Below are positions 1-42,873 of a stretch of 42,873 nucleotides of DNA, piece after piece. A program made the position numbers and the translations under genes. Under the pieces are notes generated by a model that was not told the origin of the DNA, did not search any database, and saw only the letters and a program-made list of their open reading frames with translations. Numbering within the stretch: position 1 is the stretch's first letter; every line of letters starts with the position of its first letter. This stretch comes from an uncultured Lewinella sp. (lineage in GTDB: Bacteria > Bacteroidota > Bacteroidia > Chitinophagales > Saprospiraceae): contig CALEDI010000222.1 in assembly GCA_937949535.1 (NCBI GenBank), positions 1 to 42,873 of the forward strand. The letters are read 5' to 3'.

Positions 1-74
1 GGTTCTTGTTTTCGTTGATTCATTGACAATGCTCCAGTATTTTTTGTAGAACTCGAATGCTCCTCTATAGTCAC

Positions 75-1070
75 CTACTTTTTCAGCTTGTTAGATCTGA
101 CTTGGTAGTAATACCTCATGATATCGTTCTGTTTAATAGAGTCAGCAATGGCAAAAGCCTTTTCTAAGTATACGAAGGCCCTTTCTTTTTGGTTCATTCC
201 GTTCAATACCCGATGCATGGTGGCATTGAGACGAGCTGTTCTAGAAGAGATTTCCCCACTGTATTGACGTAGCCCTTCGTTGAGTACAGTAAGGGCACTT
301 TCGTACTTCTTGTCATCACAATAATAATTGGCTAAGTTGGAAGTGAGAACTTCGTCTAAATTTGGGATTTGTGGATTGTCAAACGCTATTGCTTGGGCTT
401 TTTTGATGAGCGCAAGTGCTTCTTGTTTGTTCCCGCTCTTTTTGGCCAGAAGAGCCTGGTTATTAATTATCGATACATGTACAGCAGGGTCTTCTTGTGA
501 TTTTGCTAGCGTAATTGCTCTTTCGAGGGTGATCCTTTCCATTAGGGAATCCCCTAGCCTAGAGTAAGCCGATGAAATACCAATCATGGCCCAAGTCATC
601 ATCAGAGAATCTTTGGCAAGCTCTGCTGTACGGAAGCTCTCTTGGTCGTTGCGCAGCATTTCAGAATTGTTTCCGCTGCTAAAGTTCATTATTGCAGAAA
701 CGTAGTGGGCCCTTGAAGCATTGGCAAAGTCTTCTTTTTCCTTAAAGTGGGCTGCGACCGCATTGGCGTAATAGATTAAGTTGTGGCGATTGCCAAAGTA
801 GGGCTTCCAGTTTTCCTTTACTTTGTACCATCTTGTAAGCGTTTTTTTGCCAGGTGTAGAGGTGAGTATTGGATATATACGGTCAACTAACGAGTCAATA
901 ATCATGGTGTCCTGAATCCCATATTTTGAGCTCGTTTCAGGTGCTACGGAGGCAGTACTCGAATTTTTGTTTTCTATTATACTATTCTCGCAAGAAGAAA
1001 ATCCGAAGAGGATAATTAGTGCAACAAAGGTTGTGTAAAAGCTTGATGGAGAGACGGAAGAGTTCATCAC
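75..1070 (-). CDS. TPR-repeat lipoprotein/sensor-like protein; appears to continue in the -1 frame past the left edge (see findings)
   Basis: ORF with lipobox-like FGFSSC signal and TPR-like helical repeats (ALALIKKAQAIA, ESALTVLNEGL, RAFVYLEKAFAIAD). Confidence 0.7.
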   Translation of the reverse strand: MMNSSVSPSSFYTTFVALIILFGFSSCENSIIENKNSSTASVAPETSSKYGIQDTMIIDSLVDRIYPILTSTPGKKTLTRWYKVKENWKPYFGNRHNLIYYANAVAAHFKEKEDFANASRAHYVSAIMNFSSGNNSEMLRNDQESFRTAELAKDSLMMTWAMIGISSAYSRLGDSLMERITLERAITLAKSQEDPAVHVSIINNQALLAKKSGNKQEALALIKKAQAIAFDNPQIPNLDEVLTSNLANYYCDDKKYESALTVLNEGLRQYSGEISSRTARLNATMHRVLNGMNQKERAFVYLEKAFAIADSIKQNDIMRYYYQVRSNKLKK

Positions 1071-1182
1071 TTTATTAAGATGATTCGAATATGAAGAGAT
1101 TTTAATGTTTGCAAGCTACTAATATTTGTAAACTGTACAAAAAAACACCATACTACGCCCTTCTTACTTTTGGACGACTACG

Positions 1183-3675
1183 TTAGAAACTCCAATCCCG
1201 TTTCCAAAGGTCGATGAGGTCAAAACTGACCTTGAAAGACGTATTGGCCCGCCCATTATTGTCGTCGCCCAACACGGCGTAAGTTCCGATCCGCAGCCGG
1301 CGCCGTGCGCCAACCTTGAACACGCGCTCGAGGCCAACAAAGACTTCCTGATAACGGAATTTTTCGGACGGGAGCCACAGCGCGCCCATCCCCGCAATCG
1401 TTTTGATGCGTGTTTTTTTCAGCAACGGGATGTTATTGATGATGGCCCCGTTGAAATGATGGATGTGGTGAAACTCGAAGAACAAATCGGTAGTGGTAAG
1501 CGAGGTGTCCAACGAGTTGAAGGTGCTCGTTGGGTCAGACAGCAAGATGGGGTCCGACTGCCGGAAGCGTTTGATGTCGATGAAGCGGAGGTCTTCGGTA
1601 TTGATGAATTTGCCTGCCTTGAGGCTGTAGTTCGAGTTGCCAAGTACCCCAAAGCGAAGGTTTTGCTCTACGGAAGCCTGGAGATAGTCGAAGTCGATGT
1701 CGCTAGAAAGTGGTCCGCTCCAGCCTTTACGGTGGGTGATGGTGAAGGTTGGCCACTTGCTGCCGAGGCGTATTTTCCGGTCGGGCTCGCGCATGTACTT
1801 GAGCCCGGGCGTGTAGGAGAGTTGTGTTAGGGTAATCAAGGCTTCGTAGGCTTCAAAGTCTTGCGGCTCTTCTTCGTCTTCCACCAAGCCGCTAAACAAT
1901 TGGCTGGTTTTGAAGCCCGTGATGGGCTTGAACCGCGTATAGTCTGCCCGAACGTTGAACAATAGACCGTTTAAAACTTCAATCTGGTGGCCGCCCCTGA
2001 TGGATTCTTTAAGGACGTAATTGGACGGCCTCAACTGGTTCAGGAAAGCATCGTTGGGGAAGATAGACTCGAAGCTGCGGCCACCGCTAATGGAAAAATC
2101 GGCCAAACGAAAGGCGTCATACCGGTGCCAAGCACTGAAATTGCCCGTAACGTTTTGGTTGAGGAAGCCGTAGCCCAAAGAGCCGGAGACGTTCATCATT
2201 TTACCGTTTTCGTACCTGCGGTTGTAGCTCACGTAAGGGTTGATCTCCCAGCCCCCAACTACAGAATACCCAATCAGTTCTGGTAGTGAGCCTACGTAAA
2301 GATGGCTCTTCTTTTTGTTGTTCCGAAAGCCGACGCCATCCCAGAAAACCTCCAACAGTGTTACCTTATTGTAGCGGTCTTGGATGCTGTCTTGGTAGGC
2401 GTCGCTCGTCACGACGGCTTTGATGCTGTCCCGAAGATGAATCACTTTGGCTTCTTTCTCGGTCAGTTCTACCGTCCGTCCGGCGGCCCAGTAGTTGCTG
2501 TCGCGCTTGTATGCTTCGCGGGTAGTGACGGCAACTTCGTTGCCGAAAAACTTTGGCGGGAAGGCGTAGTTGTGCTCGTAGTCTGAATACCGCAGGGTAG
2601 TATTGCCCCGGAAGGTAGCCCGCTTCCCTTGCTTAGCGACGTAGTCAAACACTTGCTTCTCTACCGTCCAGAGGCTGTCGGCATGCTGTACGTATTCCTG
2701 CTGTAAACGGAAGGCATCGAAGAATTTCAAAGGGTATTTACTGAATTCGAGGTCTAGGCGGTTGATCGTGTAGGTGTCCTCATTTATCCAGAGGTGGCCT
2801 CGGCAGGTAGAGTTGCCGCTTTTGCGGGGCGTTACCCTGATTTTGTAGACGATCTGGTCGCCTTCCAAATCGGTACTGATGAGTTTGAATTTGTACGACA
2901 AGATGCCCGTGCTGCTGAGGGGAGAGATCACTGGCGCGTCGGAGATATTCGTCAGCTGTACCATGTTGCGGTAGAAGTTGAAGTCGGTTTCGCCGAACCT
3001 AGGCACAAAGAGACCTCGGGTGTTTCCGTAGGCTTGGTAGGCGGTGCGTTCTTCTTTGTACTGTCGGGGTTGCTGGAAGTTGAGCATGACTTCCATTTCT
3101 AGGAAGTTGAGGCTACCGAGCAGTTCGGCCCGTTTTTTCGCTTCTTCGGCGAAAGGATCTGGGGCCGAGGCGGGTTTGTCTCCGGGTTCGGCTACTTCTA
3201 CTGCTGCGGTTTTTTTCTTGCGGTGGCGCTCTACTTCTTCTACGGCTTTGACGTAGACTTTTGTACGGTAAGACTCGGCTGCCCGGAGGTGCTGCGCCTT
3301 GCGCTCTACCACCTTCCGGATGATGCCGTAGGCGGGGTCTTTCTTCCCCGCTGACACGGTTATTTCCTTCAGCATCACGTCTGAAGTACTGAGGCTTACG
3401 TCTAGCGTGATTGGTTCAAGGCCAAGAATTACGTTTTCCTTGCTACTGTTGTAGCCGAGACTAGAGAAGATTAGCCGGTAATTGCCTTCGGTATTGAGGT
3501 TTAGGGTGTAGTTGCCCTCGTCGTCGGTAGTCGTACCGGTTCCTAGCTCTTGAACAAGGATATTGGCGTAAGGTACTGGCTCACCAAATTCATTGGTCAC
3601 CTTACCCACAACGGACTGGGCCGAGAGGGGGCTGATGAACAGGAGTAGAAGCAAGGAAAGGGTAAGTCTCATCAA
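1183..3675 (-). CDS. CarboxypepD_reg-like / DUF5686 family outer-membrane protein
   Basis: Signal peptide, then VVGKVTNEFGEPVPYANILVQELGTGTTTDDEGNYTL (carboxypeptidase regulatory-like domain) and a long beta-rich C-terminus. Confidence 0.85.
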   Translation of the reverse strand: MMRLTLSLLLLLFISPLSAQSVVGKVTNEFGEPVPYANILVQELGTGTTTDDEGNYTLNLNTEGNYRLIFSSLGYNSSKENVILGLEPITLDVSLSTSDVMLKEITVSAGKKDPAYGIIRKVVERKAQHLRAAESYRTKVYVKAVEEVERHRKKKTAAVEVAEPGDKPASAPDPFAEEAKKRAELLGSLNFLEMEVMLNFQQPRQYKEERTAYQAYGNTRGLFVPRFGETDFNFYRNMVQLTNISDAPVISPLSSTGILSYKFKLISTDLEGDQIVYKIRVTPRKSGNSTCRGHLWINEDTYTINRLDLEFSKYPLKFFDAFRLQQEYVQHADSLWTVEKQVFDYVAKQGKRATFRGNTTLRYSDYEHNYAFPPKFFGNEVAVTTREAYKRDSNYWAAGRTVELTEKEAKVIHLRDSIKAVVTSDAYQDSIQDRYNKVTLLEVFWDGVGFRNNKKKSHLYVGSLPELIGYSVVGGWEINPYVSYNRRYENGKMMNVSGSLGYGFLNQNVTGNFSAWHRYDAFRLADFSISGGRSFESIFPNDAFLNQLRPSNYVLKESIRGGHQIEVLNGLLFNVRADYTRFKPITGFKTSQLFSGLVEDEEEPQDFEAYEALITLTQLSYTPGLKYMREPDRKIRLGSKWPTFTITHRKGWSGPLSSDIDFDYLQASVEQNLRFGVLGNSNYSLKAGKFINTEDLRFIDIKRFRQSDPILLSDPTSTFNSLDTSLTTTDLFFEFHHIHHFNGAIINNIPLLKKTRIKTIAGMGALWLPSEKFRYQEVFVGLERVFKVGARRRLRIGTYAVLGDDNNGRANTSFKVSFDLIDLWKRDWSF

Positions 3676-3774
3676 TTGTGTGCGCGCCCCGAAGGCTGTT
3701 GTTTAATGTCGGGGTAATGACGCGCAGAAACACAAAAGGGATGCTTTGAGGAAGCCCTTTAACATGAATTTATT

Positions 3775-5088
3775 TTAATCCACCTGGTAGTGGTCATCTA
3801 GCTTGCGCTCTTTGGGCTCACCGAGTTTGCCAACGGATTTACCGACTAGCATAGCTACCGTAGCGTCTCCGGTAACGTTGGCTACCGTCCGGCACATATC
3901 TAGTGGCCGGTCTACGGCAAAGATGAGCGCCAAGCCCGCTTCGGGGATGCCCGCCTGCCCAAGGACGATCACGAGCATCACCATGCCCGCACCGGGCACT
4001 GCGGCCGAACCGATGCTAGCCGCCAGCGCGGTAGTAATGATGCCTAGTTGGGTCATCAGGTCAAGGTCCATGCCGTAAGCTTGGGCGATGAAAACAGCGG
4101 CTACGGCTTGGTATAAGCTCGTACCGTCCATGTTGATGGTAGCACCGATAGGGAGTACGAAAGAGGTAACCTCTTCGTCTACGCCCAAGTGTTCTTCTAC
4201 CCGCTCCATCGTTACCGGCAGGGTAGCCGCGCTAGAGCTAGTAGAAAAGGCCAACAACTGAGCTGGGCTAATACCATTGAAGAAAAAGCCTATACTGCGG
4301 CCCGTAAAAACCTTCACGAGCAATGGGTATACGATGCCGATCATGATGCCCAAACCACCCAGCACACAAAGGGAATAATACAGCAAGGCCATGAACAGAT
4401 CTGCACTCGGCGCATCTACTACCAAGGCCGCGAGCAGGGCGAAAACGCCGTAGGGCGCAGCCAGCATGATGAGGTCGATGAGTTTGAGGACTACGTCGTT
4501 TACCCCATCGAAGAAGTCTTTTACCGGCTTGGCTTTCTTCGGGTCGATCAGGATGAGACCAATACCAAAACAAATCACGAAGAAGATTACCTGCAACATA
4601 TTACCGTTGCTGGTAGCTGCCCCAACGATGTTGTCGGGTACAAGATCAACGAGGGCTTGCAGCGGGCCAGCCTCCCGTTGGGCGGCTGCCGCATCAATGC
4701 GCGCTCCGGCATCGGAGGCGAAGTCGTTCAACAGGCTGTCTCGGGTAGTCTCATCTAGGCCACGCCCCGGACCAACAAGGTTAACGATGCCCAGCCCAAT
4801 CACGATGGCCATGATGGTCGTACCGATGTAGATCGCAATGGTACGCCCGCCCATAGCGGAGAGCTTCGAGATGTCTTTCAGGTCCGTTATCCCTTTGATG
4901 AGGCTGGCTACGATCAACGGGATAGCGATCAGTTTTAAGCAGTTAATGAAGATGGTGCCGAAGGGTTTTATCCAGTCTGCAACAAACTCTCCCCAGTTCA
5001 ATTGCACGGCCAGCAAGCCAAAGGCAACGCCAGCAACCATGCCGATAAGAATCTTCCAGTGTAGTCCCAAGTTTTTCATCAATCTCAA
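3775..5088 (-). CDS. Dicarboxylate/amino acid:cation symporter (DAACS family)
   Basis: Motifs FSTSSSAATLPVTM, PIGATINMDGTSLY, DRPLDMCRTVANVTGDATVA. Confidence 0.95.
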   Translation of the reverse strand: MRLMKNLGLHWKILIGMVAGVAFGLLAVQLNWGEFVADWIKPFGTIFINCLKLIAIPLIVASLIKGITDLKDISKLSAMGGRTIAIYIGTTIMAIVIGLGIVNLVGPGRGLDETTRDSLLNDFASDAGARIDAAAAQREAGPLQALVDLVPDNIVGAATSNGNMLQVIFFVICFGIGLILIDPKKAKPVKDFFDGVNDVVLKLIDLIMLAAPYGVFALLAALVVDAPSADLFMALLYYSLCVLGGLGIMIGIVYPLLVKVFTGRSIGFFFNGISPAQLLAFSTSSSAATLPVTMERVEEHLGVDEEVTSFVLPIGATINMDGTSLYQAVAAVFIAQAYGMDLDLMTQLGIITTALAASIGSAAVPGAGMVMLVIVLGQAGIPEAGLALIFAVDRPLDMCRTVANVTGDATVAMLVGKSVGKLGEPKERKLDDHYQVD

Positions 5089-5274
5089 TTTGGGTCTGAA
5101 AGTAGGGCTAAGCGGGGCGAACTACCAAATTTGTGCGGTTAGTGTGTGAACGGATTGTAAGTTCTAGGCTAGATTAACCAAACTTATAGCCTTAGCAATC
5201 AGGGTTCAGCGTTCAGCAATCAGAAGCAATAGCGGTAGCCTGACTCCTGCTTGCTGAACCCTAAAAACTAAATC

Positions 5275-6243
5275 CTAATCCACCAAATAGTACTCTACCA
5301 CCCGAGGGGTAAACCTAATTCCTCTTGCTACCCCAGGTTTGCGTTCCAGGGTGATGGGGACGTTGTTTCCGCTTGCGCCAGCGGTGAGGCCCGTGAGGTC
5401 GGCAACGAGCTTGAAGTCGTCAGCTTTGAAGCTGCCGTAGGAGCTTTTGGGTACGCTCATCAGCAGGTTTACGGTCTTGGGGGTATATTCGTACTTGCTG
5501 CCAGCGGGGGCGTTTTCAAGGCGCACCGGAACGGTTATTTCCTGTTGGATGAAGGCTTCTACCTCAAGCACATAGCTTACTTCGGAACGCGACAGCGTGA
5601 TGCCCTCCGGCGGCGCTTCTAGCTGCACTACTTTGGGCTCCGTTTTATTCAGGCCGTTGAGTGCCAGTGCTTCTGTTGGCCAGTTGTTGATTTCTTCCAG
5701 GGCATCGATAGCTCCACTGATCGTGATGCTGTCTGGCCGGATTATTGGCGGGCTCACGGCCAAGTGCCCTTCGTCAAAACTGGCTATTACTTTACTAACT
5801 ATGGGAACGCGCTTACCTTCCTTCGGGGTGGTCAGGATGGGGACAGACTCAAAGCCAGGGAGCGCAATCGAAACTTCACTGCTGGAGAGCTTACGGCTCA
5901 GCTCTCGCTCTAGCGATGTACCGGTTAGGCGGGTGTTTTCTTTGTTTTGTAGGTCTACTTCTAGTTTTAGGTTGCGCTCTCGGAACGATTCCCAAAGCAG
6001 GTTCCAGCCGCTGCCCGTAATGGTAGCGTCTAGCAACTCCGGCATACGCCCAACAACAACCCGCTCAGAATCCAGCAGATAACTGACGGGCACTTCACGG
6101 TTGACGGTGTAATCGCGCGATAAATTAAGGATGAGCCAGAAAACGAAGGCTGCGCCAAGACAGATAGCGAAGACATTCCTGTCGGTTTCCGCCATCTCCT
6201 TGAGGGGGTTGTTACGCAGCAGTGTCCGCAGGGTAGATCGCAT
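5275..6243 (-). CDS. YbbR-like domain protein; start may be internal (MAETDRN)
   Basis: N-terminal TM segment followed by YbbR-type beta repeats; located next to yajC. Confidence 0.75.
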   Translation of the reverse strand: MRSTLRTLLRNNPLKEMAETDRNVFAICLGAAFVFWLILNLSRDYTVNREVPVSYLLDSERVVVGRMPELLDATITGSGWNLLWESFRERNLKLEVDLQNKENTRLTGTSLERELSRKLSSSEVSIALPGFESVPILTTPKEGKRVPIVSKVIASFDEGHLAVSPPIIRPDSITISGAIDALEEINNWPTEALALNGLNKTEPKVVQLEAPPEGITLSRSEVSYVLEVEAFIQQEITVPVRLENAPAGSKYEYTPKTVNLLMSVPKSSYGSFKADDFKLVADLTGLTAGASGNNVPITLERKPGVARGIRFTPRVVEYYLVD

Positions 6244-6535
6244 CGGTGAGTTCCTTGGAAATGGCGTTTTTGGTACACCGAATGTAAGTCTTATTACCCA
6301 CGTTCAGTGTAACGATTGAGTTCTCAATTTTATCAATACGGCCCAAAATTCCGCTGGCGGTTACTACTTCGTTGCCTTTCTGGAGGCCGTCAAGGAAGCT
6401 CTGTTGTGCTTTGGCCTTGCGCCGTTGGGGCAGCACCATGAAGATCACGATAACGCCGAGCATGAGAAACATGGGCAGGAGCCCGCCCAGAGGGCTACCG
6501 GAGGCTTGGAGGAAAATAGAAGTCATATTATTCAT
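6212..6535 (-). CDS. yajC: Preprotein translocase subunit YajC
   Basis: Single TM, then PQRRKAKAQQSFLDGLQKGNEVVTASGILGRIDKIE. Confidence 0.93.
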   Translation of the reverse strand: MNNMTSIFLQASGSPLGGLLPMFLMLGVIVIFMVLPQRRKAKAQQSFLDGLQKGNEVVTASGILGRIDKIENSIVTLNVGNKTYIRCTKNAISKELTDAIYPADTAA

Positions 6536-7022
6536 TGATTACGGTGCCGTCAACATAGATGGTAGTTGTGGCAGGGTAAGTATTGGCGATGATGGTGACG
6601 GGCTTGCGCTGCCGGCCATATTTGTTTTTGGTGTCGAACGCTACACTGATTACCCCCGTCGCTCCCGAAGCAATTGGGGCCTCGGGATAACTCGGTACGG
6701 TACAGCCACAGGTGGAGCGCGCCTTGGTAATCAGGAGCGGAACGGAACCCGTGTTCGTGAAGGGGAAATCATGCGTTATTACCGTACCTTCTTTCGTTTC
6801 GCCGAATTCGAACACCGTAGCTTCAAAGTCCAGACGAGCTACGCTGCTGGTGTCAATTTCCTCGGTATCCGCACTAACGGGGTTCCGAATCATGGAGGCT
6901 ACAGGCCCAAGATCATCTTCATTAACGTCGTTTTCGGGCGCAGACGCAGGTGCAGTGTCGCAACCAAGAAGCAGCGCGAGAAGCACAATGGGGACGAGCC
7001 GAACGAAAAAGGATAACTGCAT
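6528..7022 (-). CDS. DUF1573 domain-containing lipoprotein (start placed at MQLSFFVRL; the upstream ORF extension is the heptamer array)
   Basis: Lipobox LLLGCD; FEFGETKEGTVITHDFPFTNTGSVPLLITKARSTCGCTVPSYP. Confidence 0.9.
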   Translation of the reverse strand: MQLSFFVRLVPIVLLALLLGCDTAPASAPENDVNEDDLGPVASMIRNPVSADTEEIDTSSVARLDFEATVFEFGETKEGTVITHDFPFTNTGSVPLLITKARSTCGCTVPSYPEAPIASGATGVISVAFDTKNKYGRQRKPVTIIANTYPATTTIYVDGTVINE

Positions 7023-7043
7023 ATATTCGAAGCTGAGTTTAGT

Positions 7044-7298
7044 CAGGTTGCAAGTTACAGGTTGCAGGTTGCAAGTTACAGGTTGCAAGTTACAGGTTGC
7101 AAGTTAGCCGTACAACCTGCAACTTGCATGTTAGCCGTGCAACCTGCAACCTGCAACCTGCAACTTGCAACTTGCAACTTGCAACCTGCATGTTAGCCGT
7201 GCAACCTGCAACTTGCAACTTGCAACCTGCATGTTAGCCGTGCAACCTGCAACCTGCAACTTGCAACTTGCAACCTGCAACCTGCAACCTGCAACCTG
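7044..7298. repeat. Inverted array of 7-bp repeats, CARGTTR units then CAACYTG units, with spacer CATGTTAGCCGTG repeated 3 times
   Basis: Read directly: caggttg caagtta ... gccgta caacctg caacttg catgtta gccgtg ...; ends at the CTA (reverse of TAG) stop of the PDH E2 gene. Confidence 0.95.
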
Positions 7299-8603
7299 CT
7301 ACACCATAAGACGGATCGGGTCTTCGAGGCAAGCCTTAACATCGTTGAGGAACTGCGCGGCCGAAGCGCCGTCTACTGTACGGTGGTCACAGCTGAGGGT
7401 GACCTTCATGATCTTACCGGGTACTACCTGTCCGTTCTCCACGATGGCTTTATCGTTGATGCCGCCAACGGCGAGGATACAAGAGTTGGGCGTATTGAGG
7501 ATGGCGGTAAATTCTTCGATGCCGAACATCCCTAGGTTAGAGATGGAGAAGGTGCTTCCGGTCATCTCATCTTGGCCGAGTTTGCGCTCTTTGGCGCGCC
7601 CAACGAGGTCTTTTACCTCCATGTTGATCTGGCTGAGGCTCTTCATGTTGGCGTAGCGCACTACGGGCATGAACAGGCCATCTGGAACCGCTACGGCTAC
7701 GGAGATGTGTACGTCGTGGTTGGTACGGATGGTTTCGCCCTGCCAGCTAGAATTGATGACGGGGTGCTTGGGTAGGTTCACGGCACAAGCCTTCACGACG
7801 AGGTCGTTGAAGCTGATTTTTACCGGAGCTACCTCGTTGAGGCGCTTGCGGAACTCCCATACCTTACCCATATTGATCTCTACGGTCACGTAGAAGTGTG
7901 GGGCGGTAAACTTACTGTTGCTCACCAACCGAGAAACAGCTTTGCGCATCTGGCTTACGGGTGCATCCTCGAAGTTGTTGCCGCCAGCGTTGAAGGCGAA
8001 AGCCGGAACGTTTGGTGCGGGCGCAGCAGCTGGTGCGGGTGCTGCGGCTTGCGGAGCGGGAGCAGGCGCGGCCGCAGGTGCAGACTTTGCTTTCTCGATG
8101 TCCGCTTTAATGATCCGGCCACCTTCGCCGCTACCGGAAATGATGCTGAGGTCGATGCCGGCTTCTTTAGCCATCGCTTTAGCGAGGGGGCTGGCTTTGA
8201 CGCGGCTGTCTGATGCGGGGGCCGCTGCGGGAGCAGGGGCTGAAGCTGCGGCGGGCGCTGGTGCGGGTGCTGCGACTTGTGGAGCAGGGGCTTCTGCCTC
8301 GGGAGCTTCTGCTTTTGCTGGTGCGGCGGCTCCGCCGTCGGCTGCTATGGCGGCTTTCCAGTCTTCTCCTTCTTCTCCGATTACGGCGATTAAACCGTCT
8401 ACGGGAACGGGGCCTCCTTTGGCAGCAATGTGTAAGAGCACACCATCAAAGTAAGATTCAAGCTCCATCGTGGCTTTGTCAGTTTCTACCTCAGCGAGGG
8501 TCTGCCCGACTTCAACTGTGTCGCCTTCGGCTACTAACCATTCGACAATGTTGCCTTCTTCCATCGTGTCGCTCATCAGGGGCATCCGGATAATATCAGC
8601 CAT
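7299..8603 (-). CDS. pdhC: Pyruvate dehydrogenase complex E2, dihydrolipoamide acetyltransferase
   Basis: Lipoyl domain with ETDKATME, Ala/Pro linkers, PSBD VKASPLAKAMAKEAGIDL, catalytic LSCDHRTVDGA. Confidence 0.95.
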   Translation of the reverse strand: MADIIRMPLMSDTMEEGNIVEWLVAEGDTVEVGQTLAEVETDKATMELESYFDGVLLHIAAKGGPVPVDGLIAVIGEEGEDWKAAIAADGGAAAPAKAEAPEAEAPAPQVAAPAPAPAAASAPAPAAAPASDSRVKASPLAKAMAKEAGIDLSIISGSGEGGRIIKADIEKAKSAPAAAPAPAPQAAAPAPAAAPAPNVPAFAFNAGGNNFEDAPVSQMRKAVSRLVSNSKFTAPHFYVTVEINMGKVWEFRKRLNEVAPVKISFNDLVVKACAVNLPKHPVINSSWQGETIRTNHDVHISVAVAVPDGLFMPVVRYANMKSLSQINMEVKDLVGRAKERKLGQDEMTGSTFSISNLGMFGIEEFTAILNTPNSCILAVGGINDKAIVENGQVVPGKIMKVTLSCDHRTVDGASAAQFLNDVKACLEDPIRLMV

Positions 8604-8899
8604 GTTGGTATCTCTTTTGGGGTGCTTTTATAGTTATTCTTAAGAAGCCGCAAATTTGCCACTTATTTACGGGTATTGCAAACCCTGAAGGCATGGGTTT
8701 GTTGACTTTTGGTAGAATCTAAGCAAATCTCTGCTCATTTACCTTTCTTTGCATCCTGCGTCAGCGCCTTCACTAGCAAATCTAGTTTTGTAGTAGTGTA
8801 GTTGTCACCGTATAAGAGGAAACGAGAAATACATAAGATGAAACAGATGTGTTAGGCCCCCAACGCCCGTACTACAATACCACACATTACTAAACGACT

Positions 8900-9502
8900 A
8901 TGGAGTTTTCCTCAAAACTAATCGAAGAAGCCGTAAACGCTTTCGCCTCATTGCCCGGAATTGGCAAAAAGACGGCCCTACGGCTGGTCCTGCACCTCGT
9001 TCAGCGGCCCGTTGAAGACAGCGTTCATTTTGCGCGCGCCATCGCCTCGATGCGGGAAAACATCCAGCATTGCACCACCTGCGGCAACCTCTCCGATGAG
9101 CACATTTGCTCCATCTGCCGAGATGACCGGCGAGACCAGTCCTTGATTTGCGTTGTGGAAAGTATTCGGGACGTGATGGCCATCGAGGACACGCGGCAGT
9201 TTCGTGGCCGTTACCACGTACTCGGCGGCATCATCCAACCGGTGGAAGGCATCGGCCCTGCAGACCTCAACATAGATACCCTCGTAGAACGTGCCCGCAA
9301 ACCCGAATGCCGAGAAATCATCATGGCCATCAGCCCTACGATCGAGGGCGATACGACCATTTTCTACATCAATAAGTTGCTAGATGGGGTAGATGTTTCG
9401 GTGAGCAACATCGCCCGTGGCGTCTCCTTCGGAGGCGAACTCGAATACGCCGACGAGGTCACGCTGGGGCGGAGCATCGTGTCACGGACTAAGGTAAATT
9501 GA
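8900..9502 (+). CDS. recR: Recombination mediator RecR
   Basis: FASLPGIGKKTALRL HhH, C4 zinc motif CTTCGNLSDEHICSIC, Toprim segment. Confidence 0.97.
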   Translation: MEFSSKLIEEAVNAFASLPGIGKKTALRLVLHLVQRPVEDSVHFARAIASMRENIQHCTTCGNLSDEHICSICRDDRRDQSLICVVESIRDVMAIEDTRQFRGRYHVLGGIIQPVEGIGPADLNIDTLVERARKPECREIIMAISPTIEGDTTIFYINKLLDGVDVSVSNIARGVSFGGELEYADEVTLGRSIVSRTKVN

Positions 9503-9615
9503 GGCACTACATTTATATTTTCTTATATTGCTTTCAAAATACGACCTCTCATTGTTTTAAGATGATTGGGGCTTATTGCTTCGTCACCACTTAACTCACT
9601 TTAATAACACCTATT

Positions 9616-11586
9616 TTGAAGTACAACTCTATTTTTCACCTTTGTCTTTTCTTTTTCCTTTTTTCCGGAGGACTTGGTGCGCAGGCCCAAGAGATAAAAT
9701 TCGGAAAGATTGACCTCGCTGACCGGAAAATGATGTCTTTGCCGTCAGATTCTACCGCCGAGGCGTACGTCTTGCACGATGAACTTAGCCTAGAATTCAT
9801 CCAAGACCCCGACGGTAGGCCGATGCTGAAAGAGTACCGCCACCGGCGGGTAAAACTTTTTACGGCTGCCAGTTTTGAACGGGCCGACGTCGAAATCATT
9901 TACAACCGCGAAAGCGACCGGGTCTCAACACTAAGAGCGGTAATTCACTTCCCAGATGGAGGAGCTAAGAAACTCTCCAAATCAGACTTCATCAAGGAAC
10001 GATATGACGACGACCGAGACATTTACAAATTCACTTTCCCAGGGGTTCGTGAGGGAGCAATCATTGAGTACAGTTACGTCCAAACAGACAAGTTTATCGT
10101 CATCCCGAGCCGTTACTTCTTCCAAGAGTCTATCCCCGTCCGATGGGCAGAGTACAAGGCGTTGATTCCTGGCTACTTCAACTACGTTAGCCTCTCTACC
10201 GGAGCGAACGACTATACCGTGAACAAGATCGTAGCCGCCAACGGCTACTACAACGGGCAAAGCGTAAAAAATACCAACATCCACTGGGCAATGAAAGACT
10301 TGCCAGCATATGACATCCAGCCCTATGTGAACAACTTCGTCGACTACTTGCCGCAAGTAAGGCTACAGCTTCAAACCGTACAGTACCCCGGCCAGCCCAT
10401 ACAAAAGGTCTTTTCCGACTGGAAGGAAACTACCACAGACATCGATAACTGGGCAGACTTCGGTAAGGCGTACAGGATAAAGGGCAACAGCAATAAGGTC
10501 TGGAAGGTCGTTGAACCACTGCTAGCAGGCAAAACATCTGAAAGGGAAAAGGCCCAAGCGATCTACAACTTCGTTGCCGGAAAAATCAGTTGGGATGGCA
10601 ACTACCGCTGGACGGCAGAACGGACCCCAAACAAAGTCTACGAAGCCGCCCAAGGAAGCAGCGGCGAGATGAGCATCTTATTACTCGCCCTCCTAAAGCA
10701 AGCAGGCATCGCTGCTCAACCCTTACTCGTGCCCCTCCGCAATGGCGGAGAACCAATGGAAATTTATCCCCTGCTCAACCAGTTCGACCACCTCATGGTA
10801 CTGGCCCAGTTAGACGGCAAGGAAGTCATCCTAGACCCCAACAACATCAACCGCCCAATGGGCCTACCCCGAAGCAACGCCCTCAACCACCGCGCCTTCG
10901 TCGCAGACCCCACTAACCCCCATTGGACGGACGTGAAGACCTCCATGGCGGCTAAAACAGTTGTTGTAGAGATCAAACTTGACGAAGAAGGCCTAGGCAG
11001 CGTTGACCTGAAGAGCCGCTTCCAGAGCTACTACGGCTTCAGGGCCCGAGGGAAGATGGATGAAATGGAAAACGCCAATGAGTTCCCCCTGATGGAGGAA
11101 ATATTGGAGACCTTCCCCGAAACCGAACTCATCAGCAAAACCGTCGATGCTGACAAGGATGAAAGCGGCCCACTAAGCTTCTCCATGAAGCTCAACGTAC
11201 CGATGGGGCAAGCAATTGATGATTACATCTACCTACAACCAATACTGTTCACGGTCCTTGACGAAGGGCTCGATGACGTCGAACAACGCCTTTATCCCGT
11301 AGATTTCGCTTACCCCTGGCAAGAGCGTTACCTCGCAAACATCACCTTGCCAGAAGGCTACGTTATCGATGAATTGCCAACCTCACAACGGACTACCTCC
11401 GCCGATAAAAGCCTGACCGCAACTTTTGCAACGGAAGAAAAAGAGGGCAACGTCTTGGCCATAAACTTCACCGTCTCCGTTCGCCGTACGGTTTACAAAG
11501 CCAATGAATATGTAGGCCTGAGGGAAATGTTCCGCCGGATCATCGAACTCCAAGAAACTACCATCGTCCTTAAAAAAGCAGAGTAA
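9616..11586 (+). CDS. DUF3857 / transglutaminase-like protein (TTG start)
   Basis: Signal peptide; VLHDELSLEF...GAIIEYSYVQTDKF DUF3857 pattern; transglutaminase-like core; 1-nt stop/start overlap with the next gene. Confidence 0.85.
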   Translation: MKYNSIFHLCLFFFLFSGGLGAQAQEIKFGKIDLADRKMMSLPSDSTAEAYVLHDELSLEFIQDPDGRPMLKEYRHRRVKLFTAASFERADVEIIYNRESDRVSTLRAVIHFPDGGAKKLSKSDFIKERYDDDRDIYKFTFPGVREGAIIEYSYVQTDKFIVIPSRYFFQESIPVRWAEYKALIPGYFNYVSLSTGANDYTVNKIVAANGYYNGQSVKNTNIHWAMKDLPAYDIQPYVNNFVDYLPQVRLQLQTVQYPGQPIQKVFSDWKETTTDIDNWADFGKAYRIKGNSNKVWKVVEPLLAGKTSEREKAQAIYNFVAGKISWDGNYRWTAERTPNKVYEAAQGSSGEMSILLLALLKQAGIAAQPLLVPLRNGGEPMEIYPLLNQFDHLMVLAQLDGKEVILDPNNINRPMGLPRSNALNHRAFVADPTNPHWTDVKTSMAAKTVVVEIKLDEEGLGSVDLKSRFQSYYGFRARGKMDEMENANEFPLMEEILETFPETELISKTVDADKDESGPLSFSMKLNVPMGQAIDDYIYLQPILFTVLDEGLDDVEQRLYPVDFAYPWQERYLANITLPEGYVIDELPTSQRTTSADKSLTATFATEEKEGNVLAINFTVSVRRTVYKANEYVGLREMFRRIIELQETTIVLKKAE

Positions 11587-13499
11587 TGCGTACAGTTATA
11601 TTGTTTGCCTGCCTCAGCCTTTGCTTCGGGTTGGAGGCCCAAAATGCTGATTATTCAGCACTCACCATTCCTGCCGAACTGAAAAAAAACGCCAGCTCCG
11701 TCGTTCGCATAAGTGAAATCGTGTACGAAGTTCATGCCGCAAACCACGCAACACGGACCGAACGCAGGGTCGTAACCATCCTCAACGACCAACACAAGCG
11801 CGAGAACCAAATGGTCATGTTCTACGACGACGATACCGACGTTGCGACCTTTAAGGCAACCTTGTACGACGCGATGGGAGAGAAGGTGAAATCGGCAAAA
11901 AAATCCGACATCGAAGACGTGCTCTACATCTCCAACGGGCAGTTCTATGAAGACAACCGGGTAATGACAACTACGCTGGAACACCTCACCTACCCCTACA
12001 CCGTAGAGTTTGAATACAAATCTGTAGTGAAAGACTTCAGCATGGTGGCGGGTTTCCCGAGCTGGCAACCACTCGGTTATAACCAGTCTGTGCAGAAAGC
12101 CTCCTTCAAAGCCATCATCCCCGCAGACAACGAGTTCCTATTCTATAAAAACGAACTACCCGAACCCAACATTTCTACGGTAGGTACCGACAAGGTGTAC
12201 GACTGGGAAGTAAGCAGCCTACAAGCCCGAAGGTATGAGCCCGCCGCCCCGCCGCCGAGCAAAACCATGCCTTACCTGAAAACCGGACTGCGCAACTTCG
12301 CCATCGGCGAATACCGAGGAACTTATGATAGCTGGCAGACCTTCGGAGCCTTCATCGGTAAGCTGATGGAAGGCCGAGATGTACTACCCGACCAACTCGC
12401 CGCCCTCGTCCATGAACAAACCGATGGCATTGACTCGGAGCGCGAGAAAATTGAAACGCTGTACCGCTTGCTGCAAGAGCGGACCCGCTACGTCGGGGTT
12501 CAGCTTGGCGTTGGGGGCTGGCAGCCTTTCTCCGCAGATTACGTGGAGAGCAACCGCTTTGGAGATTGCAAAGCCCTAAGCAACTACATGGGCGCGATGC
12601 TGAACGAGATCGGTGTAGAAAGCTACCCCGTGCTGGTCTACGCTGGTGAACGCCCCTACTTCCCCGTCGATGAAAGCTTCACTACTTCTGCCTTCAACCA
12701 CATGATCCTCTACGTCCCGTCGGAAGATATGTACCTAGAATGCACCAGCAGCGACGCCCCTCCCGGCTACCTCGGCGACGGAACCGATGACCGGAACGTA
12801 CTACACATTACGCCCGAAGGCGGTAAACTCGTAAAAACCCCCGCCCTGCAAGCCGCAGACAACGGCCACCTGCGCAGCCTAACCATTGAAGTAAAAGAAG
12901 ATGGCTCCGCAGGCTTCGACTTCGACGGAGATTTCTACGGAACGAGCCACGAAATGCTGCGCTACTTCGCCCGCAACGAACTCCAAGACAAGAAACTGCG
13001 CGAAGGCTTGCAGCGCAATGACGTATTGCCCGACGTGAACGGCAGTGACCTCTCCCTGACCTATAACCCCAACAAACCTATTGCGGAACTGAAGTATAAA
13101 ACGGAAATACCGCGCTATGTCCGTAAGCTTGGTAAGCGGATGTTTGTGCCGGTCAATAAGTTCTACGCCTACGACAATGTTCCGGTTAAGCTGACGGAAC
13201 GGAAGTTGCCCATCGTTAGCAACAATGCGCGTTTTTACGTGGACACTATTCACCTCAATTTTCCCGCAGGGCTAGAGGTGGAAAGCCTCGGCGAGGAAGA
13301 AACCATCATCAAACACGCCGCCGGAGAATACCGCGCGAAGGTCAAAGCGGCCGCTGGAGCCATCACCTGGATCCGGACGCTTAAGCTATTGCCCGTCAAC
13401 CTCCCGGCTACGGACTACAACGATTACCGACAGTTCTTCGTAGATGTACGCAAGGCAGAGAAACGACAGGTCGTTCTGCGAGAGAAGCGGACGAAATGA
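11586..13499 (+). CDS. DUF3857 / transglutaminase-like protein (paralogue of the preceding gene)
   Basis: VEFEYKSVVKDF; transglutaminase core YVGVQLGVGGWQPFSADYVESNRFGDCKALSNYMGAML. Confidence 0.9.
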   Translation: MRTVILFACLSLCFGLEAQNADYSALTIPAELKKNASSVVRISEIVYEVHAANHATRTERRVVTILNDQHKRENQMVMFYDDDTDVATFKATLYDAMGEKVKSAKKSDIEDVLYISNGQFYEDNRVMTTTLEHLTYPYTVEFEYKSVVKDFSMVAGFPSWQPLGYNQSVQKASFKAIIPADNEFLFYKNELPEPNISTVGTDKVYDWEVSSLQARRYEPAAPPPSKTMPYLKTGLRNFAIGEYRGTYDSWQTFGAFIGKLMEGRDVLPDQLAALVHEQTDGIDSEREKIETLYRLLQERTRYVGVQLGVGGWQPFSADYVESNRFGDCKALSNYMGAMLNEIGVESYPVLVYAGERPYFPVDESFTTSAFNHMILYVPSEDMYLECTSSDAPPGYLGDGTDDRNVLHITPEGGKLVKTPALQAADNGHLRSLTIEVKEDGSAGFDFDGDFYGTSHEMLRYFARNELQDKKLREGLQRNDVLPDVNGSDLSLTYNPNKPIAELKYKTEIPRYVRKLGKRMFVPVNKFYAYDNVPVKLTERKLPIVSNNARFYVDTIHLNFPAGLEVESLGEEETIIKHAAGEYRAKVKAAAGAITWIRTLKLLPVNLPATDYNDYRQFFVDVRKAEKRQVVLREKRTK

Positions 13500-13500
13500 T

Positions 13501-13520
13501 GGGGCAAAGCCCCGGTTTTT
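13501..13520 (+). terminator. Rho-independent terminator after the second DUF3857 gene
   Basis: GGGGC AAA GCCCC GG TTTTT immediately after the stop codon. Confidence 0.6.
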
Positions 13521-13577
13521 CTCCCTAACCAAGCTCAAAAAAACCTTGCTCTGCACCTGCGCGCCGTCGCCCTAAAC

Positions 13578-13687
13578 TAATGTGAGGTTTGCCCATAAGT
13601 GCCTGACGCTCAAAGGATAATTTCTACCTCGACTTCGTCAGAAGTAGAAATAAACGCTTCGAGGTCCGACATTCAAACCTCACGTTA
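13578..13687. repeat. TIR-bounded intergenic repeat element, copy A (110 bp)
   Basis: taatgtgaggtttg ... caaacctcacgtta (14-bp terminal inverted repeats, 1 mismatch); internal hairpin atttctac...gtagaaat; homologous in inverse orientation to 19658..19796. Confidence 0.85.
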
Positions 13688-13752
13688 AACTACCTCGTAT
13701 TGGACAATGAGGCGAATAAACGAGAGGCGCAAACGCAGGTGCACAGGAGGGT

Positions 13753-16221
13753 TTAAACCACACTCTTCGCCTTCCGGGCCTCCATAAACTGCCAAGCCCC
13801 AAACCCAACCAAGCCAAGGATGATGAGCAAACTACAGATCGTAGAAATCATCTTGCCCGTGTAAAAGCTTGATGGCTGGAAGCTCATCACGATGGTATGC
13901 TGGCCTGCGGGAACGCGCAGTCCGCGCAAGAGGTAGTTCGTCCGGATCAACTCTGCTGGCTGCCCGTCAATGGTCGCTTCCCAACCAAGGTTTGGGCCGT
14001 ACCAAATCTCCGAGAACACCACCAATTGCTCCGTCGTAGAATTGAAGGAGTAGCTCAGCTCATCGGGGCTGTACGACGTGATGGCAACGGTGCCCTCGCC
14101 AGAGGGTTGAAGGCCTGCCACCTTGTCGGCAAAGTCTGAATGAACGATGGCCGTACTTTTCAAGTCAGGTACGGTACCGAGCGCGTTGAACTCGGCGTCG
14201 TTAGAGTTGACTGTTTGTATGTTGTTCACCAACCAAGCGGTGCCGTAGGCTCCCGAATTGCGCTGTACCTGCGGCGCACCTCCTTGCCCGGGTGTGATCA
14301 CATACTTCGTGTTCAGCATATTGATCACGTCCGGATCGCGCTGCGAGAGGTACTTCGTGATGAGGTCGTTGTAGCGGCGCATCTTTACGGCCGAGTAACC
14401 ACCGATGTTCTTGTGGTAGTAGCTGGTAGTAGGATCTTGGAAGCTGCTCGTTGTCAGGTTAAACACCCGGTAGTGGATGTCTGGATCAGCTAAAATCTGC
14501 TCGTCTACCGGCGTTTTGCGCACTTCTTTGCGCTTGTTGACCGTAGACCAGCTGCTGTCGGTAATATAGCGGCCGTTCACGCTGCTAAAATCAAACGCAA
14601 CCAGTGCCGTCAGCGCCAAGCCCGCAATGAGCGGACTGATGGTTTTCCGGAACAGCAAGAATAAAACCCCGAAGGAGAGGCCAACGAAGAGGAAGCTCCG
14701 CCAAGCATCGGCCATGTAGAGGCTGCTGCGGCTTTCTTCCAACCCAACGAGGATGGCGCGGAGTGCTCCGGGTTTTTGCTGCTCTACGCCCGCAAACATG
14801 CTGGCATCTATAGGAGAGGAAAAACCAAGAATAGACGGCAAAACAAAGAGTACAACTAGGCCAAAAACCGCCGCTGCAATACCACTGTACAGCAATTGTT
14901 TTCGTGCCGTTTCTGGCGCGTCCTCGCGCGTACGCAGCCAGTTGTCGATACCGAAAACGCCCAAGCCCGCCATCATGAAGGGTAAAATGTTGAGGGCCGA
15001 AGATGGAGCCCGAAGCTTGTTGAGGTAGGGTAGGGTATCGTAGAGAATATGGTTGAAGCCTTCCAAGTACTTGCCCATACTGACGGCCATAACGAGCAAC
15101 GTCCCCAAGCCAAGCCAAAGGGCCAATGATCGCCTGGCAGTGAATAATCCGAAGATGAACAAGGCCCAAAATACTGCCCCTAGGTATTCCGGCCCAGCCG
15201 TTCCTTCCACTTTGCCGCCGTGGTAGGCCGGTACGCGGTTTGCGGGCGGCGCCTGGAAACCTGCTGAGCGCATGGCCGCAGAGAAGGACCGATCATCGAA
15301 GGCTTGCCCGCTGCCGCCGCCAGCAGCGAGGGGCGCGTAGGTAGCAACAATGTCTTTTAGGTTGTTGCTCCACATCATGCCGTAGTCCCAAGCAAGGCCA
15401 TCTTGCGGAACGTCGCCCGTAGGGGTGTTTGCGTCTTTTAGCGGTGTTTCTAGTACTTGCCCACCGCGCATGGTTGCTTTGCTGTACTCAAGCGTCGTCA
15501 TGAGGTTGCTGGCGCCCGCCCCGAGGGCCAATACCAACCCAATAACGAGTACGCCTATAGACTTGCCAAAACTTGCCAACTCTCCGGCCCGAACGGCTTT
15601 CACCAACTGTGCAACGCCATAAATTGGCAGCGTAAGGCCAAAGTAATACAGCATCTGTGGGTGGTTACTAAAAACGGCTAAGCCCATACCAAGCGCAAAA
15701 AGTAAGCCCCCAAAAAGGTAGCGTTTGCGGAAAGCAAGGATGACGCCCGCCGCAACCAAAGGAAGGTAGAATATGGTGTTGACCTTCGTTGTATGGCCCG
15801 CTTCGTACACCACTAAGGTAGTGGTGGCAAGCCCAACCCCGACCCCCGCAGCAATAGATAACCAAGGGTTTATACCATTCAACACCAGCAACAGGTAACA
15901 ACACAGCATCCCCGCAAAGAAAATGCCCGCCCCTCCGCCGATAAACGCACGGGTGGGCCTGATGAGGTGTTTTAGGTTGTTGCCAGAGGAAACGGTCGCA
16001 ATCAAATACGTGGGCATTCCGCTGAAGCTGGTCCCCGTCCAGTTGACCCGTTCACCGGATTTTTCCGCGTAATCCCGCATTTCTTTCGACGAAGAGAGGT
16101 AGTTCTGAATATCCCCTTGTCTTAGGCTTTTACCTGAAAACTGTGGGCTGAAGGTTACGCAAGCAACCACGAGGAAGATTACAATGGCGGCAATGTGGGG
16201 TAGTACTTTCTTAAAATCCAT
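13753..16221 (-). CDS. YfhO family multi-pass membrane protein
   Basis: Multiple TM segments; SGMPTYLIA, YHKNIGGYSAVKMRRYNDLI, C-terminal YGPNLGWEATIDGQPAELIRTNYLLRGLRVPAGQHTIVMSFQP. Confidence 0.88.
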   Translation of the reverse strand: MDFKKVLPHIAAIVIFLVVACVTFSPQFSGKSLRQGDIQNYLSSSKEMRDYAEKSGERVNWTGTSFSGMPTYLIATVSSGNNLKHLIRPTRAFIGGGAGIFFAGMLCCYLLLVLNGINPWLSIAAGVGVGLATTTLVVYEAGHTTKVNTIFYLPLVAAGVILAFRKRYLFGGLLFALGMGLAVFSNHPQMLYYFGLTLPIYGVAQLVKAVRAGELASFGKSIGVLVIGLVLALGAGASNLMTTLEYSKATMRGGQVLETPLKDANTPTGDVPQDGLAWDYGMMWSNNLKDIVATYAPLAAGGGSGQAFDDRSFSAAMRSAGFQAPPANRVPAYHGGKVEGTAGPEYLGAVFWALFIFGLFTARRSLALWLGLGTLLVMAVSMGKYLEGFNHILYDTLPYLNKLRAPSSALNILPFMMAGLGVFGIDNWLRTREDAPETARKQLLYSGIAAAVFGLVVLFVLPSILGFSSPIDASMFAGVEQQKPGALRAILVGLEESRSSLYMADAWRSFLFVGLSFGVLFLLFRKTISPLIAGLALTALVAFDFSSVNGRYITDSSWSTVNKRKEVRKTPVDEQILADPDIHYRVFNLTTSSFQDPTTSYYHKNIGGYSAVKMRRYNDLITKYLSQRDPDVINMLNTKYVITPGQGGAPQVQRNSGAYGTAWLVNNIQTVNSNDAEFNALGTVPDLKSTAIVHSDFADKVAGLQPSGEGTVAITSYSPDELSYSFNSTTEQLVVFSEIWYGPNLGWEATIDGQPAELIRTNYLLRGLRVPAGQHTIVMSFQPSSFYTGKMISTICSLLIILGLVGFGAWQFMEARKAKSVV

Positions 16222-16233
16222 AGGACGGCAAAC

Positions 16234-17274
16234 TTATAAAAAATCTACGTCAACCTCGTAAGGGTACGTGATCAGGTAGTTCATGGCTTCGTCGATGGGG
16301 AAGCCCTCGAAGACAATCTTGTACAACATTTCAGTAATAGGAACCCGTAGGCGCAGGTTCTTCGCTAGGTGGCGGGTGATCATTAGCGTCCTTACACCTT
16401 CGGCGAGTTCTTGGCTAGTACTGCGGACGTCCTCCAAGCGCTCACCAGAACCCAACCGGTAGCCAAAGGTATAGTTGCGGCTTTTGCTGGAGGTTGCGGT
16501 CGCAATCAGGTCTCCAACGCCGGCGGTGCCGAAAAAGGCGCGGTTGTCGCTGCCGAGTGCTTTACCGAAATGGATCATTTCGTGGAGGCCGCGCGTAATC
16601 ATAATGGCCTGAACATTTTTGCCAAGCCCATGGCCCTTCAAAATGCCTGAGCCTAGAGCGATTACGTTTTTCAGCACGCCTGCCAGCTCTGCGCCGAGTA
16701 CGTCGTGGGTAGAAAAAACGTGTAGCTGGCCCGAAGACAATACTTCTTTAGACCGATTGATCACCTCATCGAATTTACTAGCAATAACCGACCCACAGGG
16801 CTGGCCATCGAGCAATTCGCGCGCAAGGTTAGGCCCAGAGAGCGCACCCGTACGAACAACGACGCTTTCCTGAAGGATCACCTCCGTCATGGTATGTACT
16901 TGCTTGCGGTCTACGCCCAGTTTCGGGATGTCTTCAAGGTCTACCCCCGTAATGTCGAACCCTTTGGTGCCGTGCAGCAATACATGGCTGGGCTCTAGGT
17001 AAGGTGTTACGGATTTCATCATCGCCCGAAAACTGTTGGATGGTACGATGGGGAGGATCAGTTGGCAGCGTTTGGTAATTTCTTCCAAATCGTTCAATAC
17101 CGTTACCCTATCATGTAGGGGCACGCCGAAACGAACGCGGTTTTGGGCCAGTTCTTTAACCAACTCTGGGTTGCGGCTATAAACCAGTACGTCTGTATTG
17201 AGGGCAAGAAGATTGGCCATGGCTGTCCCGAAAGAGCCAGCGCCTATAATCCCGACGGGTTCCTTTTTGGGCAT
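16234..17274 (-). CDS. gpsA: NAD(P)H-dependent glycerol-3-phosphate dehydrogenase
   Basis: IGAGSFGTAMANLLA, LLHGTKGFD, LSGPNLARE, GVLKNVIALGSGI, GVGDLIATATSSKSRN. Confidence 0.95.
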   Translation of the reverse strand: MPKKEPVGIIGAGSFGTAMANLLALNTDVLVYSRNPELVKELAQNRVRFGVPLHDRVTVLNDLEEITKRCQLILPIVPSNSFRAMMKSVTPYLEPSHVLLHGTKGFDITGVDLEDIPKLGVDRKQVHTMTEVILQESVVVRTGALSGPNLARELLDGQPCGSVIASKFDEVINRSKEVLSSGQLHVFSTHDVLGAELAGVLKNVIALGSGILKGHGLGKNVQAIMITRGLHEMIHFGKALGSDNRAFFGTAGVGDLIATATSSKSRNYTFGYRLGSGERLEDVRSTSQELAEGVRTLMITRHLAKNLRLRVPITEMLYKIVFEGFPIDEAMNYLITYPYEVDVDFL

Positions 17275-17312
17275 GGGGTAGGAGATTGCTGGGGCGTAAG
17301 GTACGGTTATTA

Positions 17313-17441
17313 GTCTTGTGGTCGCTACCGCACGGCATAGGCATGGATGCTCGCTTCGCCCGTGCGGCTCGTTTTTTTGTGGTTTTTGTTTTTATGTGCC
17401 TTGTGTGTTCAAGCTGCCTCGTGCGGTAGCGACTACCAGAC
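17313..17441. repeat. Intergenic inverted-repeat-bounded element (~129 bp)
   Basis: gtcttgtGGTCGCTACCGCACGgca / tgcctCGTGCGGTAGCGACtaccagac arms, ~25 bp each. Confidence 0.7.
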
Positions 17442-17448
17442 GACACTA

Positions 17449-17847
17449 CTATTCTTCATCATCAAAAATCTCCCCCTTAAACCGCTCAATGGTTCGCCGT
17501 TCACGTTTGGTGGGGCGGCCTGTGCCTTTTTCGCGGAACTCGGTGCCGGCTTTGCCGACGAACCAGTCTTTGTACTTATTGCGTTCCTCCTCGGGGGTAT
17601 GATCGGTGTAGCAGGTTACGGCGATGGGGGCTCCGACGCGCTTTTCGATGAGCTTCAGGACTTCATACTCGAGGTTGAAACCGTTTTTTTGTACCGTTAC
17701 GCGGTCTCCGACGGAGACGGCAGTGCTGGGCTTTACGGTTTTGTCGTTGATACGGACTTTTCCCTGCCGGACGGTGTCTCCGGCAAGGGTGCGGCTCTTG
17801 AAGATGCGGATGGCCCAGAGCCATTTATCAATGCGTACTTTTTCCAT
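17449..17847 (-). CDS. RNA-binding S4 domain protein (Hsp15-like); start placed at MEKVRIDKWLW
   Basis: VRIDKWLWAIRIFKSRTLAGDTVRQGKVRINDKTVKPSTAVSVGDRV. Confidence 0.9.
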   Translation of the reverse strand: MEKVRIDKWLWAIRIFKSRTLAGDTVRQGKVRINDKTVKPSTAVSVGDRVTVQKNGFNLEYEVLKLIEKRVGAPIAVTCYTDHTPEEERNKYKDWFVGKAGTEFREKGTGRPTKRERRTIERFKGEIFDDEE

Positions 17848-17933
17848 ACTCGTAGGTTGGTAAGGTAACGGTTTGAGGGGTAGGGATTGTTTAACCATAG
17901 GGCGGTAAAGGGTAAAGGATTTAGTTAAATAAA

Positions 17934-18090
17934 GCGGCGCGGACGCAGGTGCAAGGAAAGGTTTAGAAGCTCGGCGGCCAAGCAGTGTTGGAGGACTTTA
18001 TGAGAGGTCAGGAAACAACGTATTCTTTATAAACCAACCAACAATCTCTCCCTGCTCATAAGTTCCGCATTGCACCTGCGTGCGCGCCGC
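17934..18090. repeat. Intergenic element with 21-bp terminal inverted repeats made from two copies of the dispersed TGCACCTGCG motif
   Basis: gcggcgcggacgcaggtgcaa (17934-17954) vs ttgcacctgcgtgcgcgccgc (18070-18090), 20/21 when reverse complemented; inner ggactttatgag / ctcataagttcc arms. Confidence 0.8.
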
Positions 18091-18145
18091 TAAGTTCTCG
18101 GTTGCTTAGTTGAACTGAAAACAAGGCAAAACCCCTACCTTTGTA

Positions 18146-18919
18146 TTGATGATGAAAACGCTACTTTATACCAGCCTATTGGCAGTTTGCCTCCTAGCCG
18201 CCTGTGACGAAGAGGCCGCTCCGCCCCGAGATTTTTCCGAAGACCTCGCCTACTTCCCACTTGAGCTAGACCAGCCAAAATTCTACGCACTAGACAGCAT
18301 CGTACTGTTCAATACCGTGCAGGGCATCGTCTACGACACCGCCCGCCTAGAAGTCCGCGAAACCCTCGTAGAGCGTTTCGAAGCCGCCGACGGCACCGAA
18401 ACCTACCGAGGAGAACGCTGGGATCGCCGCCTACCAAACGGCACTTGGCGCTTCCAACAAACCTACACCATGAGCCGCTCCAACCTGCGCGCTACCCGCA
18501 ACGAAGACAACCTGAGCTTCACCAAACTCGTCTTCCCCCTAACCGAAGGCAAACGATGGGATGGCCATACCGCTTTCGATGACACCCGCGAATTCGTCAT
18601 CGGCGGTGAGTTCGTCAGCATCTACCAAGACTGGGATTATCGTTACACCGCTACCGACAACCAGATCGCGGCCGGCTCCGCCGCCCTAAACATCGACGGT
18701 GCAGTCCTCGTTGAGCAAGATGTTACCGATAACCTCATCACGCAAAGCATCGCCTACGAAATCTACGCCCCAAACATCGGCCTCGTAGAACGTTTCATCG
18801 ATGCCCGCCGTACCCAATGCCGCGTCTGCTGCAACGTCAACACCGAACAATGCAGCTCCCTACCCTGGGACGAAAAGGCCGAGAAAGGCTTCATCCTAAA
18901 AGAAACGTTCATCAGGTGA
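18146..18919 (+). CDS. Hypothetical lipoprotein
   Basis: Signal peptide with lipobox VCLLAACDEE; no recognised domain. Confidence 0.75.
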   Translation: MMMKTLLYTSLLAVCLLAACDEEAAPPRDFSEDLAYFPLELDQPKFYALDSIVLFNTVQGIVYDTARLEVRETLVERFEAADGTETYRGERWDRRLPNGTWRFQQTYTMSRSNLRATRNEDNLSFTKLVFPLTEGKRWDGHTAFDDTREFVIGGEFVSIYQDWDYRYTATDNQIAAGSAALNIDGAVLVEQDVTDNLITQSIAYEIYAPNIGLVERFIDARRTQCRVCCNVNTEQCSSLPWDEKAEKGFILKETFIR

Positions 18920-19093
18920 CAAGTTGCAAGTTGCAAGTTGCAAGTTGCAGGTTGCAAGTTGCAGGTTGCCGTGTAGCATGCGTGATAGGCAACCCGCAAC
19001 CCGCACCCTGCAACCTACACCCTGCAACTTGCAACCCGCAACCTGCACCCCGCAACCTGCAACTTGCAACTTGCAACCTGCAACCTCCAACTT
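18920..19093. repeat. Inverted array of 7-bp repeats filling the whole gap between the lipoprotein stop and the rimM start
   Basis: TGA|caagttg caagttg caagttg ... ccgtgtagcatgcgtgatagg ... caacttg caacctg caacctccaactt|ATG. Confidence 0.95.
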
Positions 19094-19600
19094 ATGAACC
19101 TAATAGAAATCGGCTGGACCGGCAAACCACACGGCCTAAAAGGAGAAATAAAACTCCGCATCCAAGAATTTTACGAAGACGACCTCTTCGCCTCCACCTC
19201 TGTCTTGATTGGTGACCCGCCGATACCGTACTTTGTGGAGCAGCTACGCGCCGGTGGCGCAGTGATCGGTAAGTTCGAGACCCTAGACTCTCGCGAAGCT
19301 GTTGCGCTGCTGGCCGGCAAACCTGTCTGGCTCATGGCCTCCCAGGTCTCTGCCGTAGCCGAACCCGAAGACGATACGCCTTGGGAAGCACTGGTCGGTT
19401 ATTCTATCCGTGCCGAAGGCTACCCGCTTTTAGGCCCAATCACGGGCATCATGGACCTGCCCCAACACTACCTCGCAGAAATGAAACACGGCGGTAAAGA
19501 CATTCTTGTCCCCATCCATGAAGACCTCATTACTGGCGTAGAAGAGGACGCTAAAGTGCTGGAAATGGTACTGCCGGAGGGCCTGCTGGACCTCGGTTAG
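19094..19600 (+). CDS. rimM: Ribosome maturation factor RimM (start at MNLIEIGWTGK)
   Basis: IGWTGKPHGLKGEIKLRI, VGYSIRAEGYPLLGPITGIMDLPQHYLAEMKHGGKDILVPIHEDLI. Confidence 0.93.
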   Translation: MNLIEIGWTGKPHGLKGEIKLRIQEFYEDDLFASTSVLIGDPPIPYFVEQLRAGGAVIGKFETLDSREAVALLAGKPVWLMASQVSAVAEPEDDTPWEALVGYSIRAEGYPLLGPITGIMDLPQHYLAEMKHGGKDILVPIHEDLITGVEEDAKVLEMVLPEGLLDLG

Positions 19601-19657
19601 ACTAATGTCAGGTTTGGAACTGGTTGGGATGTTGTAGGTCGAATGTATACTTTAGTC

Positions 19658-19796
19658 TAACGCAAGGTTTGGATGTCGGACGTTTTGAGGCCCTGAAGCG
19701 TACTCAGGACCTCGAAGCGTTTATTTCTGCCTCTGACGAAGTCGAGGTAGAAATAATCCTTTGAGCGTCCGGCGCTTATGGGCATACCTCACGTTA
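19658..19796. repeat. TIR-bounded intergenic repeat element, copy B (139 bp), inverse orientation to copy A, with a 29-nt insertion
   Basis: taacgcaaggtttg ... catacctcacgtta; reverse complement reads taacgtgaggtatgcccataagcgccggacgctcaaaggattatttctacctcgacttcgtcag, matching copy A. Confidence 0.85.
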
Positions 19797-19820
19797 AGTC
19801 TAACGTCCCGAAACACACGT

Positions 19821-20417
19821 TTACTTCGGCGCATAAGCCGCCATCTGCCGCGCAATGTACTTTCCGATGATGTCGAACTCTAGGTTCACCTTCACCCCAG
19901 GGGCTAGAGCGTTGAAATTGGTATGCTCGTAGGTGTAGGGGATGATGGCAACTTTGAAGGTATCGTCTACCGGCGCTACCACCGTCAAGGAAACACCGTT
20001 GATGCAAACGCTGCCCTTGTCAACCAACAAGGTTTCCGGACTGAGTGCATACCTAAAGGTGAAGTACCAGCTACCTCCGGCTTCTTCTACGGCGAGGCAC
20101 TCGCCGATGGTGTCTACGTGGCCCTGCACGATGTGCCCGTCTAGCCGAGCACCGGCCATCATGGCCCGCTCTAGGTTGACGGTATCGCCGGTTTCCCAGT
20201 CGCCGAGGCGGGTACGGTCTAAGGTCTCCCGGATGGCCGTAACGGTGTGGGTGCCTTCGGCCAGCGCGACTACCGTTAGGCAAACGCCGTCGTGGGCTAG
20301 GCTTTGGTCTATCTTCAATGCTCCACTGATCGGGGAAGCTACGGTGAAGTGGACGTTGTCCGCTTCGCGCTCGATGTGCGTGATGGTGCCTGAGGCTTCG
20401 ATTATTCCGGTGAACAT
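19821..20417 (-). CDS. ribE: Riboflavin synthase, alpha subunit
   Basis: MFTGIIEASGTI, DGVCLTVV, ARLDGHIVQGHVD, INGVSLTVV. Confidence 0.96.
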   Translation of the reverse strand: MFTGIIEASGTITHIEREADNVHFTVASPISGALKIDQSLAHDGVCLTVVALAEGTHTVTAIRETLDRTRLGDWETGDTVNLERAMMAGARLDGHIVQGHVDTIGECLAVEEAGGSWYFTFRYALSPETLLVDKGSVCINGVSLTVVAPVDDTFKVAIIPYTYEHTNFNALAPGVKVNLEFDIIGKYIARQMAAYAPK

Positions 20418-20463
20418 ATTTTTTGGATCAGATAGTCAAACAGTGATGTGGTCCGTTTTGGAC

Positions 20464-22995
20464 TTATGCACCAATTATGATTTCTTTGAAATCAATGGGT
20501 ACATTCAGCACAACAGCCCGTTTGCCGTAAAAGATGCCAGCAGTAATCCGTTTTCCGTCTAGGGTAAAGCTGGTAGGTGGTTGGGTGAGGCCAACGAGTC
20601 TGATTTGGGCGGTACGGAAGCTTGCGTTGTAATCACCTACGATGGTTTGCGTGATGGTGGCTTTCTTTGCTGTGCGCTTAATGGCGTAGGTGCGCTCGGT
20701 GTATTGCTCGGCTTCGTAGCCGTAGCCTTCGCCCGCGTCCCAATAGAAAGTGCTGCTGCCTTCTTTGGCTAAGAATACGCTGAGTTCTAGGTTTGAAAGC
20801 TTACGCATTTCGGCAGTGTTCTGTACTACGTCTACCGTTGGGAGGGTTGCGCCAGCACGTACGAATACAGGGATACGGCTTTTCTTGACCTTGGCCGTGA
20901 TTGTTTTTTTGCCTTGATGGAGTTCGCCGGTCCAGAAATCGTACCATTCGCCTTTGGGTAGGTAGACCTGCATTTTGGTGATGCCTTGCTCCAGCACGGG
21001 CGCGACCATGAGGTCTTCGCCGTAGAGGAATTGATCGCCAAATTTGAGGCAGTTAGCGTCCGTTTGGTCGTAGAAGAATAGGTTGCGCAGTACGGGCTTA
21101 CCGGTCTTGAGGTGCTGGCGGAAGCTGCTGTAGAGGTACGGCAACAGCTGGTACCGCATCTCGATGGCCTTGCGGTTGTACTTGGTGTGGGTTTTGCCGT
21201 GTACCCAGGGTTCTTGGTCTTGGCGGTTTTCTTCTTCGGCTTTCTTCACGGCGTCGGCTTCTGCTTCGGCGGCTCCGTCGGCGTTGTTGCCCATGCTGTG
21301 GACGCGCATGACGGGGTGGAAAACGGCGAGCTGTAGCCAGCGGGTCATCATCTCCGGCGTGGGGTTGTCTACGAAGCCGCCGATGTCGGTACCTACCATG
21401 CTGTAGCCGCTGATGGCCATGCGGATGCACTGGCTGTTGGCGATCTGGAGGTGTTCCCAACTGGCGATGTTGTCTCCCGTCCAGAGGGCAGCGTAGCGCT
21501 GCCCACCGCTGAAGCTGGCCCTGCCGAGCAGGAAGGGGCGCTTGGCGGGTTTCAGGGCCTTGAGGCCGTCGTAGCTGGCCCGCGTCATCTGCATGCCGTA
21601 GATGTTGTGGGCTTTTTTGTGGTTGGTGGGCTCGCCGTCGTAGTCGTGGCGAACGTCTGGCGGAAAAGAGAGGTGGTTGACCTTGAACATCGCCGGTTCG
21701 TTCATGTCGTTCCAGAAACCACTGACGTCTTGGTCTACGTAGAGTTCTTCATAGAGCGGCCCCCACCAGTCGCGCACGTAGGGGTCGGTGAAGTCTGGCC
21801 AGACACATTCTGGCGGCCATACTGGCCCAACCATCAGCTCGCCAGAACCCCGACGACAGAAGACGTCTTCTTCTATACCGTCGGCGTAGACGTGGTAGTT
21901 TTCATCGACTTTGATGCCCGGGTCGATCATGACGACGGTATGGAAGCCGTCTTTTTTTAGGTCTGCGATCATTCCCTTGGGGTCGGGGAAGTGTTCTTTG
22001 TTCCAGGTGAAGCAGCGGTAGCCGTCCATGTAGTCGATGTCGAGGTAGAGCGCATCGCAGGGGATCTTCTTGTCGCGGAAGGTTTGGGCGAGCTCTCGGA
22101 CGCGGCTTTCGGGGTAGTAGCTCCAGCGGCACTGGTGGAAACCCATCGCCCAGAGGGGCGGGAGTTCGGGCATTCCGGTTAGGTGGTGGTAGCGGGCGGC
22201 TACGTCGTCTAGCTGGGGGCCATTGATGAAGTAGTAATCGAACTCTCCGCCGTCGGCCCAGATGGTGGTCAGGTTGTCTTTGCGGCTGTTGAAGTCGAAG
22301 TGGGTCTTGAAGGTATTGTCCAGAAAGATACCGTAGGCGGCTCCCTCCCGAAGGCCGTAGTAGAACGGTATACTACGATAGATCGTCTTGTGCTGGCGGC
22401 CGAAGGCGAAGGAGTCTTCGTTCCAGTTGGCCCAGTCGGAGCCTTGCAGGTTGGTGTCCCAAGCTTTGTCGCCGAGGCCGTAAATGGCTTCCGATTTGTC
22501 GGTTTTTAGCTGGATGCGAACTTGCTCCAAGCCCCGGTTTAAGGTACTGCGGCCGTAGAACGGGGCGGCAAACTCGTGGACTACCTTGCCGGTCTGTTTG
22601 TCGGCAATCGTCACCTGCCCATCGGCTTTAGAGACTTCGATTTCTAGGGCGGCGGTGGTGATGAGGTAGTGCGTTTTTTGCTCCTTCATCCCCACCTTTG
22701 CATCCTGCGGCCGCGCCTGCTCATCTACAGCATAGCTGAAATCACGTCCAGGCGCGCCAACGGTGAAGCGCACCCGAACGACCGAGTCGCTCCGTATTTC
22801 GAGGCGCAACTGCGCTTTTCCTTCGGTCTTTACCACGAAGTTGCGCTTACCTTCCTGCGTTATACCAGTAATTTTTCCGGTAGTATACTCGTAGTAAACA
22901 TCCTTGAACCGATCAGTACCAACGGCGTCGGATTCCTTGGTCATTTGCGCATCCGGAGCGTAGGGGAGTGGGGTCTTTTTCTTAAGCTTAGCCAT
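20464..22995 (-). CDS. Glycoside hydrolase family 31 alpha-glucosidase (start placed at MAKLKKKT)
   Basis: IYGLGDKAWDTNLQG, WAMGFHQCRWSYYPE, CDALYLDIDYMDGYRCFTW, GFWNDMNEPAMF, LLGRASFSGGQRYAALWTGDN, MVGTDIGGFV. Confidence 0.97.
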   Translation of the reverse strand: MAKLKKKTPLPYAPDAQMTKESDAVGTDRFKDVYYEYTTGKITGITQEGKRNFVVKTEGKAQLRLEIRSDSVVRVRFTVGAPGRDFSYAVDEQARPQDAKVGMKEQKTHYLITTAALEIEVSKADGQVTIADKQTGKVVHEFAAPFYGRSTLNRGLEQVRIQLKTDKSEAIYGLGDKAWDTNLQGSDWANWNEDSFAFGRQHKTIYRSIPFYYGLREGAAYGIFLDNTFKTHFDFNSRKDNLTTIWADGGEFDYYFINGPQLDDVAARYHHLTGMPELPPLWAMGFHQCRWSYYPESRVRELAQTFRDKKIPCDALYLDIDYMDGYRCFTWNKEHFPDPKGMIADLKKDGFHTVVMIDPGIKVDENYHVYADGIEEDVFCRRGSGELMVGPVWPPECVWPDFTDPYVRDWWGPLYEELYVDQDVSGFWNDMNEPAMFKVNHLSFPPDVRHDYDGEPTNHKKAHNIYGMQMTRASYDGLKALKPAKRPFLLGRASFSGGQRYAALWTGDNIASWEHLQIANSQCIRMAISGYSMVGTDIGGFVDNPTPEMMTRWLQLAVFHPVMRVHSMGNNADGAAEAEADAVKKAEEENRQDQEPWVHGKTHTKYNRKAIEMRYQLLPYLYSSFRQHLKTGKPVLRNLFFYDQTDANCLKFGDQFLYGEDLMVAPVLEQGITKMQVYLPKGEWYDFWTGELHQGKKTITAKVKKSRIPVFVRAGATLPTVDVVQNTAEMRKLSNLELSVFLAKEGSSTFYWDAGEGYGYEAEQYTERTYAIKRTAKKATITQTIVGDYNASFRTAQIRLVGLTQPPTSFTLDGKRITAGIFYGKRAVVLNVPIDFKEIIIGA

Positions 22996-23028
22996 TTGTT
23001 GGGGTATTGGGTGGCAAGGTAGTAATAA

Positions 23029-23065
23029 GTTGCAACCTGCAACCTGCAACTTGCAACCTGTGCAA
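23029..23065. repeat. Short 7-bp repeat array (third locus)
   Basis: gttgcaacctgcaacctgcaacttgcaacctgtgcaa abutting CTA, the reverse-strand TAG stop of the DUF547 gene. Confidence 0.9.
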
Positions 23066-24142
23066 CTACTGCTTATTCAGTGCCCAATCATACTCCTTGA
23101 ACCCGATCTCCGTTGCGGCGGAAATCTCCGTTGTGGCGTATTGATTTAGGAACTCCCGCAGGTCACCAAAGTCTTCGCCGTACCAGTCGAAAATTTTTGA
23201 AACCGTGGCGGCCTCGCCGGAAATAGCGTTGTAGCTTTCGTTGCGGATGAAGCTCCGCGTCCGGCTTTCTAGGAGGCTGTTCAGGTTGGTGGCGGTGAAG
23301 GCTTTGTTGGGCAGCGGCGGGCAGGATGCGGCGGCGCAATTGACCGCAAAGTGAATCCGAGCGTCTTTATAGCGGGGGCGGATGATGTCGTGCTCGATGT
23401 TGTTGAGGCTGTAGGTTTCGTCACCTATCTTGATCCATTTCACGTCCCAAGGCTTGCCACTGTGGAGGTCGGTGATGGAGTTTACGGGGTAGTTTTTCAG
23501 GATCAGTTTTAGGGTGTTCGCGTTGTAGGCGTTGATCCAGAAGGCCATGCTTTCGTTGCGGCTCCAATCGCTTTGGGGGCTGTTTTTGCTTAGTTCGTCG
23601 AGGTAATTGTCTAGCTTGGCTTCGTCTTTTTTGAAGGCGGCGTAGTTCACGTTTCCGGCGCTGTTCACGTACTTGCCGAGTAGGTTGTTGAAGGCCGTAT
23701 GGTTAGGTTTAGCCGGGGCTTTTGGAGGGGCTGGTGCTGAGGGGGGGGCTTCGGTGGTTATCTTGATGTTTAGTGGGGTGGGCGCGGCCGCAGGTGCCGT
23801 GGAGGTTGCTTTGGGCGCAGGGGGCGGTGGGGCGGTCGTTGTCTCGGGTGTAGTTGCCTTCGGAGATGCAGTTTTTACCGGGGTAATCTTCGGTTTTGCT
23901 GACGTTGCGCGGACCGCCGTAGGTTGAGGCGTTGCGTCAATAAGCTCGGGCTCGGTTTCAACGGCTTCGGGGAGGTTTGGTAGTTCGGCATCAACTTTTG
24001 GAGCTGTTGGTGCCTTAGGCACATCTTGCGCTTCAGGCACCGCGATTGTTTCAGGCGCAACGGTTTCTTCGGGCTGTGGAGCGGTGTCTGCGCAAGCAAA
24101 AAAAACGGTAAGCAGAGAGAGTAGGAGCAGTTGACGTAGCAT
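23066..24142 (-). CDS. DUF547 domain-containing lipoprotein with Pro/Ala/Thr-rich linker
   Basis: Lipobox TVFFACAD; AFWINAYNANTLKLIL, DIIRPRYKDARIHFAVNCAAASCPPL. Confidence 0.9.
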   Translation of the reverse strand: MLRQLLLLSLLTVFFACADTAPQPEETVAPETIAVPEAQDVPKAPTAPKVDAELPNLPEAVETEPELIDATPQPTAVRATSAKPKITPVKTASPKATTPETTTAPPPPAPKATSTAPAAAPTPLNIKITTEAPPSAPAPPKAPAKPNHTAFNNLLGKYVNSAGNVNYAAFKKDEAKLDNYLDELSKNSPQSDWSRNESMAFWINAYNANTLKLILKNYPVNSITDLHSGKPWDVKWIKIGDETYSLNNIEHDIIRPRYKDARIHFAVNCAAASCPPLPNKAFTATNLNSLLESRTRSFIRNESYNAISGEAATVSKIFDWYGEDFGDLREFLNQYATTEISAATEIGFKEYDWALNKQ

Positions 24143-24220
24143 ATCTAGGTTGGTTTGAAGCCACTATAACGTAGGGGGGAGGGGAGGGGTTGACTTCCCC
24201 TTATTGCTGGGCTGTAACAC

Positions 24221-24251
24221 AAAAAAAGCCCAGTCGCAGAGCGACTAGGCT
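24221..24251 (-). terminator. Rho-independent terminator downstream of tRNA-Ser
   Basis: Minus strand AGCCTAGTCGC TCT GCGACTGGGCT TTTTTT. Confidence 0.85.
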
Positions 24252-24275
24252 AGTTTGACCCGCAGGGCGGGTTGG

Positions 24276-24360
24276 CGGAGGAAGAGGGATTCGAACCCCC
24301 GGTGGCTTTCACCACGTCGGTTTTCAAGACCGGTGCATTAAACCGCTCTGCCATTCCTCC
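24276..24360 (-). tRNA. tRNA-Ser(TGA)
   Basis: GGAGGAATGGCAGAGCGGTTTAATGCACCGGTCTTGAAAACCG...GGGGGTTCGAATCCCTCTTCCTCCG; loop CTTGAAA; long variable arm. Confidence 0.95.
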
Positions 24361-24405
24361 AGGAAAAATTGCGGTTACAATTAAAAGTTAAGCTGTCAAA
24401 AACAA

Positions 24406-24435
24406 ACCCGGAACCCTAATAAAAGAGGGCCGGGT
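24406..24435 (-). terminator. Probable terminator downstream of tRNA-Leu(CAG)
   Basis: Minus strand ACCCGGccCTCTtttattAGGGttCCGGGT followed by TTGTTTTT. Confidence 0.55.
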
Positions 24436-24458
24436 CCGTATTTATCTAGGAAGATAAG

Positions 24459-24540
24459 TGCCGAAGGCGGGAGTCGAACCCGCACGCCCGAAAGCACACG
24501 TCCCTGAAACGTGCATGTCTACCAGTTTCATCACTTCGGC
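24459..24540 (-). tRNA. tRNA-Leu(CAG)
   Basis: GCCGAAGTGATGAAACTGGTAGACATGCACGTTTCAGGGACGTG...GCGGGTTCGACTCCCGCCTTCGGCA. Confidence 0.95.
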
Positions 24541-24763
24541 GGGCGTGAAAAATGTTTAATTGATTCAGTCTAAGGTTGAAGCTGGTTAGCAAAGGCAAAA
24601 CGCCTCAGAAGCAGCTAAAACTAACCGCAGATTGACCATCAAATCTTTTTCAATAAAACGATGAAAACGCCGTTGCGTTTTCATGGGCCGCAAAGGTAAT
24701 GCGACTGTGTGATTTTCCAAACAGGAAGAAGCTTTTTTATCGCCTATTCCATTTGTTGTGTTT

Positions 24764-24840
24764 GCTTAAATTTCTTGTTTGACCAACTGCGCTGTTTCGC
24801 AAAGCAAAACAGCGCAGTTGGTCAAACAAGAAACTTAAGC
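24764..24840. repeat. Near-perfect palindrome: 37-nt arms, 3-nt loop, 2 mismatches
   Basis: GCTTAAaTTTCTTGTTTGACCAACTGCGCTGTTTcGC AAA GCaAAACAGCGCAGTTGGTCAAACAAGAAAcTTAAGC. Confidence 0.97.
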
Positions 24841-24848
24841 TCTACCTG

Positions 24849-24930
24849 TACCGTCGGTGGGAATCGAACCCACACTTCCGAAGAAACTGGATTTTGAATC
24901 CAGCGCGTCTACCAATTCCGCCACGACGGC
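24849..24930 (-). tRNA. tRNA-Leu(CAA)
   Basis: GCCGTCGTGGCGGAATTGGTAGACGCGCTGGATTCAAAATCCAG...GTGGGTTCGATTCCCACCGACGGTA. Confidence 0.95.
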
Positions 24931-25184
24931 TCGTGTAACTTTGTCTTAAAACTACTTAAGAATAAGGAAAAGTTGCGGTACTTCCCATCGGAAGCGCGGC
25001 AAAGGTAAGCAAGCATTGAGAAATCACAAGAAGAATTTGTAATAGTTTGTTCGTAGAGGTGAAATATAGTGGTTTGGCAGCTGGCAAAGATTACTTGTCG
25101 ATCGATAAGCAAGTCTGGCAGGTGTTAACACAGAAAGCACATAACAACAAAAAACACAAAAGCAACTTCATTCAACCTATCGTA

Positions 25185-26504
25185 TTATACCAACTCCGCC
25201 TCTAAGTCATACTCCGTAGCCGCATTCACCTCAACGGTCACCATGTCTCCGGTGCGGAGGTAGACGTCTTTTGCGGAGATGTAAACTTCGTTGTCTACAT
25301 CTGGGCTGTCAAACTCAGTACGGCCAACGTAAACGTCGTTGTCTTTCCGGTCAATGATGACGCGGAGGGTCTGGCCTACTTTTTCTTCATTGAGTTCCAA
25401 GCTGATGTCTTGTTGGATGGCCATCAGGCGGTTGGCGCGTTCGGCTTTCACTTCTGCTGGTACATCGTCTGGGTAATCGTGGGCGATGGTGTCTTCCTCG
25501 TGGCTGTACTGGAAGACGCCGAGGCGCTCAAAGCGCATCTCGCGCACGAAGTCGCAGAGTTCTTCAAACTCTTCCTCCGTTTCGCCGGGGTGGCCAACGA
25601 GGAAGGTCGTCCGGATGGCGATACCGGGAACTACCTGGCGGGCGTAGTTGATGAGGTCCGTTGTTTCGGCGCGGGTTACTTGGCGGCGCATCCGCTTCAA
25701 GACATCGTCTGAGGCGTGTTGTAGCGGAATGTCGAGGTAGTTACAAACCTTGGGTTGGGCGGCCATCACGTCTAGGATGTCGCGGGGGAATTTGCTGGGG
25801 TAGGCGTAGTGCAGGCGAATCCATTGCAAACCTTCTACTTCGCAAAGCGCATTCAACAACTTGGGCAGGGCGCGTTTTTTATAGATGTCGAGACCATAAT
25901 AAGTAAGCTCTTGCGCGATGAGCATAAGCTCTTTTACGCCGTTCTTAACGAGGTGCTTGGCGGAGGCGACGAGGTCTTCGATGGTTCGGCTGGTGTGGTC
26001 TCCGCGCATCAAGGGGATGGCGCAGAAGGAGCAAGTACGGTTGCAGCCTTCGCTGATTTTGAGGTAGGCGTAGTGGGCCGGGGTAGTGATGAAGCGCTCC
26101 CCGATGAGTTCGTGCTTATAGTCGGCTTCTAGGCGGGCTAGTAGGCCGGGGAGTTCCATGGTTCCGAAGAAGTCGTCCACTTCGGGGATGCCATCTTCGA
26201 GGTTGTCTTTGTAGCGCTGGCTGAGGCAGCCGGTTACGTAGAGCTTGTCGATGTCTCCTTTGTTCTTCTTGTCGGCGTAGAGGAGGATGGTATTGATGCT
26301 TTCCTCCTTCGCCAAGTCAATGAACCCGCAAGTATTGACGATGACGACATTGGCATCGTCTTCGCCGTCGTGCTTACCGTCGTGTTCTACCTCGTAGTCG
26401 TTGGCCATCAGCTGGGTGATGATGTTTTCGGAATCGACGAGGTTTTTGGAGCAACCGAGGGTTACGACGTTTACTTTGTCTTGGCGGAGAGATTTGGTTT
26501 TCAT
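25185..26504 (-). CDS. rimO: Ribosomal protein S12 methylthiotransferase RimO
   Basis: VVTLGCSKNLVDSE, radical-SAM CxxxCxxC (SEGCNRTCSFCAIPLMRG), TRAM-like C-terminus. Confidence 0.96.
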   Translation of the reverse strand: MKTKSLRQDKVNVVTLGCSKNLVDSENIITQLMANDYEVEHDGKHDGEDDANVVIVNTCGFIDLAKEESINTILLYADKKNKGDIDKLYVTGCLSQRYKDNLEDGIPEVDDFFGTMELPGLLARLEADYKHELIGERFITTPAHYAYLKISEGCNRTCSFCAIPLMRGDHTSRTIEDLVASAKHLVKNGVKELMLIAQELTYYGLDIYKKRALPKLLNALCEVEGLQWIRLHYAYPSKFPRDILDVMAAQPKVCNYLDIPLQHASDDVLKRMRRQVTRAETTDLINYARQVVPGIAIRTTFLVGHPGETEEEFEELCDFVREMRFERLGVFQYSHEEDTIAHDYPDDVPAEVKAERANRLMAIQQDISLELNEEKVGQTLRVIIDRKDNDVYVGRTEFDSPDVDNEVYISAKDVYLRTGDMVTVEVNAATEYDLEAELV

Positions 26505-26559
26505 TGGCTATCGCTTAGCGGGCGCAAAGGTAGGAACTTGAGAGCTACCATGCGCACAT

Positions 26560-26587
26560 CCTTTCCTTGCACCTGCGGCCGCGCCTA
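26560..26587 (+). repeat. Representative copy of the dispersed ~28-bp motif (CCTTTCCTTGCACCTGCGGCCGCGCCTA)
   Basis: Same string recurs at 30629-30660 (reverse) and 42587-42615; diverged copies at 8742, 13544, 13724, 17934 and 18070. Confidence 0.85.
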
Positions 26588-26597
26588 CTAACAAGCG

Positions 26598-27428
26598 CTA
26601 ATAATTTTCCTCGTTCAGCCTACCCCCGCAATACTTACAGTACAGGGCGTCATCGGCGTGTCCTTCGCGTGCGCAATAGCGGCAAACCTGGGTGTTGGTG
26701 TAATTGCTTTCGCTGTCGGGGCCAAGCATCTCGCTGGTAACGATGCCGGTAGGCACGGCGATGATGGCGTAACCGAGAATCATCACAACCGCCGAAAGAA
26801 ACTGACCAACGGAAGTTTGTGGGGTAATATCCCCATAGCCAACCGTGGTAAGGGTTACAATTGCCCAATACACCGAGCGTGGGATGGAGCTAAAGCCTTG
26901 GTTTTCTCCGCCTTCGATCAAGTACATCACCGAACCGATGATCACGACAAGTAAGGTAACCGTGAAGAGGAAGACGGTGATTTTGTTTCGGCTAGCGATG
27001 AGTGCACGCCGCAATTGGTCTCCTTCGGTAAGAAACTTACCAAGTTTAAAAATCCGGAAAACCCGTAGCAGCCGCAGAATCCGGATGATGACGAAGTACT
27101 GCGACCCCGCCAAGAAATAACTCAGATAACTGGGTAAAATTGCGATCAAATCAATGATGCCATAAAAACTGAGTGCGTACTTCCAGGGCCGAATAGTGAC
27201 CCAAAGCCGCATCACGTACTCGACGGTGAAAATGATCGTGAAGATCCACTCCAAAACGTCGAAAATTGCCCCATACTGGTTGTACCAGTCTTCCGAACTC
27301 TCCAACATCACAACAATAACGGACAAGACGATGAGTACCAGCAAGCCAATGTCGAACCACTTTCCGGTTCGGGTATCAGCCTCAAAAACAATCTCATGTA
27401 CTCGGTCCCGAGTTCGGCGGTTGGCCAT
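26598..27428 (-). CDS. Voltage-gated K+ channel-type ion transporter with C-terminal zinc-ribbon-like motif
   Basis: S4-like RILRLLRVFRIFKLGKF, selectivity filter TLTTVGYGDITP, C-terminal CRYCAREGHADDALYCKYCGG. Confidence 0.93.
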   Translation of the reverse strand: MANRRTRDRVHEIVFEADTRTGKWFDIGLLVLIVLSVIVVMLESSEDWYNQYGAIFDVLEWIFTIIFTVEYVMRLWVTIRPWKYALSFYGIIDLIAILPSYLSYFLAGSQYFVIIRILRLLRVFRIFKLGKFLTEGDQLRRALIASRNKITVFLFTVTLLVVIIGSVMYLIEGGENQGFSSIPRSVYWAIVTLTTVGYGDITPQTSVGQFLSAVVMILGYAIIAVPTGIVTSEMLGPDSESNYTNTQVCRYCAREGHADDALYCKYCGGRLNEENY

Positions 27429-27584
27429 TTAAATGGAAATTTGGGCCAAAGATAAGTTAGAGGATACGTTTGGGGAGGAAGACTAGCTGTTTGTTATGCA
27501 CACCCTGCCCAAGAAATGCGCTACCAATAATAGAAAAACAGTACATTTGTTCTTTGAGAACAAGAACCGATTAAAAAAACAAGT

Positions 27585-28349
27585 ATGCTACTTAACGCCG
27601 TGATCATTGAAGATGAGCGCAATGGCCTCATCAATCTTAAGCACCTTTTAGCAGAACACTGTAAGGATGTGGAGGTGATTGGAGATGCTGGTGGCGTACA
27701 GAGCGGGTTGGCTCTTTTTAAACGTGATGACATCAAGCCAGACATTGCATTTCTGGACATCAACCTGCCCGACGGCAAGGTGTTCCAACTACTCAACCAG
27801 TTGCCCGAAATTCCTTTCGATGTGATTTTCGTTACAGCCTACGATCAATTCGCGATGAAAGCCTGTGAATACTCAAGCATCGGTTATATCCTCAAGCCAA
27901 TTGACCCAGACAAGCTCGTCGAAGCCGTCGCCCGTGTTCGGCCCCGTTTGCAAGGCCGTACGGAAGAGCGCCTTCAGGTGATGCAACAGTTCACCAGCCA
28001 CCCGAATTCGTTCGAGAAAATGTCCATCGCAGCACTAGATGGCATCCATTTTGTCAAAATAAGGGACATTGTTCGCTTTGAGGCTGAAGATAACTACACC
28101 CATATTTTCCTCAAGAGTGGCAACCGTATTACGGCCTCTAAAACCATCAAGGCATATGAGGACATGTTGGTGCCGTTTAACTTCTATCGGGTGCATAAAC
28201 GCCACGTCATCAACATGAATTATATGAAAAAATTCGTTAAAGGTGACGGAGGGTACCTCATCATGGATGACGACGTAAAGATAGAGGTGAGCCGGAGAAG
28301 AAGACCCGCCTTTATGACACAACTTAGAGTTCTTCAAGACGTTCTTTAG
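27585..28349 (+). CDS. LytTR-family response regulator
   Basis: REC domain (AVIIEDERNGL, DIAFLDINLPDG, FVTAYDQFA) and LytTR domain (IVRFEAEDNYTHIFLKSG, FYRVHKRHVINMNYMKKF). Confidence 0.96.
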   Translation: MLLNAVIIEDERNGLINLKHLLAEHCKDVEVIGDAGGVQSGLALFKRDDIKPDIAFLDINLPDGKVFQLLNQLPEIPFDVIFVTAYDQFAMKACEYSSIGYILKPIDPDKLVEAVARVRPRLQGRTEERLQVMQQFTSHPNSFEKMSIAALDGIHFVKIRDIVRFEAEDNYTHIFLKSGNRITASKTIKAYEDMLVPFNFYRVHKRHVINMNYMKKFVKGDGGYLIMDDDVKIEVSRRRRPAFMTQLRVLQDVL

Positions 28350-28455
28350 GTTGTGTCAATAATTAGTGCTATTTTTGAACCGGTATATTATTCGCCTTGA
28401 TCGGCACCTTCCGCTTCACCAGCGGTATGTTTTCAAACGAAGTTAAGGATTGTTT

Positions 28456-28608
28456 ATGTCAAAAAATGGGAAAAAAACTATTGAAGAGCTGAAACGAGAG
28501 CAGAAAGGCAAGGTTCTGGATCGTAAGAGCATGGACAAGGTTGTCGGTGGTAAGAAGCGCCGTGGAAGCTGGCTGCGCCGCGTCTGCGGAGGCATTATGC
28601 CACAATAA
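28456..28608 (+). CDS. Small 50-aa ORF with Gly-Gly-leader-like motif; candidate secreted/signal peptide precursor
   Basis: MSKNGKKTIEELKREQKGKVLDRKSMDKVVGGKKRRGSWLRRVCGGIMPQ; AAGGA 6 nt upstream of ATG; same strand as and between the response regulator and kinase; absent from the supplied ORF track, apparently because of its length. Confidence 0.6.
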   Translation: MSKNGKKTIEELKREQKGKVLDRKSMDKVVGGKKRRGSWLRRVCGGIMPQ

Positions 28609-28662
28609 ACTGTTGTAGGTTTGCGTCCTAAAAGTCTTCATCTTACACCGGACGCGAACTCA

Positions 28663-30615
28663 ATGACAGGAACCGAAACGACCACTACGGCGGCGGCTGT
28701 TGCACTAGAGGCAAAGCTAGCCCAAGCAACAGACCCTCTTCTCCAACTCAGCTTTCTAAACGAACTTATTGCAGGTTACGTTTATACGCGCCCCGAACGT
28801 GCAAAACTACTGTTGGCCCGTTTGAAGGACTTATTGTCCACTACATCTTCTTCCGAATCAGACTTTTACTACTGGCTTCTCCTAGGCAACCTAGAGAACC
28901 AAGAATATGATGACCAGAAAGCATTGGCGTCTTTCCAACGCGCAGTTGCTCGGGTAGACGATCATGGAGACATTGCGGAAAAAATTGAAGTCTATCTTGA
29001 TTACCTAGGCATCTTGGTTAACCTAGAACGTATGGACTTGGCCCGAGAATACTACGACCGTAGTCTTCGTCTACTAGAATCTTACTCCTCAGACCGCCTC
29101 CGCTCCCGTGCGCTTTGCCGGCTTGGGTATTTCTATCTACACGACCACGGATTTGCCAAAGCAACACCCAAATTCTTGGAAGCCCTTGGCCTTCTAAACG
29201 GAGGAACCTTTGAACTGAACACAAAAGACCATTACTTCTACACACTAGCACAGACAGGGCTTGGCACCCTCTGGATCAGGCCAGACAGTGAAGAAAAAGC
29301 GGCAAATGCCTTCCGGTCAGCAATTGCTCGGTGCGAAACCATCGGGATGAACGCTCGGATTCCTTGGATCAAACTGAACCTCGCCAACGTTTTGGCAGAT
29401 TCGGAAGAGTACGGTAACGAAGCAGAAGAAATTTTTCGCTCTATCATCAACAGCGGAGCCAATGGTAGTAAAGCTGCGATGCTGGCAGCCTACACCAACC
29501 TAGGGACCTACCTTAACGAAAAGAACAAGTCTGCGGATGAAATAAAGCCACTACTAGACGAAGCTGAGGCTATCTACCAGAAACTAGAGCATCCCAAAAA
29601 AGAAACCTTGGTGTCTATTGAAATGACGCGCGCTCAACTTTTTCTTGATGAAGAAGACTACGCGAGCGCCATCCAAAAGCTACAGGATACGCTCGAAATT
29701 GTAGAGCAAGCGAAAGATCCCGACAATTTAGTGCTCAATGGCTATGCTGCTGAGCTTTGCCAGTCGCTGGCCAAGTCTTATGCTGCTATCGAGGCGTACG
29801 AACTGGCTTACTATCACCAACGGAACGCAGACTACTTTCTCGACATCCACTACGAACTGCAAGATGCAAAACGACAGGAAGAATTTGCTGCTCGTTTTGA
29901 GGCCGAGGCGCGCGAGAAAGAGCGGGAAAGCCTCCAACTCCGGGCCAGCCAACTCCAGCTTAGGGCACTACGTGCGCAAATGAACCCTCACTTTTTATAC
30001 AACGCACTGAACAGCATCCAGTCGTTTATCACTACTAATGATGCCAGCACGGCCTCCAAATATTTGGCCAAATTTGCCATGCTGATGCGGCGCAGCTTAG
30101 AGTACACCAACCGGGAATACATCACACTTGAGGATGAGATGGAATTTCTTCAAGATTACCTCGACATCAACTGCCACCTTCGTTTTGACGGCAAGCTCAC
30201 CCACCTTGTCGAGATTGCTGGAGAGTTGGAAGAGGATATTATTGGAGTGCCTACTATGATCTTGCAGCCTTACGTTGAAAACGCAATTGAACATGGCTTG
30301 CGCAATAGACCCCGAGGGCATATCAGTGTCATCTTTCATTCCATCCCCGACGATGATGACAACATTATCGCTATTGTAACTGATGATGGTATAGGGAGGG
30401 CTAAGGTTGCTGAAATGCAGGCCAACGATGTTACCCGGCCGTACCACCAGTCTCGTGGTACTGAAATCACTAGGTCTCGCCTAGAACTATTGACCGACGA
30501 CCCGCAGAATCGGGTATTGATTGAGGATCTTTTTCATGAGGACGGGACGGCTGCTGGCACAAAAGTGACCGTTCGCATCCCCTTGGCAGATGTTCTGCCT
30601 CGGCGCGGAAGATAA
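28663..30615 (+). CDS. Cytosolic TPR-domain sensor histidine kinase, LytS/His_kinase (PF06580) type; start placed at MTGTETTTT
   Basis: TPR repeats, coiled coil, then LRAQMNPHFLYNALNSIQSFI, LQPYVENAIEHGL, VTDDGIGRAK; no evident TM segment. Confidence 0.93.
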   Translation: MTGTETTTTAAAVALEAKLAQATDPLLQLSFLNELIAGYVYTRPERAKLLLARLKDLLSTTSSSESDFYYWLLLGNLENQEYDDQKALASFQRAVARVDDHGDIAEKIEVYLDYLGILVNLERMDLAREYYDRSLRLLESYSSDRLRSRALCRLGYFYLHDHGFAKATPKFLEALGLLNGGTFELNTKDHYFYTLAQTGLGTLWIRPDSEEKAANAFRSAIARCETIGMNARIPWIKLNLANVLADSEEYGNEAEEIFRSIINSGANGSKAAMLAAYTNLGTYLNEKNKSADEIKPLLDEAEAIYQKLEHPKKETLVSIEMTRAQLFLDEEDYASAIQKLQDTLEIVEQAKDPDNLVLNGYAAELCQSLAKSYAAIEAYELAYYHQRNADYFLDIHYELQDAKRQEEFAARFEAEAREKERESLQLRASQLQLRALRAQMNPHFLYNALNSIQSFITTNDASTASKYLAKFAMLMRRSLEYTNREYITLEDEMEFLQDYLDINCHLRFDGKLTHLVEIAGELEEDIIGVPTMILQPYVENAIEHGLRNRPRGHISVIFHSIPDDDDNIIAIVTDDGIGRAKVAEMQANDVTRPYHQSRGTEITRSRLELLTDDPQNRVLIEDLFHEDGTAAGTKVTVRIPLADVLPRRGR

Positions 30616-30694
30616 CTTCACCAACCATTAGGGCGCGGCCGCAGGATGCAAGGAAAGTTAAAGAGATAGGGTAGGACTTCGAGGTTTTCCCTTA

Positions 30695-31729
30695 CTACTT
30701 ACGAACAATTGTAGGGCGAAGACTACCACCGCTGTTCTTCTTAATTTTTTCGGCAACAGCCCTGGATACGCCGTTGTCTGAAATGTCGTCTCCAAGAATA
30801 GAGTCATTACCAACGAAAGAACAGTCTTCAATGATGGTCTGCGTAGCGCCGTCGTCATTAGAGATGTTGTAGATCGCTGCGCCGTTCATCAAAGATGCAT
30901 TGTTGATGAAGTCACATCCAAGAAGAAGAGGACTGGCTTCTCCGTTGGTGCCGTTGTTGGTTATACCTGCACCGGAGTTACTGCTGTTGCCTTCAAAAAC
31001 ACAATCCCGAAAAATCGGACTAGCCAACGACGCAATACCGTTGCTGTAAACGGCACCTCCGTTAAAATCAGCTTTGTTTGCTTTGAACTTGCAGTTCACA
31101 AAAGATGGACGACCAGTATCAATGAGAACCCCACCGCCATTGTGTGCCATGTTTGCTTCAAAAACACAGTTGGAAATCATGTGTGAAGAAAGATTTTCGC
31201 TAGCCATGATGTAAAGTCCGCCGCCAGCATTGCCTTTATTGAGGCCTTCTTTAAAGTTCCTGCTGTTGCCACCCGTGACCACAAAGCCATCAAGTGAAGT
31301 AACATTAACCCCGTCAGACGCTAGCGTTACAACAGTGTAAACATTGTCTGATACATCAGGAGTACCAACATTGCCAGAAAGAGTAGATGTTGCTTCTGCC
31401 TGACGATCAAAAAGCGTCGTTTCGTTGCCTGCAAAACCGCCATAAAGCTCAACACCCGCTGGTACAATGAAGGAGGCCTTTCTGCCCGCTATCTCATTTG
31501 GCTTGTACTCACCTTGCATCACCCATATCTGGTTTCCTGAAACAGCTTGCTTCAATGCAGCCTCAAGACTTAAAGCATCATCCCAAGATCCACCATCAGC
31601 GATTGATGTACCCGTAGGGGTAACATACAAGCGTTGTGCAACACAAGTAACAGAAAAGAAGAGGCAGATAAATAGTAAAGATGATTTCACGTTAGTCCAT
31701 TTCAGTGATCCAAAAAAAGAAAGCAGCAA
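30695..31729 (-). CDS. Parallel beta-helix (pectate-lyase-like/DUF1565-like) secreted protein; real start may be GTG ~31690
   Basis: Signal peptide SSLLFICLFFSVTCVAQ; RLYVTPTGTSIADGGSWDDALSLEAALKQAVSGNQIWVMQGEYKP; repeated NCVFEANMAHNGGG-type turns. Confidence 0.8.
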   Translation of the reverse strand: MLLSFFGSLKWTNVKSSLLFICLFFSVTCVAQRLYVTPTGTSIADGGSWDDALSLEAALKQAVSGNQIWVMQGEYKPNEIAGRKASFIVPAGVELYGGFAGNETTLFDRQAEATSTLSGNVGTPDVSDNVYTVVTLASDGVNVTSLDGFVVTGGNSRNFKEGLNKGNAGGGLYIMASENLSSHMISNCVFEANMAHNGGGVLIDTGRPSFVNCKFKANKADFNGGAVYSNGIASLASPIFRDCVFEGNSSNSGAGITNNGTNGEASPLLLGCDFINNASLMNGAAIYNISNDDGATQTIIEDCSFVGNDSILGDDISDNGVSRAVAEKIKKNSGGSLRPTIVRK

Positions 31730-32123
31730 GCACGCACAGCGTGAAAGCTAGTCAAAATAGAAAGCAATATGGAATAACACAGAGGAGTAGATTGATGAAA
31801 GAGCACACTCTTTTACCAAGAAAGTAAGTAGATAGGAACCTGACTTACTCAAAATCCGAAGGCGTTAACTAGAATTTGGTGTTTATTGGTAGTTGTCAAA
31901 CTAAAAACCATTGCTGATTTGAACGCTAAAATAGTGCATACATCCTGCATTATCATAGGTTTTGCGCCAAAAGGTCGTTTCTTTTAGGAAACGGTAGCTA
32001 AATTTAAAGGAACGGTGTTATGGATATTTCTCTAAAGCGTTGTACCTTGCAGCGTATTCGGACTGAAAATGGGAGAAAGGGTGGTAGAGCCCTGTTGTCA
32101 AAACGTACTATTAAGTTAACCAA

Positions 32124-32153
32124 TTTGTTAAATGTCCATTGTGACTATTTTTA
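32124..32153 (+). promoter_or_regulatory. Candidate Bacteroidota-type promoter for the PorP/SprF operon
   Basis: TTTG -N18- TATTTTTA, 15 nt before the ATG at 32169; resembles the TTTG / TAnnTTTG consensus. Confidence 0.4.
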
Positions 32154-32168
32154 TATCCCTCGTCTGAA

Positions 32169-33263
32169 ATGAAGATAACTACTAAATACTCCACATTGCT
32201 CATGCTCACTTTGCGCCCTGTCCTGGTGGCAATAACTCTGTTGTTGTTCTCCGGCATTTCTTTTGCCCAAGATTTCCACTATTCGCAGTTCTACAACGCG
32301 CCTCTCCACCTTAATCCCGCCCTAACGGGAATCTTTCGAGGAGACATTCGAGCGATGGGAAACTACAAGTCACAATGGGTTGATGTACCGGTTGACTATA
32401 AGACCGTCACTCTTGCTATAGACAAGAAGTTCCTGAAAGTATCGAGCAAAAAAGGCTTCGTGTCAGGCGGTGTCGCTTTTAACTACGACCGAGCAGGAGA
32501 CAGTAAGCTTACTTGGGCTAATCTGGACCTTAACCTATCCTATACTAAGGTCTTTTCTCCTAAGGTTATCCTTTCTGTAGGAGGGAAAGCAGCGATCATT
32601 CAGAGAGGTTTTGACAACGCAGGCTTGCGTTACAACGACCAATTCGACGAAACTCGAGGAGAGTTTAACGGTGCTTTGCCAACAGGAGAGCTGTACGACC
32701 AAGATGGCCAAATTTTCCCAGACTTCGGGCTTGGCATCAACCTGCGCTTACAGGCCAAGCAGACGGACCAATTGGTTATCCGTAACAACCGCCGTACTAA
32801 GCTGGACATAGGTGTGGCGTTGCATCACCTTACTTCACCGGATCAGGCGTTCTACGACAACGAAAGCGTTCCACTTGAGCGACGCCTTTCTCCTTATGTT
32901 ACGGGTGTTTTACAAGTTCTTCCTATTGTTGATGTGGTCGGGGGGGTAACCTACCAAAACCAAGGCTCTTTCTACGACGAGTTGGTGATGATGCTTGGAG
33001 GCCGCGTTTGGGTGAAAAACACCCTCAACAAACAGATCAGTCTTATGGCCGGTATGGGGTTACGCCGAGACAAGACCCAAGATGCTTATTGGCCTACTTT
33101 TGAGCTGAGCTACAACAATCTAATGGTCGGGTTAAACTATGACTTCAACACCAGCCAGTTTGATATTGCAACAGAGAACAGAGGAGGCATGGAACTTTCC
33201 GTTCGGTACATCATCCGCAAGGTGAGACCGCTTCCCGAATTTAAGGTTTGCCCATTACTCTAA
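32169..33263 (+). CDS. PorP/SprF family type IX secretion system membrane protein
   Basis: FAQDFHYSQFYNAPLHLNPALTGIFRGDIRAMGNYKSQW. Confidence 0.95.
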   Translation: MKITTKYSTLLMLTLRPVLVAITLLLFSGISFAQDFHYSQFYNAPLHLNPALTGIFRGDIRAMGNYKSQWVDVPVDYKTVTLAIDKKFLKVSSKKGFVSGGVAFNYDRAGDSKLTWANLDLNLSYTKVFSPKVILSVGGKAAIIQRGFDNAGLRYNDQFDETRGEFNGALPTGELYDQDGQIFPDFGLGINLRLQAKQTDQLVIRNNRRTKLDIGVALHHLTSPDQAFYDNESVPLERRLSPYVTGVLQVLPIVDVVGGVTYQNQGSFYDELVMMLGGRVWVKNTLNKQISLMAGMGLRRDKTQDAYWPTFELSYNNLMVGLNYDFNTSQFDIATENRGGMELSVRYIIRKVRPLPEFKVCPLL

Positions 33264-33286
33264 TCCCCGCCCAATCCCAACAACTG

Positions 33287-36046
33287 ATGACTAGAATCTA
33301 CATAATAATTACACTCTTCGTTCTGGCCTTACCACAACTTTTTGCCCAGAACCAAAACCAATCCTTTGAAGGATATATTGCAGCTGCTGACCAAGCGGCC
33401 CAGCGAGATGATCATTACAATGCTTACCGATTGTATGCCATTGCTGCGGAAGATGAATGGAACGATGATTCTGCTTACGAATCACGAATTGGTGAGACCT
33501 ACTATAAGGCAGGAACTGCTGCTTACCGCGCTACCGCTTACAGAGAAGCCGAAAAGTACCTTATTAAGTTACAAAGCCTTCCTGCTGTTGACGAGTATCC
33601 GCTTTCTCAGTACTACATGGGGCAGGCTGTATTCCGCCAAGGTCGTTATGACCAAGCGGTAGCTCACTTCCAAGAGTTCCTGGAAAACCAGCCGCGTGCA
33701 CCAGAAGCTTACCGTTCCATCGCACAAGCCCAAATTAATGATGCCGACTGGGCTATTGATGCACTTACTCGTGCGGAAGACATACAGCTTAATCACTTAC
33801 CAGCAGGAATCAATACCACCGAGTCCGACATTATGTTCGTTCGTGGCAAGGGTAGTGCTCGTTATTTCTCTTCCAATGCTTTCGAGTACAAGAATGACTC
33901 ATTAAAGCCTAAGCGTTCCCTTAGCCGTATCATGCGACAGACAGGCAACGCCACCGCAGAACCACTACCAAACAACATCAACCTACCGAATAAAAGTGTA
34001 GCCCATACTGCGTTCAATAAGGAGATGACGAAAGTCTATTACTCGGTATGTGACTTCCGCAACTACGATGAACTAATCTGCGACGTGTACCGCGCAGATG
34101 TTTCCGCTGATGGAAACTGGACGAATCCGCAGAAAACCAGCATAAACCAGCCTGGTTTTAGTACCACACAACCTAGTATTGGCGCTGATGATGATGGTAA
34201 AGAATACTTGTATTTCGCCTCTGACCGGCCTGGAGGAGAAGGAGGGCTTGATCTCTACCGGGCCCCTCTTTCTGCTGATGGTGAACTCGGAACGGCTACT
34301 AGCTTAACCGCTTTAAATACAGCTGGAGATGATGCATCTCCGTTTTTCTATGCTCCACGGAAAACACTTTATTTCTCAACCAATGGCCGTTTTACTTTTG
34401 GTGGTATGGATGTGTATAAGTCCTACCTTATCAATGATGTATTCCGCAACCCGGTCAATATGGGAGCACCGGTAAACTCTGCTGCCGACGAAGCTTACTA
34501 CACACGTTTTGATGACCCTGATCAAGCATACGTTGGCAGTCGTCGCCCTAGTGGCGAGGCTTTATTTTACACTGACGCACGAGACGTCTGCTGCTATGAC
34601 TTGTATGAGTTTACACCAGACAATCGGATTGATCTACAAGTCACCACCCTCAACAAACTCAACCAAGAGGAACTGGAAGGAACTACCGTTAAGTTGTACA
34701 AAATTACTCCTAACGGCCCTGAATTGGTAGACGAGATTACTAACCTTGACGGAAACGAGTTTAACTTTAAGGTAGAACCCGGCATGAAGTACGAGTTGGT
34801 TGCGGAAAAGGACGGCTTTACAACGGCGCTAGACAAATTTGACCTCTCTGACCCAGAACTTAGTGAGCTTCCTTTCATCGAGCGTATTCTTAAGCTGAAC
34901 CCCAAGATTGACCTTGATGTATTTACCTTCAATAACGCCGACGAATCTGAACTTGAAGGCGTAACCGTCAAGCTTTTTGAAGTAGCTGATGATGGCGGCC
35001 TTACACTCGTGGAGGAAATCACTAACCCTACAGCAAACGATGCTCACTTCGAACTTGAGATTGGTAAAAACTATAAGGTAGAGGCTGTTAGGCCCGGTTT
35101 TGGCAAGTCTGACACTGACGTTGACTTGCGCGAGTACAACTCCAATGAAGGCAGCAAGACTATTAGCCGCGATCTTTACTTAGGGCAAGAACTTGAAGTC
35201 TACGTAATTGATGGTAGAACGGATGAACCAGTCTCTAGCGCAACCCTGAAATTGGTTCGAGCTAGCGGAAAGCTAGTCTCCGAATCTACTAACACTACGG
35301 GGAACGATTTCTACTACACCGTCAACCTGAATGAACCATTCGTCTTAGACACGAAACGTGCGGGCTATTTCCCTCGTACGGATACGCTGCGTTTTTCTCA
35401 GCAAGACCTTATTGATGGAGACGGTAAACTGGTTTATTATGTACCACTCTTCAGCAACGACCTCAATGAGTACCTTCCTTTCGAGGTCTACTTTGACAAT
35501 GACCATCCTGATCCGGATTCCTACAGTACTACAACCAAGTTAAACTACGAGGAAACTTACACTCCTTACATAGATCGTCGTGAAGACTTCAAGAAGGAGG
35601 CTAGCGAAGGACTGGACGCTGAGTCTGGATTTTTAACCAAAGGAGACATCGACCAGTTCTTCGACCAAGAAGTTGAAGCTGGCTGGGAACAACTCCGTCG
35701 GTTTTCGGACGCACTTATCTTCCACCTAAACAGCGGTGGGGAGTTTGTCGTAGAGCTTAAAGGCTTTGCTAGCCCTAGGGCACCAACGGAATACAACCGC
35801 CGCTTGAGTTCCCGCCGGAACATGTCGTTGAAGCATTTCTTTAGAGATTATAAAGGTGGTACAATGGCTAAATACATTGAAGGAGGCCAACTTACTTTTT
35901 CCGAGGCAGCCCTTGGTGAAACTACCGCAGACCTTGACAAGATATACGAACTGATCAACCGTGAACGTGAATCTATTTATTCAACTATCGCTTCTTTAGA
36001 GCGCCGTGTCGTCTTACGTAGCGGAGTATCATTAAAGAAAAAGTAA
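33287..36046 (+). CDS. OmpA-family protein with TPR and PD40/WD40-like propeller (start placed at MTRIYIII)
   Basis: TPR at N-terminus, YLYFASDRPGGEGGLDLYRAPL PD40 motif, C-terminal VELKGFASPRAPTEYNRRLSSRR OmpA-like. Confidence 0.88.
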   Translation: MTRIYIIITLFVLALPQLFAQNQNQSFEGYIAAADQAAQRDDHYNAYRLYAIAAEDEWNDDSAYESRIGETYYKAGTAAYRATAYREAEKYLIKLQSLPAVDEYPLSQYYMGQAVFRQGRYDQAVAHFQEFLENQPRAPEAYRSIAQAQINDADWAIDALTRAEDIQLNHLPAGINTTESDIMFVRGKGSARYFSSNAFEYKNDSLKPKRSLSRIMRQTGNATAEPLPNNINLPNKSVAHTAFNKEMTKVYYSVCDFRNYDELICDVYRADVSADGNWTNPQKTSINQPGFSTTQPSIGADDDGKEYLYFASDRPGGEGGLDLYRAPLSADGELGTATSLTALNTAGDDASPFFYAPRKTLYFSTNGRFTFGGMDVYKSYLINDVFRNPVNMGAPVNSAADEAYYTRFDDPDQAYVGSRRPSGEALFYTDARDVCCYDLYEFTPDNRIDLQVTTLNKLNQEELEGTTVKLYKITPNGPELVDEITNLDGNEFNFKVEPGMKYELVAEKDGFTTALDKFDLSDPELSELPFIERILKLNPKIDLDVFTFNNADESELEGVTVKLFEVADDGGLTLVEEITNPTANDAHFELEIGKNYKVEAVRPGFGKSDTDVDLREYNSNEGSKTISRDLYLGQELEVYVIDGRTDEPVSSATLKLVRASGKLVSESTNTTGNDFYYTVNLNEPFVLDTKRAGYFPRTDTLRFSQQDLIDGDGKLVYYVPLFSNDLNEYLPFEVYFDNDHPDPDSYSTTTKLNYEETYTPYIDRREDFKKEASEGLDAESGFLTKGDIDQFFDQEVEAGWEQLRRFSDALIFHLNSGGEFVVELKGFASPRAPTEYNRRLSSRRNMSLKHFFRDYKGGTMAKYIEGGQLTFSEAALGETTADLDKIYELINRERESIYSTIASLERRVVLRSGVSLKKK

Positions 36047-36081
36047 ACCATCACTAGCGTACATTTTAAAGTATTGTAACC

Positions 36082-39000
36082 GTGAATTTATCCCAAAACA
36101 TACATCTCTCTCGTCTTACCGGTGGTTGTTTAATCCTTCTACTTGGCTTATTTACTAGTAGCCCACTGTTGGCTGCAGGCATTAAAGATATTGCCCCAAC
36201 CGCAGCAGATGCTCCCGTAATGCTTGAAACAGGCAGGGTTGGCTTCAACAATTTTGCCGATTTTGGCGTAGAGCCAGAAGGCCGACTTTACGTATCCTTT
36301 GGTGATGCCAGTGAAGTACTCTACCTAGGCCTTTCCATTGGTTACAATAACGATGGAGAACCTTACAACAGCACAACCCGAGGCCGCTATAGGTTCCAGA
36401 TCAGAAAGGATGACCCTAGCAATGGTAACCCTATCGTTCATGGCCCTTTTACAGTGACCAACCTTAACGCCAATATCTCTTCTTATGCAGACGCTGAGTA
36501 TGGTATTTACTCGACGGATGAAATATCTGGTGGTGATTCAATGTATGTCTTCCGCCCCGGAGACACAGGAGAATATTACATTGAATTTGATGACGCTAAC
36601 GTTAGTAGCAGACAGGTGAACATTCCGTTTTGGGACTTCACTGTAGTTCGTGACGGTGCTGTTCGTGATGGGCGTGTTTGGTCTCGAGGTTGGGCGTTTC
36701 GTACTCCTTTAGTAGACGGGACATCGCCTCCTGATTGTGTATGGGACCGTGAGTTCAATGGTGTGCTGTACAGCTATACCGAAGATGGATTTGTATCTGA
36801 GATTAATTTCGAGAACTCAGGCTTTCAGGGCCTCTCCTTTAACATTGCTTTTAATGAAACAGGCCCTGGTACAACGGGTAATTTGGCCGAAGATCGTAAA
36901 TCTGTTGCAGGCTCAAACGAAACAGCTAACGCACGACAGCATAGAATCTTTCTCTCACTACCAGATATTGAAATATTCCCTGATGGTGTTTGTGGTGAAG
37001 TAACCGCTGGAGATTCTTTTATATGTGGCGGTGTTGATCTCTACTGTCTTGAGGTAGAAGTGACCCGGCAAGGCCAAGTAGAAATTATTCTTGACTTTGA
37101 CGGTAACGGTACCTTAGATGATAATGGTATGGACGTCGCGCTCGTTTACGACTTCCATCCCGATAGCCTAACGGCTTGTATCCCATGGAGTGGCCTTCTT
37201 GCTGATGGCACCCCAGTAAGCTTTTCAGACACTGTTGATGTGATCATCAACTATGCGCAAGGGGTTCAGCATTATTCTGCTTACGATGTAGAATTCTTGA
37301 AAAACGGTTTCTGTGTAGAAACCATACGCCCAACTTGCAACCAAGGCCAATTAACCTCTAGTCGCCTTTTTTACGATGACCGCGAGATTCCTGAAGACCC
37401 AGGCACTGGAGCTTCAAAGGACGGCCGAGATGGTTGTGATTGCGGAGATGGTTGCCGGACGTGGACCAATTTCTCCCTCAACGCTGGAGGAACCTGTAAT
37501 TCGTTTAATGATAATGAAACCAATGGTTACGGTGATAAGAGTACATTGAATACTTATTGGTTTGCCAGTAGCCAGGTCGAGTTCAAGGCTCGAGTCCCTG
37601 TGATTAGTGCTAATATTGTAGGCCCTACGGAACTGTGTGAAGGAGAAACGTCTTCGCTTACGGCTATGGATAATGGTATTATTGGCACTCCAAGCTACCT
37701 TTGGGAGGGACCGGGTGTTGAAGGAAGTACGACCAGTTCGGTTGATGTATCTGCCGCCGGAACCTACTGCGTCACGATAGTTGATCCGGTTGGTTGTAGT
37801 AGCCGTACGTGTACCGATATAACGGTTACGGACTTTGATGCTAGCCCTTTTCCCCAAGCACTAGATATTTGCTTTGGTGAGACGATTACCCTGCCCGAAG
37901 GAGGCAATATAGACTACGATTACATCTGGAGCCCCAACGTTGGTATTGATGACATCAACTCTAACCAGCCTACGTTCAACCCTACCGAAACAACTACTTA
38001 CACTGTAACTATTACTAATAGCAACTCTGTTGGTTCTGTTTGTTCAACAACAGAAGAAGTTGTTATTAATGTCTCCCCAGACATAAATCTCCAAGTGATT
38101 GGTGGTGGTCCGATTTGTGATGCTACCCTAACACTAACAGCTTCTACAGATGTAGAGGCCGACATTGTATTGTTCAACCCTGCTGGTGTACAAATAGCAA
38201 CAGGTAACGAATTTACGCTTGATGTAAGCGGAGAATCTGACTACCTGATTGTTGCAACGGGCGCACAAAACTGTACGGACAGCATCGTCTTTACGGTTAG
38301 CGGAGGGCCGGTTGATATTTCTGTTCCTGATACGGTTCTTAGCTGTCTTAGTGACGGTGTCAACCTTGCGGTAACCAACCTGGATGCTAATGATGAGCTT
38401 TCCTACGTGTGGTCTCCTGCGGGGTTGTTCGACCCTTCTACCATTAATTCTGCCAACCCTACCTTCATTGGTGGCGAGGGAGACTTTGCTACTTCCGTGA
38501 CGGTTACCAACCAGTACGGCTGTTCCACTACTGAAAACGTCCGTGTAATCATGATTGACGACAACGGAGAGCTATCGTTTACTACTATGCTAGGCTGTGA
38601 TGGCTCTACAGTTGATATCGTCAATACAAGTACGGTATCGTTTGGATATGTTTACGACTTTGGTGACGGTAGCACTTCTACAGAGCGTAACCCTTCACAT
38701 TTCTACAGCACGCCCGGTACTTACACGATTACACTTGATTTGATCTACGATCAGAACTGTGTTGCTAGTGTAACTCGGGAGGTTACAACCTTCCAGTCAT
38801 TGCTCAATGCTGATTTAAGAATTGGCTTAGGCGACTGTGGCAACGGTTCAGCAACGTTGAACTTTACAGATGCTAGTATTAACGCAACCGGAGACGTACT
38901 AGAATATGAGTGGGTCTTTACGGGAGTAACCCCCACAACTAGTACAGATCGGAACCCAACGGTTACGGTTTCAGAAAGTGGAACGATTACCGCTACATTG

Positions 39001-42000
39001 ACCGCTACCTCGGTGGATGACTGTACTTCTGACTTTGACACTACAATCACTGTTAACCTTGCAGAGGTTAATCTTGCGGATGAGATTCTTGTTTGCCCCG
39101 GTGAATCTGCGGAACTTAATCCTAGCGGTGATGAAGGCCTTAATTACAACTGGTCTTCGACGAATGGATTTTCTTCTAGTGATCCCAATCCGGTCGTTAA
39201 TGTAGCTGGTACTTACATAGTAACGGTGACCACGAACTCTGCGGACTTCAATTGTAGTCAGATTGATTCAGTTGTAATTTTAGCTCCAATCATAGAAGCG
39301 GACTTAACTGTTGGCTTGGCTGATTGTGGGGATGGTTCTGCAACCTTGAACTTCATTGATGCTACTAACACGAATGTAGTTGGATTAGGCTATGAATGGA
39401 CTTTTACGGGCGTTACTCCTACAACGAGCACGAACCAGAGCCCTTCGGTTACTATTTCCGAGTCGGGTACCGTGACAGCTACGCTAGAGGTAACTTCTAA
39501 TGACGGTTGTTCCTCTACGCTGGATACGACCTTTACGGTTAACCTTGCAGAGGTTAACCTCGCAAATGAAATCCTTGTTTGCCCCGGTGAGTCTGCTGAA
39601 CTTAATCCTGGTGCAAACGAAGACCTTATCTACAGTTGGTCTTCTGACAATGGCTTTACGTCAAACAACCCCAACCCTATCACTAACGTCGCCGGTACAT
39701 ACGTTGTAACGGTTACCTCTAATTCTGCTGATTTTAATTGCAGTAATGTTGATTCTGTGACGGTACTTGCTCCGGCCCTAGAAGCTGGCCTAGCGGTTAG
39801 TTTAGAGGATTGTGCTGACGGTGCTGCAACCCTGAGTTTCATGGATGCAAGTACCAATGTAGTAGGCCTGAATTACTCATGGACCTTCACCGGAGGCGTT
39901 AGCCCAGCAACCAGCATGGACCAGAACCCTTCTGTTACCATTTCTCAGTCAGGAACGGTTACTGCTAGATTGGAAGTGACTTCTAATGATGGTTGTTCTT
40001 CTGCTGTTGATACTACTTTCACGGTTAGTCTTACTGCCGTTAGCCTGATGGATGAGGTGCTTATCTGCCCAGGTGAATCTGCCGAACTCAACCCAGGTGC
40101 TGATGAAGGACTGGTTTACAACTGGTCTCCCGCTAACGGATTTGACCCTACAGATGCAAACCCAGTTACTAGCGAAGCAGGTACGTACATTGTTACTATA
40201 ACTTCTACGGTTGCTGACTTCAACTGTGCTAACAATAGCATCGATACGATAACTGTTGTTGTTGCGGATAGTATTGGGCTCACCGTCAACGGGCCAGACG
40301 GCCCAATTGGAGACGGTGATGGAGGCAACGGCGGCGGCGGCGGAACCGTCGAACTTCCAACCTTGCAAACCTGTGGTGCTCCTGTTGACCTGACCGTAGA
40401 CCTAGGAACTGAAGGCGATGTAGACGTAACTTACACTGATCTCGACGGCAACGTCTTAGGAGGAGGAGGAAGTATTACCGTTAGCCCTAACGGCCGTGAT
40501 ACGGTTGTGATAACGGCAGTAAACGAGTTTGGATGTACCGAACGGGATACAGTTGTGATCGTGAATACACAGGTAAACGCTGGTATAGACGTTGGCGCAA
40601 ATGGCCTTAACTTCTGTTCCGCTACGGATACAACCATATCAGTTACCAACTTTGATCCGGCAGATACCCTGACCTACGCATGGGGGGCCAATGAAATTAT
40701 CATTGGTTCACTCACAAACCAAACTGTTGATATTGTAACTCCGGCAGAGGGAAGCGTAGACATCTTCCTGACGGTTACTAACCAGTTTGGTTGTGATACG
40801 ATGATCATGGTTACGGTTACTTCGACGCCCTTTACGCCCAACCAGTACCCTGATGTAATTCAGCCTTGTTTTGAGGATGGCTTTACTATTGAGGGAGGTG
40901 CCGCTGTAGATGGTTACACTTACGAATGGTTGCCAGACGGCGACCTTGACCTAACGGACCCTGCTAACCCAGTAGGTACCTTTAATCAAGACGGAGGGCT
41001 ATCCGTTACCATCACAGACCCACTAACAGGGTGTAGCGAAACCCAAGCTATTGAGGTTGATGTAGCACCAGAAATTAGCTTCATGGCTAGCCCGACCGAT
41101 ACGGTTATTTGTGACCCTGCAAACATTACGGTTGGTGGATCTTCCGTCAACGATGACGTGGTCATCGTTTGGTACGACGACCCAGAGCTGACCAACCAAG
41201 TTGGAACTGGATCAACTTACGTAGTAGAAGCATCAGAAGTAGGACAGACCTACAATGTTTACGGTGAAGCTACAGACCCTAACACTGGCTGTCGGCAAGT
41301 GATACCTGTAACGGTATCTGTATCTAATATCACGGCTGGCCTCCCGCTAGACGATGTGAACGCTTGTTCTGGAGAAGGGACTTCCATCTTTGCACCTGGC
41401 GGTGTTCTTGGTAACCTTGTATACAGTTACTCGCCTCCTGAACTGATTGATGATTCTGACCCTAGCAACCCAGTTTTTGCGGGCAACTCGAACTCAACGG
41501 TTACAGTTACTACTATCGACCCCGCTACCGGCTGTAGCTCCATTAAAGAGGTGAACATTACCTTCACGGAAATAGGTGGACTTACCGGATTGGCAGACCT
41601 TGATGATATTTTCCTTGGTGGAACCTCTACACTTTCCGTGCTAGGCGACTGTGTTGGTTGTACGTACGAATGGACGGGTGGAAACGGAACCATTACGCCT
41701 AATACGGGGCAAACCGTGGAGGTGATGCCCGACGAAGCAGGTGATGTAACCTATGAAGTGGCTGTAACCCTGAACGGTTGTACGGTCATCATTCCGATTA
41801 CATTGCGGGTACAAGACCCGCTTTGTGATGAAGAGCGAATCTTCATCCCTAACGCCTTTACGCCAAACCAAGATACCAAGAATGACGTGATGCGTGTACG
41901 GACGAACTTCGCCGACCAAATCACTGAGTTCCGTTGGATTATCTATAACCGCTGGGGCCAAGAGGTCTATAACTCTACCGACATCAACGACAGTTGGGAC

Positions 42001-42114
42001 GGCACCCAAGAGGGTGATGACCTAGAGCCTGATGTTTACGGCTACTGGATTCGCCTTGTTTGCCCAACGGGCGAACCGTTTATCAAGCAAGGTAATATTA
42101 CTATCCTGCGGTAA
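36082..42114 (+). CDS. Giant (2010 aa) PKD/Ig-like repeat adhesin with gliding-motility-associated C-terminal (T9SS type B) sorting domain
   Basis: PKD motif YDFGDGSTSTERNPSHFYSTPGTYTITL; C-terminal IFIPNAFTPNQDTKNDVMRV...FRWIIYNRWGQEVYNSTDINDSWDGT...VYGYWIRL. Confidence 0.95.
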   Translation: MNLSQNIHLSRLTGGCLILLLGLFTSSPLLAAGIKDIAPTAADAPVMLETGRVGFNNFADFGVEPEGRLYVSFGDASEVLYLGLSIGYNNDGEPYNSTTRGRYRFQIRKDDPSNGNPIVHGPFTVTNLNANISSYADAEYGIYSTDEISGGDSMYVFRPGDTGEYYIEFDDANVSSRQVNIPFWDFTVVRDGAVRDGRVWSRGWAFRTPLVDGTSPPDCVWDREFNGVLYSYTEDGFVSEINFENSGFQGLSFNIAFNETGPGTTGNLAEDRKSVAGSNETANARQHRIFLSLPDIEIFPDGVCGEVTAGDSFICGGVDLYCLEVEVTRQGQVEIILDFDGNGTLDDNGMDVALVYDFHPDSLTACIPWSGLLADGTPVSFSDTVDVIINYAQGVQHYSAYDVEFLKNGFCVETIRPTCNQGQLTSSRLFYDDREIPEDPGTGASKDGRDGCDCGDGCRTWTNFSLNAGGTCNSFNDNETNGYGDKSTLNTYWFASSQVEFKARVPVISANIVGPTELCEGETSSLTAMDNGIIGTPSYLWEGPGVEGSTTSSVDVSAAGTYCVTIVDPVGCSSRTCTDITVTDFDASPFPQALDICFGETITLPEGGNIDYDYIWSPNVGIDDINSNQPTFNPTETTTYTVTITNSNSVGSVCSTTEEVVINVSPDINLQVIGGGPICDATLTLTASTDVEADIVLFNPAGVQIATGNEFTLDVSGESDYLIVATGAQNCTDSIVFTVSGGPVDISVPDTVLSCLSDGVNLAVTNLDANDELSYVWSPAGLFDPSTINSANPTFIGGEGDFATSVTVTNQYGCSTTENVRVIMIDDNGELSFTTMLGCDGSTVDIVNTSTVSFGYVYDFGDGSTSTERNPSHFYSTPGTYTITLDLIYDQNCVASVTREVTTFQSLLNADLRIGLGDCGNGSATLNFTDASINATGDVLEYEWVFTGVTPTTSTDRNPTVTVSESGTITATLTATSVDDCTSDFDTTITVNLAEVNLADEILVCPGESAELNPSGDEGLNYNWSSTNGFSSSDPNPVVNVAGTYIVTVTTNSADFNCSQIDSVVILAPIIEADLTVGLADCGDGSATLNFIDATNTNVVGLGYEWTFTGVTPTTSTNQSPSVTISESGTVTATLEVTSNDGCSSTLDTTFTVNLAEVNLANEILVCPGESAELNPGANEDLIYSWSSDNGFTSNNPNPITNVAGTYVVTVTSNSADFNCSNVDSVTVLAPALEAGLAVSLEDCADGAATLSFMDASTNVVGLNYSWTFTGGVSPATSMDQNPSVTISQSGTVTARLEVTSNDGCSSAVDTTFTVSLTAVSLMDEVLICPGESAELNPGADEGLVYNWSPANGFDPTDANPVTSEAGTYIVTITSTVADFNCANNSIDTITVVVADSIGLTVNGPDGPIGDGDGGNGGGGGTVELPTLQTCGAPVDLTVDLGTEGDVDVTYTDLDGNVLGGGGSITVSPNGRDTVVITAVNEFGCTERDTVVIVNTQVNAGIDVGANGLNFCSATDTTISVTNFDPADTLTYAWGANEIIIGSLTNQTVDIVTPAEGSVDIFLTVTNQFGCDTMIMVTVTSTPFTPNQYPDVIQPCFEDGFTIEGGAAVDGYTYEWLPDGDLDLTDPANPVGTFNQDGGLSVTITDPLTGCSETQAIEVDVAPEISFMASPTDTVICDPANITVGGSSVNDDVVIVWYDDPELTNQVGTGSTYVVEASEVGQTYNVYGEATDPNTGCRQVIPVTVSVSNITAGLPLDDVNACSGEGTSIFAPGGVLGNLVYSYSPPELIDDSDPSNPVFAGNSNSTVTVTTIDPATGCSSIKEVNITFTEIGGLTGLADLDDIFLGGTSTLSVLGDCVGCTYEWTGGNGTITPNTGQTVEVMPDEAGDVTYEVAVTLNGCTVIIPITLRVQDPLCDEERIFIPNAFTPNQDTKNDVMRVRTNFADQITEFRWIIYNRWGQEVYNSTDINDSWDGTQEGDDLEPDVYGYWIRLVCPTGEPFIKQGNITILR

Positions 42115-42131
42115 GTAAGGTAATAAAGGAC

Positions 42132-42172
42132 GAAAGGGCTAAAGGAACAGGTTTCCTTTAGCCCTTTCTTAT
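42132..42172 (+). terminator. Rho-independent terminator of the adhesin operon
   Basis: gaaagggctaaaggaa / ttcctttagccctttc, 16-bp perfect stem, followed by TTATTTG. Confidence 0.85.
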
Positions 42173-42281
42173 TTGTACTGTTAGAAGCTTCTTTTTGGTT
42201 GCAATAGCCTTTCGGAAAAGTATGTCCCTTCAAGAAGATAAACAACAAGGGGAAATACTTGTGGGTAGACTTCACCTCCTA

Positions 42282-42518
42282 CGGTGGGCTGTCCAATTTG
42301 CTGGTGTTGCTCCGTAGTCACCTCACCCCAAACCCCTCTCCAACACGCCTCGCCTCCGGCTCAGCGGAGAGGGGCTTTTATAGGGAAACGCTTCGCGTTT
42401 TCAGGGTGAAAATCCGTAACGGGCTAACATAGGCAGATTAGACAGCCTACCCCGTAGCGTCCCTTGCCCGAGCTGCGAAGCAGCGAATAAGGGTAAGGGA
42501 CCTGCGGGCGTCCGGACG
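42282..42518. repeat. Composite intergenic hairpin-rich segment
   Basis: cccctctcc/ggagagggg (42333/42366), AAACGC ttc GCGTTT (42386-42400), gtcccttgccc..GCTGCgaaGCAGC..gggtaagggac (42459-42501), CGTCCGGACG (42509-42518), flanking arms cggtgggctgtccaa / ttagacagcctaccccg. Confidence 0.75.
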
Positions 42519-42611
42519 GGTAAACCTCGTTGGTGCTGATTTCAATTTTTAAAAACTACTAACGAAGAACAGGAGTGGGTCCAAACCTCCCTTTGCACCT
42601 GCGGCCGCGCC

Positions 42612-42873
42612 CTAAAACATCCGCTTGCGCCGGAAGTAGGCGATCACGGCAATACTCATGGTGATAGAGATCAGGATGATGCCGAAGAAGGCCCAAAGGC
42701 TGCCCGATTCGTAGGGCACAGTGACGTTCATACCGAAGAAGCTCGCGATGACCATCGGGACGGTAAGGATGATCGTGATGAGCGTAAGCCGCTGGATGGT
42801 GATGTTGAGGTTGTTGGAAATGATGGAGCCGAAGGCCGACATGGTTCCGTTCAAGATGTTGGTATAGATGTTG
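42612..42873 (-). CDS. CorA-like Mg2+/divalent cation transporter, C-terminal part (continues beyond right edge)
   Basis: LTLITIILTVPMVIASFFGMNV then second TM and basic tail YFRRKRMF. Confidence 0.88.
   Translation of the reverse strand, partial: NIYTNILNGTMSAFGSIISNNLNITIQRLTLITIILTVPMVIASFFGMNVTVPYESGSLWAFFGIILISITMSIAVIAYFRRKRMF

Follow-up and report, generated by a model that had tools for sequence, protein, structure and literature searches.

The DNA analysed here (the window, 42,873 nucleotides) belongs to a draft genome, 88% complete, whose named relatives are Neolewinella and Lewinella. On its forward strand, genes for a LytTR response regulator (RR), a 50-aa peptide with a Gly-Gly (GG) leader and a TPR histidine kinase (HK) follow one another, with the following features:

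27542..27549, + strand: TACATTTG, Bacteroidota-type -7 box (TAnnTTTG, motif match) upstream of the regulator gene
27585..28349, + strand: LytTR response regulator, 254 aa (Pfam receiver PF00072, 1.5e-12; LytTR PF04397, 4.5e-18), stop codon at 28347-28349
28370..28377, + strand: TATTTTTG, -7 box (TAnnTTTG) of a separate peptide/kinase promoter, at a conserved offset
28379..28426, + strand: three direct ANCGGY repeats, spaced at exactly 21 bp, as a candidate regulator operator, in 7/7 nearest-clade loci
28456..28608, + strand: gene of the 50-aa GG-leader precursor peptide, ATG at 28456, TAA at 28606-28608
28456..28551, + strand: leader, residues 1-32, ending in a GG that is invariant in the alignments
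28552..28605, + strand: predicted 18-aa core KKRRGSWLRRVCGGIMPQ, with cleavage after GG deduced from the leader motif
28585..28605, + strand: C-terminal tail CGGIMPQ (P49 and Q50 invariant in the first alignment, A1; pN/pS 0.065)
28663..30615, + strand: soluble TPR histidine kinase, 650 aa (Pfam PF06580, 5.5e-23; TPR_12, 3.6e-7; HATPase_c, 1.3e-4)
28690..29787, + strand: TPR sensor domain, kinase residues 10-375 (AF2 helices; Foldseek matches to LGN and Rap-pheromone complexes)

A first-pass annotation, made from the letters alone, had already described the small ATG..TAA ORF, whose sequence is exactly as written there, and it was equally right about the AAGGA located 6 nt before the ATG (28445-28449) and the 54 nt that separate the peptide gene from the kinase ATG (28663); the gap between the regulator stop and the peptide gene, given as 107 nt, is 106 nt. 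The peptide and the kinase are in one reading frame, with a lone TAA and no other stop between them (28606-28662), an arrangement also seen in the near relatives L032 and L034 and absent from L035, and a TTG start 12 nt past the peptide stop would lengthen the kinase. This shared frame is probably due to chance.

The 50-aa ORF is a real protein-coding gene. The host genus, Neolewinella/Lewinella, is represented by 21 genomes, and tblastn detected orthologues of the peptide in 17 of them, window included, 13 of these 17 being named records; the peptide is single copy in this genus, with an identity of 53-90% in the 16 other congeneric genomes, and weaker orthologues occur across the family, which groups marine Bacteroidota. 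At E <= 1e-3, a profile search recovered it in 46 genomes out of the 299 in the order, every one of them a member of the same family. The conservation and substitution analyses that the first-pass annotation had proposed point to purifying selection, the pN/pS of the peptide frame being 0.19 when pooled over 16 genus copies and 0.02-0.24 in ten chosen pairs, whereas the alternative frames give 1.96 (+1) and 2.30 (+2) and are interrupted by stops in nearly all copies. Conservation and pN/pS therefore rule out a chance ORF. Beyond the family, a search of 398 genomes of the phylum yielded only leader-type GG peptides, none with the CGGIxPQ tail, and among the curated precursor models the best NCBIfam match reached 11.1 bits against a cut-off of 40, with zero Pfam matches.

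In terms of anatomy, the proposed Gly-Gly leader is borne out by the orthologues: G31 and G32 are invariant in both the 24-member and the 27-member alignments, position -4 of the leader is V, I or L and position -12 is L, I or V in most members, while position -7 is M in most and Q in some. The precursor shows both marks expected of such leaders, a GG fixed at the end and, in most members, hydrophobic residues at -4 and -12. Constraint is strongest in the C-terminal tail CGGIxPQ, which was overlooked in the first-pass annotation: pN/pS is 0.20 in the leader, 0.22 in the middle and 0.065 in the last seven residues, G45, G46 and I47 are nearly invariant in the first alignment, and the constant end reads CGGI[MVILT]PQ. 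By contrast, the stretch from the GG to the tail differs in length and sequence (KKRRGSWLRR here, KKGKNKNWNNG elsewhere). Three genomes of another genus have strongly diverged peptides in this slot; missed or insignificant in the earlier profile search, these peptides keep the GG and end in CQGELPQ, CLGDLPQ and CDGKMPH, so that distant slot members retain C-x-G-x-[ILM]-P-[QH]. As for the single Cys announced for the core, it is present here but dispensable, since some orthologues have A, Y, L or V in its place. A Cys-dependent lantibiotic or disulfide peptide was accordingly rejected, since the Cys is not conserved and modifying enzymes are absent; more generally, neither an immunity gene nor a modifying enzyme nor an adjoining transporter was found beside the peptide gene.

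The RR-peptide-HK order recognised in the window is kept on one strand in 36 distinct loci, collected in successive locus surveys (26 + 7 + 3). Of the 299 genomes of the order, 49 have a regulator orthologue (49-94% identity), and every one of these genomes belongs to this family. Some genomes depart from the common arrangement: the peptide and kinase genes lie together with the regulator elsewhere (G051), the regulator and peptide genes have no adjoining kinase and a second peptide copy stands alone (G053), a 40%-identical regulator accompanies the peptide (G048), or a second, lone peptide copy is found (G189). In genus g90, more distant relatives, with the tail FGGTIPQ or similar, are apart from the regulator; at seven loci (L068-L072, L074, L077), these relatives are 65-75 aa long, with a GG leader and a GGTIP[QL] tail, and lie apart from regulator and kinase, and the regulator orthologue of this genus (about 50%) is likewise without a kinase.

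Upstream of the peptide gene, the two TAnnTTTG boxes, which we take to be -7 promoter elements of the Bacteroidota type, suggest separate promoters for the regulator and for the peptide/kinase pair. Other genus members also carry TAnnTTTG upstream of the regulator, at a varying distance. Among the 9 nearest loci, 8 have the peptide-promoter box at an identical offset, and TAnnTTTG is found in 12 of the 17 genus loci, the chance of such a box being 1-8% per locus. The three direct repeats, first spotted by eye and then tested, sit downstream of this -7 box; their CGGY cores are 94% identical pairwise, compared to 40% for the spacers, and they form the only such triple repeat in the window. The rest of the genus is without the 21-bp triple repeats, and a genome-wide regulon scan for them in the own genome gave 4 matches versus 6 in the control, hence no enrichment. 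LytTR operators are known to consist of direct repeats spaced by two turns of the helix, and the location of the present repeats, past the -7 box, would fit negative autoregulation.

Regarding the sensor, by evoking AgrA, ComE and BlpR the first-pass annotation had implied a membrane receptor of the AgrC/ComD type, which does not hold: the kinase is soluble, no segment rising above 0.9 in its KD19 hydrophobicity profile, and none of the full-length orthologues inspected has a clear membrane segment. A ComD/AgrC-type receptor is thereby ruled out by the lack of a hydrophobic segment in the kinase and by its all-helical TPR model. More precisely, the AF2 model, computed from 19 sequences (pLDDT 84.7, pTM 0.62), consists of TPR helices (residues 10-375), a long coiled coil and a kinase core. 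The top Foldseek match in the PDB is the eukaryotic LGN; among bacterial sensors, the best are pheromone-bound Rap proteins (8rtc, 8rst and 4gyo; TMt 0.57-0.66). At the sequence level, the TPR proteins matched by the kinase profile include RapJ (2.7e-5) and Rap3T. The peptide backbone is held in RapF by a conserved Asn of the TPR domain (PMC3601957). In the kinase, Asn279 is invariant and Asn239 nearly so, a parallel that is only suggestive because consensus TPRs carry the same Asn; TPR folds are generic, and consensus TPRs share the N-L-G motif as well. An AF2 model of the read-through peptide-kinase fusion, which is a fusion and not a model of a complex, leaves the peptide unplaced (pLDDT 27-50).

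The first-pass annotation had also called for a genome search for a C39 transporter, and one is present: the single C39 domain of the own genome belongs to an ABC transporter ORF of 731 aa (G000:C254, E 1.8e-33) that is followed by an HlyD-like gene and lies on a contig separate from the peptide module, to which it is unlinked. Nineteen C39-bearing congeners each contain one single-copy orthologue, 58-93% identical. The possibility that a peptide encoded beside the transporter is its real substrate was dismissed, as a simple GG-ORF filter detected no GG peptide alongside C39 in the 19 congeneric loci. A 21-position leader profile revealed no other GG-leader peptides in the own genome, although the target peptide was missed as well, and the unlinked C39 gene could serve other substrates. 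Across the 299 genomes of the order, C39 is present in 49/49 regulator-positive and 46/46 peptide-positive genomes, while neither a regulator orthologue nor the peptide occurs in any of the family's C39-lacking genomes, at least 25 in number (Fisher 6e-16 for regulator and C39, 6e-14 for peptide and C39, kinship of the genomes being ignored). Conversely, five C39-bearing genomes of the family are without a regulator orthologue. Regulator, peptide and C39 are all absent from G013 and G019, which are sister species, so that their joint absence counts as one event; in G018 the regulator is cut by the contig end, and G009 is 55% complete. Besides, a second kinase ORF of the TPR-PF06580 type, with a hydrophobic segment, adjoins the own C39 transporter (L045, 231-1379). 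In G053, which has one C39 gene, clusters of other GG-leader small ORFs were observed at L080/L081 (C97, about 18.5-20.8 kb; C132, about 54.6-55.1 kb), some of which end in CPPPDPED or similar; these are likely bacteriocin-like peptides, with tails unrelated to the peptide family described here.

Several known systems share part of these features. The ComCDE and BlpC-RH systems also encode a GG-leader peptide together with a LytTR regulator and a kinase, rely on a C39 ABC exporter and have operator repeats spaced about two helical turns, as does the candidate operator here; however, their receptor is a polytopic membrane protein whereas a soluble kinase (PF06580) carries a TPR sensor here, and the transporter is unlinked. 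Sensing of the peptide in the cytoplasm would thus separate the module from ComCDE and Agr. In the RRNPP systems (Rap-Phr, PlcR-PapR, PrgX), a small propeptide gene similarly adjoins the gene of a cytoplasmic TPR receptor, the TPR fold found here matches Rap-pheromone structures, and the functional end is at the C-terminus. The differences are that the receptor is here a 650-aa histidine kinase with a separate LytTR regulator rather than a single receptor-effector of 250-500 aa, that the leader is of the GG/C39 type and not Sec or PptAB, and that the host belongs to the Bacteroidota, while the RRNPP survey describes Gram-positive Firmicutes (PMC10075063). The module is therefore mechanistically nearest to RRNPP, yet not a member, given its kinase receptor, its GG leader and its different phylum. 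Finally, bacteroidetocins and Bacteroidales GG-leader RiPPs share the GG leader followed by a basic residue, the C39 transporter and the phylum (PMC6671954, PMC10352776), but a bacteroidetocin possesses two to four Cys, a 42-48-aa core, an adjoining PCAT and usually a thiol oxidoreductase, compared to a core of about 18 aa, one dispensable Cys and a fixed CGGIxPQ end here, where no PCAT, thiol oxidoreductase or modifying enzyme adjoins the peptide.

The conserved GG-leader precursor, the RR-peptide-HK order and the C39 co-occurrence support the peptide-signalling module put forward in the first-pass annotation. A GG-leader precursor that is co-inherited with C39, and whose gene sits between those of a soluble TPR kinase and its LytTR regulator, is most plausibly the signal for this kinase, and we give about an even chance to the ORF being the signal-peptide precursor of a three-gene module, processed by C39 and read by the soluble TPR kinase. 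The C39-peptidase ABC transporter encoded elsewhere in the genome would cut the leader (1-32) after the invariant GG, releasing a core that would end in the conserved CGGIxPQ tail. Since the sensor is cytoplasmic, the peptide would have either to return to the cell once exported or to be sensed without leaving it; its tail, either free in the cytoplasm or brought back into it, may be recognised by the concave face of the TPR domain, as Rap proteins read Phr peptides. The kinase would then set the phosphorylation of the LytTR regulator, which may bind the repeats phased at 21 bp in the peptide/kinase promoter and so control its own signal, perhaps negatively.

Other readings have to be weighed against this one. 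The peptide might be a secreted effector, bacteriocin-like or other, controlled by an RR-HK pair that responds to another cue, in which case the kinase would not sense it. The GG leader, the basic core, the C39 co-occurrence and the existence of GG-leader bacteriocins in Bacteroidota (PMC6671954) are all compatible with this, as is the persistence of the peptide beside a regulator without kinase in G053 and G048. We nonetheless consider it unlikely: the core tail is nearly frozen family-wide, unlike fast-evolving bacteriocins, which speaks for a conserved partner rather than for a toxin of that kind or a strain-specific pheromone, and the gene is single copy in the genus, with no immunity gene, modifying enzyme or adjoining transporter.

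Two further readings keep the peptide inside the cell. In one of them, slightly less probable still, the kinase reads the unexported precursor, so that the system would monitor how its transporter or the envelope is faring, with no cell-cell signal. The cytoplasmic sensor, the synthesis of the precursor next to it and the joint loss of module and C39 fit this; it is, however, the core tail rather than the leader that is most constrained, although the precursor contains the tail too. In the other, the GG is not a processing site and a purely intracellular small regulatory protein binds the regulator or the kinase, in agreement with the conserved RR-HK slot, the short basic protein and the soluble sensor. 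This appears improbable in view of the strict co-occurrence with C39 and of a GG that is invariant in all family members examined while the neighbouring residues vary in type and length.

Under the signal-precursor reading, the module constitutes a complete and testable candidate, comprising a signal gene, a soluble receptor kinase, a regulator, a candidate operator and an exporter, and it occurs in cultured Neolewinella strains. If the reading is true, it would join GG/C39 export with TPR sensing in the cytoplasm, which have so far been described in separate systems, and the fixed CGGIxPQ tail hints at a signal common to species and genera. At less than even confidence, we tentatively extend this to a Gram-negative counterpart of RRNPP, in which a C39-processed GG peptide, taken up or retained, would be read by a soluble TPR kinase as a form of two-component quorum sensing in many genera of one Bacteroidota family. 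In the open journal papers searched, the GG/C39 peptides of Bacteroidota appear only as bacteriocins or RiPPs (PMC6671954, PMC10352776), and no peptide-signalling system of this kind was found there for the phylum.

At the locus itself, the regulator gene has as its divergent neighbour a gene on the - strand (26598-27428) for a voltage-gated K+ channel-like protein with a TVGYGD filter, which carries a zinc-ribbon-like CxxC pair at its C-terminus.
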